This document shows positions 1-64,000 of a stretch of DNA of 64,000 bases, piece by piece (the first letter of the stretch is position 1; each line of letters opens with the position of its first letter). Below the pieces are notes generated by a model. That model saw only the letters and a program-made list of their open reading frames with translations, was not told where the DNA came from and ran no database searches. The position numbers and the translations under genes were made by a program. This DNA comes from Bacteroidales bacterium (GTDB lineage: Bacteria > Bacteroidota > Bacteroidia > Bacteroidales > GCA-2748055), in contig JARGFM010000006.1 in NCBI GenBank assembly GCA_029210725.1, forward strand, positions 62,001 through 126,000, read 5' to 3'.

Positions 1-273
1 TACTGATCCAACTTCCAGATTGACTATTCCAAAGTCGGTGGTGGTGGTATTATGGATTTCAGAATAGACGATGGTCCCTGTCGCTGTTGTCTGATGGATT
101 TCCAGTTCAATACTTACGCTTTCACCTGATCTTGGATCTCCCTGAGCATCGCGCAATACGGCCTGATAATTAAAGGTACCTGGTGTCTGGCCCATCAAAG
201 CGATGACTGAAGCCAGTAACAGGGTCACCGACGTTGTAAAAAAACGTGAAACAGGGGTAAAAGTTCTTTTCAT
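1..273 (-). CDS. Secreted protein, N-terminal part (cut by window edge)
   Basis: The minus strand is open for 91 codons from an ATG at 273 to the window edge. It begins with a signal peptide (MKRTF, then a hydrophobic stretch ending near ALMGQ). The next segment contains FNYQAVLRDAQG, a motif I know from the start of many secreted Bacteroidota proteins annotated as tail-fibre-like or T9SS substrates. The downstream two thirds are outside the window, so the function cannot be named. It follows the decayed T9SS gene at 311-519 in the same direction by about 40 bp, suggesting that both once shared a transcript. Confidence 0.7.
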   Translation of the reverse strand, partial: MKRTFTPVSRFFTTSVTLLLASVIALMGQTPGTFNYQAVLRDAQGDPRSGESVSIELEIHQTTATGTIVYSEIHNTTTTDFGIVNLEVGSV

Positions 274-310
274 GATTTTAATGTACTACGATTTGAAATA
301 TTCTGGATTC

Positions 311-519
311 CTATATCTTGTCAGTCACTTTTAAAACGTACCTAGCAGGTGCCAGTAAACTGAAGTCAGTTCTTGTCAGTTCGCCAGGAACCTCTCCCCG
401 ATGGAAACGGAACTGTTGCGGAAGGAAGCTCCCGAGGCGGCAACCAGATCCCGGGGTTGCGCTAAAACACCGGTACACCAAAAGACTACAAACTGGGTGA
501 AGAGTAATTTTCGATCCAT
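311..519 (-). pseudogene. Remnant of a small T9SS-secreted protein
   Basis: An ATG at 519 opens 47 codons: a signal peptide (MDRKLLFTQ..., cleavage near VLAQ) followed by DLVAASGASFRNSSVSIGE. That segment resembles the start of short Bacteroidota surface proteins in which ASGG-F-N-S-S-W-T-GE recurs. The frame stops at TGA 376-378. A different frame immediately continues with LLAPARYVLKVTDKI and a TAG at 311-313, which looks like the last strand of a type A T9SS sorting domain. The two ends of one gene are thus present while the middle, normally more than 100 residues, is absent and the frame is broken. The reading as an internal deletion is inference from family architecture. Confidence 0.6.
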
Positions 520-707
520 ACGTATCGGCTTAATGGCTTAATCCAACAGAATCAAGGCCTTAGTAATATCAGTAATATATAAAATCCGTTTCACAGAGAA
601 AACAAACCGGTTCCTGCGCTCAAGCCAGCCCAAGTAAAGATTCTCAGCAAGACTGATCAAGGTAAGGAATTACCCTCTAAAAGTCAATGATACCTGGATT
701 GTACCAA

Positions 708-737
708 AAAGGGGCTGCCCCTCGCGAGACAGCCCCT
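708..737 (-). terminator. Rho-independent terminator of hppA
   Basis: A 7-bp GGGGCTG/CAGCCCC stem (711-717 with 730-736) lies just after the hppA stop. On the minus strand it is followed by a run of T residues, giving a typical intrinsic terminator. Confidence 0.75.
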
Positions 738-762
738 GATCTGAATGATATAAAAACTGTTT

Positions 763-3057
763 TTAGAAAATACCGAAGGCCACCGTCAGGCCGGCCATAA
801 CCACAGAAACCATGGTCATCAATTTAATCAGGATGTTCAGTGAAGGTCCCGAAGTATCCTTGAAAGGATCACCTACTGTATCTCCAACCACAGCAGCCTT
901 ATGTGACTCACTTCCTTTTCCTCCGTAATTCCCTTTTTCAATATACTTCTTGGCATTGTCCCAGGCACCTCCTGCATTATTCAGCATCACTGCCAGGGTG
1001 AACCCGGTGGTCAGTCCGCCGACAAGCAGTCCGACTACCCCGGCAACACCCAGGAGCAGTCCGATGCCCACTGGAACGGCAATTGCCAGCAGGGAAGGAA
1101 GCAGCATTTCCTTTTGTGCACCTTTGGTGGAAATCTCCACGCACTTGGCATATTCTGGGGTGGCTTTGCCTTCCATAATTCCGGGGATCTCCCGGAACTG
1201 CCTGCGCACCTCATCCACCATGGATCCGGCAGCCCGGCCCACGGCCTTCATGGTCATGGCACAGAATACAAAAGCCATCATGGCGCCCATAAAGATGCCC
1301 CCCAGCAACATGGGATTGAAAATCGAAAGATCATAAGCAGCCACAAAATCATGAATAGTGGCACTGTTCAACTGAACCACATTCAGCCCGTCAGCAGCTG
1401 CAGGAGCATGATCCGTATAAAAGAGGGTATCCCCTATCCGTTCAAATCCGTCAGCGGTCTTGTCTGCCAGTCTGCCAAGCCAGAGCCTTACCTCTTCCAT
1501 ATAGGCAGCAAGAAGCGCCATGGCTGTCAGGGCAGCCGATCCTATGGCAAATCCTTTACCAGTGGCTGCAGTTGTATTACCCAGCATATCCAGGGCGTCG
1601 GTCCGTTCCCGGACCTCGGGGGGAAGCTCGGCCATTTCAGCATTTCCTCCGGCATTGTCGGCAATAGGACCAAAAGCATCGGTAGCCAGAGTGATCCCCA
1701 GAGTGGAGAGCATCCCAACAGCGGCAAAACCAATTCCGTAAACTCCCTTGGAAAATTCTGCAAAACCACCGGAAAATCCAAAAGCTGCAATAATGGCAAT
1801 CACGATGGTAACCACCGGAATCCAGGTGGAGTACATTCCAACAGCCATCCCGTCAATAATCGTGGTAGCCGCTCCCTGTTGGGTTTGTTTTGCGATTCCC
1901 CTGGTCGCCTTGTATTCATCGGAAGTAAAGAGTTCTGTTCCCTGTCCGATGATCACCCCGGCAGCCAGACCCGCAACCACAGCACCAAAAATGCCCCAGC
2001 TTACCCATCCCTGGGAAGCCATGACAGCCATGGCAACAAGGATCAGAAAAGAACTGCCTCCTGTACCAAGCAGGAGGGCATTCAGCAGGTTTTTCTGAGT
2101 AGCAGATTCTTTTGCCCGGACCATAAAAATCCCCGCAATAGAAAGAACAATGCCAATACCGGCAACAATCATCGGGGCCACCACAGCCATTCCCTGCTCC
2201 GCACCCGAAAGCCCTGGTAAAGCAGCTCCCAGGGCGGCAGTAGCCAGTATGGAACCTGCATAGGATTCATAGAGGTCAGCACCCATTCCGGCCACATCTC
2301 CCACATTATCGCCTACGTTATCGGCAATGGTAGCAGGGTTACGTGGATCATCCTCAGGAATGCCGGCTTCCACTTTCCCAACCAGATCGGCTCCCACATC
2401 GGCCGCCTTGGTATAAATACCACCACCCACACGTGCGAAGAGGGCCTGGGTCGAAGCTCCCATCCCAAAAGTAAGCATCACTGCGGTGATCTCGACCAAT
2501 TTCTCGTGGTTGGTCGTTCCTTCATGAACAAAGGTCAGGCCCATCCAGTGCAGGCCATGTTCCATGTTTTCAGGACTGAAAACAAATTTATTCAGTACCC
2601 AGAACCACCCGGTGATATCCAGCAGGGCGAATCCTACCACGACCAGACCCATGACCGCGCCACTGCGAAAGGCTACCTGCAGTCCCTTATTCAGAGATTT
2701 TGAGGCACCGTGTGCAGTTCTGGCCGAAGCAAAGGTGGCTGTTTTCATTCCTAAAAATCCACAGAGTCCGGAAAAGAACCCACCGGTCAGGAAGGCCACA
2801 GGCACAAAGGGATTCTGTACTCCCAGATAGGCAAGAAGGATTAAGATGATCAGTAAAACACCAAATACGTATCCAACCACCCGGTACTGGCGTTTTAAAT
2901 AGGCCATAGCTCCTTCACGAACATACTGTGCAATCTCCTTCATCCGGTCGGTTCCTTCTGAATTCTTCATCATGACTTTGAAGAAATACCAGGCAAAAAC
3001 CAGTGCTACGACAGCAGCCAGAGGAAGCAACCAGAATAGTGCGAAAATATTACTCAT
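763..3057 (-). CDS. hppA: K+-dependent membrane-bound pyrophosphatase (H+ or Na+ pump)
   Basis: This is a 764-residue polytopic membrane protein of the V-PPase family, which couples PPi hydrolysis to ion export across the inner membrane. The signature [11 protein letters not shown] (about 220-230, the D-x7-KxE substrate loop) is followed by [18 protein letters not shown] second acidic loop contains [12 protein letters not shown] near 460. The segment [10 protein letters not shown] near 493-502 has alanine where K+-independent members have lysine, so K+ dependence is expected. K+-dependent Bacteroidota enzymes include Na+- and Na+/H+-pumping types, and the ion cannot be decided here. Length is normal. 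The gene stands alone with its own -7 element and terminator. Confidence 0.96.
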
Positions 3058-3094
3058 AACTCTAAGCTTTAAGTGTTTAGTTTGAAAGAAAAAG

Positions 3095-3102
3095 CAAAGA
3101 TA
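3095..3102 (-). promoter_or_regulatory. Candidate -7 element upstream of hppA
   Basis: The minus strand reads TATCTTTG, an exact match to the Bacteroidota -7 consensus TAnnTTTG, about 40 nt before the hppA ATG. No well-spaced TTG -33 box is evident. Confidence 0.4.
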
Positions 3103-3130
3103 TAGAAAATGCTTTTAGAATGATATTAAA

Positions 3131-3161
3131 TTGACAATGGATGAATTTGATCTTATCTTTA
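3131..3161 (+). promoter_or_regulatory. Candidate promoter of the T9SS protein gene at 3185
   Basis: TTG at 3131-3133 and TATCTTTA at 3154-3161 are 20 nt apart, close to the Bacteroidota consensus TTG-N19-TAnnTTTG (last base differs). The ATG follows 23 nt later. Confidence 0.4.
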
Positions 3162-3184
3162 GAGTTACAAATCTTTAAAAGCCC

Positions 3185-3931
3185 ATGTATAGAACTCCGA
3201 TTCTGCCGGCCATCTTGATCATAGGATTCTTAACTTCCATGCAGATCTCCGCCCAGTGCATCCCAGATACAGTAAATTGCATTGATATCGGTGCCCCCGG
3301 GCAATTCTGTCCGGATAAGCTGCCCGATGCCGGCCTGGCTGTGCTCTACGATGAAGTGGTTACCGTTATAGCGCCAGGGTCCGCTCCCCCGCCATATGAA
3401 ATGTGGAACATTGACTACATTGAAATTGACTCGGTAAAGAACCTTCCTCCCGGAATAGACTACTTCCCCAATGCCGATGTTTTCTTTCCGGATACCTCTT
3501 ATTGTATTCAGCTTACGGGTACACCCACGCAAACAGGAGAGTTCAAACTGGAAATTCACATTGGAGCAACCATTGATATAATGGGAATACCCACCAAAAT
3601 CCCCTTTTTAGATGATTCTTCCATAGTGATTCGAGTGGTTGAAGTACTGGGGATTGATCCGGATTCGCATTCAGAATTTCAGGTATTCCAGAATGTTCCA
3701 AATCCATTTTCAGATAAAACCCGGCTGGCCTGCTATACCCCGGTCCGGGAGCAGGTGGAATTAAGTATATACAACATTTTGGGCGTTCTGGTGCACCACG
3801 AATCAGATATGCTTGCTCCCGGTTCTCACCATTTTTCTTTTGATGGCAGAAAGCTGGAGCCGGGCATATATCTCTACCGGGTAAGAACCCCTGCGGCCGG
3901 CTTTTCCGGGAGGCTTTTAAAATCCAGATAG
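3185..3931 (+). CDS. T9SS type A sorting-domain secreted protein
   Basis: The 248-residue protein has an N-terminal signal peptide (hydrophobic ILPAILIIGFL, cleavage after ISA) and a central region of about 120 residues that I do not recognise. A typical type A T9SS C-terminal domain starts near residue 160 with FQVFQNVPNPFSD, continues with VELSIYNILGVLV and ends with LEPGIYLYRVRT plus a basic tail. It is therefore expected to be exported by Sec, moved through the T9SS translocon and anchored or released at the surface. It is convergent with the TonB receptor gene, with 12 bp between the two stops. What the passenger region binds is unknown. Confidence 0.85.
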   Translation: MYRTPILPAILIIGFLTSMQISAQCIPDTVNCIDIGAPGQFCPDKLPDAGLAVLYDEVVTVIAPGSAPPPYEMWNIDYIEIDSVKNLPPGIDYFPNADVFFPDTSYCIQLTGTPTQTGEFKLEIHIGATIDIMGIPTKIPFLDDSSIVIRVVEVLGIDPDSHSEFQVFQNVPNPFSDKTRLACYTPVREQVELSIYNILGVLVHHESDMLAPGSHHFSFDGRKLEPGIYLYRVRTPAAGFSGRLLKSR

Positions 3932-3943
3932 GAATCTCCGGGA

Positions 3944-6178
3944 TCAAAGATTAAAACGTAGCTGCAAGGTGATGTTACGGGGCGGACCAATATCACCGGG
4001 TCTTCCCAGATACTCTACATTCAGGGCATTCCTGAGTATGGCAGTCATCCGGATCATTTCTGTGATGCTCCACCCTATCCTGAGATCCAGTACGGTATAA
4101 CCGGTGGCATGCTCCTCCCAGTAATTGGGGAAGCCCGGAAGAATCAGATTTCCAATTCCAGGATCAATAAAGGCGATATCCACATTGATCATCCGTGAAT
4201 TATACTGAAGATTGATGCCAGCAAAAATCTTCCAGGCCTCAAGTTCCAAATCCATCTTCAGCAGATGCCGGCGCCTGTATTTCAGGATATGTCCCTCCTC
4301 ATTTACCAGCTGGACAGAATCCAGAAGTGAAGGATCAACCGGGTTCATCCAGGTATACCCTCCCGAAAACCGGAGTCCCAGTGGTCCCATCATTCCCATC
4401 ATGGAAATTTTACCATCAAGCCCGTTGATTCTAGCCGTACCTGTATTTAATGCTTTAAAACCCACATCATCAATAGTTGGAACATCGTCGGGTGTGGGAG
4501 GATACACTCCGAATGTATACTCAATCATATTATTATATTCCGTCCAGAAAAGAGCCAGATCGGCCAGTCCAAGCCAACGCCCCAGAGCAATCTCCTGCTT
4601 TACCCCCACTTCAGATGACCAGCCTCGTTCGGGATCCAGTTCCGGATTCCGAAAGATCTTTAATCCTCCGATATTTGCATCGGCAAACTTCTCGGCCACC
4701 GAAGGGAAGCGGTATCCCTGACCAATGGAGGATCTTATGAATGTTCCTTCCCCAGCCTGATAGCTCAGGCCGGCTCTCAGAACGGGGAGTGAATAAAACA
4801 GCTCCCCATTCAGGCTATTGAGCTCCCATCGAAGACCCGTAGAAACCTGCAGTTTTTTAAACAGATGAGCGTCCAACTGTGAGAAGATGGCACTATTTGA
4901 TCCCTTATGATTGTCATAAAGGCCTGCCAGCACCGTATTCCTTGAAAATGAAATCCCGCTTGTCCAGTGGGTCCTTTTACGGAATCTTTTTAAATAGCGG
5001 TACTCCAGATACCATAGTTTTGAGGCACTGCTCCTTTCGTCATTTATAGTAACATTCCCCACACTGTATAACCTGGTTTTCAGAGAGTGCTTGTTCCCTC
5101 TTCCAGTCAGGTATTCCACCGATGGATCTATGTTATATCTGTTGCCCTTCAGGGGTGTCATCGATTCAGGGTTCTGAAGATAGGCCCCTGAACCAGCATC
5201 CTGCCAGAGCAGAAAATCTGACTGGTCGGCCACCATGCCACTGGCAGCAAGACCCAGTGTGAGACCCTGGATTTTTGCACTACGGTATTTGAGTCCCAGA
5301 TTCCCCCGGATCCTGCTTTCATAATCCCCTTCCCGGTAGCCTTCATCTTTGAAATAGTTCCCGCCCAGGGAAAGGTCGAACTTCCCTATTTTCCGGAGAT
5401 GACTGAAGGATGCACCGGCAAACAAAGGTCTGCGGTCCCACCAGATCAGCTCCTTGCGTGCCGGATTCAAATAGGCTCCGCCAAAGAGAGTGGCTTCAGT
5501 CCGGGGGTCCAGGTCCGGACTGCGTGTCTTCAGGTTAATTACTCCATTCAGGGCCGAGGAACCATATAAAACCGAAGAGGCGCCTTTTATTACCTCTACC
5601 TGACCCAGATTTTCCACGGGCATGTAGTTCCATTTGATATCCCCGGCATCCGCTGAGATCATAGGCAGGTCATCGACCAGCATCAGTACTCTGCTTCCAA
5701 CACCATAACTAAACCCGCTTCCTCCCCGGATACTGGGCTGCCCATCCAGGATACTGATCCCCGGTGTCTTCTCCAGGATCATATCCAGGGAAGAGATGTT
5801 CTGATTTGAAAGCTGGTGTGGTTTGATCACCTCCAGGGAAACGGTGACTTCAGACAACTTCTGTTCATATTTGCCGGCACTGACAACCACTTCATCCAGC
5901 ATTTTACTGCTTCTGCTCATCCCGATCTCCAGGTGAAGGATTTCCCCCTCCCTCAGGATAATCTCCTTACGCAGATCTGAATAACCCATATAGGAGAACT
6001 CCACAAGGTGTTCCCCCGCATCAAGTGAAAGCGAAAAAGCTCCGTTCAGATCAGTGGTGGTACCTGTGTGCCTGTCGGTACTTACATGGACAGCAATCAA
6101 TGGGTCTCCGGAGCCGGCATCTGTAACCTGCCCGGTAACAGATCCCTGGGCCTGTCCCCACAGTGCTTTTCCCGGCAC
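3944..6178 (-). CDS. TonB-dependent outer-membrane receptor
   Basis: The mature protein has a carboxypeptidase-like regulatory domain (GQVTDAGSGDPLIAVHVS..., about 15-95), a plug domain (LDEVVVSAGKYEQKLSEVTV, PGISILDGQPSIRGGSGFSY, VEVIKGASSVLYGSSALNGVI) and a beta-barrel ending in LQLRFNL with a terminal aromatic-type strand. The substrate is unknown; the architecture fits siderophores, cobalamin or similar ligands. The only ordinary start in this frame is GTG 6178, which falls inside the signal peptide. The frame stays open upstream to TAA 6242-6244 and encodes RIISLWALWLFVPG behind an ATA codon at 6212-6214, so the true N-terminus probably starts there from a mutated ATG. The gene is divergent from the ligase gene at 6294. 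Confidence 0.88.
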   Translation of the reverse strand: MPGKALWGQAQGSVTGQVTDAGSGDPLIAVHVSTDRHTGTTTDLNGAFSLSLDAGEHLVEFSYMGYSDLRKEIILREGEILHLEIGMSRSSKMLDEVVVSAGKYEQKLSEVTVSLEVIKPHQLSNQNISSLDMILEKTPGISILDGQPSIRGGSGFSYGVGSRVLMLVDDLPMISADAGDIKWNYMPVENLGQVEVIKGASSVLYGSSALNGVINLKTRSPDLDPRTEATLFGGAYLNPARKELIWWDRRPLFAGASFSHLRKIGKFDLSLGGNYFKDEGYREGDYESRIRGNLGLKYRSAKIQGLTLGLAASGMVADQSDFLLWQDAGSGAYLQNPESMTPLKGNRYNIDPSVEYLTGRGNKHSLKTRLYSVGNVTINDERSSASKLWYLEYRYLKRFRKRTHWTSGISFSRNTVLAGLYDNHKGSNSAIFSQLDAHLFKKLQVSTGLRWELNSLNGELFYSLPVLRAGLSYQAGEGTFIRSSIGQGYRFPSVAEKFADANIGGLKIFRNPELDPERGWSSEVGVKQEIALGRWLGLADLALFWTEYNNMIEYTFGVYPPTPDDVPTIDDVGFKALNTGTARINGLDGKISMMGMMGPLGLRFSGGYTWMNPVDPSLLDSVQLVNEEGHILKYRRRHLLKMDLELEAWKIFAGINLQYNSRMINVDIAFIDPGIGNLILPGFPNYWEEHATGYTVLDLRIGWSITEMIRMTAILRNALNVEYLGRPGDIGPPRNITLQLRFNL

Positions 6179-6293
6179 GAACAGCCACAGTGCCCAGAGG
6201 CTGATAATTCGTATGTTACGAAAATGTAAGATTCGATCCTTTTATTATATTTACCCAACTAAAATACCCTTTTTTAACCAAATCATCCCCATT

Positions 6294-7823
6294 ATGCTGC
6301 TTCATCAACAATTCGTCAGGAATGCGAAAAAGTACAGGAAAAAACTGGCCATCAAAGATAAGACCACCCATAGCAACGTAAGCTTTGAAAGAGCGCTCAT
6401 CGGAGCGTTGATACTTTCCAGGAAATTCCAAAAATATGACAAGGGATATATCGGCATCATGATCCCCACCTCGGCAGGCTGTGCCCTAGCCACTGTCGGA
6501 GCACTGATGAGCGGCCGGGTTCCGGTGATGATCAACTATTCCACAGGCGCTGAGAACAATGCCAGATATGCCCAGGAAAAATGCAGTTTCAAAACCATCA
6601 TAACCTCCAGGGCTCTGCTCGAAAAAATTGATTGCCCGCTTATCGAAGGGATGGTCCTGATCGAAGATATCATGAAGAGTGTAAGCACCGCCGATAAGCT
6701 GAAAGCGGCCTTAAAGACCAAACTTCCCGTCGGAACAATCCTCAACAGTATCCACAAGGGTCATGAAGATGACAATGCAGCCATCCTGTTTACCAGTGGC
6801 AGTGAAAAGGATCCCAAGGTAGTTCAGCTGACCCACCGGAACCTGGCTTCAAATATTGAGAATTTCAGCGAGCATGAGAAAATTACAGGAGACGATATTT
6901 TGCTTGCCAACCTGGTCTTCTTTCACATATTCGGTCTTACTGTAAATCTCTGGCTGGCCTTTGTAAAGGGAATGACCATGGTCACCTATGCCAATCCCAC
7001 TGAGTTTTCCACAATCTGTAAAATCGCCAGGGAAGAGAAGCCTACCCTGATGGTGGGCACCCCAAGTTTTTTCTGGGGCTACCTGAAGAAATCAGAACCC
7101 GGAGACTTTAAAAGTGTGCGTATCATGGTAGCCGGGGCTGATAAATGTCCCGATGCTTTGCGGGAGGGATATATGAAAAAACATGGCGTTACGCTGATGG
7201 AGGGTTATGGGGCCACTGAAACTTCGCCGGTAGTTTCAGTCAACAGCCTGGAATTCAACCGTCCGGGCAGTATCGGGAAAGTAATACCTAATGTGCAGGT
7301 CAGGATCGAAAACCTGGATACCGGGAAAGAATGCAAAGCGGGCGAAGTCGGGAAAATCCTGGTAAAAGGGGACCTGGTTATGAAAGGCTATCTGGGCCAG
7401 CCGGAGCTGACTGCAGAAGCGATTGTGGATGGATGGTACAACACCGGTGATATGGGTTACCTGGATGAGGATGCTTATCTCTGGCACTCGGGTCGCTTTA
7501 AGCGCTTTGTTAAAATCGGAGGTGAAATGGTCTCTTTGGTAAAGGTGGAAAATGTCATGGAGCAGCATCTTCCGGAAGGAGTCTCCTGCTGCATCGTAGA
7601 GATCCCCGACGAAATCAAGGGAGCCACTATTGTAGCAGCAGTCACAAAAGATATCAATAAAATTGCCATCCTCCGGAAAATGGGAAAAGATCTTCCGAAC
7701 ATTGCCCTGCCCCGGCAGTTTTTCGTCATTGAGGAACTCCCGATGATGGGAACCGGAAAGATTGATTTCCGTTCCGTCACTGAACTGGTAAATGATTTGG
7801 TTAACAACCCGGATGCCAATTAA
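6294..7823 (+). CDS. AMP-forming acyl-CoA/acyl-ACP synthetase
   Basis: The 509-residue member of the adenylate-forming (ANL) superfamily activates a carboxylate as an acyl-adenylate and probably transfers it to CoA or ACP. The phosphate-binding motif is FTSGSEKDPKVVQLTHRN, a variant of TSGSTGxPK with Glu-Lys-Asp that resembles the synthetase half of Aas-type lysophospholipid acylation enzymes. YGATETSPV and WYNTGDMGYLD...GRFKRFVKIGGE (A7/A8 hinge) follow. The ATG at 6294 was chosen because the alignable N-terminus (LLHQQFVRNAKKY) starts there; the frame is open further upstream without domain content. It is followed at 26 bp by a CPBP protein and an epimerase gene, suggesting one lipid- or envelope-related operon. 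Confidence 0.85.
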   Translation: MLLHQQFVRNAKKYRKKLAIKDKTTHSNVSFERALIGALILSRKFQKYDKGYIGIMIPTSAGCALATVGALMSGRVPVMINYSTGAENNARYAQEKCSFKTIITSRALLEKIDCPLIEGMVLIEDIMKSVSTADKLKAALKTKLPVGTILNSIHKGHEDDNAAILFTSGSEKDPKVVQLTHRNLASNIENFSEHEKITGDDILLANLVFFHIFGLTVNLWLAFVKGMTMVTYANPTEFSTICKIAREEKPTLMVGTPSFFWGYLKKSEPGDFKSVRIMVAGADKCPDALREGYMKKHGVTLMEGYGATETSPVVSVNSLEFNRPGSIGKVIPNVQVRIENLDTGKECKAGEVGKILVKGDLVMKGYLGQPELTAEAIVDGWYNTGDMGYLDEDAYLWHSGRFKRFVKIGGEMVSLVKVENVMEQHLPEGVSCCIVEIPDEIKGATIVAAVTKDINKIAILRKMGKDLPNIALPRQFFVIEELPMMGTGKIDFRSVTELVNDLVNNPDAN

Positions 7824-7849
7824 ATCCGGAGAATAAGCTGAATCATGCC

Positions 7850-8575
7850 ATGACCATGCTGCCTCTCACTCCCGAACACCTGCGGTTCAGTACGGCAATC
7901 CTTTGGGCGGTGGCGGGATTCGGAGCCTATTTCTTTCTGTCCCGCAACCCTGACTTCAGCAGGAGATTTTCCGGTATGTGCCGCATTCTGGACCATCAGG
8001 GGACGCAGGTGCTTTCACAACGTATGCTGGGCTTTCTGTTTCTGGGAGCAATTTCCCTGCTGATCATTCTGCTCCTGCCCCAGGCGGGTATAAAAGACTA
8101 TGGCCTTAGCTTCAGGTTCCTTTCAGCACCTCCCTGGTGGTCCTATCTGCTTATTCCCCTGATCCTTCTCCTGAGTTATCTGGCCGCCCCGAATCCCGGC
8201 AACCTGGAAAATTATCCGCAAATCAGGGCAAAAGTGTGGACCCGGAGTATGCTGATCTTAAGTGCTGCTTCCTGGATCATATTCCTGATCGGCTATGAAT
8301 TTCTCTTCCGTGGATTTGTACTGTATGCCTCCCTGGAGTTGCTGGAACCGGTCCCGGCCATCGCCCTGAATTGTGCCCTGTATGCCTTTGCACATTTCTA
8401 TAAAGGTCCGGGCGAAACCTTTGGTTCCATACCCGCGGGAATCATCCTCTGCTGTTTAACCCTGATCACCGGGAATATCTGGAGTGCCGTGCTTTTACAC
8501 TCCTTAATGGCTCTCAGCAATGAATGGTTCTCCCTGAAAGTCCATCCGGACATGTCAATTAAAGGAGGCGCCTGA
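7850..8575 (+). CDS. CPBP-family intramembrane glutamic-type protease homolog
   Basis: The 241-residue protein has about six to seven hydrophobic segments. The CPBP/Abi signature is recognisable: GYEFLFRGF at about 148-156 corresponds to EExxFRG with the first Glu replaced by Tyr. FAHFYKG near 180 supplies the conserved FxxxH, and a further His occurs in VLLHSLMALSNE. Members act as CAAX-type endopeptidases or as membrane proteins of unknown role. With one of the paired glutamates missing, activity is uncertain. The stop overlaps the start of the downstream epimerase gene by one base (TGATG), which supports translational coupling. Confidence 0.72.
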   Translation: MTMLPLTPEHLRFSTAILWAVAGFGAYFFLSRNPDFSRRFSGMCRILDHQGTQVLSQRMLGFLFLGAISLLIILLLPQAGIKDYGLSFRFLSAPPWWSYLLIPLILLLSYLAAPNPGNLENYPQIRAKVWTRSMLILSAASWIIFLIGYEFLFRGFVLYASLELLEPVPAIALNCALYAFAHFYKGPGETFGSIPAGIILCCLTLITGNIWSAVLLHSLMALSNEWFSLKVHPDMSIKGGA

Positions 8576-9555
8576 TGAAGATATTCGTTTCCGGAGCCAC
8601 CGGTTTCATTGGAATCCAGCTGGTGAAACAGCTGGTGGCAAATGGTCACCAGGTTCATGCCCTCTACCGTTCCGAATCCAAAGCTGAGCTGATCTGTCAT
8701 CCGGATGTGGCACTTTTTAAAGGCGATATCCTGGACAGATCGTCCCTGGCGCGGGCCATGAAAGGGTGCGGGGAGGCTTATCATACCGCTGCTTTTGCCG
8801 GAGTCTGGACAAAAGACCCGTCTCTGGTTTACCGGCTGAATGTGGACGGAGCCCTGGCAGTCATTCAGGAGGCAGGCCAGCAGGGGATCCGGCGGGTGGT
8901 GGTCACTTCCACAGCCGGCATCCTGGGTCCGTCTGAAAAAGAAGCAGTACATGAATCTTCCCCGGCACCCACCTCCTTCTTTACCGGGTACGAAGCTTCC
9001 AAATTCCGTTTGGAAGAGCAATTACTGGGGAGAACGGCAACAGATCCGGAGGTGGTCATTGTCAATCCCACCCGGGTGTATGGACCGGGATACCTGAGCG
9101 AATCCAACGGGGTTACCAAAATGATCAAGCAATATGTGGAAGGCAGGTGGAGATTGATACCCGGCAATGGTAAGAGCCTGGGCAACTATGTCTTCGTGGA
9201 GGATGTAGTAAGGGGGCACCTGCTGGCCATGCAGAGAGGGAAAAATGGGGAACGCTATGTACTTGGAGGGGAGAATATTTCCTACTTGCAACTCTTTGCC
9301 TTTGTGCGTGAAGCAAGCGGGGTGCGAAAAAAACTCTTTAAGGTACCCCTCTGGCTCATGCTTGCCGCTGCCGGATTTATGAAAGTTATTTCCGTTCTGA
9401 CAGGTCGCCCCCCCTTGATAGTCCCTGCTCTGGTTCGCAAATTCAACCACAACTGGATCGTCTCCTCCGCTAAAGCGATCCGGGATCTCGGATACCATCC
9501 CACTGAGGCACGGACAGGCATCCGACAAACTGTTCAATGGATTAAAAACTCCTGA
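8575..9555 (+). CDS. NAD(P)-dependent epimerase/reductase, extended SDR family
   Basis: The 326-residue extended short-chain dehydrogenase has the Rossmann motif GATGFIG at 7-13, an acidic GDIL segment, a catalytic serine region VVVTSTAG and the YxxxK pair in YEASK near 142. It resembles dihydroflavonol-4-reductase-like and hopanoid-associated (HpnA-like) enzymes. The substrate cannot be named. Translation appears coupled to the CPBP gene upstream, and the SMP-30-like gene starts 2 bp downstream. A lipid or isoprenoid reduction step would fit the acyl-ligase neighbour, but this is only inference. Confidence 0.82.
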   Translation: MKIFVSGATGFIGIQLVKQLVANGHQVHALYRSESKAELICHPDVALFKGDILDRSSLARAMKGCGEAYHTAAFAGVWTKDPSLVYRLNVDGALAVIQEAGQQGIRRVVVTSTAGILGPSEKEAVHESSPAPTSFFTGYEASKFRLEEQLLGRTATDPEVVIVNPTRVYGPGYLSESNGVTKMIKQYVEGRWRLIPGNGKSLGNYVFVEDVVRGHLLAMQRGKNGERYVLGGENISYLQLFAFVREASGVRKKLFKVPLWLMLAAAGFMKVISVLTGRPPLIVPALVRKFNHNWIVSSAKAIRDLGYHPTEARTGIRQTVQWIKNS

Positions 9556-9557
9556 CC

Positions 9558-10562
9558 ATGAAACTTACCCTTATCATCCCGGCCGGCTTACTGGTTCTGA
9601 TTCTTGCATCCTGCAGTAAACAGGAATACCCTGTCACAGGTTCCATAGAACGTCTCAGCCCTCAACTGGACCAGATTATTGCTCCGGGCACTCTTCCGGA
9701 AATACTGGCCGAGGGCTTCGAATGGTCGGAAGGCCCTCTCTGGCTCAGGGAACAGAAAAAGCTGATCTTCTCAGATATCCCGAATAACTCAATTTTTGAA
9801 TGGTCTGAAAAAGACGGCCTGAAACTCTATCTGAAACCCTCGGGGTATACCGGCACCATCGCCCGGGGCGGGGAGACAGGCTCAAACGGATTGCTGCTGG
9901 ATAAAGAAGGCAAATTGGTGCTCTGCCAGCATGGCGACCGCCGGATGGCCAGGATGGAAGCCCCTCTCGATGTTCCTGAAGCTAAGTTCAGCACCCTTGC
10001 CGGAGCATGGAAAGGAAAGCGTTTTAATTCGCCCAACGATGCCGTATTCAGCAGCACTGGAAATCTGTATATCACCGATCCTGCCTATGGCATGGAATTC
10101 GGATTTAAGGATTCCCTCCGTGAAATAGACTTCACAGGCGTCTTCCTGATCACTCCCGGGGGGGAGGTAAGCCTGCTGACCGACCAGCTCACCGCACCCA
10201 ATGGGATTGGATTCTCACCGGATGAAAGCCGCTTATACGTGGCCAATTCGGGAGGCCCTTCGGGTTTCATCTGGATGGAATATGAGCTAAGGGAAGATGG
10301 ACTACTCCAAAATGAAAAACTCTTCTACGATGCCCGACCCGCCTCTGACAGCCTCAGGGGAGCACCGGACGGACTGGCGGTGAGAAACGACGGAATTATC
10401 TTTGCTACGGGTCCCGGCGGAGTCTGGATCCTGACTCCCGGGGGAGAACACCTGGGCATCATAAAAACCGGCCAGGCCACTTCCAACTGCACCCTGGATG
10501 CAAAAAACCGCTATCTCTATATAACAGCAGATATGTACCTGCTGCGGATCAGGCTGCGTTAA
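9558..10562 (+). CDS. SMP-30/gluconolactonase-like lipoprotein
   Basis: The 334-residue protein has a lipoprotein signal (hydrophobic core then LASCSK, Cys near 19). It should be an envelope lipoprotein with the six-bladed SGL/SMP-30 propeller. Family landmarks are EGFEWSEGPLW (metal-binding Glu), NGLLLDKEGKLVLCQHGDRR, FNSPNDAVF, TAPNGIGFSPDESRLYVAN and GAPDGLAVR. Relatives hydrolyse sugar lactones using a divalent metal. The substrate here is unknown. It is the last gene of the four-gene run and is convergent with the Gfo/Idh/MocA gene. Confidence 0.85.
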   Translation: MKLTLIIPAGLLVLILASCSKQEYPVTGSIERLSPQLDQIIAPGTLPEILAEGFEWSEGPLWLREQKKLIFSDIPNNSIFEWSEKDGLKLYLKPSGYTGTIARGGETGSNGLLLDKEGKLVLCQHGDRRMARMEAPLDVPEAKFSTLAGAWKGKRFNSPNDAVFSSTGNLYITDPAYGMEFGFKDSLREIDFTGVFLITPGGEVSLLTDQLTAPNGIGFSPDESRLYVANSGGPSGFIWMEYELREDGLLQNEKLFYDARPASDSLRGAPDGLAVRNDGIIFATGPGGVWILTPGGEHLGIIKTGQATSNCTLDAKNRYLYITADMYLLRIRLR

Positions 10563-10571
10563 TCAGTCGAC

Positions 10572-11888
10572 TCAGACTTCAGGCAGCACCCAGGGTTCCC
10601 GGTAGGTGGGTGTCAGATAGCTGTCTGCTTCCGCATCGTTGATAAACTTGCTCTTTTCTGCATCCCAGTATAATCTTCTGCCTGTCTTAAAGGCCACATT
10701 CCCCAGGTGACAGGTCCGGGCCACGCCTGCGGCAATCTCCACCGGACAGTTCAGCGGTGCACCGTTCTTTATGCCGTCGATAAAATTGGCCATATGGTTT
10801 GAGAGGCCCTTCCCATCTCCCTGGATCAGGTCGATTCTATCCAGGGTGGGCTGACCTCCTTTGGGTTCCGGAATTACCTCCCAGCCGCCGCGGTCCACCA
10901 CCAGCGTACCCTCATTGCCCACAAAACCCACTCCGTGTGAACGGCCGTAATAACCTCCGTCAATCCCGATTCCATGGTCCCAGAGCATGGTGAAATCATC
11001 AAACTCGTAAATGGCCTGAAGGGTATCCGGAGTTTCACAGGCATCTTCCGGATAGGCAAACTTCCCCCCCATGGCCATGACCGACTTAGGGGCATACTTT
11101 TGCATACCGAAAAGTGCATAATCCACGATATGAACCCCCCAGTCGGTCATCATCCCCCCGGCATAGTCCCAGAACCAGCGAAAGGTAAAATGGAACCTGT
11201 TTTTATTAAAGGGCCGCCTGGAAGCAGGACCCAGCCAGAAATCATAATCCACTCCTTCCGGAACCGGCGAATCGGCTACCACGGGAACCGATTTCATCCA
11301 GCCCTGGTAGGACCAGGCACGTACGGTCCTGATTTTCCCCAACTGACCGGAGTGTACATATTTAATCGCATCCTGCCAGTGAGTATCACTGCGCTGCCAC
11401 TGTCCGATCTGCACCACATTTCCATATTTTTGCACCGCCTTCTCCATGATATTGCACTCTTCAATGGTGTTGGCCAGTGGCTTTTCACAATAAATATCAT
11501 AACCTTCCTGCGCTGCATATATAAAAGGTATGGTATGCCAGTGATCCGGGGTGCCTATAATAATGACATCCAGTCCCTTATGCTCCAGCAGATGACGAAA
11601 ATCCTTATAAGCCCTGGGGGCCTTCCCCTGGATCTTCTCCACATCCTTTATCCGCTTATCAAGTACGTTCTGATCCACGTCACAAAGAGCAGCACACTCG
11701 GTATTGGGAAGGTTCAGGAAAGCTCTCAGATCGGAAAAGCCCATTCCATTGACCCCGATCACTCCGCAGACCAGTTTTTCATTGGCACCGAGTATTCCTC
11801 CCTTCAGGGTGGAAAAGGGGGAAGTCATTCCAATTAATGCAGTGGCAGCTGCAGATTTCCTGATAAATTCTCTTCTGTTGGTAGGCAT
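10572..11888 (-). CDS. Gfo/Idh/MocA-family oxidoreductase with Tat signal
   Basis: The 438-residue protein opens with a twin-arginine signal (NRREFIRKSAAATALIG), so it is probably exported folded with its nucleotide cofactor. The Rossmann fold follows (VCGVIGVNGMGFSDLRAF) and the family hallmark EKPLA is present in YDIYCEKPLANTIEE near 130. The C-terminal half contains DYAGGMMTDWGVHIVDYALFG, typical of the exported Bacteroidota subgroup. Such proteins are usually sugar dehydrogenases or retaining glycosidases using NAD. No carbohydrate cluster surrounds it, so its substrate is open. Confidence 0.88.
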   Translation of the reverse strand: MPTNRREFIRKSAAATALIGMTSPFSTLKGGILGANEKLVCGVIGVNGMGFSDLRAFLNLPNTECAALCDVDQNVLDKRIKDVEKIQGKAPRAYKDFRHLLEHKGLDVIIIGTPDHWHTIPFIYAAQEGYDIYCEKPLANTIEECNIMEKAVQKYGNVVQIGQWQRSDTHWQDAIKYVHSGQLGKIRTVRAWSYQGWMKSVPVVADSPVPEGVDYDFWLGPASRRPFNKNRFHFTFRWFWDYAGGMMTDWGVHIVDYALFGMQKYAPKSVMAMGGKFAYPEDACETPDTLQAIYEFDDFTMLWDHGIGIDGGYYGRSHGVGFVGNEGTLVVDRGGWEVIPEPKGGQPTLDRIDLIQGDGKGLSNHMANFIDGIKNGAPLNCPVEIAAGVARTCHLGNVAFKTGRRLYWDAEKSKFINDAEADSYLTPTYREPWVLPEV

Positions 11889-11947
11889 AGGTAAAATCTT
11901 AAATGGTTTATAAGTTAGTTGCTTGTTTGCTGAATAAAACTAATGAT

Positions 11948-13537
11948 TTATCTGTTAAGGGGAGCAAAAAGGGAGTTCCCCTGATTAAACTTCCGGTCCA
12001 GCAACAGGTCCACCACCTGCACTCCATTCATCATGGTTCCGTAAAGGCCATGGGAAAACTTGGGCTGATAAAGGTTCTTTATGGGAGTTTTCATGGGCAG
12101 CCGTTTGGGTCCGAACTGCGTGACCAGAGAGGCCATATCATACAGGCTTCCTGTTGGAGATCCCGAATACCTGGCATAGGTCGCCGGTGTGGCAATATCC
12201 TTCACCACCACATGCTTACTAAGATCGGGGATGAAGTACTTCTCAGCAATGCCGATAAAGAAGCCGGCCCATTTTTCCTTCTCCGCCTTGTACCTGGGAT
12301 AATCGCTGTCCCTCCACTCCTTCCACTGTCCCAGGGCAAAGGGGGTACACCGGAGAGTAATCGTATTCTTTGCACCGGTGGTAAGCGAGGGACAGATAAG
12401 CGCCATATGGAAACATTCTTCAGAAAAAGCCTGATCCCCATTCAGATAAGCCTGGAACAACTTTTCGGCAGTGCCCAGTCCGGTCGATACCACGTTGTAT
12501 GGATAATCCAGATCCAGGGTTTTCATATCGATCTTATCGTCCAGTCCCAGGGCCACATTGATGGAGGAGACCGACATTATGGTATTTTTCAGCTTGTCCA
12601 CATAGGCATCCGGCAGATGTTGATCGCCCACCAGGGTGCGCATGGCCAGCATGGGATCAACAGTAGTAATAAGGGTTTCCGCCAGAATGGGTTCCTCCTC
12701 CCCTTTCACCCTGATCCCCCTGGCCACCCCGTTCTCTACCAGGATCTTTTCCACTTCTGCATTAAATAAGATTTCACCCCCGCGTTCCTGGAACAGCAAA
12801 GCCATCCTGGCCGGAAATTCATCGAAAAACCCGTAGGGCCTGAAACAGCGGGTCATGGACGAGAGCATGGCCCCTGTGGCCATGATGGCGGATGCCCGGT
12901 CCGAGGGAACCCCGGAAAAGGAGGTGAAAGTCTCCATCACCTCCCTTAGCTTCGGATTGGTAATCCCGAACTTATCAAGCAGTCCCGAATAGGTTCTGTT
13001 CAGATTTGCCACCACCTTGGGAGCCTGGAAAGGGATCTTTAGTTTATCCTTCAGGGTGGAATTGGCCTTTAATTTGCGAACCTGCCTGAACATATCCACC
13101 GAATAATCCATCAGCGCCCTGATCTTCCGGGCATCATCGGGAAAAAGTTCAACCAGGTAATTTTTAAAATTCTCCGCCCCGGCAGGAATCTTATACTCCT
13201 CTACCTGGTCGCCGCTTACCACCAGCCGGCGCATGAAATCACCCTTATACTGTTTCAGATCCAGGTCAATCTCCAGGTACTCCAGAATATCTATAATATC
13301 GGGAAAGAGCTGAGTGGTCTCAAAAACATAGCCTTCGCGTTCATAGGCCGTACTGTATCCGCCGGGGTAGCTGTTTTTCTCTACAATCAGGGTACGCTTG
13401 CCCTCCGTGTTTTTCTGCCACATCATCCCTGAAGACAGACCGCTCAATCCCGCTCCGATGATCACAAGATCGTATTCCTTAGCCCCGGAATAATTCGACC
13501 TTACACTGTCTCTTTTCAGTTGAATGCTGCTTTTCAT
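11948..13537 (-). CDS. Phytoene-desaturase-like FAD oxidoreductase
   Basis: The 529-residue flavoprotein has a dinucleotide-binding motif (DLVIIGAGLSGLSSG, about 24-38) followed by IVEKNSYPGGYSTAYEREGY, as in the carotenoid isomerase/desaturase and RetSat-like branch. A C-terminal FAD segment lies near PIKNLYQPKF...GLYGTMMNGVQVVD. It is not part of a carotenoid cluster here, so a general isoprenoid or lipid redox role is as likely as carotenoid synthesis. The gene is divergent from mobA, with 74 bp between the two ATG codons. Confidence 0.83.
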   Translation of the reverse strand: MKSSIQLKRDSVRSNYSGAKEYDLVIIGAGLSGLSSGMMWQKNTEGKRTLIVEKNSYPGGYSTAYEREGYVFETTQLFPDIIDILEYLEIDLDLKQYKGDFMRRLVVSGDQVEEYKIPAGAENFKNYLVELFPDDARKIRALMDYSVDMFRQVRKLKANSTLKDKLKIPFQAPKVVANLNRTYSGLLDKFGITNPKLREVMETFTSFSGVPSDRASAIMATGAMLSSMTRCFRPYGFFDEFPARMALLFQERGGEILFNAEVEKILVENGVARGIRVKGEEEPILAETLITTVDPMLAMRTLVGDQHLPDAYVDKLKNTIMSVSSINVALGLDDKIDMKTLDLDYPYNVVSTGLGTAEKLFQAYLNGDQAFSEECFHMALICPSLTTGAKNTITLRCTPFALGQWKEWRDSDYPRYKAEKEKWAGFFIGIAEKYFIPDLSKHVVVKDIATPATYARYSGSPTGSLYDMASLVTQFGPKRLPMKTPIKNLYQPKFSHGLYGTMMNGVQVVDLLLDRKFNQGNSLFAPLNR

Positions 13538-13611
13538 GATACCGGGATTGGAAATTATACCTCTAATTTAGGATAAAGATTTATACCTTGCGTCGGTTTT
13601 CCGTAAGATTC

Positions 13612-14214
13612 ATGAAGACCAGCAGCACAAAAATAACCGGAATCCTTCTGGCAGGTGGAAAGAGCCGGAGAATGGGTGTTGAAAAGGGCACCCTCGTTAT
13701 TGGAGGCGCGCTTCTTTATCAGCACCCCCTGAAGGTGCTGGAAGGGCTCTGTGATGAGATCCTGATCAGCAGCTACAGCGATTCCATTTCCCGGGTTCCT
13801 CACAGGAAAGTCTGTGATGAAATCAAAGGAATTGGTCCCCTGGGGGGGATATTCAGCTGCCTGAAACAGTCATCTTCCGATCTGAACCTGGTGCTCTCCT
13901 ACGACTTGCCCCTGGTCAATGAATCCCTGTTCCGGCTGCTTATCTCTGAAAGAGACCGCTATGATCTGGTGCTGCCGGCCATGCCCGGGAAACAAGCGGA
14001 GCCTCTCTGTGGCCTCTATCACAAAAATGTCCTGGAAGTAATCGGGCAGATGATCAGACAGAAGGATTATAAGGTAAACCATTTGCTGGACCGCTGCCCC
14101 AGCAGGGTGGTCCCGATCACCAGGGATATGAAATGCTGGCAAACCGATCTGTTCCTTAATATTAACAGCAAGGAGGATCTCCAGCGCCTGCCCCCAGGTT
14201 TTAAAACAGATTAA
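13612..14214 (+). CDS. mobA: Molybdenum cofactor guanylyltransferase
   Basis: The 200-residue MobA family protein adds GMP to Mo-molybdopterin to make the guanine dinucleotide cofactor of DMSO-reductase-family enzymes. The nucleotide-binding motif ITGILLAGGKSRRMGVEKG starts at residue 8, and LSYDLPLVNESLF (D-P metal site) lies near 104. I start at ATG 13612 because it places the motif at the normal distance from the N-terminus; a TTG at 13588 is also in frame. It is intact and sits just upstream of the decayed molybdoenzyme locus that it presumably served. Confidence 0.88.
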   Translation: MKTSSTKITGILLAGGKSRRMGVEKGTLVIGGALLYQHPLKVLEGLCDEILISSYSDSISRVPHRKVCDEIKGIGPLGGIFSCLKQSSSDLNLVLSYDLPLVNESLFRLLISERDRYDLVLPAMPGKQAEPLCGLYHKNVLEVIGQMIRQKDYKVNHLLDRCPSRVVPITRDMKCWQTDLFLNINSKEDLQRLPPGFKTD

Positions 14215-14242
14215 GATGAAGAGAGAGATCAATTCCATCTGA

Positions 14243-15403
14243 TTGAAAGCGGCTGTGGCAGGCGGATTATGGGCCAGTTTTGAGATTATAGTGGGGAGTC
14301 TTCTGCACAATTTGCATCTGCCTTTTTCCGGCACCATCCTGGCTACCTTCTCGGTTATCTGGATGATCTCCTTTTTGCAGATCTGGAACGAAACCGGGCT
14401 CATCTGGAGGGCCGGGCTTATCTGTGGATTAATGAAATCTCTTTCCCCCAGTGCCGTGATCCTGGGCCCGATGACCGGAATCATGATGGAGGCCCTGGTC
14501 ATGGAACTGCTCATTTATCTGCTGGGCAGAAATATGTTCGCTTATATCATGGCCGGAATTGCTGCTCTTCTAAGTACCATCATGCATAAACTGGCCAGCC
14601 TTTTTATTCTTTATGGAAACGACCTGGTAAATATTTATGTCAACCTGTTCCGCTTCATCCAAAAACAACTTGGCCTGGAAAATGCGGAATCCAGGGACCT
14701 GATTACCGGAATCATAGTCCTGTATATACTGCTGGGGGCAGCTGCTGCACTTGCTGGCAGCCTCCTGGGCAAAAGAGCCCTGCAAAAACAGAACGCGCCC
14801 GGCTCCGTTCCCAAAGCTTCAGATCCTTTTGTTTCGGCCGGGCAGGAAGCAGATCCAAACCAGGCTTTCCGGATCGTATTGTTGTTTATGCCTGTACTGA
14901 TGATCCCTGGCCTCCTTTTACTGATCAACCGTTTTGGCCTTCAGCTTCAAGCCCTGGTTCCATCCGGACTATACCTGCTTTTCCTGCTCCTGTACTACAA
15001 ACGTATCATTCACCGCCTTAAAAAACCCTTTTTCTGGAGTCAGTTGGTACTGATGACTTTGCTTGCAGGCCTCTTCTGTCATCCTCAGGATGGCAGTAAC
15101 TTCATGATTCAAAACGGTTTTCTGGTAGGTCTGGAGATGAGCCTGCGTGCGGTACTGATCGTATCTGCATTTTCCGGGCTCTCTGTGGAAATCAGAAATC
15201 CAATGGTAACAGGCTACCTCCTGGGATTGGGATTCGGTAAAGCCTATGCAGCCCTGTCGTTGGCTTTCAACTCATTACCGGCCATGCTTGATCGCTCAGC
15301 CAGGCTCTCCAATTTCCTCAGGAAGCACTTCCAGGCATTTTCAGATATGCTTGTGGAGGCTGAAATGTGGATGAACTACTACCAGAAAGAGTTTCAGGAC
15401 TAA
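14243..15403 (+). CDS. Polytopic membrane protein with an in-frame TGA near its N-terminus
   Basis: The reading frame starts naturally at ATG 14216, one base after the mobA stop, reads MKREINSI, meets TGA at 14240-14242 and continues with LKAAVAGGLWASFEIIVGS. The stop probably replaces a Trp codon (TGG to TGA). If translated at all, the protein would start at TTG 14243 (386 residues). About ten hydrophobic segments are visible, with a polar linker rich in Lys, Gln and Pro near 190. I recognise it only as a conserved Bacteroidota membrane protein resembling ECF-type substrate-binding components. Coupling to mobA suggests a link to molybdoenzyme biogenesis, but that is inference. Confidence 0.65.
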   Translation: MKAAVAGGLWASFEIIVGSLLHNLHLPFSGTILATFSVIWMISFLQIWNETGLIWRAGLICGLMKSLSPSAVILGPMTGIMMEALVMELLIYLLGRNMFAYIMAGIAALLSTIMHKLASLFILYGNDLVNIYVNLFRFIQKQLGLENAESRDLITGIIVLYILLGAAAALAGSLLGKRALQKQNAPGSVPKASDPFVSAGQEADPNQAFRIVLLFMPVLMIPGLLLLINRFGLQLQALVPSGLYLLFLLLYYKRIIHRLKKPFFWSQLVLMTLLAGLFCHPQDGSNFMIQNGFLVGLEMSLRAVLIVSAFSGLSVEIRNPMVTGYLLGLGFGKAYAALSLAFNSLPAMLDRSARLSNFLRKHFQAFSDMLVEAEMWMNYYQKEFQD

Positions 15404-15549
15404 TTTATTTCAATTCTACATAGACTTATTATGCTGATTTATATGGTTTTATAATACATATATAAATTCACATATCTATGTTTTTAGATATATAAAAATT
15501 ACTTTTACACTCTCAGATTTTTAACTTCATTTCATTAAAGGACCATTCG

Positions 15550-17518
15550 ATGACTAGCCGAAGAGATTTTATAAGGATTTCTGGTTTGGGCATGGGAGGA
15601 TTGGCCGTAAGTGCATAAAGTTTAGCTGTTTAAAAGAACTTGTCCTCTTCTCCGCCCCAAGGGACCGAACTCAGTATAAATACCGACCGGACGCCCACCA
15701 TTTGCGAAATCTGCTTCTGGAAGTGCGCCGGGTGGGTCTATAAGAACCCGGAAGGAAAGATCTGGAAAGTGGTTGGAAATGAGGAGGATCAGCACAGCAA
15801 CGGTCGCTTATGTCCCCGCGGAACAGGAGGCCCTGGCATGTACTATGACGAGGACCGCCTGAAAAGACCTCTGATCCGTACCGAAGAGAGGGGCAGGACG
15901 ATCTTCCGGGAAGCTTCCTGGGACGAAGCATTTGATTACATAGCCGAAAAAATGAGAGCCATCGCAGAGGAACATGGCCCCGAATGCACCGCATTGCTGA
16001 CCCACGGCTCAGGAGGAAAATACTTCGGAACCCTTTTGAAAGCTTTCGGATCCAACAACATTGCCGCTCCCTCTTATGCACAGTGCCGGGGTCCGCGTGA
16101 AGTGGCCTATCATATGACCTTCGGTGAAGGAGTGGGAAGTCCGGAGAGAATCGACATCCGGGATACCAAATGTCTGGTGCTGATCGGGGCTCACCTGGGT
16201 GAGAACATGCATAACGGACAGGTTCAGGAAATGTCCGATGCCATCAACAAAGGTGCGTCCATTATTACGGTGGATCCCCGTTACAGCATTGCTGCCAGCA
16301 AATCCAAATACTAGCTGCCCATCAAACCGGCCACCGACCTGGCCCTCCTGCTGGCCTGGATCCTGGGGACAACGAGGCGGATTCTATAATCCGGAAACCG
16401 TCACCATTCCCGACTGGCCCCATCCGCCATTCCCGACTCCAAAAAGAACCTGGAGAGATGCCTATCCCGGGAAATACAACCTGGCCTATGAGACCATTGC
16501 TTCGGGGATTTGCGATGCCACCATCCCGGATGTGAACAGGGGCTGCAACTTCAAAGGATGGATCGTGAACGGTACGAATCTGATCAAAACCATTCCCGAT
16601 ACGCCTAAATTGCTAGAGGCCATACAGGCGCTGGAACTGCTGGTCGTGATCGATACCATGCCCATGGCCATAACCGGTTGGGCCGATGTGGTACTCCCCG
16701 AATATACCTACCTGGAGCGTTATGATACGATCCGCGATTCCCCTCACCGCAAGCCGGCCATCGCTCTGCGAATGCCTGCTGCCGATCCTCTCTACAATAC
16801 CAAACCAGCCTACTGGATGGCGAAAGAGTTGGCCAAACGCCTGGGGCTGGAAGATTATTTCAGCTGGAATTCCATCAAAGAGATGCTCGACTGGCAGCTC
16901 AAACAGGCAGGCTCCTCCCTGGAGGAGATGAAGCGCATCGGGGTGAAAACCTTCGAACGCTCTTACGATGATCTCTACAATGATCCGGACCAGGAGGTGG
17001 AGTTCAATACCAATACCGGAAAAATAGAACTCTACAGTACGGAACTGGCTGCCGAGGGATTTGACCCCCTGCCGGTTTATACTCCTCACGAAGAGCCCCC
17101 GCCAGGATATTACCGCCTTAATTACGGACGGGCACCCATGCATACCTTTGGACGGACCGCCAATAATGCGCTCTTAAAAGACCAGATGGATGAGAATACG
17201 GCCTGGATCAATCCGAAGGTGGCCGGTGAATGGGGAATTGAAAACGGACAGTATATCTGGCTGGAGAATCAGGACGGGGTACGCTCCTCCTTTCCCATCC
17301 GGGCACGTGTTACCGAGCGAACCCGCTGGGACAGTGTTTACATGGTACATGGATTCGGGCATACCAATGATAAACTCTCCAGGGCTTATGGCAGGGGGGC
17401 CAGTGATTCGGAGCTGATTACCCGGGTTCATCTGGATCCCATTATGGGAGGGACGGGAATGAGGGGCAATTTTGTCACCTTCAGGTTTGAACCCAAAGAA
17501 GAGGAGGCTGCATCATGA
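15550..17518 (+). pseudogene. psrA: Decayed polysulfide/thiosulfate reductase catalytic subunit
   Basis: A Tat signal (MTSRRDFIRISGLGMGG) starts at ATG 15550 and is followed in the same frame by TAA 15616-15618 and TAA 15631-15633. The frame then encodes a [4Fe-4S] motif (CEICFWKC...LCPRG) and the putative Mo-ligand cysteine in PSYAQCRGPRE. TAG at 16312-16314 interrupts ASKSKY/LPIKPATDLALLLAWI, probably from TGG. Near 16357-16363 the protein jumps to another frame at GSWGQRGGFYNPE; comparison with the family implies that about 80-100 residues were lost. The C-terminal MopB region (LNYGRAPMHTFGRTANN) is intact. With at least four lesions the gene cannot make PsrA/PhsA. It overlaps the next start by 4 bp. 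Confidence 0.88.
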
Positions 17519-18046
17519 GATACGCCATGGCCATAGATACGAAGAAGTGTGTAGGCTGCAGCGACTGCGTGGTTGCCTGTCAGACCGAAAACAAGGTACG
17601 TATCGGGTATTGCCGCGACTGGGTGGTGGAAGTCACAGACGGAACCTACCCCCGGCTGGAGATAGAGATCCGGTCTGAACGCTGCAACCAGTGCGACAAT
17701 GCACCCTGTGTACGCTGCTGCCCCACCGGTGCCAGTCACTATGCCGATGGAGGCATTGTTCTGGTCACTCCCAACAAGTGCATCGGATGCGGGGCCTGCA
17801 TTACCTCCTGTCCTTACGATGCCCGTTATCCGCATCTCGATGGTTATGTGGATAAGTGCATTTTGTATTCACAGGGTTAAAAAGGGACTGGAACCGGCCT
17901 GTGTTGCCGCATGTCCCACCAAATGCATGTATTTTGGAGACCTGGACGATTCCAGGAGTTCCGTTTCAGAGATCCTGAAAGTCCGAAAATATAAAACCCT
18001 GATCCCTGAAGCAGGGACCGATCCCCAGTTGTATTTCCTTATCTAA
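17515..18046 (+). pseudogene. psrB: Frameshifted ferredoxin-like electron-transfer subunit
   Basis: The gene starts at ATG 17515, overlapping the psrA stop. It encodes four [4Fe-4S] cluster motifs: [43 protein letters not shown] and, after the break, [18 protein letters not shown]. At about 17862-17866 the frame shifts. The first frame ends at TAA 17880 after DKCILYSQG, while a second frame continues to TAA 18046. Restoring the CxxC pair in DKC..C needs two extra bases, so a 2-bp deletion is most likely. In PsrB-type proteins these clusters pass electrons from the NrfD quinol site to the Mo subunit. Confidence 0.87.
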
Positions 18047-18053
18047 CAGAACC

Positions 18054-19098
18054 ATGAGAGAAGAGATTATTGTCAGCGGACGCAACAACTACCTGATTGA
18101 TCCCCAGCTGCATATCTGGCACTGGCAGATTCCCCTCTATCTTTTTCTGGGCGGACTGGCCGCAGGGATCCTCTTTTTTGCTGCCTTTTTCACCCTGATG
18201 GGAAAGGAAAACAAGTATCGTGCCGCTGTAAAAATTGCACCGCATATCGTACCCTGGGTATTGATCGCGGGGCTGCTGGCTCTGCTTCTTGACCTGAAAC
18301 ATCAGCTCTATTTCTGGAGATTGTACACCACCATTCGCCTGGAATCGCCCATGTCCTGGGGCGCGTGGGTTCTTATGCTGGTCACCCCATTGTCCTTTAT
18401 CTGGTCGGCCATCCATATCAGGGAGGTCTTTCCCAAATGGGATTGGAAGTATGAAATCATAAAGAATCTGGAGTCCTTTTTTCTTAAACAGAAAATAGCT
18501 ATCGCCTGGGTCATGGCGATAAGTTCCATCATTCTCGGGGTGTATACGGGGATCCTTTTTTCGGCATTGATTCTCCTCGCAGCAAGCTGCGAGGAATCAT
18601 CTATTAATTGTTTATTTTAAATGTGCTCGCTTACCCCGCAGCAGAGCTACGGGGAATGCGCTCGCGTAATTCAACGCCAGACCTCTCTGGAACACTTCGA
18701 TTCTTGGTCCTCTGTTCCTGGCTTCAGGCCTTTCAGCAGGTGCGGCCGTGATTATGCTGTTTTCACAGAAACATAAGGAAAGGAACATGTTTTCCAGGAT
18801 CGATATCGGTATTATTGTGGTGGAGCTCTTCCTGATTATCCATATGTTCATGGGCTTCCTGGCCAGCACCCAGGTACAGATCGAAGCAGCAAAACTTTTC
18901 CTGGGAGGGCCCTGGACAGCCCCCTTCTGGATCTTTGTGGTGATCCTTGGAATGATTGTCCCGGTCATCCTGGAGGTTTTGGAACTGAAAAAATTTAAAA
19001 TTCCTGTGGTGATCCCGGCTACTCTTGTTCTTTTCGGAAGCCTGATGCTGCGTTTTATCATTTCCTTTGCCGGCCAGGAAAGCAGGTGGCTCTATTAA
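18054..19098 (+). pseudogene. psrC: NrfD-like quinol-oxidising membrane subunit, interrupted
   Basis: The frame from ATG 18054 encodes the first five or so membrane helices of an NrfD/PsrC protein (LHIWHWQIPLYLFLGGLAAG, PMSWGAWVLML). It reads into foreign sequence after TGILFSA and stops at 18620. The remainder resumes in another frame at NARPLWNTSILGPLFLASG near 18672 and runs to TAA 19098 (GQESRWLY). The gap is an inserted palindromic element of about 103 bp at 18569-18671, which changes the frame by one. The native protein would have anchored PsrAB in the membrane and oxidised menaquinol. Confidence 0.87.
18569..18671 (+). repeat. REP/BIME-like palindromic element inserted in psrC
   Basis: About 103 bp split the psrC coding sequence. 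The insert contains a perfect hairpin CCTCGCAG-CAAG-CTGCGAGG (18575-18594) and a second, imperfect one CCCCGCAGC-AGAG-CTACGGGG (about 18634-18654). They are separated by AT-rich DNA and flanked by GCTCGC motifs. ATT occurs at both edges (18566-18568 and 18669-18671), a possible 3-bp target duplication. The layout of two GC-rich palindromes and no ORF resembles REP or BIME elements mobilised by IS200-like REP-associated transposases. No such transposase gene lies in the window. Confidence 0.7.
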
Positions 19099-19120
19099 AT
19101 AACTTAATAAACTATCCATA

Positions 19121-19658
19121 ATGAGTGAATCAAATAAACCAAAGACAAAAAGCCGGTACATCAATCCCTACCTGGGGGGGTGTGTTGCTGGGCCTGGTAC
19201 TGATCGCTGCCAACTTTGTTTCGGGCAGGGGCCTGGGTGCCAGTGGCGCTGCCAAAAGCGCTATCGTGGCCTCCGTCAATACGCTGGCACCCGGGCATGC
19301 TGAAAATGCAAAGTTCTACCAGGAATACAACGCTTCGCACACCGAAGGACCCATGAAATCGTGGCTGGTATTTCAGATGCTTGGGGTCATTGTGGGAGCC
19401 TTTCTCTCAGGGGCTGTTTTTAACCGCCTGAAATTCAAAGTGGAACACTCCCCCGGGATCACCTCAAAACGCCGCATCGTTTTTGCCGTCCTTGGAGGGA
19501 TCCTATTTGGGTTTGGATCGCAACTGGGTCGTGGATGCACCAGTGGCTCGGCATTAAGCGGCATGGGCATGCTTTCCCTGGGAGGCTTTATTTCTATGGC
19601 ATTCATTTTTGGAACCGCTTTTGCCCTGGCCTGGTTCTTCAGGAAAAACTGGATTTAA
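19121..19658 (+). pseudogene. YeeE/YedE-family thiosulfate-type transporter, frameshifted at a G7 tract
   Basis: ATG 19121 opens MSESNKPKTKSRYINPYLGG and then meets a run of seven G (19174-19180). With six G the frame would continue as LGGVLLGLVLIAANFVSG; with seven it leaves frame. The rest is well kept: membrane helices and GRGCTSGSALSG with the conserved cysteine that, in YeeE/TsuA, relays thiosulfate through the channel. It ends at 19658. A GTG at 19125 is in frame with the downstream part and could bypass the lesion, so it may be a leaky or phase-variable gene rather than a dead one. Confidence 0.72.
19174..19180 (+). repeat. Homopolymeric G7 tract in a coding sequence
   Basis: Seven consecutive G residues lie 53 bp into the YeeE-like gene. 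Loss of one G restores the conserved reading frame from ATG 19121. The tract is a candidate slipped-strand site or a sequencing-error position. Confidence 0.6.
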
Positions 19659-19677
19659 CCCATTTTATTTCACAATC

Positions 19678-20268
19678 ATGGGACCTTTAATTATTAATGA
19701 TATCATCTCTCAAAACACCAACTTCTTTCTGGCCTTCCTCATAGGAACAGGTTTCGGTTTTATCCTGGAAAGCAGTGGTTTCTCCTCCAGCCGGAAACTG
19801 GCCGGAGTGTTTTACGGTTACGATACGGTTGTACTTAAGGTATTTTTTACTGCGGCTATCGTGGCCATGCTGGGATAGCTGTTTATGAGCCTGTTTAACT
19901 GGATCGACCTGGATATGGTCTATATCAATCCCACCTACCTCTGGTCGACTATCATTGGCGGCGCCATCATGGGCGCTGGTTTCATCACCGGAGGTTTTTG
20001 TCCGGGCACCAGCTTTTGTGCTGCTTCCATCGGGAAAATCGATGCCCTGTTCTTTATTGGCGGATTATTCCTTGGAATACTCATTTTTGCTGAGGCCTAT
20101 CCCCTGCTGGAACCCTTCTACAAAGGTTCCTTCAAAGGAAGCCCCACCCTTCCCCAGGCACTTGGATTGAAAGACAGGGTGGTTGTGCTGGGGATTATCA
20201 TTGTAGCCCTGGGCATGTTCTGGGTGGGGGAATGGGCCGAAAAAAAGTTCTCCCGGGAGGAATATTAG
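19678..20268 (+). pseudogene. Second YeeE/YedE-family transporter half with in-frame TAG
   Basis: The frame from ATG 19678 (MGPLIINDIISQNTNFF) runs through FGFILESSGFSSSRKLAGVFYG, stops at TAG 19876-19878 after AIVAMLG, and continues in the same frame with LFMSLFNWIDLDMVYINPTYL to TAA 20268. The second part has the family cysteine motif GGFCPGTSFCAASIG. One nonsense mutation therefore splits an otherwise preserved protein; a start at ATG 19891 (MSLFNWID) could give only the C-terminal portion. In intact loci the paired YeeE-like proteins bring thiosulfate or related sulfur species into the cell. Confidence 0.8.
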
Positions 20269-20351
20269 CAAGTGTATCAATTTGCCTGCAAACAAAAGCA
20301 GGAATGATTCGTTTTAAGAACTATAGTGTATCATAAAGAAAAACCAGCATC

Positions 20352-20969
20352 ATGAAACCAAGAATATTTTTAGCCCTGATTATCGTCCCCCTGGGCCTGA
20401 TCCTGGCCGCCGTTCCGGCCAATACCACACATCCGTATAAACTCTCTCCCCAGGATATGCTGGAGTATTTAAACAGCGGGATGCAGTATTTCTCGCCCGA
20501 TGAAGTGGCACACATGCTGGTCAGCAAAGACCCTTCGCTGGTTCTGATCGATGTCAGAAGTGAAGATGAGTACGATAAATTCCACCTCCCCGGCGCCATC
20601 AATATCCCGCTTGCCTCGCTGCTGGAAGATCAATGGAAGGATTACCTCCACCAGGACCTTCGTTACAATGTGTTTTACTCCAACGGAACGGTCAATTCCA
20701 ACCAGGCCTGGATGCTCACACGGCAACTGGGTTACCAGAATAACTACGTGTTGCAGGGTGGCCTGAATTACTGGGTGGAAACGATTATGAATCCCACTCC
20801 GCCCTCATCCACCAGCCCCGACGAGGAGATTGCCAGGTACGATTTCCGAAAAGGTGCCAGCCAGGCACTCGGCGGAGGAGCCCTTGTGGAAAGCAGCAGT
20901 CAGCCGGCCCCTGATCTTCCAAAGATTGCCCCCCGTCCCGCGAAGAAACGGGTGGAGGGAGGATGCTAA
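20352..20969 (+). CDS. Exported rhodanese-like domain protein lacking the catalytic Cys
   Basis: The 205-residue protein has an N-terminal hydrophobic signal (IFLALIIVPLGLILAAVPA) and a rhodanese fold: VLIDVRSEDEYDKFHLPGAINIP, then VLQGGLNYWVE. In the active-site loop, where sulfurtransferases have CxxGxR after a Tyr, the sequence is FYSNGTVNSNQAW, with Ser in place of Cys. It is thus a non-catalytic sulfur-binding or structural member. A tail rich in Pro and Lys ends in a single cysteine (VEGGC). It is the only gene downstream of psrA in this locus without a visible lesion. Confidence 0.8.
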   Translation: MKPRIFLALIIVPLGLILAAVPANTTHPYKLSPQDMLEYLNSGMQYFSPDEVAHMLVSKDPSLVLIDVRSEDEYDKFHLPGAINIPLASLLEDQWKDYLHQDLRYNVFYSNGTVNSNQAWMLTRQLGYQNNYVLQGGLNYWVETIMNPTPPSSTSPDEEIARYDFRKGASQALGGGALVESSSQPAPDLPKIAPRPAKKRVEGGC

Positions 20970-20996
20970 AACAAACCCTGTAAAGAATTTTTCTGG

Positions 20997-22532
20997 CTAT
21001 CCGGACCAGCCTTCGCGGTCCAGGTTGCGGTAATTAATTGCTTCCGATAAGTGGGAACTTAGAATATTTACGGAACCCTCCAGATCGGCAATAGTGCGTG
21101 CCACTTTCAATATCCGGTCATAAGCCCTTGCGGAGAGACCAAGCTGTTCCATGGCCAGCCTCATCATCCAGGCCCCGGACTTATCCAAGGAGCAATGCCG
21201 GTTTCGGAGGGCAGGCCCCATCCGGGCATTGCTCCGTACATGAACGGATCCTTTAAACCTTTTAAACTGAATTTCCCGCGCCCGGATTACCGCTTCCCTC
21301 ATAGCTGCGCTGCCCTTTGAAGGCTCCTTTTCAGATAACTGACCGAAAGGAACCGGAACCACCTCCAGGTGTATATCGATACGGTCCAGCAAGGGACCCG
21401 ATATCCTCGAAAGATATTGCTTGATCACACCCGGACCGCAGCTGCACTCTCTTGCAGGATGGTTGTAATTGCCGCAGGGACATGGATTCATGGCAGCTAT
21501 CAGCATGAAATCCGAAGGGTAGCTTACCCGGTATGCGGCCCTGCTAATATGAATCTCCCGGTCTTCCAATGGTTGACGCATCACCTCCAGAACCGCTCTT
21601 TTGTATTCGGGAAGCTCATCCAGAAACAGAACACCATTATGAGCCAGGGAGATCTCCCCAGGCTGAGGAGAACTCCCACCCCCGATCATGGCAATATTGG
21701 AAATGGAGTGGTGTGGCGTCCTGAAGGGCCTGGTGCTGATCAGCCCGTTTTCCTTACTTACCCTGCCGGCTACAGAATAGATCCGGGTGGTTTGCAGGGA
21801 TTCCTCCAGGGTCATGGGCGGCAGAATTCCGGGAAGTCTCTGGGCCATCATGCTCTTCCCCGATCCTGGTGGACCGATAAGAATCAGGTTATGTGATCCT
21901 GCCGCAGCAATAAGCAGGGCCCGTTTGATCGCAGCCTGGCCCTTAACCTCTGAGAAATCAGACTCGCAGGGAAGGGGCCCTTTCACCGGAGCTGTTTTAT
22001 TATTGCCGGGGCTTGACTTCAGAGCTTTCCCGTTCAAAAAAGAAACCACGGCGCTCAGGGTCGAAACAGCCACCACCTCAACTCCATCTACCACCAGGGC
22101 TTCTGCTTCATTTGCCAGAGGAACAATGACGCCTTTGAATTGCTCCTCCCTGGCCAGCAATACCATGGGGAGGACTCCTTTTACAGCTACCACACCACCA
22201 TCCAGAGATAATTCACCAAGGATCAGGTAATCGGCCAGACGGCTGTCGCTTACCTGCCGGCTTGCGGCCAGGATCCCGATGGCAATAGGCAGATCAAAGT
22301 GGCTCCCTTCCTTCCGCATACCGGCAGGCGCCAGGTTGATGACCACCCTGTAGCGGGGCCATTCAAATCCATTATTGCCCAGGGCCGATTCGATACGCTG
22401 CTGGCTCTCCCGGATGGCATGATCGGCCAGTCCCACAATAAAAAACCTGATCCCCTGCGTAATATGAACCTCGATGGAGATTTTCAGCGCACTGATTCCA
22501 TGCACCGAACTGCTGAATGTCTTGATAAGCAT
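20997..22532 (-). CDS. comM: YifB/ComM-family Mg-chelatase-like AAA+ ATPase
   Basis: The 511-residue protein starts with the ChlI N-terminal region (MLIKTFSSSVHGISA...FFIVGLADHAIRESQQRI). It carries Walker A GPPGSGKSMMAQRLPG near 215, Walker B VLFLDELPEY near 300 and the Mg-chelatase C-terminal helix bundle (SARAYDRILKVARTIADL). ComM homologs are hexameric helicases promoting branch migration during natural transformation. Length and motif order are normal. It is convergent with the rhodanese-like gene, with 27 bp between them. Confidence 0.92.
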   Translation of the reverse strand: MLIKTFSSSVHGISALKISIEVHITQGIRFFIVGLADHAIRESQQRIESALGNNGFEWPRYRVVINLAPAGMRKEGSHFDLPIAIGILAASRQVSDSRLADYLILGELSLDGGVVAVKGVLPMVLLAREEQFKGVIVPLANEAEALVVDGVEVVAVSTLSAVVSFLNGKALKSSPGNNKTAPVKGPLPCESDFSEVKGQAAIKRALLIAAAGSHNLILIGPPGSGKSMMAQRLPGILPPMTLEESLQTTRIYSVAGRVSKENGLISTRPFRTPHHSISNIAMIGGGSSPQPGEISLAHNGVLFLDELPEYKRAVLEVMRQPLEDREIHISRAAYRVSYPSDFMLIAAMNPCPCGNYNHPARECSCGPGVIKQYLSRISGPLLDRIDIHLEVVPVPFGQLSEKEPSKGSAAMREAVIRAREIQFKRFKGSVHVRSNARMGPALRNRHCSLDKSGAWMMRLAMEQLGLSARAYDRILKVARTIADLEGSVNILSSHLSEAINYRNLDREGWSG

Positions 22533-22900
22533 ACGAAGCTGTTTGCATTACTGGTTAATGAGCCCACGGTAAAGCTCATCTACCTTCAGCAGGAAATTAT
22601 TTTGCACAAAAATTCACCTCCAAAAAAAATGAATCTTACTATTACTAACTCCGGTAACACGGACCCTATACGCTGTGGCAAGTTCCTATTACAAGGAAGA
22701 TGACGATATCTCCGGTAAAACCCAAGAATGTCGGGGGCTAGAGGAAAAAGTGCGGGAGTTACCTCTTCTTTGCATCTGTTTACCTCTGCTTTGCTGCTGC
22801 ATCCCTTTCCACCATCATGGAAGCCTAAGGTCAGCACGGAACAGGAAATTTATCTTAAGCACTTACAATGCTGGTATTCATGCAGTTAATTCCTCTGTCA
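22533..22900. other. Intergenic stretch between comM and the BlaI operator array
   Basis: About 370 bp between divergent genes. I see no convincing coding frame, RNA gene or repeat here; it presumably holds the comM promoter. Confidence 0.5.
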
Positions 22901-22960
22901 TAGTTATTTTACTGTCTTTTTAGTTAATCTACTGCATTTATAGTTGCTTTACGTAAAAAC
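22901..22960 (+). promoter_or_regulatory. Three-copy operator array for the BlaI-type repressor
   Basis: Three 20-bp units begin with TAGTT at 22901, 22921 and 22941. The first two have the partial dyad TAGT-N6-ACTG; the third is degenerate (TAGTTGCTTTACG). The exact 20-bp period puts them on one helix face. The third unit overlaps the -33 region of the promoter, as expected for an autorepressor. Confidence 0.6.
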
Positions 22961-22974
22961 AAGTTGTATATTTG
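22944..22974 (+). promoter_or_regulatory. Promoter of the blaI-M56 operon
   Basis: TTG at 22944-22946 and TATATTTG at 22967-22974, an exact TAnnTTTG match, are separated by 20 nt. The repressor ATG follows 21 nt downstream. Confidence 0.65.
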
Positions 22975-22994
22975 CAGGGTACAACAATTTTACT

Positions 22995-23378
22995 ATGACC
23001 AGAAGACTTACAAAGGCGGAAGAGGAGATTATGCTGATCCTGTGGAAACTCGGAGAATCCACCATCAGGGAGGTCATAAGCCAACTGGAGGAACCCAATA
23101 CTCCGTATACCACCGTTTCGACGGTGGTACGTGTTCTGGAGAAAAAAAAGTTTGTAGGTCATAAAGCCGTGGGGACCACCTACCTTTACTACCCGCTGGT
23201 ACAAAAAAAAGAGTATCTCAGGGCTTATTTATCGGGGATTGTATCAGACTATTTCGATGGTTCCTTTTCAAGGATGGCAGCCTTTTTCGCCAGGGAAAAT
23301 GACCTGGATATGGGAGATCTGCATGAACTGATCTCAGAAATTGAAACTGAACTTAAAAATTCCGGCAATCATGAATGA
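22995..23378 (+). CDS. BlaI/MecI/CopY-family transcriptional repressor
   Basis: The 127-residue winged-helix repressor begins MTRRLTKAEEEIMLILWKLG. It has the recognition-helix region TPYTTVSTVVRVLEKKKFVGHK and a C-terminal dimerisation helix (FFARENDLDMGDLHELISEIE). BlaI-type repressors are cleaved after the partner membrane peptidase senses a signal. ATG 22995 gives the normal family start. Its stop overlaps the M56 gene by 8 bp, so the pair is co-translated, and an array of three operator-like repeats overlaps the promoter. Confidence 0.92.
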   Translation: MTRRLTKAEEEIMLILWKLGESTIREVISQLEEPNTPYTTVSTVVRVLEKKKFVGHKAVGTTYLYYPLVQKKEYLRAYLSGIVSDYFDGSFSRMAAFFARENDLDMGDLHELISEIETELKNSGNHE

Positions 23379-25086
23379 TCCTTTTATCTACCTGCTCAAA
23401 GTATCGGCCGGAATTGCCATCATATTCCTGCCCTACTATTTCCTTTTCCGCAACGACCCCAACCTGCATATCAAGCGTTTTTACCTGCTTGCAGGAATAG
23501 CTGCCGCATGGATCTTTCCATTTATCACTTTCCGTAAGGTAAGCCTGGCAGTCGACCTGACTCCTACTGTTTTCATTGATCTGGATACACCAGGTGCCCG
23601 GGCAGTGCAATTCGAAAATGCCGGGGCATCAGCCGGACTGAGCATCAACTGGCTGCAGGTGATCATTTTTATTTATCTGGCCGGTCTTAGCATCATGTTC
23701 CTGAAAAATCTGTTCATCATATTAAAATGGAACTTCACCTGGCTCCGCATGCACGACGACCAGGGTGTGGCCTATATTAAAAATGACCAGGTATTTACCC
23801 TGTTTAACAGGATCTTTGTTCCTGCATCCCTGAGGGAAGAGGAAAATCTTGATAACGTACTCCTCCATGAAAAAGCACATATTCAGCAGCTCCACTTCAT
23901 CGACCTGATGCTGATGGAGCTTACCCTGCTGCTTACATGGTTCAATCCCTTCTCATGGCTTATTTCCAGGATGATTAAAGAAAATCACGAGCATCTGGCC
24001 GACAGGCAGGTCCTTTCGGCCGGTATTAATCCCGCTCGTTACAAAGCACAGCTTATGAACCACACCCTGGGGGTGAATGTGTTCCGGCTGGGCGCTCCGT
24101 TTAATCATTCCTTAACACTTAAAAGATTTAAAATGATGAAAAAGCCAAAAAAATCGCCCCTGGGACTCATTAAAATTGCCCTTTTGATACCCGTGATATT
24201 GATCACCCTGGGTCTCACCACCGGCATGACTCCCCAACAAAAAACTGTAAAGGGCAAGGTAGTCATTGCCGATACCGGAGAGCCGGCCATGGGTGCCTCT
24301 GTTGTGATCCGTAATAGCACCGTCGGTTGCGTAGTGGATAAAGACGGGTCCTTTATGCTGAGCGTAGAGGGAGACCCGGAACTGGTGATCTCTTTTGTTG
24401 GGTACAGTTCCCTGGTTGTAAAGGCCTCCGAAATAGGGAAGAAGCCCCTGAAACTTGAAGTAGAAACCTATACCCTGGACCTGGAGACGGTGACTATGGA
24501 AGTGAAGGGGAAGTCTTCCGGAACCTTCACCATTAAACAAAAGGACGGATCGGATGCTCAGCCTGTCTTTGTGGTGGATGGAAAAGTGGTAAAAGAGATT
24601 GATAAGCTGGATCCCGAATCCATTGATAATATTTCAGTCTTCAAGGACCCCGACAGTGAAATGGTGAAAAAATACAAGGCCAAAGACGGGGTGGTCATGA
24701 TCACCACAAAGAAAACAGCGGAGGTCTCGGGAAAAGATGAAATGGAATCCATCGAGATAAACGGAGAGGTATTCTACGTGGTGGAAGACATGCCCAAGTA
24801 TCCCGGGGGCCTGGGTGCTCTGAAAGCCTATATCTATTCCAACCTGGAATACCCGGAAAAGGTAAAAGAGCAGGGGATTGGAGGTGAGGTAATCGTTCGC
24901 TTCTTAATCAACGAAGAGGGTAAAGCTGTGAAGGGTGAGGTCCTCAGAAGCAGCTATGCAGAATTGGATGCTCCGGCCCTGAAGGTGATCAGCGAAATGC
25001 CTGACTGGACACCCGGCAAGCAAAGAGGGAAAGCCGTGAAAGTATGGTATGTTATGTCCATCCCGTTCGACGGCAGTGCAAAATAA
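23371..25086 (+). CDS. M56 (BlaR1-like) sensor peptidase fused to carboxypeptidase-like, plug-like and TonB C-terminal domains
   Basis: This is a 571-residue multidomain membrane protein. Residues 1-260 form an M56 peptidase with several helices and the zinc motif HEKAH in VLLHEKAHIQQLHF, plus ENHEHLADRQV. A hydrophobic helix (IALLIPVILITLGL) lies near 275. It is followed by a carboxypeptidase-like beta-sandwich (GKVVIADTGEPAMGASVV), a short TonB-plug-like segment (VFVVDGKVVKEIDKLDPE...GVVMITTK) and a TonB C-terminal domain (MPKYPGGLGALKAYIYSNL...PDWTPGKQRGKAVKVW). It probably senses an envelope signal and inactivates the BlaI partner. Start ATG 23371 overlaps blaI. Confidence 0.88.
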   Translation: MNDPFIYLLKVSAGIAIIFLPYYFLFRNDPNLHIKRFYLLAGIAAAWIFPFITFRKVSLAVDLTPTVFIDLDTPGARAVQFENAGASAGLSINWLQVIIFIYLAGLSIMFLKNLFIILKWNFTWLRMHDDQGVAYIKNDQVFTLFNRIFVPASLREEENLDNVLLHEKAHIQQLHFIDLMLMELTLLLTWFNPFSWLISRMIKENHEHLADRQVLSAGINPARYKAQLMNHTLGVNVFRLGAPFNHSLTLKRFKMMKKPKKSPLGLIKIALLIPVILITLGLTTGMTPQQKTVKGKVVIADTGEPAMGASVVIRNSTVGCVVDKDGSFMLSVEGDPELVISFVGYSSLVVKASEIGKKPLKLEVETYTLDLETVTMEVKGKSSGTFTIKQKDGSDAQPVFVVDGKVVKEIDKLDPESIDNISVFKDPDSEMVKKYKAKDGVVMITTKKTAEVSGKDEMESIEINGEVFYVVEDMPKYPGGLGALKAYIYSNLEYPEKVKEQGIGGEVIVRFLINEEGKAVKGEVLRSSYAELDAPALKVISEMPDWTPGKQRGKAVKVWYVMSIPFDGSAK

Positions 25087-25116
25087 TCCTGGATAAATAA
25101 GCCGATCCAAGAAGAA

Positions 25117-25147
25117 GGGGGGATCGTCCGGTACGGGCGGTCCCTTT
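25117..25147 (+). terminator. Terminator of the blaI-M56 operon
   Basis: A GGGATCG/CGGTCCC stem (one G-T pair, extended by CCG/CGG around a short loop) is followed by TTTT, 30 bp after the M56 stop. Confidence 0.55.
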
Positions 25148-25159
25148 TACCTGGCTGTC

Positions 25160-25732
25160 CTAAAACACTCCCTGCTCGATCAGAAGGACCAGGATATGCA
25201 GGACCTTAATGTGGACTTCCTGGATCCGGTCGGAATTCTTCCGTCCCTTTACCCGGATCTCCTGATCTGCCAGGCCTGCAAGCAGCCCTCCCGTCTTGCC
25301 GGTCAGCCCGATAACCCTCATTCCTTTTCCCCTGGCGGCTTCAACAGCCTTGATGATGTTCATGGAATTGCCGCTGGTGCTGATGGCCAGGAGGATATCA
25401 CCCTGCCGACCTATTCCCTCCACATATCTCGAAAAGATCTCATCAAAACTGTAATCATTGGCTGTGCAGGTGATATGCGAGGGGTCGGAGATGCTGATTG
25501 CAGGAAGGGCCGGACGCTTCTCCCGGAAGACCCCTGAGAGTTCTTCGGCAAAGTGCATGGCATCGGTCATGGAACCCCCGTTGCCACAGGAGATGATCTT
25601 TCCACCCTCCTGAATGGCATTCACCATCATGGCTGCAGCCTGTTCAACGGCCTCCAGGTTTCCGGCTTCGCTAATAAACTCTTTCAGCACTTCTTGTGCT
25701 TCATTCAGGTTTTCCAGGATCAGGGTTTTCAT
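25160..25732 (-). CDS. gmhA: D-sedoheptulose-7-phosphate isomerase
   Basis: The 190-residue SIS-domain protein isomerises sedoheptulose 7-phosphate to D-glycero-D-manno-heptose 7-phosphate for LPS core or S-layer heptose synthesis. Family landmarks are [21 protein letters not shown] (about 49-69), [16 protein letters not shown] near 115 (phosphate loop) and [16 protein letters not shown] at the C-terminus. Length matches GmhA. It is a single gene here, convergent with the M56 gene and divergent from the mutL operon. Confidence 0.92.
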
Positions 25733-25819
25733 ATTCCCAAAAGTAAAAAACAGTTTCGACTTTTTTGGCTTTCGTCCTTCTGGACTTTATCGTTAACTTT
25801 ACAGGCTAAATTTAAAGAT

Positions 25820-26104
25820 ATGGGAATACCCAGGTTTATAAAACTTCCCGGACATAAACACTTTAATTACACTCCCAGGTACTGGGACCCGGAGAAGGAG
25901 GCCAGAGAGGAACGGATCAGGCAGATTAAACAGGAGATGGGAATCGAAGTACCTGCAGATCCCAACCGTACAACCATCAGGCGGGGATCTTTCCGTACAG
26001 CGGGCAAGCAGAAGAAAGTTAAGGCCAACCGCAGTTCGAACATCAGGCTCCTGGTAATCCTGGCCATACTCCTGTTTCTTGCGTATTTATTATTCTACAG
26101 GTAG
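25820..26104 (+). CDS. Small basic single-pass membrane protein upstream of mutL
   Basis: The 94-residue protein starts at ATG 25820 (MGIPRFIKLPGHKHFNYTPRYWDPEKE). It has a charged cytoplasmic N-terminal part and one C-terminal membrane helix (IRLLVILAILLFLAYLLFY). I recognise it as a conserved Bacteroidota protein of unknown function frequently found near mutL. Its stop codon directly abuts the mutL ATG, so the two are co-transcribed. Confidence 0.75.
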   Translation: MGIPRFIKLPGHKHFNYTPRYWDPEKEAREERIRQIKQEMGIEVPADPNRTTIRRGSFRTAGKQKKVKANRSSNIRLLVILAILLFLAYLLFYR

Positions 26105-27880
26105 ATGTCAGAGGTGATTCAGGTGTTGAGTGATGCGGTTGCCAACCAGATCGCAGCGGGAGAGGTGATTCAGCGGCCGGCTTCGGTGGTGAAAGAGTTG
26201 ATGGAAAATTCCGTGGATGCAGGGGCAAGCAGTATCAGGGTAATTATTAAGGATGCCGGTAAGACTCTGATCCAGGTGCTGGATAATGGGACCGGGATGT
26301 CGGAGCTTGATGCCGAACGCTGTTTTGAGCGACATGCCACTTCCAAGATTTCCTGTGCCGAGGATCTATACACCATCCGGACCTGTGGTTTCAGGGGGGA
26401 GGCCCTGGCTTCCATGGCTGCAGTAGCCGAGGTGAGCCTGAAAACCCGTATGAGTAGTGATGAACTGGGTACACAGATTCGCATAGCAGGATCGAAACTT
26501 GAATCGAAGGAAGCCATCCAGGCTCCGGCAGGGTCTAATTTTCAGATCAGGAACCTCTTTTATAATGTCCCGGCCCGGAGGAAATTCCTGAAGAGCGATC
26601 AAACAGAATTGCGCCATATTATCAATGAGTTCAATCATGTGGCTCTGACACACCCGGAGATTTCATTTTCATTAACACACAACCAGTCGGAGATTTTCCG
26701 GCTTCCTGATTCCAACCTGAGGCAAAGAATCGCCGGCATATTTGGAAAATCAACAAACAACCACCTGATTCCCCTGGAATCGGAAACCTCCCTGATCACC
26801 ATCACCGGCTTTATAGGCCTGCCTGAACACGCCAGGAGAACTTACGGGGAACAGTTCTTTTTTGTCAATAACAGGTATATCCGACATCCCTACTTTCACA
26901 AGGCGGTTATGAACGGATATGAGCAGATCCTGGCTGCCGATCATATTCCCTCCTACTTCATCTATTTCACCATCGATCCGGCTCATATTGATGTGAACAT
27001 CCACCCCTCAAAAACAGAGGTCAAATTCGAAGATGAACGCTCCATCTGGATGATACTTCTGGCTTCAGTGAAAAAAGCCATTGGGAAAAACAATTTGTCG
27101 CCCTCCCTGGATTTCGGTATCGAAGGGGTCATCGATATTCCGGTACTCTCCAGGGACACAGAAATCCGGCAACCCTCCATTAATACCAATCCGGGCTATA
27201 ATCCCTTTGCTGATGAAAAAAGCTATGAACGCGGTAAACGCTCAGCTCCATACCTAAATGAACGTTTTGAGGGATGGAACCGGCTTTTTGAACCGGCTGC
27301 GAACAATCAGGGGAGTAAGCAGAAAAACCTTCAGATAAAAAACAAATATATCCTCTCTCCTGTCAAATCAGGTCTGATGCTGATTGATCAGCGCAGGGCC
27401 CACGAAAGAATACTTTACGAACGGCTGCTGCAAGCCCTGGTACAACAAAAGCCATTGGTGCAAAAATCGCTGTTCCCGGAAACCATTACCCTGAATCCGG
27501 CAGACTACCAGGTATGCCTGGAAATGATGGAGAGCATGGAGGCGCTGGGTTTTGATATCCGGGACCTGGGCAATCAGAGTATCGTGGTTCACGGCTTGCC
27601 CTCGGAAATACAACCCACAGCTGCCACCGACACCATTGAGTTGATGATTGAACAGTTCAAAAGTATGCAGGGCCTGAATAAAACGCAGCACGCAGAACGC
27701 GTATCCCGGGCTGCTGCAAAAGCATCGGCTATTCAATATGGAAAGCAGCTTAACGATATGGAAATGCAGGAACTGATCGACCAGTTGTTTGCCTGTTCCA
27801 ACCCGAACTATTCACCTTCCGGTTCCCTGATTGTTAAAATCATTGAACTGGAAGAACTGGATTCTCATTTTAAAGAATAG
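26105..27880 (+). CDS. mutL: DNA mismatch repair protein MutL
   Basis: The 591-residue GHKL ATPase has motifs IAAGEVIQRPASVVKELMENSVDAG, LDNGTGM and TCGFRGEALASMA; the transducer domain includes FFVNNRYIRHP and VDVNIHPSKTEVKF. MutL links MutS recognition to strand incision. The C-terminal endonuclease motif normally reads DQHA(X)2E(X)4E; here residues 428-434 are DQRRAHE, so the metal-site His is replaced by Arg. The distal motif FACSNPNYSPSGS is of the Bacteroidota type. Nicking activity may therefore be reduced or lost. It is the second gene of an operon with two rhomboids downstream. Confidence 0.95.
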   Translation: MSEVIQVLSDAVANQIAAGEVIQRPASVVKELMENSVDAGASSIRVIIKDAGKTLIQVLDNGTGMSELDAERCFERHATSKISCAEDLYTIRTCGFRGEALASMAAVAEVSLKTRMSSDELGTQIRIAGSKLESKEAIQAPAGSNFQIRNLFYNVPARRKFLKSDQTELRHIINEFNHVALTHPEISFSLTHNQSEIFRLPDSNLRQRIAGIFGKSTNNHLIPLESETSLITITGFIGLPEHARRTYGEQFFFVNNRYIRHPYFHKAVMNGYEQILAADHIPSYFIYFTIDPAHIDVNIHPSKTEVKFEDERSIWMILLASVKKAIGKNNLSPSLDFGIEGVIDIPVLSRDTEIRQPSINTNPGYNPFADEKSYERGKRSAPYLNERFEGWNRLFEPAANNQGSKQKNLQIKNKYILSPVKSGLMLIDQRRAHERILYERLLQALVQQKPLVQKSLFPETITLNPADYQVCLEMMESMEALGFDIRDLGNQSIVVHGLPSEIQPTAATDTIELMIEQFKSMQGLNKTQHAERVSRAAAKASAIQYGKQLNDMEMQELIDQLFACSNPNYSPSGSLIVKIIELEELDSHFKE

Positions 27881-27885
27881 ACATT

Positions 27886-28623
27886 ATGAATGGATTTTAT
27901 AGCGGAAGAATGAGTAATACACCCCCGGTTACCAAAAACCTGATCATTATTAATGTAGTCATGCTGTTGGGAACCATGCTTTTTCAGAGTACGGTCAATG
28001 TAAACCTGAATGCGGTTCTGGGTATGTTTTACATTCAGTCGCCCTACTTCGGACCCTGGCAGATCGTCACCCATATGTTTATGCATGGAGGCCTGGGCCA
28101 TATCTTTTTTAATATGTATGCCCTTTGGATCTTCGGAAAAACCCTGGAGAGCGTATGGGGCAGCAAACGCTTCCTGATCTATTATCTGGCAACGGGACTG
28201 GGGGCCGCCTTTTTTCATCAACTGGTCAATTATATCCAGTTTGCCCCCGATATTGCAGCTCTGAAAGATGCCTACTCGGCAGACCGCATTAACCACGCGC
28301 TGCTGAATGAGATATTACAGCCAGGTAATCCCTTTTATCAGATCGGCCGGGAACTGATCAGGCCAACGGTTGGAGCCTCAGGTGCCGTTTATGGCGTTTT
28401 GCTCGCCTTTGGGATGCTGTTCCCCAATACCCCCCTCTTTATTATGTTCATTCCGATACCCATCAAGGCCAAATGGCTGGTGATCGGATTCGGAGCTCTC
28501 GAACTATTTCTGGGGATCACCCAGAGCGGAGGAAATATCGCACACTTCGCTCACCTGGGTGGTATGATTTTTGGGTTCTTCTTAATCAGATACTGGAATA
28601 AGTTTACAAATAATTTCTACTAA
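27886..28623 (+). CDS. Rhomboid-family intramembrane serine protease
   Basis: The 245-residue, six-helix protein has the rhomboid L1 motif HMFMHGGLGHIFFNMYALW, the catalytic serine in GASGAVYGVLLAFG near 165 and the catalytic His in HFAHLGGMIFG near 225. It should cleave transmembrane substrates within the inner membrane. It lies 5 bp after mutL and is followed by a second rhomboid gene. The 60-residue insertion between helices 2 and 4 (LKDAYSADRINHALLNE) seems to be a Bacteroidota feature. Confidence 0.9.
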   Translation: MNGFYSGRMSNTPPVTKNLIIINVVMLLGTMLFQSTVNVNLNAVLGMFYIQSPYFGPWQIVTHMFMHGGLGHIFFNMYALWIFGKTLESVWGSKRFLIYYLATGLGAAFFHQLVNYIQFAPDIAALKDAYSADRINHALLNEILQPGNPFYQIGRELIRPTVGASGAVYGVLLAFGMLFPNTPLFIMFIPIPIKAKWLVIGFGALELFLGITQSGGNIAHFAHLGGMIFGFFLIRYWNKFTNNFY

Positions 28624-28635
28624 CTTCGTGATTAA

Positions 28636-29547
28636 ATGAGCATTATTGACGAAATAAAAGATTCGTTCCGAAAAGGATCCACCCTGAGCAAGCTGATCTA
28701 TCTCAATCTGGGGCTCTTTCTGGCAGTACAAATTGTCAGGATTGTACTTTTTTTGTCAAATGCTTATGAACTCTTTCCCGCTTTTCTGAACTACCTGGCC
28801 GTTCCTGCCAATCTGGAAGTACTTGCACACCGTCCATGGACCCTCGTTACCTACATGTTTCTGCATGTGGATTTTATTCATATTCTCTTTAACCTCTTGT
28901 GGTTATACTGGTTCGGCACCATCTTTATGCAGGAGCTCGGACTTAAGAAATTACTCAGCACCTACTTGCTGGGCGGACTGGCCGGAGGAATACTGTATGT
29001 GGTCTTCTATAATCTTTTCCCGGTCTTCGAGAGCGTAAGAGATGAATCCATCGCCCTGGGGGCTTCCGCTTCTGTGATGGCCGTGGTTGTTGCCACTGCC
29101 ACCTACCAGCCTGAGCGCCGAATGCATCTTATACTGATTGGACCGGTAAAAATTATATACATCGCCCTGTTCATGTTTATTTTTACCTCCCTGGTTGACT
29201 TTTCAGTGAATACCGGAGGAAAGATTGCACATATTGGGGGCGCTTTAGCAGGATTCCTGTTTGCACATTATTACCGGAGAGGGAAGGACCTTACCAGGGG
29301 ATTTGACCGGAGCATGGACAGAGTGGCCACCTGGTTTAAACCGGGCAGGGATAACCTGAAAGTCACTTATAAGCGTAGCGCTGATCAGAAGCCTCCGGCA
29401 GACGATCTTCTTTATAATAAACAAAAGGTGGAAGAGCAGAAAGAGATCGATAAGATCCTGGACAAGATCTCCAAGGCCGGGTACGACAGTCTCTCATCCA
29501 GAGAAAAAGAATTGCTCTTTAAAATGAGTGATAAGAAAAAGTCGTGA
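28636..29547 (+). CDS. Second rhomboid-family protein with basic C-terminal tail
   Basis: The 303-residue protein has rhomboid helices (HVDFIHILFNLLWLYWFG, LLGGLAGGILYVVFYN), a GASAS active-site loop (ALGASASVMAVVVA) with the catalytic serine position retained, and the catalytic His in IAHIGGALAGFLFAHYY. A hydrophilic C-terminal tail of about 80 residues (RAADQ-like, Lys/Asp rich) follows. It differs clearly from the preceding rhomboid, so the two are not a recent duplication. The stop overlaps the GTG start of the downstream EEP gene by 4 bp. Confidence 0.88.
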   Translation: MSIIDEIKDSFRKGSTLSKLIYLNLGLFLAVQIVRIVLFLSNAYELFPAFLNYLAVPANLEVLAHRPWTLVTYMFLHVDFIHILFNLLWLYWFGTIFMQELGLKKLLSTYLLGGLAGGILYVVFYNLFPVFESVRDESIALGASASVMAVVVATATYQPERRMHLILIGPVKIIYIALFMFIFTSLVDFSVNTGGKIAHIGGALAGFLFAHYYRRGKDLTRGFDRSMDRVATWFKPGRDNLKVTYKRSADQKPPADDLLYNKQKVEEQKEIDKILDKISKAGYDSLSSREKELLFKMSDKKKS

Positions 29548-30659
29548 GTAAGTTTACTGACAAAGTCATTGTGATCCTGAATATCCTGGCTGCCATGGCC
29601 ATGTTGCTGGCTTATCTGGCTCCTCTGGTAAACCCGGCCAGAGTGATGTTCCCCGCTCTCTTCGGACTGGCCTATCCCTATCTCCTGATCGTGCACCTGG
29701 CCTTTCTCTGTTTCTGGCTGATCAGGCTGAAAAGAGAGATTTTTATCTCAGTCGTAGTTATTTTTTTGGGATGGAACCACTTAAATAATCTTATTCCTCT
29801 TCATATAAGATCTTCTGAGATTCCTGTAAATGCTGATCAGGACCGGTTCTTCAAGGTTCTTTCCTACAACGTGCGGGGATTTGATATTTATCAATGGAGC
29901 AAAGATCCTGAAGCAAAGAAGGAGATTTTTGAATTTCTGCAGAAACAGGAAGCTCAGCTGGTTTGTTTCCAGGAATATTATACCTCATCAGAACCAGGAC
30001 AGAGGGATAAGGATATTTCCGGACAGCTCAGTTCTCTTCCAAATCACGCCGTATACTATACGGGCGATCCTGCCAACAGGAAGGGATTCGGGATTGCTAC
30101 TTACAGCAGCTATCCGATCATTAAGAAAAGCCGGATCCCGTTTTCCTCCTCCTTTAATGCAGCCATGTATACCGATATCCTGGTCCATTCGGATACCATC
30201 CGGGTCTTCAATATTCATTTACAGTCTATCAATTTCCAGCAGGATAACTATGCCTTTTTGGATACTGCCCGGCTTAAATACAACAATGAGCAGATGAACG
30301 AAATCCGCGCCATTGGTTCACGTTTAAAAACAGCATTCTCCATGCGGGCCGAACAGGCCCAGGTGATATCCAGCTATATCAGAGATTCCCCGCACCCGGT
30401 TATAGTCCTGGGTGATTTTAATGATACCCCCCAATCCTACGCCTACAGGAAGATCAGGAAAGGTCTGAACGATGCCTTCAGAAAATCGGGGCGTGGCTTT
30501 GGAAATACCTATTCGGGAGAACTCCCCTCTTTTCGAATCGACTACATCATGTATGGGCCTTCTTTTCTATCCTCCGATTTCAAAAGGATCAAGACCGACC
30601 ATTCCGATCACTACCCCATCTCCACCCTGCTCTTTATGCAGGATGAATTGATCCCCTGA
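29544..30659 (+). CDS. Membrane-anchored endonuclease/exonuclease/phosphatase-family protein
   Basis: The 371-residue protein begins at GTG 29544, overlapping the rhomboid gene. Three hydrophobic N-terminal segments (about 1-95) precede an EEP catalytic domain with LSYNVRGFD, VCFQEYY (metal Glu), VLGDFNDTPQS (D-N) and TDHSDHYPI (catalytic Asp-His). Members hydrolyse phosphodiester bonds in nucleic acids, lipids or phosphoinositides. The membrane tethering favours an envelope substrate over DNA repair, but the substrate is not visible. Its 3' end overlaps the convergent DUF434 gene by 26 bp. Confidence 0.88.
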   Translation: MSKFTDKVIVILNILAAMAMLLAYLAPLVNPARVMFPALFGLAYPYLLIVHLAFLCFWLIRLKREIFISVVVIFLGWNHLNNLIPLHIRSSEIPVNADQDRFFKVLSYNVRGFDIYQWSKDPEAKKEIFEFLQKQEAQLVCFQEYYTSSEPGQRDKDISGQLSSLPNHAVYYTGDPANRKGFGIATYSSYPIIKKSRIPFSSSFNAAMYTDILVHSDTIRVFNIHLQSINFQQDNYAFLDTARLKYNNEQMNEIRAIGSRLKTAFSMRAEQAQVISSYIRDSPHPVIVLGDFNDTPQSYAYRKIRKGLNDAFRKSGRGFGNTYSGELPSFRIDYIMYGPSFLSSDFKRIKTDHSDHYPISTLLFMQDELIP

Positions 30660-31320
30660 TCACCTGAGGAAAATCGGACTGGAAAAAATGGTAAAGGAGA
30701 AACCTGGGTAAATCTATCACCCGGCCCGGGTACTGGTCCATGATCGCTCCATCGGAAGTGCAGATGGCATCGCTGTTCTCCTGTTTAAGTACCTGATCCG
30801 GTGAAGGTACTGTATGAGCATCTCCTTCAATTCCCATCTTCATCATCTCCATACAAAGCTCTGCGGACAGCCGTCCGCTATGAGATACCGGTTCGTCCAG
30901 GTAATGAATATAGGTGGCATCAGGCCACATTTTCAGCACTTCAAGCATCATGGATACCGATCTGGAAAACACGGATTTATTAATAATCCTGCCATGCATC
31001 TCCCCTGCATCCCGCAAGATTCCGTCATTGCTTAAAAACAATGGTCTGCCCAGCAGGTAGTTATTTATGGTGAAGAGGACATTGTAGGTATCTATCAGGA
31101 CAAGATCCCCTTTTTTCACTATTCCCAATTTATTGCGTCGAAGCACGGCCTGTTCGGCTGGAACCACTCCCCTGTAAAGAATCTGACGCATATCGCGGGG
31201 CAACATGAATTTGTCGCCCACCAGTTTTAATGCACTTTTCTGCGGATATGCTTTTGAAAGGAGCCACAAATACTCCTCCGCTGCCTGAAATAGAAAATCC
31301 GGGAAGGTGCTGCTCATCAT
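30634..31320 (-). CDS. DUF434 domain protein (PIN-like fold)
   Basis: The 228-residue cytosolic protein has the conserved core DLVLIDTYNVLFTINNYLLGRPLFLSNDGILRDAGEMHG (split here for reading: DLVLIDTYNVLFTI and GRPLFLSNDGILRD), as in DUF434 proteins known mainly from archaea and scattered bacteria. The pattern of Asp residues suggests a PIN-like metal site, so a nuclease is conceivable. No activity is established. The gene is isolated and convergent with the EEP gene, sharing 26 bp of opposite-strand coding sequence. Confidence 0.7.
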   Translation of the reverse strand: MMSSTFPDFLFQAAEEYLWLLSKAYPQKSALKLVGDKFMLPRDMRQILYRGVVPAEQAVLRRNKLGIVKKGDLVLIDTYNVLFTINNYLLGRPLFLSNDGILRDAGEMHGRIINKSVFSRSVSMMLEVLKMWPDATYIHYLDEPVSHSGRLSAELCMEMMKMGIEGDAHTVPSPDQVLKQENSDAICTSDGAIMDQYPGRVIDLPRFLLYHFFQSDFPQVIRGSIHPA

Positions 31321-31454
31321 TCAAAATTACGATAAAACAGGTCATAAAGCTGATTAACAAGCGTATAGAGTTATTAACAAATCTTATAAGGCACAAATTC
31401 AGGGTTATAGGATTTTACTTATCTTTAATCATGAAGAACTAATACGCAATCATC

Positions 31455-31901
31455 ATGAAGAACCTGATCGGAATTATTTTACTGGGATTGATGGTATCCT
31501 CCTGCAATTTATTTCAAAAACCATCCATGACTCAAGAACAGATTGATGAAATGCTTGCCGAAAATGAAGCGCTTAAAGCCCAGGCCAAAAGCAGCAAAGA
31601 CCTGGCAGACCAACTTGCTCTTGCCAGAATGCAGGCAGATGAGGCCATGCTTAAACTGGCTGACTGTGAAGGAGGAAATTCGAAAGTTCATATCATCGTC
31701 GGTGCCTTCAAGACCTCTTCATACGCAGATGACTACGCAGTAAAAATGAAAGACCAGGGGTATGCGGGCCGAATTATTGCCGGCCCCTATAGTTTCAACC
31801 TGGTCACCTCCGGATCCTATAATTCGGTAAAAGCTGCTCTCCAGGATCTGAAGCCCGTTCGCGATAATGTGATCGAAACTGCCTGGATCTATATCGAATA
31901 A
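31455..31901 (+). CDS. SPOR-domain-like lipoprotein
   Basis: The 148-residue lipoprotein has a type II signal ending VSSCNLF (Cys near 17). A short coiled-coil region (QEQIDEMLAENEALKAQAKSSKDLADQLALA) extends to about residue 75, followed by a SPOR-like fold (KVHIIVGAFKTSSYADDYAVKMKDQGYAG...). SPOR domains bind denuded glycan strands of peptidoglycan at division sites. The fold is inferred from pattern and length. It stands alone between two genes of opposite direction. Confidence 0.75.
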   Translation: MKNLIGIILLGLMVSSCNLFQKPSMTQEQIDEMLAENEALKAQAKSSKDLADQLALARMQADEAMLKLADCEGGNSKVHIIVGAFKTSSYADDYAVKMKDQGYAGRIIAGPYSFNLVTSGSYNSVKAALQDLKPVRDNVIETAWIYIE

Positions 31902-31946
31902 GCAAGCTTCGGAAAAGCTACAGTCGCCTCAGATTCCACTCAGGAA

Positions 31947-33152
31947 TTAAGAGCCGCTCATAATAAAGAGGGGCTGAAATTCAAAACTTTTGAAGTGAGG
32001 TCTTAAACGATCTGTATTGTAATGCTTTTTCACATCCACCAGTTTCTTCGTGCTGGTTACCACATCGATGGGAGCGTTGTCGTAACGGCCATTTCTCAGG
32101 ACAACCAGCCTTCCGTGAATTCCTTTTAATATCAGATCCAGTGCAAGATTTCCATACGCCATGGGAACAATGGAGTCTATCGCATCCGGATCCCCCCCGC
32201 GAACCAGGTAACCCAGGTGCTGGTTGATGATACTGATAGTTAGCCCATGATTAAATTTCGCCGACTTTTGTTTAATCAAATCGGCGACCGTGTTGCCAAT
32301 TCCGCCCAGCTTTGCATGACCATAGGCATCTTTCTCCCCATTTTTAAACATCATCGTTTCCATCCCCTGGAAAGTGGCCCCCTCTGAAACAAGTACCACG
32401 GAATAGTTGCTGGGATTCTGAAAACGGTCCTCCACCAAAAGCTCGGTCAGGTGCTCGATATCAAACTGGTATTCGGGTATAACACAGCGATTTGCGGCAC
32501 CTGCCATCGTCGGGATCATGGCCGTAAAACCGGCATACCTTCCAAATACCTCCAGGACCAGTATCCGTTCATGTGAACCGGCCGAGGTTCGTAAGGTATT
32601 GGTCATATTAATGGTGCGGGTAACGCAGGTGCTGAAGCCGATGCAATAGTCGGTGCCCGGAACATCATTATCCATGGTCTTGGGTATGGCAATGACCTTA
32701 AAGCCCTCTTTGTATAGGCGAACCCCGTAACTCAGCGTGTCATCGCCACCAATGGGTATCAGATAGTCAATGCCCAGATAGTCGAGGTTCTTCAGTACTT
32801 CCGGAGTCAGATCGTTGCTCTCTTTCTTATATTTATCCTTCAGATGAGAAGGCACTGACTCAAACTTTATCCTGCTGGGATTTACTCTGGATGTATGTAG
32901 AAAGGTACCACCGGTCCGACCTGCCTTGTTCACAATCTGCTCGGTCAGAACCATAAAGTGTTCACTGTTATCCGCATTCTTATCCCGGATGATCTCTGTA
33001 ATGCCCGACCAGCCTTTTCGAAGTCCGATAACCTGGTATCCCTCCCGGAGGGCACGAATAGTAACCGCGCGAATAGCCGGATTTAAACCCGGTACATCAC
33101 CACCCCCGGTTAGTATTCCAATGGTTCCTTTTTTCCTGTTCCCCTGCGCCAT
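31947..33152 (-). CDS. 6-phosphofructokinase, pyrophosphate-dependent type
   Basis: The 401-residue PFK-A superfamily protein phosphorylates fructose 6-phosphate. The nucleotide-site motif is PIGGDDTLSYG with Asp where ATP-PFKs have Gly, and the catalytic segment is IPKTMDNDVPGTDY with Lys where ATP enzymes usually have Gly. Together these are the signature of PPi-dependent enzymes, so the reaction is probably reversible. GFGRYAG-like sugar-site sequence is present (VFGRYAGFTAM). It lies 60 bp downstream of a paralog on the same strand. The residue reading is direct; the donor assignment is established for the family, not measured here. Confidence 0.9.
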   Translation of the reverse strand: MAQGNRKKGTIGILTGGGDVPGLNPAIRAVTIRALREGYQVIGLRKGWSGITEIIRDKNADNSEHFMVLTEQIVNKAGRTGGTFLHTSRVNPSRIKFESVPSHLKDKYKKESNDLTPEVLKNLDYLGIDYLIPIGGDDTLSYGVRLYKEGFKVIAIPKTMDNDVPGTDYCIGFSTCVTRTINMTNTLRTSAGSHERILVLEVFGRYAGFTAMIPTMAGAANRCVIPEYQFDIEHLTELLVEDRFQNPSNYSVVLVSEGATFQGMETMMFKNGEKDAYGHAKLGGIGNTVADLIKQKSAKFNHGLTISIINQHLGYLVRGGDPDAIDSIVPMAYGNLALDLILKGIHGRLVVLRNGRYDNAPIDVVTSTKKLVDVKKHYNTDRLRPHFKSFEFQPLFIMSGS

Positions 33153-33212
33153 GATTTTTCTTTTAAAATTAAAAGATTAATTGATATAAATCAACGACAC
33201 CGGCAGTGGGTA

Positions 33213-34436
33213 CTACATATCCCAGTTAAGGATCTTCATAAAGTCATAGTCTTCAGGATTCTTCACATACTTTTTTGCAGCCCTGTAATCCTCTTTGATA
33301 ATGTAATGCAGATTGTTCCTGAAGATTACCTGCACAGATTCGGATTCAATATTCACCAGTCGGGGCTTCACCTTGCCATTTTCATCCTCTACATCTTTGA
33401 GGTAGAGCGGGGTAATATTGCCTCCGCGGTCAATAGTGGTCATGCAGCCTGTTTCTCCCTTTTCAAAAAGGCTGTAAACACCCAAACCCAGCCTGGTGGC
33501 ATAGGAAAGGTCATAGGCAATGGGCCTGCAACAGCGCAGTTCGTACCCGATCTCTTCAGGCCGGCTTTTCACGGTAATCCTCAAACCTTTAAGATGTTGC
33601 TGGGTAAGCATATTAAAAATGTGTGATTTACTTACATTCCCGAGCTCGGGATGACCATGCTCGTCGTAAGTGAAGTTAACGCCGGTCGCAATAATTTCCT
33701 CGTCACTCATAAAATGGAAAACACCCTCGCTGATCATGGCCACCCCATAATCGATACCCAGGATTCTGCGCTTAACCATGGAAGAAATCACCATCCTGGT
33801 AATCTTATCAAAGGTCATCTTGGTCTTATTGAACATCTCGGGGATGATAATCATGGGGTAGTGACAGGCGGTTCCGATTCCGAATGCCAGGTGCCCGGCT
33901 TCACGTCCCATCGCACTGACCACAAACCAGTTTCCACTGGTGCGGGCATCCTCATAAATGGTCGTGGATAGACGCACCCCCTCTTCCTTGGCAGAATGGT
34001 ATCCAAAAGTAGGCGTCCCCTCCGGCAGCGGCAGGTCATTATCTATGGTCTTGGGTACATGAATGTTTTTCACGTCCATTTTCTGTTTGGCCAGGAACTT
34101 GGCCAGGCGGTTGGCGGTTGAAGCCGTATCATCTCCCCCGATGGTCACCAGAAGCTTTACATTGTTCTTTTTAAAGAAATCCACTTTAAACTCATCATCC
34201 TTCGGTTTATACCGGCTCATTTTCAAGGCAGAGCCTCCCCTGCTGTAAATCTGATCGGCATATTCAAAATCGAGATATTCAAAAGAAGGTTCCTCGGAAA
34301 ACAGACTTTTATACCCTCCGTTTATTCCAAGTACATTGTATCCATTCTTATTAAATATCTTAGTCACAGAACTGATGACAGTGTTGATTCCGGGTGCAGG
34401 TCCGCCTGCGCAAAGTATAGCAACAGCTTCTTTCAT
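33213..34436 (-). CDS. 6-phosphofructokinase, pyrophosphate-dependent type (second copy)
   Basis: This 407-residue PFK-A family protein starts AVAILCAGGPAPGINTVISS. It carries VTIGGDDTAST and VPKTIDNDLPLPEG, again the Asp and Lys associated with PPi as donor. VVSAMGREAGHLAFGIG forms the substrate region. It is only distantly similar to the adjacent copy, indicating an ancient paralog pair rather than a recent duplication. As the upstream gene of the pair, it is probably transcribed from the region before 34436. Whether both act in glycolysis or one in the reverse direction cannot be told. Confidence 0.9.
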   Translation of the reverse strand: MKEAVAILCAGGPAPGINTVISSVTKIFNKNGYNVLGINGGYKSLFSEEPSFEYLDFEYADQIYSRGGSALKMSRYKPKDDEFKVDFFKKNNVKLLVTIGGDDTASTANRLAKFLAKQKMDVKNIHVPKTIDNDLPLPEGTPTFGYHSAKEEGVRLSTTIYEDARTSGNWFVVSAMGREAGHLAFGIGTACHYPMIIIPEMFNKTKMTFDKITRMVISSMVKRRILGIDYGVAMISEGVFHFMSDEEIIATGVNFTYDEHGHPELGNVSKSHIFNMLTQQHLKGLRITVKSRPEEIGYELRCCRPIAYDLSYATRLGLGVYSLFEKGETGCMTTIDRGGNITPLYLKDVEDENGKVKPRLVNIESESVQVIFRNNLHYIIKEDYRAAKKYVKNPEDYDFMKILNWDM

Positions 34437-34558
34437 GATAACAATTTGTAATTGAATTATAGGATTAACTGATTAACTGGAAAATTGCGCCGTGAAATTA
34501 AGCAAAATTGAAATGAATTCCAGTAAAGAAATGATCTAAATTACTCCCTAATTATTCT

Positions 34559-34566
34559 TAATTTTG
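34559..34566 (+). promoter_or_regulatory. Candidate -7 element of the yidD-znu operon
   Basis: TAATTTTG exactly fits TAnnTTTG and lies 19 nt before the yidD ATG. No clear -33 TTG is visible. Confidence 0.35.
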
Positions 34567-34585
34567 CCTGAATTTCAGTTGGCCT

Positions 34586-34909
34586 ATGAGCAGCTTATCA
34601 AGTCTTTCGGAGCGGATAAATGACTTTTTCCTGGTGAAGTGGGTCCGGTGGTTTTTGGTAGCCCTGCTAAGCACTCCTGTAAAAATTTACCAGTGGATCA
34701 TTTCTCCGGCACTTCCAAAAACCTGCCGGTACTATCCCACCTGTTCCGAGTATGCCCTCGAAGCCCTGAAAATTCATGGCCCCGTAAAGGGGCTGATTCT
34801 GGGAACAAAAAGAATCCTGAGTTGTCATCCATGGGGTGGTCACGGACATGATCCTGTGCCGCCCAAAGGCACTTCGCTTTTTAAAATATTTAAACCGGGT
34901 AATCCATGA
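34586..34909 (+). CDS. yidD: YidD membrane protein insertion efficiency factor
   Basis: The 107-residue protein contains the family core [31 protein letters not shown] (core residues [11 protein letters not shown], with three-residue spacing between Cys) and [17 protein letters not shown]. YidD is a small membrane-associated protein that helps YidC-dependent insertion. An amphipathic N-terminal region of about 30 residues precedes the core. The stop overlaps the znuA ATG by 4 bp, making it the first gene of the operon. Confidence 0.93.
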
Positions 34910-35793
34910 AAAAACTGCTTCTTTTCCTATCGGGATTCTTACTGCTCTCCTCCTGCCGGACGGGAGTTGAATCCACGGACAAACCTGTGATAAGCGTCAG
35001 CATCATTCCTCAGCAATTTTTTATTGAACAGCTGGCCGGAAACCTGGTGGAAGTAAATGTAATGATACCTTCCGGGGCCAGTCCCGCCACTTACGAGCCC
35101 ACTGTATCACAACTTGAGAAACTGGATGGATCCTCCCTGTATATGCGCATTGGATATGTGGGTTTTGAACAAAGCTGGATGGATAAGATCAAAAGCGTTG
35201 ATCCGGGAATGAAAATTGTCGATCTTTCGAAGGGAGTAGAGATCATCCTGGAGGAAGAAGAGCAAGAAATTGAAGAGGCCGGGGAACACCACGAGCATTC
35301 ACATCACGGTCCGGATCCTCATATCTGGATGTCAGTCATCAATGCCGGAATAATTGCGGACAATATTCTTGAAGAGCTTCAACTGCTCCTCCCCGATAAA
35401 AAGGAATATCTTCAGGCCAGGCATGATCAATTCGGCCTCTATCTGGATACGCTTCACGCATCAATCACGGGCCAGCTTGAAGGTGTTGAAAACAGGGCAT
35501 TCATGATTTATCATCCGGCACTCACCTATTTTGCAAGAGATTACGGGCTGGAACAACTCTCCCTCGAAAAAGAGGGAAAATCGCCCTCACCGGCCCATCT
35601 GAAACAAATGACTGATCTGGCCCGGGTTAAAAATATCAGGAAAATACTGATACAAAGCCAGTTTGACCGTAAAAATGCCGAGATTCTTTCCCGTGAAACG
35701 GGAGCTCATATTGTTCAGTTTGATCCACTCTCTCTGCATTGGGGTGAACAAATGCTTTATATTGCAGAACAGCTTAATTCCCCGGCTCCATGA
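34906..35793 (+). CDS. znuA: Metal (Zn/Mn) ABC transporter substrate-binding lipoprotein
   Basis: The 295-residue cluster 9 solute-binding protein has a lipobox SSCRTG (Cys near 18). An acidic-histidine loop ([20 protein letters not shown], about 115-134) precedes DPHIWMSV; such loops mark zinc-binding ZnuA-type proteins. Metal ligands are suggested by His in [18 protein letters not shown] and the C-terminal Asp in VQFDPL. It delivers Zn2+ (possibly Mn2+) to the ZnuB permease. It overlaps the genes on both sides by 4 bp. Confidence 0.92.
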
Positions 35794-36536
35794 GCAATCT
35801 GCTTATAGAGATTAAAAATATGGATGTTGCTTATCAGAAGCAGCTGGTCCTCTCCAATGTCAGTTTATCTGTGTTCGAACACGATTTTATTGGAATCATC
35901 GGTCCGAACGGTGGCGGCAAAACCTCCCTGCTTAAGGCCATCCTGGGTCTTATTAAACCAGTAAAGGGAGAAGTAAATCTTTTATTGAACAGATCTGAGA
36001 TCGGGTACCTCCCACAGGGAAGCCAGGTGGATGAAAGCTTCCCCATTACTGTAAAAGAGGTGATCGCTTCCGGATTGGAACACGGATTGAAAGTGAGACC
36101 GGGCACAGCCAGGAGAAGGCGAGACAAAGTGGATCAGGCGCTGGAAACTGTGGGACTTGAGAAATTGCGGTCACGCGCCATAGGAGAATTGTCCGGCGGA
36201 GAACTCCAGCGCACCATGCTGGCCAGAGCCATTATCTCTTCCCCCGGCTTACTGGTTCTTGATGAACCTGACACCCACGTGGACAATCAATTTGAAACGG
36301 AGCTGTATGCCCTTTTAAAAGAGTTGAACAAAACCATGACCATCATGCTGGTCTCGCATGATATCGGTACGATTTCTCCCTATATCAAAACCATTGCCTG
36401 TGTAAACCGCGATCTGCATTACCATCCCTCCAATGAGATCAGTGAAGAACAGCTGAAGGTATATAATTGTCCCATCGAAATCATCGCCCATGGCCCTGTC
36501 CCCCACCGGGTCATAAAAGAGCACATTCATAAATAA
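35790..36536 (+). CDS. znuC: Zinc/manganese ABC transporter ATP-binding protein
   Basis: The 248-residue ATPase has Walker A GPNGGGKTSL near 38, Q-loop YLPQGSQVD, signature LSGGELQR near 140 and Walker B LLVLDEPDTHVD; the switch His is in VSHDIG. It powers import by the ZnuB dimer. A short extension after the H-loop (YHPSNEISEEQL...) resembles metal-transporter ATPases. The start overlaps znuA, and the stop is one base from the znuB start. Confidence 0.95.
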   Translation: MSNLLIEIKNMDVAYQKQLVLSNVSLSVFEHDFIGIIGPNGGGKTSLLKAILGLIKPVKGEVNLLLNRSEIGYLPQGSQVDESFPITVKEVIASGLEHGLKVRPGTARRRRDKVDQALETVGLEKLRSRAIGELSGGELQRTMLARAIISSPGLLVLDEPDTHVDNQFETELYALLKELNKTMTIMLVSHDIGTISPYIKTIACVNRDLHYHPSNEISEEQLKVYNCPIEIIAHGPVPHRVIKEHIHK

Positions 36537-36537
36537 C

Positions 36538-37353
36538 ATGGAACTGCTGGAACTGCTCAAATATGGATTCATTCAACATGCAGTGCTGGCAGCTCTGCTC
36601 ATGTCTGTCAGCTGCGGTATCATAGGTACATACATCGTATCAAGACGGATGGTTTTTATCAGCGGTGGTATTACCCATGCTTCCTTTGGCGGGGTGGGAA
36701 TTGGGTATTACCTCGGGTTCTCCCCGCTGGCCGGAGCTGCTGCTGTGGCCATACTGGCTGCCTTAACAACCGAGAACCTTACCCGGCGCAAAGTGATGCG
36801 AAACGATTCCATTATTGCCATCCTCTGGTCTCTGGGCATGGCCATCGGTATAATCTTTGTATATCTGGCACCGGGATACGCGCCCAATCTGATGAGTTAC
36901 CTCTTTGGCAGCATTATCACGGTAACCAATACCGATCTCTGGCTGATGCTGGCACTGGCATTGGCTGTTACCACGGTAAGCATACTCTTCTACCGGCCCA
37001 TCTTATACGTCGCATTTGATGAGCAGTTCGCACGGATTCGGGGGATCCCGGTTATGTTTATCAACTATCTGCTAATTATCCTGACGGCTCTGACCATTGT
37101 TTTAAGTATCCGCACAGCCGGAATCATCCTGGTACTCTCTGTGCTAACCATCCCCCAGAATATATCAAACCTGTTTACCCGGCGCTTCAGTCACATCATG
37201 ATCGGATCAGTGATACTGGGGTTTTTCGCCTCCCTCCTGGGGCTGATCCTCTCTTATTACATGGATATTCCTTCGGGGGCTACCATTATATTTACCCTTG
37301 TGATCTTATATCTGCTGGCCCGCCTGATTAAAGTTGCTATTTTTGGAAGATGA
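36538..37353 (+). CDS. znuB: Zinc/manganese ABC transporter permease
   Basis: The 271-residue permease of the ABC-3 family has eight to nine hydrophobic helices. The N-terminal helix GFIQHAVLAALLMSVSCGIIGTYIV is followed by GGITHASFGGVGIGYYLG, the family signature carrying the conserved His in the transport path. Length is normal. The 3' end overlaps dapD by 4 bp, coupling metal uptake to a lysine/diaminopimelate gene on the same transcript. Confidence 0.94.
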   Translation: MELLELLKYGFIQHAVLAALLMSVSCGIIGTYIVSRRMVFISGGITHASFGGVGIGYYLGFSPLAGAAAVAILAALTTENLTRRKVMRNDSIIAILWSLGMAIGIIFVYLAPGYAPNLMSYLFGSIITVTNTDLWLMLALALAVTTVSILFYRPILYVAFDEQFARIRGIPVMFINYLLIILTALTIVLSIRTAGIILVLSVLTIPQNISNLFTRRFSHIMIGSVILGFFASLLGLILSYYMDIPSGATIIFTLVILYLLARLIKVAIFGR

Positions 37354-38162
37354 AATTAAAAGAGACCATTGAGGCCGCCTGGAATGAGCGGGAGCTCCTT
37401 AAGGATATGGACGTTCAGAGAGCCATTCATGAGGTTATCGACCAACTGGACACCGGCATCTTAAGGGTTGCCTATCAGGAGTCGGGGAGCTGGATAGTAA
37501 ATGACTGGGTCAAAAAGGCTGTCATCCTTTATTTTCCCATAAGAAAGATGGAAACCATAGAGGTTCCTCCCTTTGAGTTCCACGATAAGATCCCCTTAAA
37601 AAGCGGCTATAAATCGAAGGGGGTTCGTGTGGTGCCCCACGCCATTGCCAGATATGGAGCCTATATCTCAAGAGGGGTTATCATGATGCCTTCCTACGTG
37701 AATATAGGGGCTTATGTGGACGAAGGTACCATGGTCGATACCTGGGCTACCGTTGGATCCTGTGCTCAAATCGGAAAAAATGTTCATCTAAGCGGCGGCG
37801 TTGGGATAGGTGGTGTCCTTGAGCCGGTACAGGCAGCCCCGGTTATTATAGAGGATAACTGTTTCATCGGCTCCAGGAGTATTGTCGTTGAAGGGGTGCG
37901 GGTGGAATCTGAAGCAGTTCTTGGCGCCAACGTGGTCATTACCAAATCTACCCGGATCATTGATGTCACCGGAAAAGAGCCTGTGGAGATACGGGGAGTC
38001 GTTCCGGCCCGCTCAGTGGTAATACCAGGATCCTACACCAAAAGCTTCCCGGCTGGTGACTTCCAGGTAGCCTGCGCTCTGATCATCGGGACCCGGAAAC
38101 CATCCACGGACCTGAAAACCTCCCTGAATGATGCCCTCAGGGAATACAATGTAGCAGTGTAA
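37350..38162 (+). CDS. dapD: Tetrahydrodipicolinate N-succinyltransferase
   Basis: The 270-residue left-handed beta-helix acyltransferase makes N-succinyl-2-amino-6-oxopimelate in the meso-diaminopimelate and lysine pathway. Landmarks are FRSGARVV-like entry KGVRVVPHAIARYGAYI, hexapeptide repeats GAYVDEGTMVDTWATVGS and NVHLSGGVGIGGVLEPVQA, and NCFIGSRSIVVEGV. Length equals the family norm. The stop overlaps the downstream glycosyltransferase start by one base. Confidence 0.95.
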   Translation: MKLKETIEAAWNERELLKDMDVQRAIHEVIDQLDTGILRVAYQESGSWIVNDWVKKAVILYFPIRKMETIEVPPFEFHDKIPLKSGYKSKGVRVVPHAIARYGAYISRGVIMMPSYVNIGAYVDEGTMVDTWATVGSCAQIGKNVHLSGGVGIGGVLEPVQAAPVIIEDNCFIGSRSIVVEGVRVESEAVLGANVVITKSTRIIDVTGKEPVEIRGVVPARSVVIPGSYTKSFPAGDFQVACALIIGTRKPSTDLKTSLNDALREYNVAV

Positions 38163-39283
38163 TGCGGATCGGATTTGATGCAAAGCGAGCCTTTAACAAC
38201 TACAGCGGGCTGGGTAACTACAGCAGGTATATCATATCCAATTTCTGTCGTTTCTACCCGGAGAATGAATGCTTTCTTTACACCCCGTATATAGCCGATG
38301 CGGCGCTCTTTAACAAACCGAAGGGAACTTCCGTCCGCATGCCTGAACATGGAATCTGGAAAGGATCAGGATCCTTATGGCGCAGTTTCAGACTAAGCCA
38401 CAGATTAAGCAAGGATGCCATTGATCTTTACCATGGCCTTAGCAATGAATTACCTGCAGGTATTCACAAAAGCCGGGTTAAATCTATAATCACTATTCAC
38501 GATCTGATATTCCTGGAACACCCTGAACTATACCAGACCCTGAGCCGGAAAATATACGAAAGGAAAGCCCGGTACGGCACCCGTGCGGCCAGCAGAATTA
38601 TCGCTGCCAGTGAACAAACCAAACAGGATATAGTCCGTTTGCTGCATGTGGACGAATCCAGAATCAGTGTGGTATACCAGGGCTGCCACAGGCAGTTTTA
38701 CAGCCGGGTAAGCGAGCAATCCATGCGGTATACACGCAAGCAGTTCGCCCTGCCGGCCAGATATCTGCTATATGTGGGCACTATTGAAAAGCGGAAAAAT
38801 CTTCTGAAAATTATAGAGGCCCTTCACCAGGGGAATATTGATTTCCCTCTGGTCGTGGTGGGAAGAAAGACCTCCTATTTCAACCTCGTTAAACAATATA
38901 TGGAGCGAAACGGCCTGTCAAATATTTACTTTCTGGACCAGGTTCAGGCTTCTGACCTTCCTGCGATATACCAGGGTTCCTCGGGTTTCATATATCCTTC
39001 ATCCTATGAAGGTTTTGGGATCCCGGTGCTCGAAGCGCTGAATTCGGGAGTTCCGGTTATAACCACCAGAGGGGGATGCCTGGAAGAAACAGCTGGGAAA
39101 GGGGGCTTGCTTATTGACCCCGAGAATCAGGAAGAAATGATCCATGCCATCAGGCAAGTACTTGAGAAAAGCTCCCTGCGTGACCGCCTGGTCCGGGAAG
39201 GTGGGGCCCATGCCCTCAAATTCAGAGAAGAGCAGACCATCCCGGCACTCTACAACCTTTATCTGGAGAGTTTACATGATTGA
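38162..39283 (+). CDS. Glycosyltransferase family 4 protein
   Basis: The 373-residue GT-B enzyme has an N-terminal domain with SGLGNYSRYI and NELPAGIHKSRVKSIITIHDLIFLEHPELY. The C-terminal nucleotide-sugar domain has GTIEKRKNLLKIIEAL and PSSYEGFGIPVLEALNSGVPV, where E-x7-E is the donor-site pair. It probably transfers a hexose in surface glycan assembly using a nucleotide sugar. Donor and acceptor are unknown. The gene is embedded in the zinc-uptake/dapD operon, overlapping by one base upstream and 8 bp downstream. Confidence 0.88.
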   Translation: MRIGFDAKRAFNNYSGLGNYSRYIISNFCRFYPENECFLYTPYIADAALFNKPKGTSVRMPEHGIWKGSGSLWRSFRLSHRLSKDAIDLYHGLSNELPAGIHKSRVKSIITIHDLIFLEHPELYQTLSRKIYERKARYGTRAASRIIAASEQTKQDIVRLLHVDESRISVVYQGCHRQFYSRVSEQSMRYTRKQFALPARYLLYVGTIEKRKNLLKIIEALHQGNIDFPLVVVGRKTSYFNLVKQYMERNGLSNIYFLDQVQASDLPAIYQGSSGFIYPSSYEGFGIPVLEALNSGVPVITTRGGCLEETAGKGGLLIDPENQEEMIHAIRQVLEKSSLRDRLVREGGAHALKFREEQTIPALYNLYLESLHD

Positions 39284-39842
39284 TAACGAAGTACAAAGGG
39301 CCGGCGATATTATTCTTTCAGGCGGGGTCATTCTCTATCCTACTGATACCATCTGGGGCATTGGTTGTGATGCACGCAACCGGGAAAGTATCCGCAGGAT
39401 ATACCAGATTAAGCAACGGGCAGATAGCAAAAGTATGCTGGTTCTGGTGGATGATATCTCCATGCTGGAAGAATACCTGGCTGGCATTCCCCTCCGGGCA
39501 CTCCGGATTCTCGAAGAGGCAAAAAAACCAACCACCATTATTTACCCCGGGTCGCGGCATCTTGCAGATAACCTGTTAGCCCCTGACGGGTCCGTTGGTA
39601 TCCGGATCACCAGCGATCCATTTTGCCTGAAACTTATAGAAAAAACGGGCTTGCCTATTGTATCCACATCGGCCAACCTCTCAGGCGATCCTTCACCAGC
39701 CGTGTTTCACCAGATCAAATCTTCGATCCGCGAACAGGTCGACCATATAGTTAACTGGCGTCAGAATGAGAACACGCCTTCACAACCTTCGGCCATCATC
39801 AAATTGGAAGAGGATGGCAGCATCACCACGATTCGGGACTGA
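39276..39842 (+). CDS. YciO/Sua5/TsaC-family threonylcarbamoyl-AMP synthase
   Basis: The 188-residue YrdC-domain protein has GGVILYPTDTIWGIGCDARN at 15-34, RADSKSMLVLVDD, GSVGIRITSDPF and STSANLSGDPSP near 127. YrdC proteins make threonylcarbamoyl-adenylate for tRNA t6A modification, though the YciO branch may differ in activity. I start at ATG 39276, which overlaps the glycosyltransferase by 8 bp and gives the canonical N-terminus. It is the last gene before a hairpin at 39857-39882. Confidence 0.88.
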   Translation: MIDNEVQRAGDIILSGGVILYPTDTIWGIGCDARNRESIRRIYQIKQRADSKSMLVLVDDISMLEEYLAGIPLRALRILEEAKKPTTIIYPGSRHLADNLLAPDGSVGIRITSDPFCLKLIEKTGLPIVSTSANLSGDPSPAVFHQIKSSIREQVDHIVNWRQNENTPSQPSAIIKLEEDGSITTIRD

Positions 39843-39852
39843 TACCTCACGC

Positions 39853-39882
39853 AAAACGGGCTGCCTGTTTCCAGACAGCCCG
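39853..39882 (-). terminator. Hairpin between the convergent TsaC-like and DUF2807 genes
   Basis: The CGGGCTGCCTG/CAGACAGCCCG stem (39857-39867 with 39872-39882, one mismatch) has a TTTC loop. On the minus strand it is followed by TTTT, so it can terminate transcription from the DUF2807 gene; it lies 14 bp after the TsaC-like stop and may act both ways. Confidence 0.6.
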
Positions 39883-39946
39883 CAGGTGGTTGTATAAACA
39901 ACCGCTCCTGTATCCCCTCCTCTTTGAGCAGGGGTGCTCCGAATCT

Positions 39947-40556
39947 TTAAAGCGCTACTGTTTTACCAGAGCCGGATGAGACGCTGTGTACCTTTGGATC
40001 CCCGTGATAATATACCTTACCACTGCCGGAAATCTTCACATCAAGCTCCTCCCGGGCAGTAATCCTGACGGATCCTGATCCGCTGATGCCCGCCGAGAAC
40101 TCATTCACCCGAAATCTTTACATCGACCTCATCGGTTTCCAGACTCTCAAATAGAATTCCGCCACTTTCCGACATGGCCAGTTCCATCTCATCTGCAGTG
40201 ATTGGCTCCCCGGATTCAAAATGAGCGGATCCCGAAATCTTCACTGCCTCCAACTCTTTGGATGTTATATAGAGAGTCACCTTGGAGTGCCTGCTCCCCC
40301 AGCTGTCGTACTTCACCTGCAGGAAACCGTCTTTCACTTCGGTTCGAAGTTCATCCACATCTTTGGCATCACCTTCAATCCTTATTTCATGAGTATTGCC
40401 GGGCAGGTAAAAAACATCGGCACTAACGGCAATGCCAATTCCATCGAAGGCTTCAAGCTTACACACTTCCTCTTTGGGAAGGTCAGGCATTAAGAAACTG
40501 TTTAATACCAGCAGGGTCAAAACTGCAAGCATGGGAACCAGTATTTTTTTCATCAT
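39947..40556 (-). pseudogene. Frameshifted head GIN domain (DUF2807) exported protein
   Basis: The frame from ATG 40556 has a signal peptide and a beta-helix-like protein (FDGIGIAVSADVFY, VKISGSAHFES). It ends early at TGA about 40101 with DVKISGE. Another frame continues with NEFSAGISGSGSVRI, ARELDVKISGSGKVYYHGD-type repeats and SVSSGSGKTVAL, ending at TAA 39947. ISGSGS repeats of this kind define DUF2807, so the two pieces were one gene of about 200 residues. Restoring the frame needs a few bases near 40100-40106. A truncated 151-residue product could still be made. The function of the family is unknown; an adhesin-like role has been suggested. Confidence 0.8.
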
Positions 40557-40610
40557 TGTCTGTTTTAGTTATGGAACATATAACTCAAAGACGCCGGCAA
40601 AAATGAAATG

Positions 40611-41132
40611 TTACAGGGTGGTCAGACCTTCCGGTAAAATAAACTGAATGGATCGTTCCCGGATATTGATCTGCTCGATAAAATCCATGACAGCGGGAAC
40701 CAGTAATTCCCTGTTTTCAGATTGAATAACGAACACCGGATTCATGGGATGTGGCAGATAATCGCTTATAAGTCCCAGAGGGCCACTCTTTATGTCTGAG
40801 GCTGCGAATCCAATAAGGCCGGCCAGTTCTCCCTCTCCCCTTTTTACAGAATCAGATTGACTGCCGGTCTCAAAAAAAATGGAAGATCCCGATACTTCCC
40901 TGGCTGCTTCCAGGGTATCAATAAATTCAAACTTAATTATGGCCTGTTCTTTTGATAGCAGTTCCACTTCCTTCACAAAAAATGGAACCCGCTGTCCATC
41001 GATCTCAATGAACAGCGGGTTATCAGGTTTAATGTCATTCCATACCAGGGGTTCAAGAATGATGACTAACTCTCCCTTGAGTCCGTATGGCTTGGATATT
41101 TTCCCTGCCTTTGCTCCATCCGGAACCAACAT
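40611..41132 (-). CDS. rimM: 16S rRNA processing protein RimM
   Basis: The 173-residue protein has the RimM N-terminal beta-barrel (AGKISKPYGLKGELVIILEP) and a C-terminal PRC-barrel (ELAGLIGFAASDIKSGPLGLISDYL, LLVPAVMDFIEQINIRERSIQFILPEGL). RimM assists assembly of the 30S head around helices 31 and 33b and binds S19. It lies 11 bp downstream of rpsP, the usual order. Confidence 0.92.
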   Translation of the reverse strand: MLVPDGAKAGKISKPYGLKGELVIILEPLVWNDIKPDNPLFIEIDGQRVPFFVKEVELLSKEQAIIKFEFIDTLEAAREVSGSSIFFETGSQSDSVKRGEGELAGLIGFAASDIKSGPLGLISDYLPHPMNPVFVIQSENRELLVPAVMDFIEQINIRERSIQFILPEGLTTL

Positions 41133-41143
41133 CTTCTGAATTA

Positions 41144-41977
41144 TTAGTCCTCGTTTTTAGGTTCCTCAGCCTGGGGCTCCTCAGCAGGAGTTTCCTCAGC
41201 CTGGGGCTCCTCAGCAGGAGTTTCCTCAGCGGGAGTTTCCTCAGCGGGAGTTTCCTCAGCCTGGGGCTCCTCAGCGGGAGTTTCCTCAGCCTGGGGCTCC
41301 TCAGCAGGAGTTTCCTCAGCGGGAGTTTCCTCAGCCTTGGGCTCCTCAGCAGGAGTTTCCTCAGCCTTGGGCTCCTCAGCAGGAGTTTCCTCAGCAACAG
41401 GTCTTACTTCTTCGACGGCGGCCTCAGCTGCAGGTTCCGCCTGCCCGCCAGCTTCCTCACTCAGCTCTTCTGCAGGTGCTTCAGCGGGTGCTTTTGCAGC
41501 CTCTTCAGCAACAATGAGTTCAGAACGCTTTTTGGCAATTTCAGCAGCTCTGGCTTCCTTGATTTTTGTTTCCTCCTCAAAACGATTCTTATCGAGACTC
41601 ACTTTGACGGACTTAATCTGATCCTTTTTAGCCAGGATTTTTTGTTCCTTTTCAGTCATCCATGCCTGGAACCTTTTTTCAGCCTCAGCTTCATCAAAAG
41701 CTCCTTTTCTAACACCATCCAACAGGTGTTTCTTGTACAATACTCCTTTGTAGGATAAGATAGCTCTACATGTATCCGTAGGTTGAGCGCCTTTCTGCAG
41801 CCATTCTAAGGCTTTGTTGAAATCCAAAACAATGGTAGCAGGATTGGAATTGGGATTATACTGACCCAACGATTCAATAAATTTACCATCACGTGGCGCC
41901 CTGCTATCAGCAACTACAATAGAGTAGATCGCCTGAAATTTGCGACCCTGTCTTTGTAATCTGATCTTTGCTGGCAT
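41144..41977 (-). CDS. rpsP: 30S ribosomal protein S16 with long Ala/Glu repeat extension
   Basis: Residues 1-80 are standard bS16 ([42 protein letters not shown] split: [19 protein letters not shown] and [13 protein letters not shown]). The protein then continues to 277 residues, about 190 more than typical proteobacterial S16. The middle is a charged helical region ([40 protein letters not shown]). The final 80 residues are near-perfect five-residue repeats EETPA and [10 protein letters not shown]. Bacteroidota S16 proteins often have acidic extensions; this one is unusually long and repetitive. A -33/-7 promoter lies upstream, and rimM follows. Confidence 0.93.
41162..41395 (-). repeat. 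Tandem 15-bp repeat encoding the S16 tail
   Basis: The minus strand repeats a 15-bp unit coding EETPA, alternating with EEPQA or EEPKA, about 15 times in blocks of 15 and 30 bp. Copies differ by one or two synonymous or Q/K changes, so unit gain and loss by slippage is likely. Confidence 0.85.
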
Positions 41978-42024
41978 ACTCTTTTTTAATTTTAATTGTT
42001 AAAAACCTACAATTTTAGCGACCG

Positions 42025-42054
42025 CAAAGGTAGCATTAATCACATAATATGCAA
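42025..42054 (-). promoter_or_regulatory. Promoter of the rpsP-rimM operon
   Basis: The minus strand reads TTG (42054-42052), then 19 nt, then TACCTTTG (42032-42025), a perfect Bacteroidota promoter about 50 nt before the rpsP ATG. Confidence 0.7.
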
Positions 42055-42110
42055 AGATTCTAAAGGATTATCACCGGGGGAGGCGCAAGCCCGGCTAAAA
42101 GGTTCAGGAC

Positions 42111-42488
42111 TTAACGAATAATAATTTTCTTCGTAAGCAAGGTCTTACCCCACTCTATCCGGATAAAATAGATGCCGGAACCGGGGCTTTCCAAATCCAC
42201 GGTGGCCGATACAGATGTTTCAACAATCACCAGGTCCTCGGTAATATTTTCTACCAGTTTCCCGGTAATATCATACACCTTTGCATGGATCTTCTCCATC
42301 CCACTGTATTCAAAGGTCAACTGAAACCGCCCGTCGGATGGATTCGGAAAAACCTTTATTTCAACAGGGGCCATCTCAACTCCTGCAGGCCTTTCATCCG
42401 CGATCACAGCCGAATAAGAAAAAAGATGCCGGGAAACAAAGATAGTACCCATCAAAATTCCCATTAACAGTATGGTGGATTTTTTCAT
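42111..42488 (-). CDS. Small T9SS type A sorting-domain protein
   Basis: The 125-residue protein has a signal peptide (ILLMGILMGTIFVS) and then almost only a type A T9SS sorting domain: VEIKVFPNPSDGRFQLTFEY, IHAKVYDITGKLVENI, SGIYFIRIEWGKTLLTKKIIIR. Little room remains for a passenger (about 20 residues), so it may be a degenerate or minimal secreted protein. It is divergent from dnaE, with about 80 bp between starts. Confidence 0.83.
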   Translation of the reverse strand: MKKSTILLMGILMGTIFVSRHLFSYSAVIADERPAGVEMAPVEIKVFPNPSDGRFQLTFEYSGMEKIHAKVYDITGKLVENITEDLVIVETSVSATVDLESPGSGIYFIRIEWGKTLLTKKIIIR

Positions 42489-42569
42489 GCCTTAAAGATA
42501 ACAAAAATCCTGCCAATAAATTATTAACATGGCCGTAGAGTGGGGGTATTTCTCCTAACTTTACTTTCT

Positions 42570-45500
42570 ATGTTTTTAATATTCGATACAGAGACTACCG
42601 GGCTTCCAAAAAGAGATAATGCTCCTATAGATGAGGTAGATAACTGGCCAAGAGTCGTGCAGATTGCCTGGCAGTTGCATCACGAAGAGGGGGAGCTTTA
42701 CGAGCATCATAACCTGCTGATCCGGCCCGATGGATTTGAAATCCCCTATTCTGCTGAAAAAATCCATGGCATTTCAACCGGGACAGCAAGAAAGTTCGGA
42801 TTACCTCTTGCTGAAGCTTTGCAGAAGTTCAATGAATCAGTGGTAAAATCAACCTTTCTGGTGGGGCACAATATCCGTTTCGATATCAATGCACTGGGTG
42901 CTGAATTTATCAGAAGCGGAGTGGCAACAGATTTCCTGCAAAAGCAGCAGGTATGTACCATGCGCTCAAGCACCGGTTATTTGAAGCTTCCTGGCGGAAG
43001 GGGAGGGAAATTCAAGCCGCCTAAACTGATGGAGCTCTATGAATCCCTGTTTGATGAGAAATTCATGGAGGCACACAATGCGGCAGCCGATGTGGAAGCA
43101 ACCACCCGCTGCTTTTTTGAATTACTGCGAAAAAAGATCATCACCCCTGAATCCCTTGGACTTGATCCGGAAACGTATAGCCGTTTTATCTCAAAAAACC
43201 AGGGGAAGGTGGGCCCCTATGGGCTGACTCACAGATCCAACTGGGATGAAAAGGATGAAGAAAAAGCCGATGCAGAAGAGCTCTCCATGGAAAGTTCCCC
43301 TGAAGAACCGGAGGAAGGATTCTGCCATCTGCATGTACATACCCAGTATTCGATTCTGGACGGAGCTGCCAGTATTCCTGAGCTTTTAAAAAAAGCTGTC
43401 GATGATGGCATGCGCGCAGTAGCCATTACCGATCACGGGAATATGTTCGGGGCCAAAGAGTTTCATATGGAAGCTGTCCGGAGAGGGATCAAGCCCATAC
43501 TGGGGTGCGAAGCCTATATGGCCGGCAGGGAGAGGCATTCAAAAAAGGATAAAAACCAGGACGGGACGGCCCATGTGGTTTTGCTGGCCAAAAATTACAA
43601 AGGTTACCAGAACCTGATTACCATGATCTCCCTGGGATGGACCGAGGGGTTTTATTACAAACCCCGCATCGATCGCGAACTCCTGGAGAGGTACCATGAA
43701 GGTGTTATCTGTCTGTCGGCCTGTCTGGGAGGAGAAATCCCACAGGCCATTATGCACAGAACCGTGGAGGAGGCTGAAAAGATTGCACTGGAATACCAGA
43801 GAATCTTCGGAGAAGATTTCTACCTGGAGCTGATGCGGCACCGCACGGACGATCCCGGGATGAATAAACTGGTTTTTGATGACCAGGTGTTCGTAAACCG
43901 GACCTTACTGAAAATCGGAAGTTCACTTGGTATCAAATGTGTAGCCAGTAACGATGTCCATTTTGTGGATATGGAAGATGCTGAAGCGCATGACCATCTG
44001 ATCTGCCTGAATACCGGCAAGGACCTGGATGATCCTACCAGGATTCGCTACACCAGACAGGAATGGTTCAAGACCCAGACAGAGATGAGAGAAGTCTTCG
44101 CAGACCTTCCCGCCGTTCTGAATAATACCATGGAGCTTGCCGACAAGGTTGAGCTTTATGACTTGAATAAAAATCCGGTGATGCCCTATTTCCCGCTCCC
44201 GGATGGGTTCAGTAATGAAGATGAATATCTGAAACATATCACCTACGAAGGGGCCTCCGGGCGCTACAAGGAGATTAGCGGTGAAATTAGGGAACGGATC
44301 GATTTTGAATTGAGTACCATTCAGCGAATGGGCTTCCCCGGCTACTTTCTGATTGTTCAGGATTTTATTGCTGCCGCCCGAAATATGGGTGTTTCCGTAG
44401 GGCCCGGACGGGGATCGGCTGCTGGATCGGCTGTAGCCTACTGCCTGGGAATTACCGATATTGATCCCATCCGTTACGACCTGCTGTTTGAAAGGTTTCT
44501 GAATCCCGACAGAGTCTCCATGCCCGATATTGATATCGATTTTGATGAAGACGGCCGTGAAGATGTGCTTAAATGGGTGGTGAATAAGTATGGTCACGAC
44601 AGGGTAGCCCATATCATAACCTTTGGAACTATGGCTGCCAGAATGGCCATTCGCGATGTGGCCAGGATCCAGAAGCTCCCCCTTCCGGAAGCCGACCGGC
44701 TTGCCAAGATGGTGCCTGACCGGCCCGGGACGACCTTTGCAAAAGCTTTCGAAGAGGTTTCTGATCTTAAAGCCGAACGTAACTCACCCAATCCGCTTAT
44801 ATCCAATACACTTCGCATTGCCCAGCGCCTGGAAGGGTCGGTCCGGCAAACAGGACTGCATGCCTGTGGAGTGATCATAGGCAGGAACAGACTGACCGAC
44901 CATCTGCCAGTGTGTAAGTTTAAAGATTCGGAACTCCTGGTCACTCAGTTTGATGGGCACTATGTGGAGGATGTAGGAATGCTTAAGATGGACTTCCTTG
45001 GACTCAAAACCCTGTCAATTATTAAAGATGCTGTGGCCAACATTGAAGCTTCCAGGGGAATTGAGGTGGATATCGATCACCTGCCCATGGACGATCAGCG
45101 TACCTTTGAACTCTACTCCAGGGGAGACACCACGGGGCTGTTCCAGTTCGAATCACCAGGTATGAAAAAATACCTGAAAGATCTCAGACCCAATCGTTTT
45201 GAGGACCTGATTGCCATGAATGCACTCTACCGGCCTGGTCCCATGGAGTATATTCCCTCCTTTATTGACCGGAAGCACGGAAAGAAAAAAATTGAATATG
45301 ACCTTCCGGAAATGGAAGAGTATCTTAAAGATACCTACGGGATCACGGTTTACCAGGAGCAGGTCATGCTGCTTTCCAGAAAGCTTGCCGGGTTTACCCG
45401 GGGAGAGGCTGATTCTCTCCGGAAAGCCATGGGCAAGAAGATCAAGAAGATGATGGACGAGCTGAAGGTGAAATTTGTGGAAGGGTGCACGAAGAACGGG

Positions 45501-46811
45501 TTTTCGAAACAGAAGATCGAGAAGATATGGAGCGATTGGCAGGCATTTGCTCAGTATGCCTTCAATAAATCGCACTCTACCTGCTACGCCTATGTATCTT
45601 ACCAGACCGGCTATCTGAAAGCCAATTACCCGGCAGAATTTATGGCGGCTGTGCTAAGCAGGAACATTACTGACATTAAAAAGATCGGTCAATTTATGGA
45701 CGAGTGCCGCAGGATGGGAATCTCCGTGCTTGGGCCTGATGTCAATGAAAGTAATGTGAGGTTCACCGTTAATGATAAGGGGGATATCCGTTTTGGAATG
45801 GGAGCCATCAAAGGTGTCGGAGAGAATGCCGTTAAAAGCATCATCGAGGAGAGGACCAGGAACGGCCCTTTCAGGGATATTTATGATTTTGTGGAACGAA
45901 ACGACCTCCACCAGTTGAACAGGAAAAATTTTGAAGGACTGGCTATTGCCGGAGCGCTGGACTGTTTTGAGAATATATCCCGGAGCCAGTACCTGGATAC
46001 CCTGGAAGAAGAGGACAGCACCTTTATCGAGCAGCTGATTAAGTATGGGAATAAGATCCAGTACGAAAGAGATACTCCCCAGCAAAACCTTTTCGGGGAA
46101 AGCAGCGCCATTGCCATTTCCAGGCCCGAACCTCCCGAAGTAAACAGGTGGGAAAATATTACCACCTGCAAACACGAAAAGGAGCTCCTGGGTTTTTACC
46201 TGACCTCCCATCCCCTGGACAGGTTCAAGTTGGAAATAGATGCCTTTTGTCCGAACAAACTGGAAGAACTGAGCGACCTGCAGCAATTAAAAGGCCGGGA
46301 TATAGTCTTCTGCGGTATGGTAAAGAGTGTCCGGGACGGAGTGGACCAATGGCGCAATAAGCCCTATATGCTGGCGCAACTCGAAGATTATACCGACACC
46401 TACAACCTGAGGCTGAAAAATAACGATTACGTCAATTTTAAACAGTATTTCCTTCCCGATGTGGCTTTGATGATCCGTGCAGGCGTCAACGAATGGAGCC
46501 CCCGGGAAGAACCCGCTAAAAAAGTCTATTCTCTGAAACTGAAAATGGTTTACATGCTCGCTGACGTTCGTGATAAACTGGTCAAATCGGTCGACATATC
46601 GCTTGACATTAACCAGATCACGGATGAGCTTATTGATTCTTTTGAACGATATACGGTCAATGAAAAAGGGAAAATCCTGAAATTCCGGATTTTTGATCCT
46701 GAAAGTAATATGCATCTGAATCTCTTCTCACGAAACAAACAGGTGCAACTGAACGATGAATTTGTAAACTATCTCAAGGAAAATCCGGGATTTGAATTCC
46801 GGCTTGCGTAA
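42570..46811 (+). CDS. dnaE: DNA polymerase III alpha subunit with N-terminal proofreading exonuclease
   Basis: At 1413 residues this is longer than E. coli DnaE. Residues 1-200 form a DEDDh exonuclease: FDTETTG (Exo I), GHNIRFDINALG (Exo II) and HNAAADVEATTRCF (Exo III). After a charged linker, the PHP domain starts at HLHVHTQYSILDGA near 262. The polymerase core follows: VGPGRGSAAGSAVAYCLG, MPDIDIDFDEDGRE (two catalytic Asp) and GVIIGRNRLTDHLP. OB-fold and C-terminal regions follow near 1130-1250. ATG 42570 fits the Exo I motif position better than GTG 42540. Replicative synthesis and editing are probably done in one chain. Confidence 0.95.
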   Translation: MFLIFDTETTGLPKRDNAPIDEVDNWPRVVQIAWQLHHEEGELYEHHNLLIRPDGFEIPYSAEKIHGISTGTARKFGLPLAEALQKFNESVVKSTFLVGHNIRFDINALGAEFIRSGVATDFLQKQQVCTMRSSTGYLKLPGGRGGKFKPPKLMELYESLFDEKFMEAHNAAADVEATTRCFFELLRKKIITPESLGLDPETYSRFISKNQGKVGPYGLTHRSNWDEKDEEKADAEELSMESSPEEPEEGFCHLHVHTQYSILDGAASIPELLKKAVDDGMRAVAITDHGNMFGAKEFHMEAVRRGIKPILGCEAYMAGRERHSKKDKNQDGTAHVVLLAKNYKGYQNLITMISLGWTEGFYYKPRIDRELLERYHEGVICLSACLGGEIPQAIMHRTVEEAEKIALEYQRIFGEDFYLELMRHRTDDPGMNKLVFDDQVFVNRTLLKIGSSLGIKCVASNDVHFVDMEDAEAHDHLICLNTGKDLDDPTRIRYTRQEWFKTQTEMREVFADLPAVLNNTMELADKVELYDLNKNPVMPYFPLPDGFSNEDEYLKHITYEGASGRYKEISGEIRERIDFELSTIQRMGFPGYFLIVQDFIAAARNMGVSVGPGRGSAAGSAVAYCLGITDIDPIRYDLLFERFLNPDRVSMPDIDIDFDEDGREDVLKWVVNKYGHDRVAHIITFGTMAARMAIRDVARIQKLPLPEADRLAKMVPDRPGTTFAKAFEEVSDLKAERNSPNPLISNTLRIAQRLEGSVRQTGLHACGVIIGRNRLTDHLPVCKFKDSELLVTQFDGHYVEDVGMLKMDFLGLKTLSIIKDAVANIEASRGIEVDIDHLPMDDQRTFELYSRGDTTGLFQFESPGMKKYLKDLRPNRFEDLIAMNALYRPGPMEYIPSFIDRKHGKKKIEYDLPEMEEYLKDTYGITVYQEQVMLLSRKLAGFTRGEADSLRKAMGKKIKKMMDELKVKFVEGCTKNGFSKQKIEKIWSDWQAFAQYAFNKSHSTCYAYVSYQTGYLKANYPAEFMAAVLSRNITDIKKIGQFMDECRRMGISVLGPDVNESNVRFTVNDKGDIRFGMGAIKGVGENAVKSIIEERTRNGPFRDIYDFVERNDLHQLNRKNFEGLAIAGALDCFENISRSQYLDTLEEEDSTFIEQLIKYGNKIQYERDTPQQNLFGESSAIAISRPEPPEVNRWENITTCKHEKELLGFYLTSHPLDRFKLEIDAFCPNKLEELSDLQQLKGRDIVFCGMVKSVRDGVDQWRNKPYMLAQLEDYTDTYNLRLKNNDYVNFKQYFLPDVALMIRAGVNEWSPREEPAKKVYSLKLKMVYMLADVRDKLVKSVDISLDINQITDELIDSFERYTVNEKGKILKFRIFDPESNMHLNLFSRNKQVQLNDEFVNYLKENPGFEFRLA

Positions 46812-46832
46812 CTGATTTTTTTTATATTTTTG
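46804..46832 (+). promoter_or_regulatory. Candidate trxA promoter
   Basis: TTG at 46804-46806 (inside the last dnaE codons) and TATTTTTG at 46825-46832 are 18 nt apart; the trxA ATG follows 30 nt later. Confidence 0.45.
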
Positions 46833-46862
46833 AACGATATTTATTTATAACAATCTTTAGAT

Positions 46863-47180
46863 ATGGCATTAGAAGCGACCGATGGTAATTTCAATGAACT
46901 GGTACTGAACTCCGATAAACCTGTAATAGTAGACTTCTGGGCTGAATGGTGCGGCCCCTGCCGTATGGTGGGCCCCATTGTGGAAGAGGTAGGCGTGGAT
47001 TACGAAGGTAAAGCGGTTGTAGCCAAAGTTGACGTAGACAGCAATCCAGGCATAACTGCAAAATATGGTATCAGGAATATCCCGACCATACTTTTCTTTA
47101 AAAATGGAGAAGTTGCTGATAAGCAGGTGGGAGCCGTACCCAAAAGTACAATCGTAGCTAAGCTTGAACCTCTTCTTTAA
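46863..47180 (+). CDS. trxA: Thioredoxin
   Basis: The 105-residue thioredoxin has the active site WAEWCGPCRM (CGPC at about 30-33), cis-Pro in RNIPTILFFKNGE and the Asp buried in VDFWAEW. It keeps cytosolic thiols reduced. No signal peptide is present. It has its own candidate promoter, so it need not depend on dnaE readthrough; it is convergent with the caspase-like gene (9 bp apart). Confidence 0.96.
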   Translation: MALEATDGNFNELVLNSDKPVIVDFWAEWCGPCRMVGPIVEEVGVDYEGKAVVAKVDVDSNPGITAKYGIRNIPTILFFKNGEVADKQVGAVPKSTIVAKLEPLL

Positions 47181-47189
47181 ATTTTACTG

Positions 47190-49529
47190 CTAATACTCTT
47201 TCGGTATAAAGAAGAAGGTGCCGTTTTCGTCTTCCAATCCGGCTATCTTTCCAAACTGCGGGCTTTGTCTGTTTATATTTTCCACTGCTGAACGAACCTT
47301 CAACACAATGTTCTCAATGGGGACACATGCCCCCGGGTTGTTAATCAGCATATTGGCAAAGGTCCTGGTAAATTGACTATCGTCCACCGCCTGCTCATAA
47401 CCGGCCGAGGAAAACACCTGCGACGATTTAAACCTGGTAGAAGTCCAGTCGTCACAACTTCTTTCCTGGATCCCGGAACGCATGGCCTGGTAAAAGCCGG
47501 GGCCCGATTCACAGGCATCCGTGATCACCAGTGTATGGGTGAGAAAGTCGGGATAAACCTGCATGGCTGCTTTTAATGCATTTGTATTGTAAAAGCTGAA
47601 TTCATCATCCCTGGAAGCATCCACAGGTATCCAGTAGCCACTTCCGTTCACATACTTTCCGTGCCCGGCATACCAGATTAGTAAAGAGTTCACCCGGTTG
47701 CTTCTGATCATATCCCTCAGCTCGATAGAGAAGAACTTTGAAAGCTCTGCCTTAGACATGTTCTTCTTATGGATCACATTGTGAATTTGATAATTTGCCA
47801 GAGCAGATCGCATCAGAGTAACGTCATTTCCAGGTCCGGTCAGGCTGCTAAAGGACTCATAGTCGGAGTTTTCAATAAAGATGGCCCAGGTCTTCCCCAT
47901 GGGATTGGAATCAAAGGACTGGGCATCCCGGTTCAGTGAGTATTTTATCCTGGATCTGTTTCCGAACTCATCTTCCACATGGACAGTGATACTGCTCTTA
48001 TTTCTTACATTTAAGGTAGCCGTGAAATTGGGATTCAGATCACTGGGAATATAACTTGCGATCACGCTGTCAATATAGATGGAGCTTATCTTACTCTCAT
48101 CCTCAATTTTCCCCTCTACATAGATCATGGGATCATTGTTATCCAGATAGAGAATATTGCTTTCGGACCCATAGGGTGCAATCATCCGGACGACCGGGGG
48201 ATCAATTTCGGTCCGCCTGATCGGAAAAATGGCGGTTTCCGTATTATCATAGATATCCGAAACCTGCACAGTAAGCTGGTTCGTATTGGAAAGGTCTACG
48301 CTGGCCAGAAACCTGCATCCCTCTCCGGTCTTTTGTACCGGAACATTAAAGCCATTGACCTGAAGCGATTGAATGTCGCTCTCATCTGCAATGCCTCCGC
48401 TAAGATTCAAAACGGCCACCTCCCTGGAAACATGAATGATATTGGCCTCATTGGACTGAGGATCGATCAGGGTCACCACAGGCTTGTTCTCCTCCCGGTT
48501 TAACTCAAACATCCGCCGGGTGGCCTCTTCATGCAAACTCCGGGTATCCCCGTCATCACCGGACATGGCCAGAATTTTATTATAGTCAGCCAGGGCGTTC
48601 TCATAATCCCTGATCTTTTCATAGGCCACCGCCCTCTTATAATATACTTCCGCATTCTTCGGATCCAGTTCTATGGCTTTCGAATAATCGATAATGGCAT
48701 AACCGGCCTGATTCATATGGCTGGCAATATCCCCCCTGAACAGGAAGATCAATGGCTCATCGCTGAAGTGTACCGAGGCCATGGAGAGGGTCTCGCTCGC
48801 CTTTAAATACTCGCCCTGTTCCGAATAAACCTGGCTCTGAAGCAAGATCCCTTCCAGGTGCCTTGGCTCCATCTGCAGGACCTGCGTCACTTCATTCCCG
48901 GCCGCCTCGAATTTTCCACGTTGATACAGCAAACGCGCAAATAAGAAATGCGTGTCGACCACCCTTCTGTTCTTTTGTATGGAATAACGATAGGCCTCCT
49001 CGGCTTCATTATACATCTCCAGGTGTTCATATATCCGGGCCAGGCTAAAATAGGCCTTGTCATCCTCTTTCATTTTCAGGCACTTTTTTCCATCGTCCAG
49101 CGCCTTTTCATACTGCCTGAGCACAACATAGACATCCCGTCTCACCTGGTAGGCTTCCAGAAAATTATTCTTCAGATTGATGGCCGAAGAGAGTCGTATC
49201 AGCGCACGGGGGTTATCCCCGTACTGATGCCACTCCTTGCCTGAAAAATAGTAAAGCTCAGCCTCTTTCTCATTAAAGGCCAGAGCACGATCATAATCCT
49301 CTGCTGCCTGCCTGTGATCACCAGTTCTCGAATAAGCGGTGGCCCTTAGTATATAGGCCTTATCATAGTCAGGATCCAGCTCTATGGCTTTAGTGAACTG
49401 GATAATGGCATCCGTATAATTATTTGCCCTTGCAAAATCTTCCCCGGCTTTAAAATACTGCCTGGCAGATTGTGCCTGAACTGCTGCAGTAATAATTAAG
49501 AGCAGCAAAATCCAGGAAAATATTCGCAT
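47190..49529 (-). CDS. TPR protein with C-terminal caspase-like (C14) peptidase domain
   Basis: The 779-residue secreted protein starts at MRIFSWILLLLIITAAVQAQ (ATG 49529, one nucleotide after the ribD stop; an ATG at 49547 is also in frame). About nine TPR units span roughly 25-330 (FARANNYTDAIIQFTKAIELDP, YSKAIELDPKNAEVYYKRAVAYEK). Two Ig-like segments follow (VTLIDPQSNEANIIHVS; IDPPVVRMIAPYGSE). A caspase fold ends the protein: AIFIENSDYESFSSLTG, WYAGHGKY (His near 623) and VITDACESGPG (Cys near 673). It is probably a periplasmic peptidase or scaffold with Arg/Lys or Asp specificity; the substrate is unknown. Confidence 0.9.
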   Translation of the reverse strand: MRIFSWILLLLIITAAVQAQSARQYFKAGEDFARANNYTDAIIQFTKAIELDPDYDKAYILRATAYSRTGDHRQAAEDYDRALAFNEKEAELYYFSGKEWHQYGDNPRALIRLSSAINLKNNFLEAYQVRRDVYVVLRQYEKALDDGKKCLKMKEDDKAYFSLARIYEHLEMYNEAEEAYRYSIQKNRRVVDTHFLFARLLYQRGKFEAAGNEVTQVLQMEPRHLEGILLQSQVYSEQGEYLKASETLSMASVHFSDEPLIFLFRGDIASHMNQAGYAIIDYSKAIELDPKNAEVYYKRAVAYEKIRDYENALADYNKILAMSGDDGDTRSLHEEATRRMFELNREENKPVVTLIDPQSNEANIIHVSREVAVLNLSGGIADESDIQSLQVNGFNVPVQKTGEGCRFLASVDLSNTNQLTVQVSDIYDNTETAIFPIRRTEIDPPVVRMIAPYGSESNILYLDNNDPMIYVEGKIEDESKISSIYIDSVIASYIPSDLNPNFTATLNVRNKSSITVHVEDEFGNRSRIKYSLNRDAQSFDSNPMGKTWAIFIENSDYESFSSLTGPGNDVTLMRSALANYQIHNVIHKKNMSKAELSKFFSIELRDMIRSNRVNSLLIWYAGHGKYVNGSGYWIPVDASRDDEFSFYNTNALKAAMQVYPDFLTHTLVITDACESGPGFYQAMRSGIQERSCDDWTSTRFKSSQVFSSAGYEQAVDDSQFTRTFANMLINNPGACVPIENIVLKVRSAVENINRQSPQFGKIAGLEDENGTFFFIPKEY

Positions 49530-49530
49530 C

Positions 49531-50598
49531 TTACATAATTTGAACATGACTGACTATATTTTTAAACACTTCGAGCTTCGTATCTCCAATTCTGAAAGTT
49601 TCATCGGGTTTCTCATCAATTTCAGGCGCCTTTACCCCCTGGGTAAAGCACATTTTTCCGGTTAAGACCCTGGCCTCATCCCACAATCCGGATTTCAAAA
49701 AAGAGGCATGCAATTTTGCCCCCCCCTCCACAAAAACGGAAACAATCTGTCGATCGAACAGCTCCTCCATCATATCCACCAACTGATAAGAAGGATCGGC
49801 ATGAACCGTCTGAATTTTTTCGGAATAATTATGCCCGATTCCTGTAAATACAATGGTATCTTGCGAGCCATCGAGAATATGGGCATTCTCCGGAAGCCGT
49901 CCGTTCCTGTCGAGCGTAAGCCGGATTGGATTCTCCCCGGACCACCGTCGTACCGTAAGACTGGGATTATCCGTTAAAATCGTATTGGTTCCCACCATGA
50001 TAGCCGACTCTTCACTTCTCCATTTATGCACCAGGGTCCGGCTCACATCATTGCTGATCCACCTGGGTCCTTCCTGATCGCCCGGCTCCCGCTCAAGATC
50101 AATAAAACCATCGGCCGTCTGTGCCCATTTCAGAATCACATAGGGCCTCCGGTAATTGACATAATGAAAGAACCTCCGGTTCAGATGCTTCCCCTCCTCC
50201 TCCAGGCACCCCAGCTCAACTTCTGTACCGGCCTTCTCCAGGAACTCTATTCCCTTACCATTCACACTGGGGAATGGATCCAGATTGGACAATACCACCC
50301 TTTTTATTCCTTTTTGCTGAAGAAGTATGGAACAGGGAGGCGTCTTGCCATAGTGGGAGCAAGGTTCCAGGTTGCAATAGAGTGTCGATTCCGGGAGCAG
50401 GGAAGGATCCTTTACACTGCGAATGGCATTTACCTCGGCATGAGGACCCCCGAATTCATGATGATAACCCTCTCCGATGATGCGATCATGGTGAACAAGG
50501 ACGGCCCCGACAAGCGGATTTGCCTTTGTCATTCCCAATCCCTTACGCGCCAGCTCAAAACACCGGCGCATATATATTTTATCTCTTTCGCTTATCAA
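49531..50598 (-). CDS. ribD: Bifunctional riboflavin biosynthesis deaminase/reductase
   Basis: The N-terminal deaminase has the zinc motif PHAEVNAI and EPCSHYGKTPPC (Cys ligands); the C-terminal reductase has ILKWAQTADGFIDLE, ISNDVSRTLVHKWRSEESAIMVGTNTILTDNPSL and FVEGGAKLHASFL. RibD converts the GTP-derived pyrimidine to 5-amino-6-ribitylaminouracil phosphate. I chose TTG 50598 (ISERDKIYMRRCFELARKGLG), because family members begin just before YMRRC. ATG 50571 would drop nine residues, and a longer frame to 50691 overlaps prmC. It is divergent from prmC with about 30 bp between starts. Confidence 0.92.
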   Translation of the reverse strand: MISERDKIYMRRCFELARKGLGMTKANPLVGAVLVHHDRIIGEGYHHEFGGPHAEVNAIRSVKDPSLLPESTLYCNLEPCSHYGKTPPCSILLQQKGIKRVVLSNLDPFPSVNGKGIEFLEKAGTEVELGCLEEEGKHLNRRFFHYVNYRRPYVILKWAQTADGFIDLEREPGDQEGPRWISNDVSRTLVHKWRSEESAIMVGTNTILTDNPSLTVRRWSGENPIRLTLDRNGRLPENAHILDGSQDTIVFTGIGHNYSEKIQTVHADPSYQLVDMMEELFDRQIVSVFVEGGAKLHASFLKSGLWDEARVLTGKMCFTQGVKAPEIDEKPDETFRIGDTKLEVFKNIVSHVQIM

Positions 50599-50628
50599 GA
50601 CTATGGCTTTATTACTATTTTTGAAGTT

Positions 50629-51489
50629 ATGCTCCAAAATTGTGCCACACTGAAACAAATCAGGTTCTACCTGCTGGAGGAACTGCGGCAAATATACGAT
50701 GAAAATGAATCCGATTCTATAGCCCGCTTAATTCTGGAGCATGTTGGATATCAGCTTTCTGAAACTCTTCTGGATCCTGATCACCGGCCGGCTCTTCCCG
50801 TTTATGAACAAATCAATGCTTTTGTGACTGAAATACATACCGGTAAACCCATTCAGTATATCCTGGGAGAAAGTTATTTCTGCGATCTGAAAATTAAAGT
50901 AAATGAAGATGTTTTGATTCCCAGGCCTGAAACGGAAGAGCTGGTGGATATCATTAAAAAACAGATTCAGAATCCGGTTCAGAGGATCATCGATCTGGGG
51001 ACCGGTTCAGGCTGTATGGCTCTGGCGCTGAAACAGCATTTCCGCGAGGCGGAAGTCTGGGGTGTGGATATTAGCAAAAGAGCCCTTTCTGTAGCCAGAG
51101 AGAATGGCAGGAGCAATCAGTTGCTGATACACTGGCAGGCCATGGACCTGTTGAGCGGGAAGCCTGAAGCGCCGGTAGAAGCCTTTGACCTGGTTGTCAG
51201 TAATCCGCCCTATGTATTGAACAGTGAACGGGAAGTCATGGCCCGCCGTGTGAAGGACTTCGAACCCGGAACTGCACTGTTTGTACCTGATGAAGATCCA
51301 CTCATATATTACAGAGCCATTGCCTTATTTTGCCAGTCGCGCCTGGCTGATAGCGGCGATTTATGGGTGGAGATCAATGAACAGCTGGGACATAAGACCG
51401 CCGGTCTCTTTCTTAAGGAGGGATTCCGCAACGTCGTGATCCACAAGGATATTCACAAAAAGGAACGATACATCCATGCCAGGAGATAA
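50629..51489 (+). CDS. prmC: Release factor N5-glutamine methyltransferase
   Basis: The 286-residue SAM methyltransferase has an N-terminal helical domain (TLKQIRFYLLEELRQIY), PIQYILGESYFCDLKIKVNEDVLIPRPETEELVD (here RPETEELVD), the SAM motif IIDLGTGSGCMALALK and the NPPY catalytic motif in VVSNPPYVLNSE. It methylates the GGQ glutamine of release factors, fitting the downstream prfB. ATG 50629 gives the normal N-terminus. The 3' end overlaps the recX start by 14 bp. Confidence 0.94.
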   Translation: MLQNCATLKQIRFYLLEELRQIYDENESDSIARLILEHVGYQLSETLLDPDHRPALPVYEQINAFVTEIHTGKPIQYILGESYFCDLKIKVNEDVLIPRPETEELVDIIKKQIQNPVQRIIDLGTGSGCMALALKQHFREAEVWGVDISKRALSVARENGRSNQLLIHWQAMDLLSGKPEAPVEAFDLVVSNPPYVLNSEREVMARRVKDFEPGTALFVPDEDPLIYYRAIALFCQSRLADSGDLWVEINEQLGHKTAGLFLKEGFRNVVIHKDIHKKERYIHARR

Positions 51490-51943
51490 AGCTATGGAAT
51501 ATAAAGCAGCCCTTCAGCGTGCTGCCGCACTTTGCAGCCGCCAGGAACAGTGCAGCAGCCAGATCAGGGAGAAACTGAAAAACTGGAAAGTCACCCGGGA
51601 AGATGCCGACCGGATTCTGGACTTGTTGAAGAAAGAAAACTTCCTGGATGACCAGAGGTATGCCACCCATTATGTAAGTGACAAGTTCCGGTTTAACGGC
51701 TGGGGGAAAATCAAGCTTTCGGCCATGCTGAGTCAAAAAGGGATCTCCAAAGATGTCATCGAAGAAGCAATGAATCAGATAGATCCCGAGCTTTACAAAC
51801 AGGCCTGTGCCCGCCTGATTAGGGAAAAATCTGCCTCACTCAGGGAGAGCAATCCTTATAAAAAGAAAGGGAAATTATTCCGGTACGCCGCACAACGCGG
51901 ATTCGAATCAGATCTGATTCACCAGATTCTTTCTTATATTTGA
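51476..51943 (+). CDS. recX: RecX-family regulatory protein
   Basis: The 155-residue protein made of three-helix repeats has ALQRAAALCSRQEQCSSQIREKLKNW (split at 20 for reading: AAALCSRQEQCSSQIREKL), ILDLLKKENFLDDQRYATHYV and KIKLSAMLSQKGISKDVIEEA. RecX modulates RecA filaments. ATG 51476 overlaps prmC; ATG 51494, just after the prmC stop, would remove six residues and is equally plausible. It belongs to the prmC-recX-prfB run. Confidence 0.9.
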   Translation: MPGDKAMEYKAALQRAAALCSRQEQCSSQIREKLKNWKVTREDADRILDLLKKENFLDDQRYATHYVSDKFRFNGWGKIKLSAMLSQKGISKDVIEEAMNQIDPELYKQACARLIREKSASLRESNPYKKKGKLFRYAAQRGFESDLIHQILSYI

Positions 51944-51958
51944 CGAAAGTTTCTAAGG

Positions 51959-53048
51959 ATGATAACAAACGACCAGATCAGAGATCTCAGCAGGCGCCTG
52001 GATGCGTTAAGGAGGCATCTTTGACGTGGATGGGAAAACCATTCAGATAGAAGAGGAGGAACAAAGAACACAGGATCCGGAGTTCTGGAACGATCCCAAA
52101 TCTGCAGAGGAACAACTTCGGAAAATTGCCAGGCTTAAAAGCTGGGCAGAGGGCTACCAGGAGGTAAAAACGGCCGTGGATGATTTGAAGGTCCTGGCTG
52201 AATTTCTGGAGGCAGGTGAGTCTTCTGATGAAGAAGTCCGGCTCCAATATAAGGAAGCTCTCTCGCTTGCAGAAGCACTGGAATCAAAAAACATGCTCCG
52301 CAATGAAGAGGACAGCCTGGGAGCTATCCTGAAGATCAATTCCGGGGCAGGCGGAACGGAAAGTCAGGACTGGGCCGAGATGCTGATGCGCATGTACCTC
52401 AGGTATGGCGAGAAGCACCATTATAAAGTCAGGGAGCTGCATATGGTTCAGGGCGATGAAGCGGGAATCAAATCCGTGACTCTGGAAGTAAGCGGTGACT
52501 ATGCCTACGGATTTCTGAAAAGCGAGTCCGGAGTACATCGGCTGGTACGCCTCTCTCCCTTTGATTCCAACAACCGCCGTCATACCTCATTTGCCTCTGT
52601 ATTTGTGACTCCGGTAATCGACGAGTCCATCGTAATTGTGGTGAATCCTGCGGATATTGAATGGGATACTTTCCGTTCGGGAGGCGCCGGCGGACAAAAT
52701 GTAAACAAAGTGGAAACCGGGGTAAGGGTCCGTCACCTGCCCACCGGAATTACAGTGGACAATACGGAAAACCGGTCCCAGTTAAAAAACAGAGAGAATG
52801 CTATGCGCATCCTTAAGTCACATCTCTACGAAATAGAGTTGCAGAAAAAAAGGGAAAAACAGGCTGCGGTGGAAGGGAGTAAAATGAAGATCGAATGGGG
52901 ATCGCAGATCCGCAACTATGTCCTTCATCCTTACAAACTGGTAAAGGACCTCCGCACCAATTATGAAACAAGCAATGTCCAATCGGTCCTGGACGGTGAC
53001 CTGGACGACTTTATCAAAGCCTTTTTAATGGAGTTTGGAGGAAAGTAA
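51959..53048 (+). CDS. prfB: Peptide chain release factor 2 (programmed +1 frameshift)
   Basis: ATG 51959 opens 21 codons ending CTT, followed in frame by TGA 52022-52024. The remaining 341 residues are in the +1 frame ([15 protein letters not shown]...). Skipping T52022 gives 362 residues, the normal RF2 length. RF2 marks are SPFDSN (UGA/UAA recognition tripeptide SPF) and [17 protein letters not shown] (GGQ peptidyl-hydrolysis motif). The frameshift site has an internal Shine-Dalgarno AGGAGG. The known autoregulation is that low RF2 slows UGA termination and favours the shift. Confidence 0.95.
52010..52025 (+). promoter_or_regulatory. RF2 programmed frameshift signal
   Basis: AGGAGG (52010-52015), three spacer bases, then CTT-TGA-C. 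This is the classical +1 slippage cassette, with the SD-like element three bases from CTT and a C after the stop codon. Confidence 0.93.
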
Positions 53049-53055
53049 GTTCCCT

Positions 53056-53559
53056 TTAGGTAAATATGATCTGGGTGTTCTCCCCTCCACACAGGCCATA
53101 AAAATCTCCTATAGTCAGGACATCCTTCACCTCTTCATGAAGATCCTTTTTCTCAAGCTTGAACATATCCATGGCCAGTTTGCAGGCATAAAGTTCTCCA
53201 CCACCTGCAGTGATCATTTCAAGGAACTCGTCCACCGGAGGAATATCGAGCTTGTACATCTGGCTTTTCATCATGGCCGATACTCCGGCCTCTACTCCGG
53301 GAAGCATTCCCAGAATGGTCGGGAACGGCAATCCGCCGGGAGCTCTCATGGCGGGATTTCCCACGGTGGCTGTTTTGATCCTGCCCATCTGCTTTTTGGT
53401 AATGGCATCCAGGCCAAAGAAGGTAAAAAACACCTTGGTCTCAATTCCTTCCATCACGGCGCCATTGGCCATGACCAGGGTGGCATATACATCTTCGATG
53501 GTGCCCTTGGCACATATGATGCATACTTTTTTTAAGGGACTCTCTTTTGTTTCAGACAT
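53056..53559 (-). CDS. DsrE/DsrF-family sulfur-relay protein
   Basis: The 167-residue protein has VCIICAKGTIEDVYATLVMANGAVMEG (CIIC at about 13-16), FFTFFGLDAITKKQ and VDEFLEMITAGGGELYACKLAMDMF, typical of the DsrE/F-like family that carries persulfide sulfur on cysteine. Bacteroidota copies are often annotated only as DsrE-like. It is the last gene of the operon that starts with the SQR-like gene, 17 bp after the TusE gene. It probably accepts sulfur from the upstream components in the cytoplasm. Confidence 0.82.
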   Translation of the reverse strand: MSETKESPLKKVCIICAKGTIEDVYATLVMANGAVMEGIETKVFFTFFGLDAITKKQMGRIKTATVGNPAMRAPGGLPFPTILGMLPGVEAGVSAMMKSQMYKLDIPPVDEFLEMITAGGGELYACKLAMDMFKLEKKDLHEEVKDVLTIGDFYGLCGGENTQIIFT

Positions 53560-53576
53560 AGTTTTCTGTTTTTGGA

Positions 53577-53888
53577 TTAAACACAGCTCGCCGGTTTGGC
53601 AATACCTGCAAATTTTGAAGAGAATTTCAGAGGTCCGCCAGGAAATAACTGATACAATCCCTTGATATCTACGATCCCCGACTTACCCACCTTTCTGATG
53701 GTCAGGGTTTCCCCTTTCCCGCTGGCTGCACGAAGGAATTCAAGTACCTCAAAATGCTTATCAGTCAGTTCAATTCCTTCTTCTTTCGCCATCTCGCTCG
53801 CAATCTCCCTGTTCCACTCGGAAGGGTTTGTCATATATCCTTCATCATTTACCTCAACAGCTTGTCCAGCATACGTTTTTGTTGCCAT
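53577..53888 (-). CDS. TusE/DsrC-family sulfur carrier
   Basis: The 103-residue protein has the DsrC fold signature (GYMTNPSEWNREIASEMAKEEGIELTDKHFEVL) and a C-terminal arm FAGIAKPASCV with the penultimate cysteine that carries persulfide. The second cysteine of dissimilatory DsrC, ten residues earlier, is Ser here (SSKFAGIAKP), so it is of the TusE type. It would relay sulfur with the neighbouring DsrE protein. It lies between DUF1641 and DsrE genes with 17-19 bp gaps. Confidence 0.87.
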   Translation of the reverse strand: MATKTYAGQAVEVNDEGYMTNPSEWNREIASEMAKEEGIELTDKHFEVLEFLRAASGKGETLTIRKVGKSGIVDIKGLYQLFPGGPLKFSSKFAGIAKPASCV

Positions 53889-53907
53889 AATTTTTCAGTT
53901 TTTATGT

Positions 53908-54585
53908 TTAAAATTCCTTGTTTTCATTTGTCGTACTCATGTTCTTCAGGAAGGTGAACAGAAAGCCCCAGGCCTTTTTCATTTCAGGTTTATTGATCTC
54001 CCTGATCACTTTAAAAATGGAGTATTCCGGTACATCCTTCGTCTCCATATTAGAGAATACTCTCACTGCCGTATCCATCGATTTAAGCATTTCCGGCTGG
54101 GTCAGGTTCTTCACCGTATCCAGGATCATGACCACATTGTCGGCCAGCATACGTACATCATTGATACTGTAATTAGTGACAATCTTGTCTATTATAGCTC
54201 TGGACTCTCTCATGAAATCAAAATAGCCCTTCTGCTCAAATTCATGCAATTTCCTGGTCGAATCGATAATTACCTCGTTGGCAATGGGGCCCACATCCTT
54301 TAACAGGTCCATCATACTGCCCAGGGTATCCAGAAGGGCATTGAAGTTGCCAATATTTTGCGCCACCCGGATTCCCAGTTCTCTGAGCTGATCCGGATCC
54401 AGCACTACTTCGTGCTCATCCAGTGCTTTCACCGTCGAATCATAGGCATCCTTGCCAATGATGGATACATCGGCGACCAGGTCATCCAGGGCCTGAGACT
54501 TTAACCTTTGCTGGTTCACATAGTCCAGGATCGTGTCGACCTTTTGGTTTAACTCAGCAATCTGTTGTTTTGTATTATCTGCCAT
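53908..54585 (-). CDS. DUF1641 protein
   Basis: The 225-residue soluble, largely alpha-helical protein has an N-terminal coiled coil (IAELNQKVDTILDYVNQQRLK split: AELNQKVDTILDYVNQQRL) and a core DTLGSMMDLLKDVGPIANEVI...VTNYSINDVRMLADNVVMILDTV. DUF1641 proteins are often found beside SQR-like or formate-dehydrogenase genes; their role is not established. Its position, 9 bp downstream of the SQR-like gene and before the TusE gene, suggests a sulfur-linked accessory or membrane-docking function. Confidence 0.82.
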   Translation of the reverse strand: MADNTKQQIAELNQKVDTILDYVNQQRLKSQALDDLVADVSIIGKDAYDSTVKALDEHEVVLDPDQLRELGIRVAQNIGNFNALLDTLGSMMDLLKDVGPIANEVIIDSTRKLHEFEQKGYFDFMRESRAIIDKIVTNYSINDVRMLADNVVMILDTVKNLTQPEMLKSMDTAVRVFSNMETKDVPEYSIFKVIREINKPEMKKAWGFLFTFLKNMSTTNENKEF

Positions 54586-54594
54586 CTTTTCTGC

Positions 54595-55833
54595 TTAATC
54601 AATGTGGTTCTTCTTTCCAGCCATGGTCATATGGGCCTCTATGGGCATCTCTTTCCCACGCAGCAGGATATGCCAGTATATCCAGCGGAAGATCATCTTA
54701 CCGTAATGATTGATCTTGGTATTCTTTAGCAATCCGAAAGGACCGATCCCCGGCAGGGGGAAGGTTCCGGGCAAGGGCTCGGTATCGTAATTGAAGTCGA
54801 TTAATGCACCTTTACCGTACCCGGTCTCAATATAGCAGTTGGCATGTCCGTCGAACCGGGCCGTCAGCGGCCTGTTCTCCATGGCACTCATCATATTCTC
54901 GAAGAGGATTTCAGCTGCAAAATGCGCCACGGAGCCTGCTTTTGAGGTCGGTATGTTGGCGGCATCACCCAGCACAAAAATATTTTCAAACTTCCTGGAC
55001 TGAAGGGTCTCCTTATCGGTATCCACATAATTCATATCATCACCCAGCCCGCTTCGTTCGATCATCTCCGAACCCATATTTACAGGAACGATGGTCAGCA
55101 CATCAAACGGGATCTCCACCTCGTCGTAGGACCTGATGACCTTTTTTTCATTATCCACACTTTCCAGATAAAACTCCGGCACCACTTTAATATTCTTTTC
55201 ATCCAGGAGCTGGCTGAGCATCTTTGTGGCAATGGGTTTGGTGAAAGCTCCGGGTAGTGGTGTCACATAGGTAATATCCACCTTATCCCTGATCCCCTTC
55301 TCTGTAAAGTAGGCTTCGGCCAGGCATACAAATTCAATAGGGGCCACCGGACATTTAAATGGTAACTCGGAAATGCACAGGACCAGTTTCCCTCCTTCCC
55401 AGTTCTTAAAAAAACGCTGCAGTGCCACAGCGCCCTCAACGGTATAAAAATCGAAAATACTTTTATACCACTCATTACCCAGGAGTCCGGGAGTCTCATC
55501 CGGCCGGGTCTGGGTGCCGGTGGCAATAATCAGGAAGTCATACTTCATACAGGTACCGTCCATCAGGTGTACCCTGTTCTCTCCCCCTTCAATGCGGTCA
55601 ATTTCCTGATAGATCACCTGCATTCCCGAGGGAAAGAAATCTCCCTTGGGCTTTATAACATCACTTTTATTGTAGATTCCGAATGGAATGAACAGAAAGC
55701 CCGGTTGATAATAATGGGTCTTATGCTGATCCACGATTGTGATCTCCCATTCCTGGCGATCCAGTGCCTTGAAAAGCTTATTGGCCATCATGGTGCCAGC
55801 TGTTCCCCCACCCAGTATTAAAATCTTTTTCAT
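54595..55833 (-). CDS. Sulfide:quinone oxidoreductase-like flavoprotein
   Basis: The 412-residue flavoprotein has FAD motif KKILILGGGTAGTMMANKL at 2-20, the NAD-like second site and VLGDAANIPTSKAGSVAHFAAE near 290. Cysteines occur in LCISELPFKCPVAPIEFVCLAEAY (the C-P-V-A-P-I-E pattern of the SQR/FCSD branch). The C-terminus (IFRWIYWHILLRGKEMP) is amphipathic and would bind the membrane surface. It likely oxidises sulfide to polysulfur with quinone as acceptor. First gene of the four-gene operon; the promoter region has Fnr-like dyads. Confidence 0.88.
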   Translation of the reverse strand: MKKILILGGGTAGTMMANKLFKALDRQEWEITIVDQHKTHYYQPGFLFIPFGIYNKSDVIKPKGDFFPSGMQVIYQEIDRIEGGENRVHLMDGTCMKYDFLIIATGTQTRPDETPGLLGNEWYKSIFDFYTVEGAVALQRFFKNWEGGKLVLCISELPFKCPVAPIEFVCLAEAYFTEKGIRDKVDITYVTPLPGAFTKPIATKMLSQLLDEKNIKVVPEFYLESVDNEKKVIRSYDEVEIPFDVLTIVPVNMGSEMIERSGLGDDMNYVDTDKETLQSRKFENIFVLGDAANIPTSKAGSVAHFAAEILFENMMSAMENRPLTARFDGHANCYIETGYGKGALIDFNYDTEPLPGTFPLPGIGPFGLLKNTKINHYGKMIFRWIYWHILLRGKEMPIEAHMTMAGKKNHID

Positions 55834-55868
55834 AATATTGTAGTTTTCTTTTGATTTTGCTTGGAGGT

Positions 55869-55876
55869 CAAAAATA
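55869..55876 (-). promoter_or_regulatory. -7 element of the SQR-like operon
   Basis: The minus strand reads TATTTTTG, matching TAnnTTTG. No TTG lies at the -33 position, while Fnr-like dyads lie about 40-50 nt upstream, the layout of an activator-dependent promoter. Confidence 0.45.
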
Positions 55877-55909
55877 GCGGAAGAAATTTTGTGTTATTTA
55901 AATCACGAT

Positions 55910-55940
55910 ATGATAATTATCATAGTATGACAACTATCAT
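55910..55940. promoter_or_regulatory. Two Fnr-like dyads between the SQR and crp/fnr genes
   Basis: ATGATAATTATCAT (55910-55923) is a perfect 14-bp palindrome of the form ATGAT-N4-ATCAT. ATGACAACTATCAT (55927-55940) is the same form with one mismatch. Both resemble the Crp/Fnr box TTGAT-N4-ATCAA. Centres are 17 bp apart. The neighbouring regulator gene is the obvious candidate to bind them. Confidence 0.7.
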
Positions 55941-55976
55941 ATGCCTGTATGTTAACCAACATTCAAAATAGAGCGG

Positions 55977-56663
55977 ATGGATCCGGGTTGTACTTGTGAA
56001 TTCTGTGAACTCAGAGAGCTTTTCGTGGTGAACCTGGATGAAGAACACATGGATCTGTTGTGTTCCAGCAAGGTAGAAAAGGAGTTTTTAACCGGGGAGA
56101 CCATCATCAAAGAAGGGACCCGGATACAGGATTTCTCCTATCTGAAAAGCGGGTTGGTAAAACTGTTCCGAAGGGATCAAGGCGGGAAGGAACAGATCAT
56201 TACCATTGCAAAACCTAAGGATTACGTTAGCCTGCTCAGCGTTTTCTCGAACGAATATTACAATTATTCCGTTACAGCGCTGGAAGACTCTGTCACCTGT
56301 AACCTGAATATGACGGAGATCAAAGCCCTGATCATCAATGACGGGAAACTCGCCCTGAATCTGCTTGGTAAAATGAGCAGGGTGGCAGATACCATCATCC
56401 TTGAATCTTTAGAAATCCGTAAGAAGCATCTGAGGGGACGCGTGGCTTATCTCCTGATTTATTTTTCCACGAAAATATTCTACTCGGATGAATTTGAACT
56501 TCCGCTCACCCGGAAGGAAATGGCAGAGTTCGTGGGCATGACCACAGAAAACGTGATCCGGACCCTGAGCGAGTTCCGCCGGGACGGAATTCTGAAAATT
56601 TATGGCAAAACCATCCATATTTCCAATATGGAGTCTCTTCAATCCATTGCTGAATTTGGCTAA
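55977..56663 (+). CDS. Crp/Fnr-family regulator with N-terminal cysteine cluster
   Basis: The 228-residue regulator has an N-terminal cluster CTCEFCELRE (Cys 5, 7, 10) plus Cys 29 and Cys 108, a cyclic-nucleotide-like beta-roll (LTGETIIKEGTRIQDFSYLKSGLVKLF) and a C-terminal helix-turn-helix (LTRKEMAEFVGMTTENVIRTLSEF). Four or five cysteines could bind an iron-sulfur cluster as in FNR, although their spacing differs from E. coli FNR. It is divergent from the sulfur operon and shares the dyads with it, so control of SQR-like operon expression by oxygen, NO or a sulfur species is likely. Confidence 0.86.
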   Translation: MDPGCTCEFCELRELFVVNLDEEHMDLLCSSKVEKEFLTGETIIKEGTRIQDFSYLKSGLVKLFRRDQGGKEQIITIAKPKDYVSLLSVFSNEYYNYSVTALEDSVTCNLNMTEIKALIINDGKLALNLLGKMSRVADTIILESLEIRKKHLRGRVAYLLIYFSTKIFYSDEFELPLTRKEMAEFVGMTTENVIRTLSEFRRDGILKIYGKTIHISNMESLQSIAEFG

Positions 56664-56714
56664 GCAATTATATTTCTTTCTATTTTAGCAGCTTCATGCA
56701 CTTAAACCATCCAC

Positions 56715-58499
56715 ATGAAAAAAACTAAGGTCCGCTTAATCTGTACACTTCTTACAGGCTTGGCGATATTTCTGCAAACAAGTCAGGCCCAGCCGCTTTC
56801 ATATAAAAATCCTGATCAGTTATCCGGCTGGATGGAGCAAATCCAGAAAAAACATCCGGAAATGGTAAGCATCCTTCATTTGACAAGCACCCCCGGGGGA
56901 AGGCCCCTGTATATGATTCAGATAGGGAATCGACATGAAAAGACCCGGGCAGAAAATCCTTCCATTTTTGTGGCGGCCAATCTCGAAGGTAACAGGCCAC
57001 TGGCAACCGAAGGAGCTGTCTTCCTGGCGGAAACCTTACTCTCGGACCCGGTCCATACCGACTCCCTGAACTGGTACATCCTTCCCCTGGGGAATCCGGA
57101 TGCTGCGTCCGGATTTTTTGAAAGCCCCCTGGCTGAAGATTCAAGGAATGACCTTCCGACCAATGACGACATGGATGATCTTACTGATGAAGATGGAGTG
57201 AATGATCTCAACGGCGATGGTTGGATCACCAAAATGCGCCAGGTTCATCCCGATGGTGAATGGATCATCTCTGATACCGACCCCAGACTGATGCAAAAAG
57301 CAGATCCGAAAAAAGGGGAACAGGGAGTATATAAGCTTTACTCCGAAGGAACAGATGGGGATGGGGATGGAAAATACAATGAAGATGGTCCGGGTGGAAC
57401 CAATGTGGGGCTTAACTTTCCACAGCTTTTCAAACACTATACCTCCGACGGCGGGCTTTTCCCGGGATCCAGCCCTGAAGCCTATGCCCTTATGAAATTT
57501 GTCTTTGAACATCCCGGGATTGCCATGATCGTATCATTCGGATCAACCAACTGGTGCTACAAGCCACCCATTGGAGGGAGAAAGGGAGAAAAGGACCTCA
57601 ACAAGATCCGGCTGACAGAGAGGCAGGCCCGGCAGTTTAGCCTAGATCAGAACAGGACCTACAGCCTGACAGAACTGCTGGAAATTTTAAAGTCCGGGAA
57701 TCCGCAAATGCAAATGGATGAGAGCGCCCTCGCAGGATACCTGGGATTGGGTGCAGCTTTAAATCCCCAGGAAGGGGACCTGCTCTTTTATGAAAAATAC
57801 GCCGAAGCCTATAAATCCTATCTGAAAGAACAGGGAGCCGGCCAGGAACGAACGGATCCTGCTCCGGCAAAGGATGGTTCGCTCGAGCTTTGGGGCTATT
57901 TCCAGGTGGGTGTTCCGGTATTCAGTCTGGATCTGTGGGGATTGAGCAAAATAGATTCTGCAAACCTGGAAGAGACCTTGCTTGCTTATTCGGACAGCCA
58001 GCCGGGACAGAGAGGCTTTGTGGAGTGGGAGCCTTTTGATCACCCTAGCCTGGGAAGCGTTGAAATTGGCGGTTTTATTCCCTATCTGGAAACCACTCCT
58101 CCTTACGAATGGACAGATTCTCTGCTGAACCTGCATATCCCCTGGATCCTGAAACTGGCAGGGGAATTACCGGATCTGCATATCTATGAAGTCAGAACGA
58201 CCTCAAAGGGCAAGGGTATATACCAACTGGATATCTGGATAGAGAACCGGGCATTTATCCCCTTCCCCACAAATATGGGCAACAGGAACAGACAACCCGC
58301 TCCGGCGGTGCTTTCCCTGGAGGGAGAAGCGCTGGAGTTCATCTCCGGATACCCGCGAATACCAATCGGCCGGGTAGATGGAAATTCACGGGTCAAAACC
58401 ACATGGATCATTCAGATGGAAAAACCCGGCAGTATAAACCTGAAGCTGGAAAGCAAAACCGCCGGCCATGACCAGCTTACCATAAACATAGGAGGATAG
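56715..58499 (+). CDS. M14-family peptidase homolog lacking zinc ligands
   Basis: The 594-residue secreted protein has a signal peptide (ICTLLTGLAIFLQTSQA) and aligns over its length with the next gene. At the M14 HxxE zinc site it reads NLEGNRPLATEG where the paralog has NIHGNEVQAGE. The third ligand region reads VSFGSTNWC instead of VWAFHNSGG, and DPNRNW is replaced by GTNVGLNF. It also has Asp-rich DGDGDGKYNEDGPG loops. It should be a catalytically inactive carboxypeptidase-like protein that perhaps binds peptides or partners with the downstream enzyme 4 bp away. Confidence 0.85.
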   Translation: MKKTKVRLICTLLTGLAIFLQTSQAQPLSYKNPDQLSGWMEQIQKKHPEMVSILHLTSTPGGRPLYMIQIGNRHEKTRAENPSIFVAANLEGNRPLATEGAVFLAETLLSDPVHTDSLNWYILPLGNPDAASGFFESPLAEDSRNDLPTNDDMDDLTDEDGVNDLNGDGWITKMRQVHPDGEWIISDTDPRLMQKADPKKGEQGVYKLYSEGTDGDGDGKYNEDGPGGTNVGLNFPQLFKHYTSDGGLFPGSSPEAYALMKFVFEHPGIAMIVSFGSTNWCYKPPIGGRKGEKDLNKIRLTERQARQFSLDQNRTYSLTELLEILKSGNPQMQMDESALAGYLGLGAALNPQEGDLLFYEKYAEAYKSYLKEQGAGQERTDPAPAKDGSLELWGYFQVGVPVFSLDLWGLSKIDSANLEETLLAYSDSQPGQRGFVEWEPFDHPSLGSVEIGGFIPYLETTPPYEWTDSLLNLHIPWILKLAGELPDLHIYEVRTTSKGKGIYQLDIWIENRAFIPFPTNMGNRNRQPAPAVLSLEGEALEFISGYPRIPIGRVDGNSRVKTTWIIQMEKPGSINLKLESKTAGHDQLTINIGG

Positions 58500-58503
58500 A
58501 GTC

Positions 58504-60243
58504 ATGAAAAAGAGCTTCATACTAGTATTCGCTATAAGCATTATAGCCACCACCTTCACCTCCGCACAGGATGCAGGCCTTACACTTCGCTTCGATCACT
58601 ATTACGATTACGGCCAGCTGGTGGAGGCCATGCAAAAACTGCACCAGGCCTATCCCGGGCTGACTGCTCTGGATCTGGTGGGATACAGCGAGGAGGACAG
58701 GGCCATCTATGCACTGACCATTTCAAATCCAAAAACCGGCGATCATTTGTCGAAGCCAGGCGTCTATGTGGACGGCAATATTCATGGCAACGAGGTTCAG
58801 GCCGGAGAAGTCTGTCTTTACCTGGCAAACAGGCTGCTGTCACTTTATGGCAGCAATGAACAAATCACCTCCCTGGTAGATAAGAACAGTTTTTACATCA
58901 TCCCGGCTGTGAATGTGGATGGACGCTATCATTTTTTTGAAGATGCCAATACTTCCAGTTCGAGCCGTAGCCTGCTCAGGCCGAAAGATGATGACAGAGA
59001 CGGTCTGTTTGATGAAGATCCTAACGATGACCTGGATGGGGACGGAAATATCTGTGACATGCGAAAAAGGGATCCCAACGGAACCCACCGGACCGATCCC
59101 TACGATTCCAGGCTGATGGTCCGGGTGAAGCCCGGAGAGAAGGGAGAATGGATACTCCTGGGCCGGGAAGGCATTGATAATGATGGAGACGGAAGGATCA
59201 ACGAAGACACCGAGGGCTATGTGGATCCAAACAGGAACTGGGGCTACAACTGGGCCCCCAACTATGTCCAGAGAGGAGCCGGATACTACCCCTTATCGGG
59301 AACAGGCCTGAAAGCCATTGCAGACTATTTGCTCAACCGGCCCAATGTGATCATGGTCTGGGCCTTTCATAATTCGGGGGGAATGTTTCTCAGAGGACCT
59401 TCCACCCAGGAGGAGGGAGAGTTTCCCCAGGGCGATCTGAGAGTTTATGACTACCTGGGCAAAAACAGCGAGATGATCACTCCGGGATATCAGTACCTGC
59501 TGGTCTGGAAGGACCTTTACTCCACCTATGGGGATTTTACCGGTTTTACCACCAATATCATTGGATCCTATGGTTTTGTAGGAGAATTGTATCAATCTTC
59601 GGCCGAAACCTACGCGCTGAATGAAAAGTTGAAAAAACCGGGTGAGAGAAGCCGGGAAGAGGGAGCCGAGGATTCAAATCATCAGCGTCTGCAGTTTAAT
59701 GACCATGTGGTGCAGGGCGAACTCTTCAAACCGTGGACCCCTTTCAATCATCCGGTTTATGGAGAGATTGAGATTGGCGGATGGACAAAAATGAGTTCCA
59801 GGCTGCCCCATCCTTTTATGCTCCAGGACCTGGTTCACAGAAACGCCAGCGCAGTAATTTTTACAGCTGCTCAGACTCCCGAAATTAAAGCAGAGCTCAT
59901 CGAAAAAAAGGAAATTGGGAAAAACCTATACCAGGTCAGAATCCGCCTGATAAATAATCATGCCATACCCACGCTCACTTACCAATCCTTGAAAAACAAA
60001 TCACACCGACAGGATATTCTGAAGGTTTCCGGACCGTCCATTCAGGTGGTGGCCGGCGGAAAGTTGCTGGATGCTCACCTGAACCAGAGTGAATATAAAG
60101 AACACAAGCCACAAATCCAGTTTATCCAGATACCGGGTTTTGGAAAGGTGGAATATCAGTTCCTGATTTCAGGAAAAGGAAGTGTGGTGGTGGATTATTC
60201 CTCCTTAAAAGCCAGGGACCAGCAACTGGAGTTTAATCTTTAG
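58504..60243 (+). CDS. M14-family zinc carboxypeptidase
   Basis: The 579-residue secreted peptidase has a signal peptide (FILVFAISIIATTFTSA). Its catalytic residues are visible: zinc HGNE in NIHGNEVQAGEV near 96, substrate DPNRNWGYNW near 245, the third zinc ligand in WAFHNSGGM near 287, and GFVGELYQSSAE, the likely catalytic Glu region. Asp-rich segments (DDDRDGLFDEDPNDDLDGDGN; read as DRDGLFDEDPNDDLDGDG) suggest calcium binding. Members trim amino acids from peptide ends in the periplasm or outside. The inactive paralog is directly upstream and probably co-transcribed. Confidence 0.9.
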   Translation: MKKSFILVFAISIIATTFTSAQDAGLTLRFDHYYDYGQLVEAMQKLHQAYPGLTALDLVGYSEEDRAIYALTISNPKTGDHLSKPGVYVDGNIHGNEVQAGEVCLYLANRLLSLYGSNEQITSLVDKNSFYIIPAVNVDGRYHFFEDANTSSSSRSLLRPKDDDRDGLFDEDPNDDLDGDGNICDMRKRDPNGTHRTDPYDSRLMVRVKPGEKGEWILLGREGIDNDGDGRINEDTEGYVDPNRNWGYNWAPNYVQRGAGYYPLSGTGLKAIADYLLNRPNVIMVWAFHNSGGMFLRGPSTQEEGEFPQGDLRVYDYLGKNSEMITPGYQYLLVWKDLYSTYGDFTGFTTNIIGSYGFVGELYQSSAETYALNEKLKKPGERSREEGAEDSNHQRLQFNDHVVQGELFKPWTPFNHPVYGEIEIGGWTKMSSRLPHPFMLQDLVHRNASAVIFTAAQTPEIKAELIEKKEIGKNLYQVRIRLINNHAIPTLTYQSLKNKSHRQDILKVSGPSIQVVAGGKLLDAHLNQSEYKEHKPQIQFIQIPGFGKVEYQFLISGKGSVVVDYSSLKARDQQLEFNL

Positions 60244-60318
60244 CAGAAAACAGTCCGGTCGAAAAACCGCGTCACTCCTTTCAGATCGTCACTCCGTTTG
60301 TCAAATTGCGGACAAAAT

Positions 60319-60333
60319 GTTACGATTCGTAAC
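60319..60333. promoter_or_regulatory. 15-bp palindrome upstream of asnB
   Basis: GTTACGA-T-TCGTAAC is a perfect inverted repeat 36 bp upstream of the -33 box of the asnB promoter, a plausible operator. Confidence 0.5.
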
Positions 60334-60368
60334 TATTTATGCCATAATATATATTTTTTGTTACTTAT

Positions 60369-60400
60369 TTGTCATTGTAGATTATATATTCATATATTTG
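60369..60400 (+). promoter_or_regulatory. asnB promoter
   Basis: TTG 60369-60371 and TATATTTG 60393-60400 (exact TAnnTTTG) are 21 nt apart; the start codon follows 40 nt later. Confidence 0.55.
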
Positions 60401-60440
60401 AAGCCTGTTTAATGTTAATTTGTAACAAAGAATATGGCTT

Positions 60441-62027
60441 ATGTGTGGATTTTCGGTTTATACAGGCGATGACAGGATGCTGCGGCTACAGGTGGTCAGC
60501 GAGTTTCAAAAAATAAAATACAGGGGTCCGGATAATTCGGTGGCCTGTGACCTTGGAAGCCATGGATGGATGGGCTTTCACCGGCTGAAGATCATCGATA
60601 CATCGGACGCCGGGAACCAGCCCCTGATCCACAAAGGACTGCACCTGGTTGCCAATGGGGAGGTATACAACTACAAAAGCCTGAAGGAGCATTACGAAGA
60701 GTCCTATACCTTCCGGTCGGAGAGCGATTGTGAAGTGATCATTCCCATGTTTATGGAACTGGGGATGGAAGAGACGGCGCGGCAGCTCGACGCCGAGTTT
60801 GTCTGCGTGCTTTACGATGCCGAGGTGGACAAGTATTATGCTGCCAGGGATCCGGTAGGTATCCGCCCCATGTTTTATGGCTATGCCTCCGACGGAAAGA
60901 TCATGTTCGCGAGTGAAATGAAAGCCCTGAGCAAGCTTTGCACGGTAGTCAGGCCTTTCCCCCCGGGTCACATCTTCGATGGAGAAAAGTTTATTTCTTA
61001 CCGGGATATTTCAGCGGTCGAAGAGGAGACCGGGGAGGAGACCGGGGAGGTCTTCGCACAAATAAACAAATACCTCACCCGGGCGGTGGAAAAAAGGCTG
61101 CAGGCCGATGTGCCGGTAGGATTTCTTTGCAGCGGCGGACTCGATTCCAGCCTGGTGTGTGCCATTGCAGCCCGGATGATGGACAAACCCATCCGGACCT
61201 TTGCGGTTGGTATTGACAAAGATCCCATCGACACCAAATATGCCCGGATTGTTGCTGATTACCTGGGGGCCGATCATACCGAAGTGCTCTTCACCAAACA
61301 GGATATTTTTGACACCCTGAGCACTCTGATCTACCATATTGAGACCTATGATATCACCACCATCAGGGCCTCCATGGGCATGTACCTGGTGAGCAAATAC
61401 ATTAGCGAACATACAGATATCAAGGTCCTGATGACCGGGGAGATCAGCGATGAGATCTTCGGCTACAAGTATACCGATTTTGCTCCCTCCCCTTCTGCCT
61501 TCCAGCAAGAGGCGGAGAAGCGCCTGAAAGAGATCTATATGTACGATGTGCTGAGGGCCGACCGGAGTATCTCCTCCAACGGACTGGAGGCCAGGGTTCC
61601 TTTCGGAGATCTGGATTTCGTCAAATATGTAATGAGCATCCCGCCCGAAAAAAAGATGAACTTCACCGGCATTGGCAAATATTTATTGCGCAAGGCCTTT
61701 GAGGGTGACTATCTTCCGCATGACATTTTATACCGGGAGAAGGCGGCATTCTCTGATGCAGTGGGTCACAGTGTGGTAGACAACCTGAAGGCCTATGCCG
61801 AAGAAATGTACAGCGATGAGGACCTGATGGATGCCGAACTGAAATATACCCATGCCACACCCATTTCCAAGGAGTCGCTGATGTACCGCGATATCTTCGA
61901 GTCTCACTTCCCCGGCCGTTCAAAAGCCGTGGCCGATTTCTGGATGCCCAACAAAGAGTGGGACAACTGCGATGTAAATGATCCCAGTGCACGGGTGCTT
62001 CCCAATTATGGGAAAAGCGGAGAATAG
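60441..62027 (+). CDS. asnB: Glutamine-dependent asparagine synthetase B
   Basis: The 528-residue protein begins Met-Cys-Gly-Phe; Cys2 is the class II glutaminase nucleophile. The amidotransferase domain has KYRGPDNSV and VANGEVYNY. The synthetase domain has the PP-loop SGGLDSSLVCAIAARM near 222, LMTGEISDEIFGYKYTD and LEARVPFGDLDFVKYVMSI. It makes asparagine from aspartate, glutamine and ATP, releasing PPi. It is monocistronic: a promoter with a palindrome lies upstream and a strong terminator downstream. Confidence 0.95.
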   Translation: MCGFSVYTGDDRMLRLQVVSEFQKIKYRGPDNSVACDLGSHGWMGFHRLKIIDTSDAGNQPLIHKGLHLVANGEVYNYKSLKEHYEESYTFRSESDCEVIIPMFMELGMEETARQLDAEFVCVLYDAEVDKYYAARDPVGIRPMFYGYASDGKIMFASEMKALSKLCTVVRPFPPGHIFDGEKFISYRDISAVEEETGEETGEVFAQINKYLTRAVEKRLQADVPVGFLCSGGLDSSLVCAIAARMMDKPIRTFAVGIDKDPIDTKYARIVADYLGADHTEVLFTKQDIFDTLSTLIYHIETYDITTIRASMGMYLVSKYISEHTDIKVLMTGEISDEIFGYKYTDFAPSPSAFQQEAEKRLKEIYMYDVLRADRSISSNGLEARVPFGDLDFVKYVMSIPPEKKMNFTGIGKYLLRKAFEGDYLPHDILYREKAAFSDAVGHSVVDNLKAYAEEMYSDEDLMDAELKYTHATPISKESLMYRDIFESHFPGRSKAVADFWMPNKEWDNCDVNDPSARVLPNYGKSGE

Positions 62028-62050
62028 ACCAGAAAGACACCGTTTTGTAT

Positions 62051-62080
62051 AGACCGCCCCGGAAAGGCGGTCTTTTTTTT
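62051..62080 (+). terminator. Rho-independent terminator of asnB
   Basis: A perfect AGACCGCC/GGCGGTCT stem (62051-62058 with 62066-62073), loop CCGGAAA, then an uninterrupted T run. Confidence 0.9.
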
Positions 62081-62132
62081 CAGACTGCCTGTCTTCACAG
62101 CCCTTGGTTTCTGGCTGCTTCAAGAATAAAGT

Positions 62133-62166
62133 ATACGATTTTTACAGTTTTACTTGACAATCGTAT
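62133..62166. promoter_or_regulatory. Inverted repeat upstream of the TetR promoter
   Basis: ATACGATT (62133-62140) and AATCGTAT (62159-62166) form an 8-bp inverted repeat flanking and partly overlapping the -33 box of the TetR promoter. Confidence 0.4.
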
Positions 62167-62185
62167 ATTTTTTACCTTATATTTG
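62154..62185 (+). promoter_or_regulatory. Promoter of the tetR-porin operon
   Basis: TTGACA at 62154-62159 and TATATTTG at 62178-62185 (exact TAnnTTTG), 21 nt from the end of TTG. Confidence 0.6.
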
Positions 62186-62217
62186 TACGAAATATGTGTT
62201 TTATTACTTATTTCGTA
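62186..62217. promoter_or_regulatory. Inverted repeat between promoter and TetR start
   Basis: TACGAAAT (62186-62193) and ATTTCGTA (62210-62217) form a perfect 8-bp inverted repeat with a 16-bp spacer, ending 5 bp before the TetR ATG: a likely autorepression operator. Confidence 0.55.
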
Positions 62218-62222
62218 ATTTC

Positions 62223-62813
62223 ATGAGCTCTAAGTATAATCCTAAAAGGGAACAAATCCTGAAGACCGGAAAGGAATTATTCTGGAAATTTGGCTTCAAA
62301 AGGGTCACCATTGAGGAGATCTGCAAGGAGGCCGGCACCAGTAAAATGACCTTCTACAAATATTTCAGCAACAAGATGGATCTGGTGAAAACCATCATGG
62401 ACAGGATTCTCCAGGACTCCCTGGAAAAATACAGACAAATATTGGCCAGCGATATTCCCTATTCGGAAAAAGTAACTGGCATGATCCAGCTGAAAAGAGA
62501 TCAGATCGAAACCATGAGCAGCGAGTTTTTCAGAGATTATGTTCAGAGTGGCGATCCCGAATTACTTGCATATCTGGAAAAGGTTTCCGTGGAAAGCATG
62601 CAAATTTTCATGGACGACTTCCATAAAGCGCAAGAGAAGGGGGATATCCGGAAAGATCTCAAAGTGGAATTTATCATGATTGTCATGAACCGCCTGATTG
62701 ATATGGCCCATGAGCATGCGCTTCTGGACCTGTACAAAAATCCCCAGGACCTGGTTTTGGAAATTACCAAATTCCTTTTTTACGGCATCCTCAACAGGGA
62801 GCTTCATACTTGA
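62223..62813 (+). CDS. TetR/AcrR-family transcriptional regulator
   Basis: The 196-residue regulator starts at ATG 62223 with the TetR helix-turn-helix (REQILKTGKELFWKFGFKRVTIEEICKEAGTSKMTFYKYF; core TIEEICKEAGTSKMTFYKYF). The C-terminal ligand domain is not diagnostic. The outer-membrane protein gene follows 7 bp downstream, so the regulator probably controls itself and that gene. The inverted repeats around its promoter support autorepression, with relief by an unknown ligand. Confidence 0.9.
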   Translation: MSSKYNPKREQILKTGKELFWKFGFKRVTIEEICKEAGTSKMTFYKYFSNKMDLVKTIMDRILQDSLEKYRQILASDIPYSEKVTGMIQLKRDQIETMSSEFFRDYVQSGDPELLAYLEKVSVESMQIFMDDFHKAQEKGDIRKDLKVEFIMIVMNRLIDMAHEHALLDLYKNPQDLVLEITKFLFYGILNRELHT

Positions 62814-62820
62814 AAGAGTG

Positions 62821-63960
62821 ATGGAAAGATATCCTTTCATACTGGCACTTATTTTGAGCATTCTCCTGACTCCCGGGAAGGCAGAGGCTCAGTCGCTGGA
62901 ATTCAGGGGACAGGCCATCGGGTGGACCACCCTGAACCCGGCCGATCCTTTCCAGGCCCAGGCCGGGCTCCGGTATATCCCGGAACTAAGTTTCTCCGTA
63001 CCCGGTGGTAAATACACCTTTGAAGGGGAGTTTTCAGCCAACCTCTGGGCCAGCGGGATCTACAGCGGCGATTCCATCGATCTGGATGAAGAGATCTCTC
63101 CCTACCGGATGTGGGTAAGATTCTCCGGAGATCAGTTTGAGCTCCGGGCCGGATTGCAAAAGATCAATTTTGGTTCGGCTCAAATGTTCCGTCCCCTGAT
63201 GTGGTTCGACCGGATTGATCCCCGGGATCCCCTGCAGCTCACCGACGGGGTTTACGGGCTTCTGGGCCGCTATTATTTCCTGAATAATGCCAATATCTGG
63301 CTCTGGGGACTTTACGGGGATGATAAGATAAAGGGATGGGAGTTTATCCCCAGCAGGAAGAACAGCATGGAATACGGAGGCAGAGTTCAATTGCCGCTGT
63401 ACACCGGAGAGATCGCAGCCAGCTATCATCACCGGATCGCCGACCCGGGACCGGTCCTGCCGGATTCCATCACCCTGGGCGAAGACTCGCCGGAAAACCG
63501 GATCGGACTCGACTTCAAACTAGACCTGGCTGTGGGACTGTGGGCCGAGCTGGCCCTGAGCAAACAGGATTTCACTTTTACGTCCCTGAATTATAAAAGC
63601 TTGATCAATATGGGGATGGATTATACCTTCTCCCTGGGCAACGGGTTAAATATGATGGCAGAAGGTTTTGGCTACCTGCAGGGTGAAAGGCCCTTCTCCC
63701 CGGAACAGGAACTCTGGTTCGGCCTGCTTTCGGCCAGCTACCCCATCAACATCATTCACAATGTGAGCGCCATGCTCTTCTATGACTTCAGTAGCAAGAA
63801 TCTCTACCGCTTTATTAACTGGTCGGTAGCATACGATAAATGGAGCTTTTACATCATGGGATTCTGGAACCCGGATACCTATACCCTCTACAATGTGGAC
63901 CCGCGCACGAGCCTTTATGGCGGCTGGGGATTCCAGCTGATGGCTGTATTTAATCATTAA
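62821..63960 (+). CDS. Outer-membrane beta-barrel protein
   Basis: The 379-residue protein has a signal peptide (FILALILSILLTPGKAEA) followed by alternating strands typical of outer-membrane barrels (YRMWVRFSGDQFELRAGLQK, INFGSAQMFRPLMWFD, NRIGLDFKLDLAVGLWAEL, GWGFQLMAVFNH). It may be a porin-like or efflux-associated outer-membrane protein. Linked transcription with a TetR regulator and the start of another gene downstream points to an inducible transport cluster that continues beyond the window. Confidence 0.78.
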   Translation: MERYPFILALILSILLTPGKAEAQSLEFRGQAIGWTTLNPADPFQAQAGLRYIPELSFSVPGGKYTFEGEFSANLWASGIYSGDSIDLDEEISPYRMWVRFSGDQFELRAGLQKINFGSAQMFRPLMWFDRIDPRDPLQLTDGVYGLLGRYYFLNNANIWLWGLYGDDKIKGWEFIPSRKNSMEYGGRVQLPLYTGEIAASYHHRIADPGPVLPDSITLGEDSPENRIGLDFKLDLAVGLWAELALSKQDFTFTSLNYKSLINMGMDYTFSLGNGLNMMAEGFGYLQGERPFSPEQELWFGLLSASYPINIIHNVSAMLFYDFSSKNLYRFINWSVAYDKWSFYIMGFWNPDTYTLYNVDPRTSLYGGWGFQLMAVFNH

Positions 63961-63984
63961 AAACGATCATATAAAAAAGGAGTA

Positions 63985-64000
63985 ATGAAAAACGGAAGTA
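63985..64000 (+). CDS. Start of a further gene (cut by window edge)
   Basis: An ATG at 63985 follows AAAAAAGGAG, one of the few Shine-Dalgarno-like sites in the window, and reads MKNGS before the edge. It is 24 bp after the barrel gene, so probably the same operon. No function can be inferred. Confidence 0.4.

Follow-up and report, generated by a model that had tools for sequence, protein, structure and literature searches.

The window, as we call the whole 64,000-nucleotide stretch of DNA that was analysed, belongs to an uncultured Bacteroidales lineage and contains a row of genes in the order mobA - membrane gene - psrABC - yeeE - yeeE - rhodanese. The Pfam families found at the locus are Molybdopterin/Molydop_binding, Fer4, NrfD (in both halves of its gene), Sulf_transp and Rhodanese. 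Sulf_transp matches the first YeeE-like gene; in the other it matches the second part, the 65-aa first part having no Pfam match. The features are as follows.

13588..14214, + strand: mobA, a molybdenum cofactor guanylyltransferase-like gene; open, and in a single frame against relatives; matched by NCBIfam MobA models (E 2e-33, under their curated cut-offs)
14216..15403, + strand: unnamed membrane gene, a predicted fusion of an ECF S-component and an EcfT-like half; a single TGA stop inside the frame, at 14240
15550..17518, + strand: psrA pseudogene (Mo catalytic subunit with leader); three stops (15616, 15631, 16312) and a deletion of ~272 nt at ~16361
17515..18046, + strand: psrB pseudogene (Fe-S subunit); 2-nt deletion at ~17861
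18054..19098, + strand: psrC pseudogene (NrfD subunit); net ~103 nt inserted at 18566, splitting the gene, with NrfD matches on both sides
18563..18675, + strand: dispersed ~110-bp palindromic repeat inserted in psrC; recognised from an alignment of its copies
19122..19658, + strand: first YeeE-like (Sulf_transp) pseudogene; 1-nt insertion at ~19174
19680..20268, + strand: second YeeE-like (Sulf_transp) pseudogene; stop at 19876
20352..20969, + strand: rhodanese-like gene; open frame, intact against relatives; PF00581 E 2e-17

The catalytic subunit adjoins a Fer4 subunit and an NrfD membrane subunit, and the nearest solved structure to PsrA is 2VPW, whose molecule is named thiosulfate reductase and which we take to be the PsrABC polysulfide reductase of Thermus thermophilus. 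A relative's PsrA aligns to 2VPW with E 1e-197, Cys to Cys at the position of what is presumably the Mo ligand. This Cys and a CX2CX3C motif occur in 24/24 of the relatives' PsrA proteins examined, and no column of these 24 separates MoaC-containing from MoaC-less genomes. The PhsA model matched PsrA below its cut-off. By homology, the substrate would be polysulfide or thiosulfate.

Lesions and their age

Codon alignments with intact relatives, together with an alignment of the region, reveal nine separate lesions across six consecutive genes. The first-pass annotation had described independent disruptions in five genes; these lesions stand, but the count rises to six since the damaged membrane gene had been missed. 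The insertion in psrC can now be identified as a dispersed repeat of the window's own genome, which holds 15 further, longer copies; the repeat is matched in 14/18 genomes of the genus, the window's genome counted among them. An IS200/IS605-type Y1 transposase behind the repeat was considered and rejected, PF01797 having no match in the genome, and Rfam at gathering thresholds found nothing within the window. The loss of a cluster Cys from the Fe-S motif of psrB was likewise rejected, as the alignment shows the codons to be kept and only the frame to be shifted. All three Psr subunits are disrupted, so that the locus is the remains of a Psr locus and not a working complex. The pieces at psrA are the only PF00384 matches in a 98.6%-complete genome.

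Aligned relatives do not share the disruptions: the same genes are open frames there, several copies being cut at contig ends, and the intact-psrA clusters of relatives in the same genus are 82-91% identical over the C-terminal part of psrA. Outside the locus the comparison covers those places where relatives' contigs overlapped (parts of ~3.2-14.2 and 20.3-29.3 kb), and here the genes align in a single frame; such stops as were counted all fall where a relative's frame starts earlier or ends later, or in an antisense frame. Of the window, 93.7% is covered by greedy ORFs, broken genes included. As the neighbouring genes compared are intact, the lesions are a local cluster and not general sequence error, which the first-pass annotation had also held to be unlikely.

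The decay is recent. Pooled omega on the window's lineage is 0.059 (profile ~0.045-0.078, interpolated) versus a background of 0.061, and lineage-specific residue changes at conserved positions number 13, fewer than in any of the five intact relatives that have all five genes (17 to 40). Relaxed dN/dS, for which a test had been suggested earlier, is not seen, and since protein-level selection is unrelaxed the loss is very young, in keeping with the earlier view of a recent, gene-by-gene decay. The rhodanese-like gene and mobA, both said to be intact, are indeed open, but mobA has a raised omega on this branch (0.334 vs 0.160), the highest of nine genes there, with p 0.01 before correction for nine tests. 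None of the nine single-gene omega tests passes Bonferroni (mobA 0.010; yeeE2 0.026, in the opposite direction; membrane gene 0.078). The six genes were inactivated only very recently (stops, indels, the inserted dispersed repeat), too recently for protein-level selection to have relaxed measurably. As an instance of recent respiratory gene loss the case is clean but ordinary.

We consider it very improbable that the lesions are artefacts of sequencing, assembly or strain mixing in an organism with an intact locus. Nine lesions in ~6 kb without an excess of missense changes might suggest this, as might the finding of 4 stops in the five psr/yeeE genes where ~1.4 are expected from the ~28 extra missense changes that the omega profile permits, and a consensus over strains with differing lesions would look alike. 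Random error, however, should strike the neighbours as well, and those compared are intact, while base-call errors produce neither a deletion of ~272 nt nor a repeat that has 15 longer copies elsewhere. Continued expression of the interrupted genes by readthrough, re-initiation or recoding is more improbable again. It would agree with the unrelaxed omega and with the in-frame TTG directly after the stop at 14240, from which an N-terminally shortened membrane protein is possible, but psrA lacks ~272 nt, psrB, psrC and the first YeeE-like gene are frameshifted or split, and long frames elsewhere in the window terminate at ordinary stops.

The membrane gene: predicted fold, distribution and neighbours

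The membrane gene has no meaningful sequence match in Pfam, NCBIfam or the PDB. Its predicted structure supports a family in which an ECF S-component is joined to an EcfT-like half. The N-terminal half (model pLDDT 76) aligns to 5EDL with Z 13.3 over 163 residues at rmsd 3.3; the PDB title of 5EDL says S-component, and we take it to be YkoE, presumably of the vitamin type. The second S-component in the list is RibU at Z 6.9, not far above an unrelated protein at 6.0. Foldseek ranked 5EDL 22nd for this half (E 0.11, probability 1.00) and gave no match with E < 0.001 for either half. For the C-terminal half the best eight matches are all EcfT, a single family, at Z 6.9-7.9, the next being at 4.6; for helical proteins, Z values below 8 are weak. 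The EcfT alignment spans residues 1-131 of 183 and leaves the coupling helices uncovered. In the match list for the whole model, unrelated membrane proteins appear below rank 2. A motif scan of 36 neighbourhoods for EcfA found ABC ATPases in 3, all MlaF-like. A cognate EcfA upstream of mobA in G018, G023 and G040 was considered and rejected: of many ABC models, MlaF is the one that the ATPase matches, and in G040 the adjacent permease is MlaE.

The distribution of the gene was examined in 39 relatives that were at least 90% complete, chosen by completeness alone and including one (G012) at 8% contamination; the relatives' genomes are mostly in tens to hundreds of contigs. The Moco pathway was scored by MoaC and MoeA, with MoaA in the genus only. 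A bis-MGD enzyme of the Psr, Nar, Dms or Fdh type is present in 20/39, and among these 11 have the putative transporter without MoaC, 7 have both, 2 have MoaC only and none has neither. Fifteen of the 19 relatives without such an enzyme have neither MoaC nor the transporter; outside the genus, absence of the enzyme rests on the psrA query, which could miss divergent enzymes. In MoaC-less genomes the transporter gene accompanies the enzyme in 11/11 cases versus 1/16 without it (Fisher 9e-7, relatedness ignored), or 8/8 versus 1/16 when collapsed by genus (Fisher 1.2e-5). The single exception, G038, has the transporter gene and no detected bis-MGD enzyme. The transporter-without-MoaC pattern spans eight genera and five families of the order, and 9/11 of these genomes also lack MoeA, where incompleteness alone predicts 0.46/9. 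G017, among the 11, carries a NarG that exceeds the family cut-off and not Psr, which ties the gene to molybdoenzymes and not to Psr; the raw association of psr with MoaC is nil (p = 1.0).

A strict replacement, with the transporter exactly where MoaC is absent, was rejected, since 7/20 of the well-assembled enzyme genomes have both. Five genomes under 90% complete have the enzyme without MoaC or transporter (G004, G010, G027, G035, G043); G016 has a fragment of the gene at a contig end and G048 a copy on another contig. The enzyme was counted from weak psrA matches in five genomes (G010, G050, G052, G053, G058) and by PF00384 only in G017. NCBIfam models applied to five of these six gave, besides the NarG of G017, a DmsA-type protein over the cut-off in G058, Fdh-alpha over the cut-off in G052 and just under it, in a partial frame, in G053, and a DmsA/Fdh-like protein below cut-off in G050; G010 rests on PF00384 at 263 bits. 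Next to a xanthine-dehydrogenase-type enzyme, the window's own genome has a Moco synthesis operon. The one bis-MGD enzyme detected in this genome is broken, which leaves the transporter gene and mobA without a known client.

MobA is a neighbour of the gene in 15/30 of the loci obtained from the transporter search itself. A wider count of 39 loci includes nine from the psrA search, and thus favours psr neighbours; one of its MobA seeds is the MocA/MobA-like protein of G052. In this set 26/39 loci have a THEP1-like NTPase, either adjacent or fused, and both NTPase-transporter and NTPase-MobA fusions were found. The Mo partners vary from locus to locus: MobA before or after the gene, a MocA/MobA-like transferase, MoeA-MogA (in a MoaC-less genome with a transporter-MoeA-MogA row) or DMSO-reductase genes. 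TonB receptors are common in this phylum, so that their occurrence as neighbours in 5/39 loci is only suggestive; in one (L172) a TonB receptor, transporter/NTPase, MobA and psr stand in one row. No Mo-related or TonB neighbour lies on the same strand within two genes in 9/39 loci.

Possible substrate of the predicted transporter

From these associations we infer that the membrane protein may import molybdopterin or a close precursor in the relatives. The protein would take up molybdopterin, Mo-molybdopterin or a close precursor, MobA would add GMP to it, and PsrA or some other bis-MGD enzyme would then receive the cofactor; genomes without MoaA, MoaC and MoeA could in this way still run a molybdoenzyme. 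The THEP1-like NTPase, whether fused or encoded nearby, is probably part of the route, as is the TonB receptor at some loci. An explanation that joins the very recent six-gene decay, the S-T family and import of molybdopterin, Mo-molybdopterin or a precursor in relatives seems to us evenly poised between right and wrong. More tentative is the fuller picture of a dedicated bacterial route for the uptake of Moco or molybdopterin: a TonB-dependent receptor in some species, an ECF importer with S and T in a single chain and in many cases a THEP1-like NTPase fused to it, and MobA to convert what is imported. Organisms whose enzymes are of the Psr, Nar or DMSO-reductase type could then be Moco auxotrophs, living on cofactor that their neighbours make, and the window's species, which kept de novo synthesis beside another enzyme, would be discarding this route along with its Psr. 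A point against import is that Moco has been described as unstable and oxidation-sensitive in the part of PMC9793310 cited here. Other points against it are that the neighbourhoods scanned showed no EcfA, that seven well-assembled genomes have MoaC as well as the transporter, that 9/39 loci have no Mo-related or TonB neighbour, and that G038 has the transporter gene.

ECF transporters for metal ions are known, and the protein could instead import molybdate, tungstate or a Mo chelate, the missing Moco genes being divergent or in assembly gaps. This would account for the way the gene tracks molybdoenzymes (26/33 relatives with one versus 3/27 without, of 60) and for the proteins matching the ModE repressor domain, below cut-off, near the gene in two genomes. 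We nevertheless judge it unlikely, if a serious contender: all nine genomes at least 90% complete that have enzyme and transporter and lack both MoaC and MoeA would have to hide the pathway, MoaC scored 173-185 bits wherever found, the nearest solved S-component is presumably of the vitamin type, and the commonest partner, MobA, acts after pterin synthesis. Less likely still is import of some other vitamin or pterin needed by anaerobic respirers, with the co-occurrence with MoaC absence due to lineage history. The YkoE-like fold and the 9/39 loci devoid of Mo-related or TonB neighbours would suit such a substrate, but the pattern's spread over eight genera and five families and the varied Mo partners in differing orders argue against it.

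If the cofactor import reading is true, anaerobic communities would share Moco much as they share B12 and other vitamins, and a molybdoenzyme gene would no longer imply self-sufficiency for Moco.

Comparison with known systems

The broken row shares with PsrABC (2VPW) and PhsABC a Mo subunit followed by Fe-S and NrfD subunits; it differs in that all three subunits are broken and in having in addition two YeeE-like genes, a rhodanese, mobA and the predicted transporter. With ECF transporters the membrane protein appears to share the S-component fold of YkoE (5EDL) in its N-terminal half, and the membrane part of its C-terminal half may resemble EcfT (4HZU_T, 4HUQ_T, 4RFS_T and others). The family differs in joining the predicted S and T in one chain, in having no sequence-family match, in its frequent THEP1-like NTPase and in the absence of EcfA from the neighbourhoods scanned.

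None of the matches listed in open-access full text describes a bacterial Moco importer. In the text available, one paper suggests a possible role for some T11SS proteins in the uptake of cobalamin or molybdopterin, and a 'molybdopterin import cluster' is named, with no further detail, in one genome report. The use of dietary Moco by C. elegans shares with the proposed route a reliance on externally made Moco, but concerns an animal, and the portion of that report cited here calls the crossing of membranes an unknown mechanism (PMC9793310). The relatives also resemble the genomes with 'orphan molybdoproteins' reported in 2018: Table 2 of PMC6147048 gives 292 bacteria without nitrogenase that likewise have molybdoenzymes without complete Moco biosynthesis, the orphans being mostly of the DMSOR and XO families. 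In the sections cited, that study offers no importer and suggests new biosynthetic components or Mo-independent forms. Import of the cofactor would explain such genomes, for which the S-T family provides a concrete candidate answer, with a gene, partners and a predicted fold.

Lesions in the psr locus and the age of the loss

Between 13.6 and 21.0 kb of the window, the genes run in the order mobA (assigned by an NCBIfam match whose score lies below the cut-off), a membrane gene, psrA, psrB, psrC (NrfD), two YeeE-like Sulf_transp genes and a rhodanese gene. Several relatives in the genus have an identical gene order with open frames. The closest named relatives of the window's genome (3.81 Mb in 70 contigs, rated 98.6% complete; the window lies on contig C6) are uncultured Bacteroidales/Bacteroidota assemblies. 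Codon alignment against intact relatives placed nine lesions in six genes:

Membrane gene (14216-15403): stop at 14240
psrA: stops at 15616, 15631 and 16312, and a deletion of ~272 nt
psrB: 2-nt deletion
psrC: net insertion of ~103 nt
First YeeE gene: 1-nt insertion
Second YeeE gene: one stop

The first-pass annotation was correct that the locus is decaying, and all five genes it named as broken are disrupted, but it missed a sixth, the upstream membrane gene. Translation of this gene could restart at an in-frame TTG straight after the stop. The frames of mobA and the rhodanese gene are open, as had been read, and the other genes of the window, almost all described as intact, proved so wherever a gene outside the locus could be compared with a relative's copy, a set covering little to the right of 29.3 kb. 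Two further genes, both named by eye, lie upstream: a FAD-dependent desaturase-like gene (11951-13537), which adjoins mobA in loci L276, L279, L280, L041 and L281 of the genus, and a Gfo/Idh-like gene (10575-11888), near mobA in L276, L279, L280 and L041.

What interrupts psrC (18563-18675) is a palindromic repeat of ~110 bp that is dispersed through the genome, where 15 other, longer copies lie on contigs C2-C8, C13, C15, C18, C19 and C29. Within the genus, 14 of 18 genomes, the window's own included, have matches to it. Full-length copies sit after TTGAA (minus strand), a motif present at the insertion site in the uninterrupted psrC of relatives. This siting resembles the target choice of IS200/IS605 elements. 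A search of the genome for a Y1 transposase found none, and the repeat would be a non-autonomous element.

Relaxed dN/dS had been suggested as a sign of decay. A two-ratio codon model over the five psr/yeeE genes gave no relaxation, with omega at 0.059 in the window lineage versus 0.061 in the background (2dlnL crosses 3.84 near 0.045 and 0.078, interpolated); including the membrane gene, the values were 0.076 and 0.068. At sites where all the other sequences agree, the window lineage carries 13 private residue changes in the five genes; the counts for the five intact relatives with the full set of five genes range from 17 to 40. The loss is thus recent, as had been proposed, since omega remains at background level and private changes are few. 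The four stops in these five genes somewhat exceed the upper bound of about 1.4 allowed by the missense load (arithmetic from the omega profile), a surplus compatible with selected inactivation or with a consensus over strains. Taken alone, the decay is an ordinary case of a respiratory gene cluster recently lost.

Molybdoenzymes and cofactor synthesis

Two pieces of broken psrA are the sole PF00384 (Molybdopterin family) matches in the genome. Contig C8 carries MoeA, MoaA, MoaC and a protein that combines MOSC- and MogA/MoaB-like parts; beside them lie a 2Fe-2S protein and a MoCoBD member of the xanthine dehydrogenase family (L232, 4433-11228). The species thus probably still uses molybdenum, though not for PsrA. 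At 266 aa, the MoaA of this locus is short, and its match to PF06463 is weak.

Among 61 genomes, MoaC was found in 15 and MoeA in 17; MoaA, searched within the genus, occurs in 5 of 18 genomes, the identical set to MoaC. Many genomes with intact psrA lack MoaC and MoeA, and MoaA where searched. With completeness of 90% or more required, 39 relatives remain, and 20 of them encode a bis-MGD enzyme, psrA-like or of NarG, DmsA or Fdh type. Eleven of these 20 lack MoaC and nine of the 11 also lack MoeA, versus 0.46 of these nine predicted from incompleteness. PsrA is not degenerate in the MoaC-less genomes, because the Mo-ligand Cys is kept in all 24 proteins examined and no alignment column separates genomes with MoaC from those without. 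In G053, a relative, the formate dehydrogenase frame (L284, 977-2614) begins at position 130 of the 672 in the profile, right at the stop that closes the preceding frame; readthrough of TGA may make the enzyme a selenoprotein.

Fold and neighbours of the membrane protein family

A fusion of ECF S- and T-components was first suspected from the sequence. No Pfam or NCBIfam model gave a meaningful score, and no PDB entry matched by sequence. When a relative's protein was modelled (pLDDT 76, pTM 0.68), residues 4-193 best matched the ECF S-component YkoE (5EDL, Z 13.3), followed by the S-component RibU (Z 6.9) and an unrelated receptor (Z 6.0). With the C-terminal half predicted alone (pLDDT 74.5), the best eight matches were all EcfT chains (Z 6.9-7.9, modest for helical proteins, the eight representing one family); unrelated proteins followed at Z 4.6 and less. 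An S-T fusion is the best reading of these predictions, because an S-component stands in front of an EcfT-like half. Of 42 invariant columns in alignment A1, 32 belong to roughly the first 193 residues, and the C-terminal half holds the other 10.

The family is present in 30 of the 61 genomes. Among the 39 more complete relatives, it occurs in 18 of 20 with a bis-MGD enzyme versus 2 of 19 without, and every enzyme-bearing genome has MoaC or the transporter. Where MoaC is absent, the counts are 11 of 11 with the enzyme versus 1 of 16 without (8/8 versus 1/16 when collapsed to genera). One of the 11, G017, has NarG and not Psr, and its MobA adjoins the transporter. A simple exchange of MoaC for the transporter is countered by seven enzyme-bearing genomes that have both.

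Within two genes on the transporter strand, 39 loci contain MobA (18), PsrA (16), a TonB receptor (5) or DUF364 (4), and nine have no Mo-related or TonB neighbour. An NTPase_1 domain is fused or adjacent in 26, and fused to the transporter in 22. Restricting the count to the 30 loci recovered with the transporter as query leaves 15 with a nearby MobA and four with a TonB receptor; in a set of 80 loci, the stretch retrieved contained the transporter in 15. Upstream of psrA, a THEP1-like NTPase (PF03266), the one joined to the transporter in other loci, is fused to a MobA domain in L122 (4331-5464) and L105 (5460-6668). A TonB receptor, transporter-NTPase, MobA and psr genes succeed one another in L172, and the MoaC-less genome G046 has a TonB receptor, DUF364, transporter-NTPase, MoeA and MogA in a row. 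In four genomes (L265, L266, L267, L273), the gene immediately before the transporter encodes a DUF364 protein (putative heavy-metal chelation). No EcfA was found near the transporter; a motif scan of 36 neighbourhoods detected ABC ATPases in three, all MlaF-like. One such ATPase is upstream of mobA and the transporter in L048, L218 and L220 (three genomes, two genera), with an MlaE permease beside it in L048, where the permease was tested.

A possible source of cofactor

Most simply, the S-T protein would import molybdopterin, Mo-molybdopterin or a close precursor, because it has a predicted S-component fold, is tied to MobA and is present where a molybdoenzyme occurs without pterin synthesis. 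The decay and the association are observed and the fold is predicted, whereas we infer the substrate, an energising ATPase and roles for the NTPase and the receptor; other substrates, foremost molybdate, are possible. No bacterial Moco importer is described among the literature matches listed. Uptake of dietary Moco is reported for a nematode, the mechanism being called unknown there (PMC9793310). Genomes like those of the MoaC-less relatives, with 'orphan molybdoproteins', were reported in 2018, the explanation being left open (PMC6147048). The sixth gene of the decayed locus leads to a transporter family that could explain where such bacteria get their cofactor.
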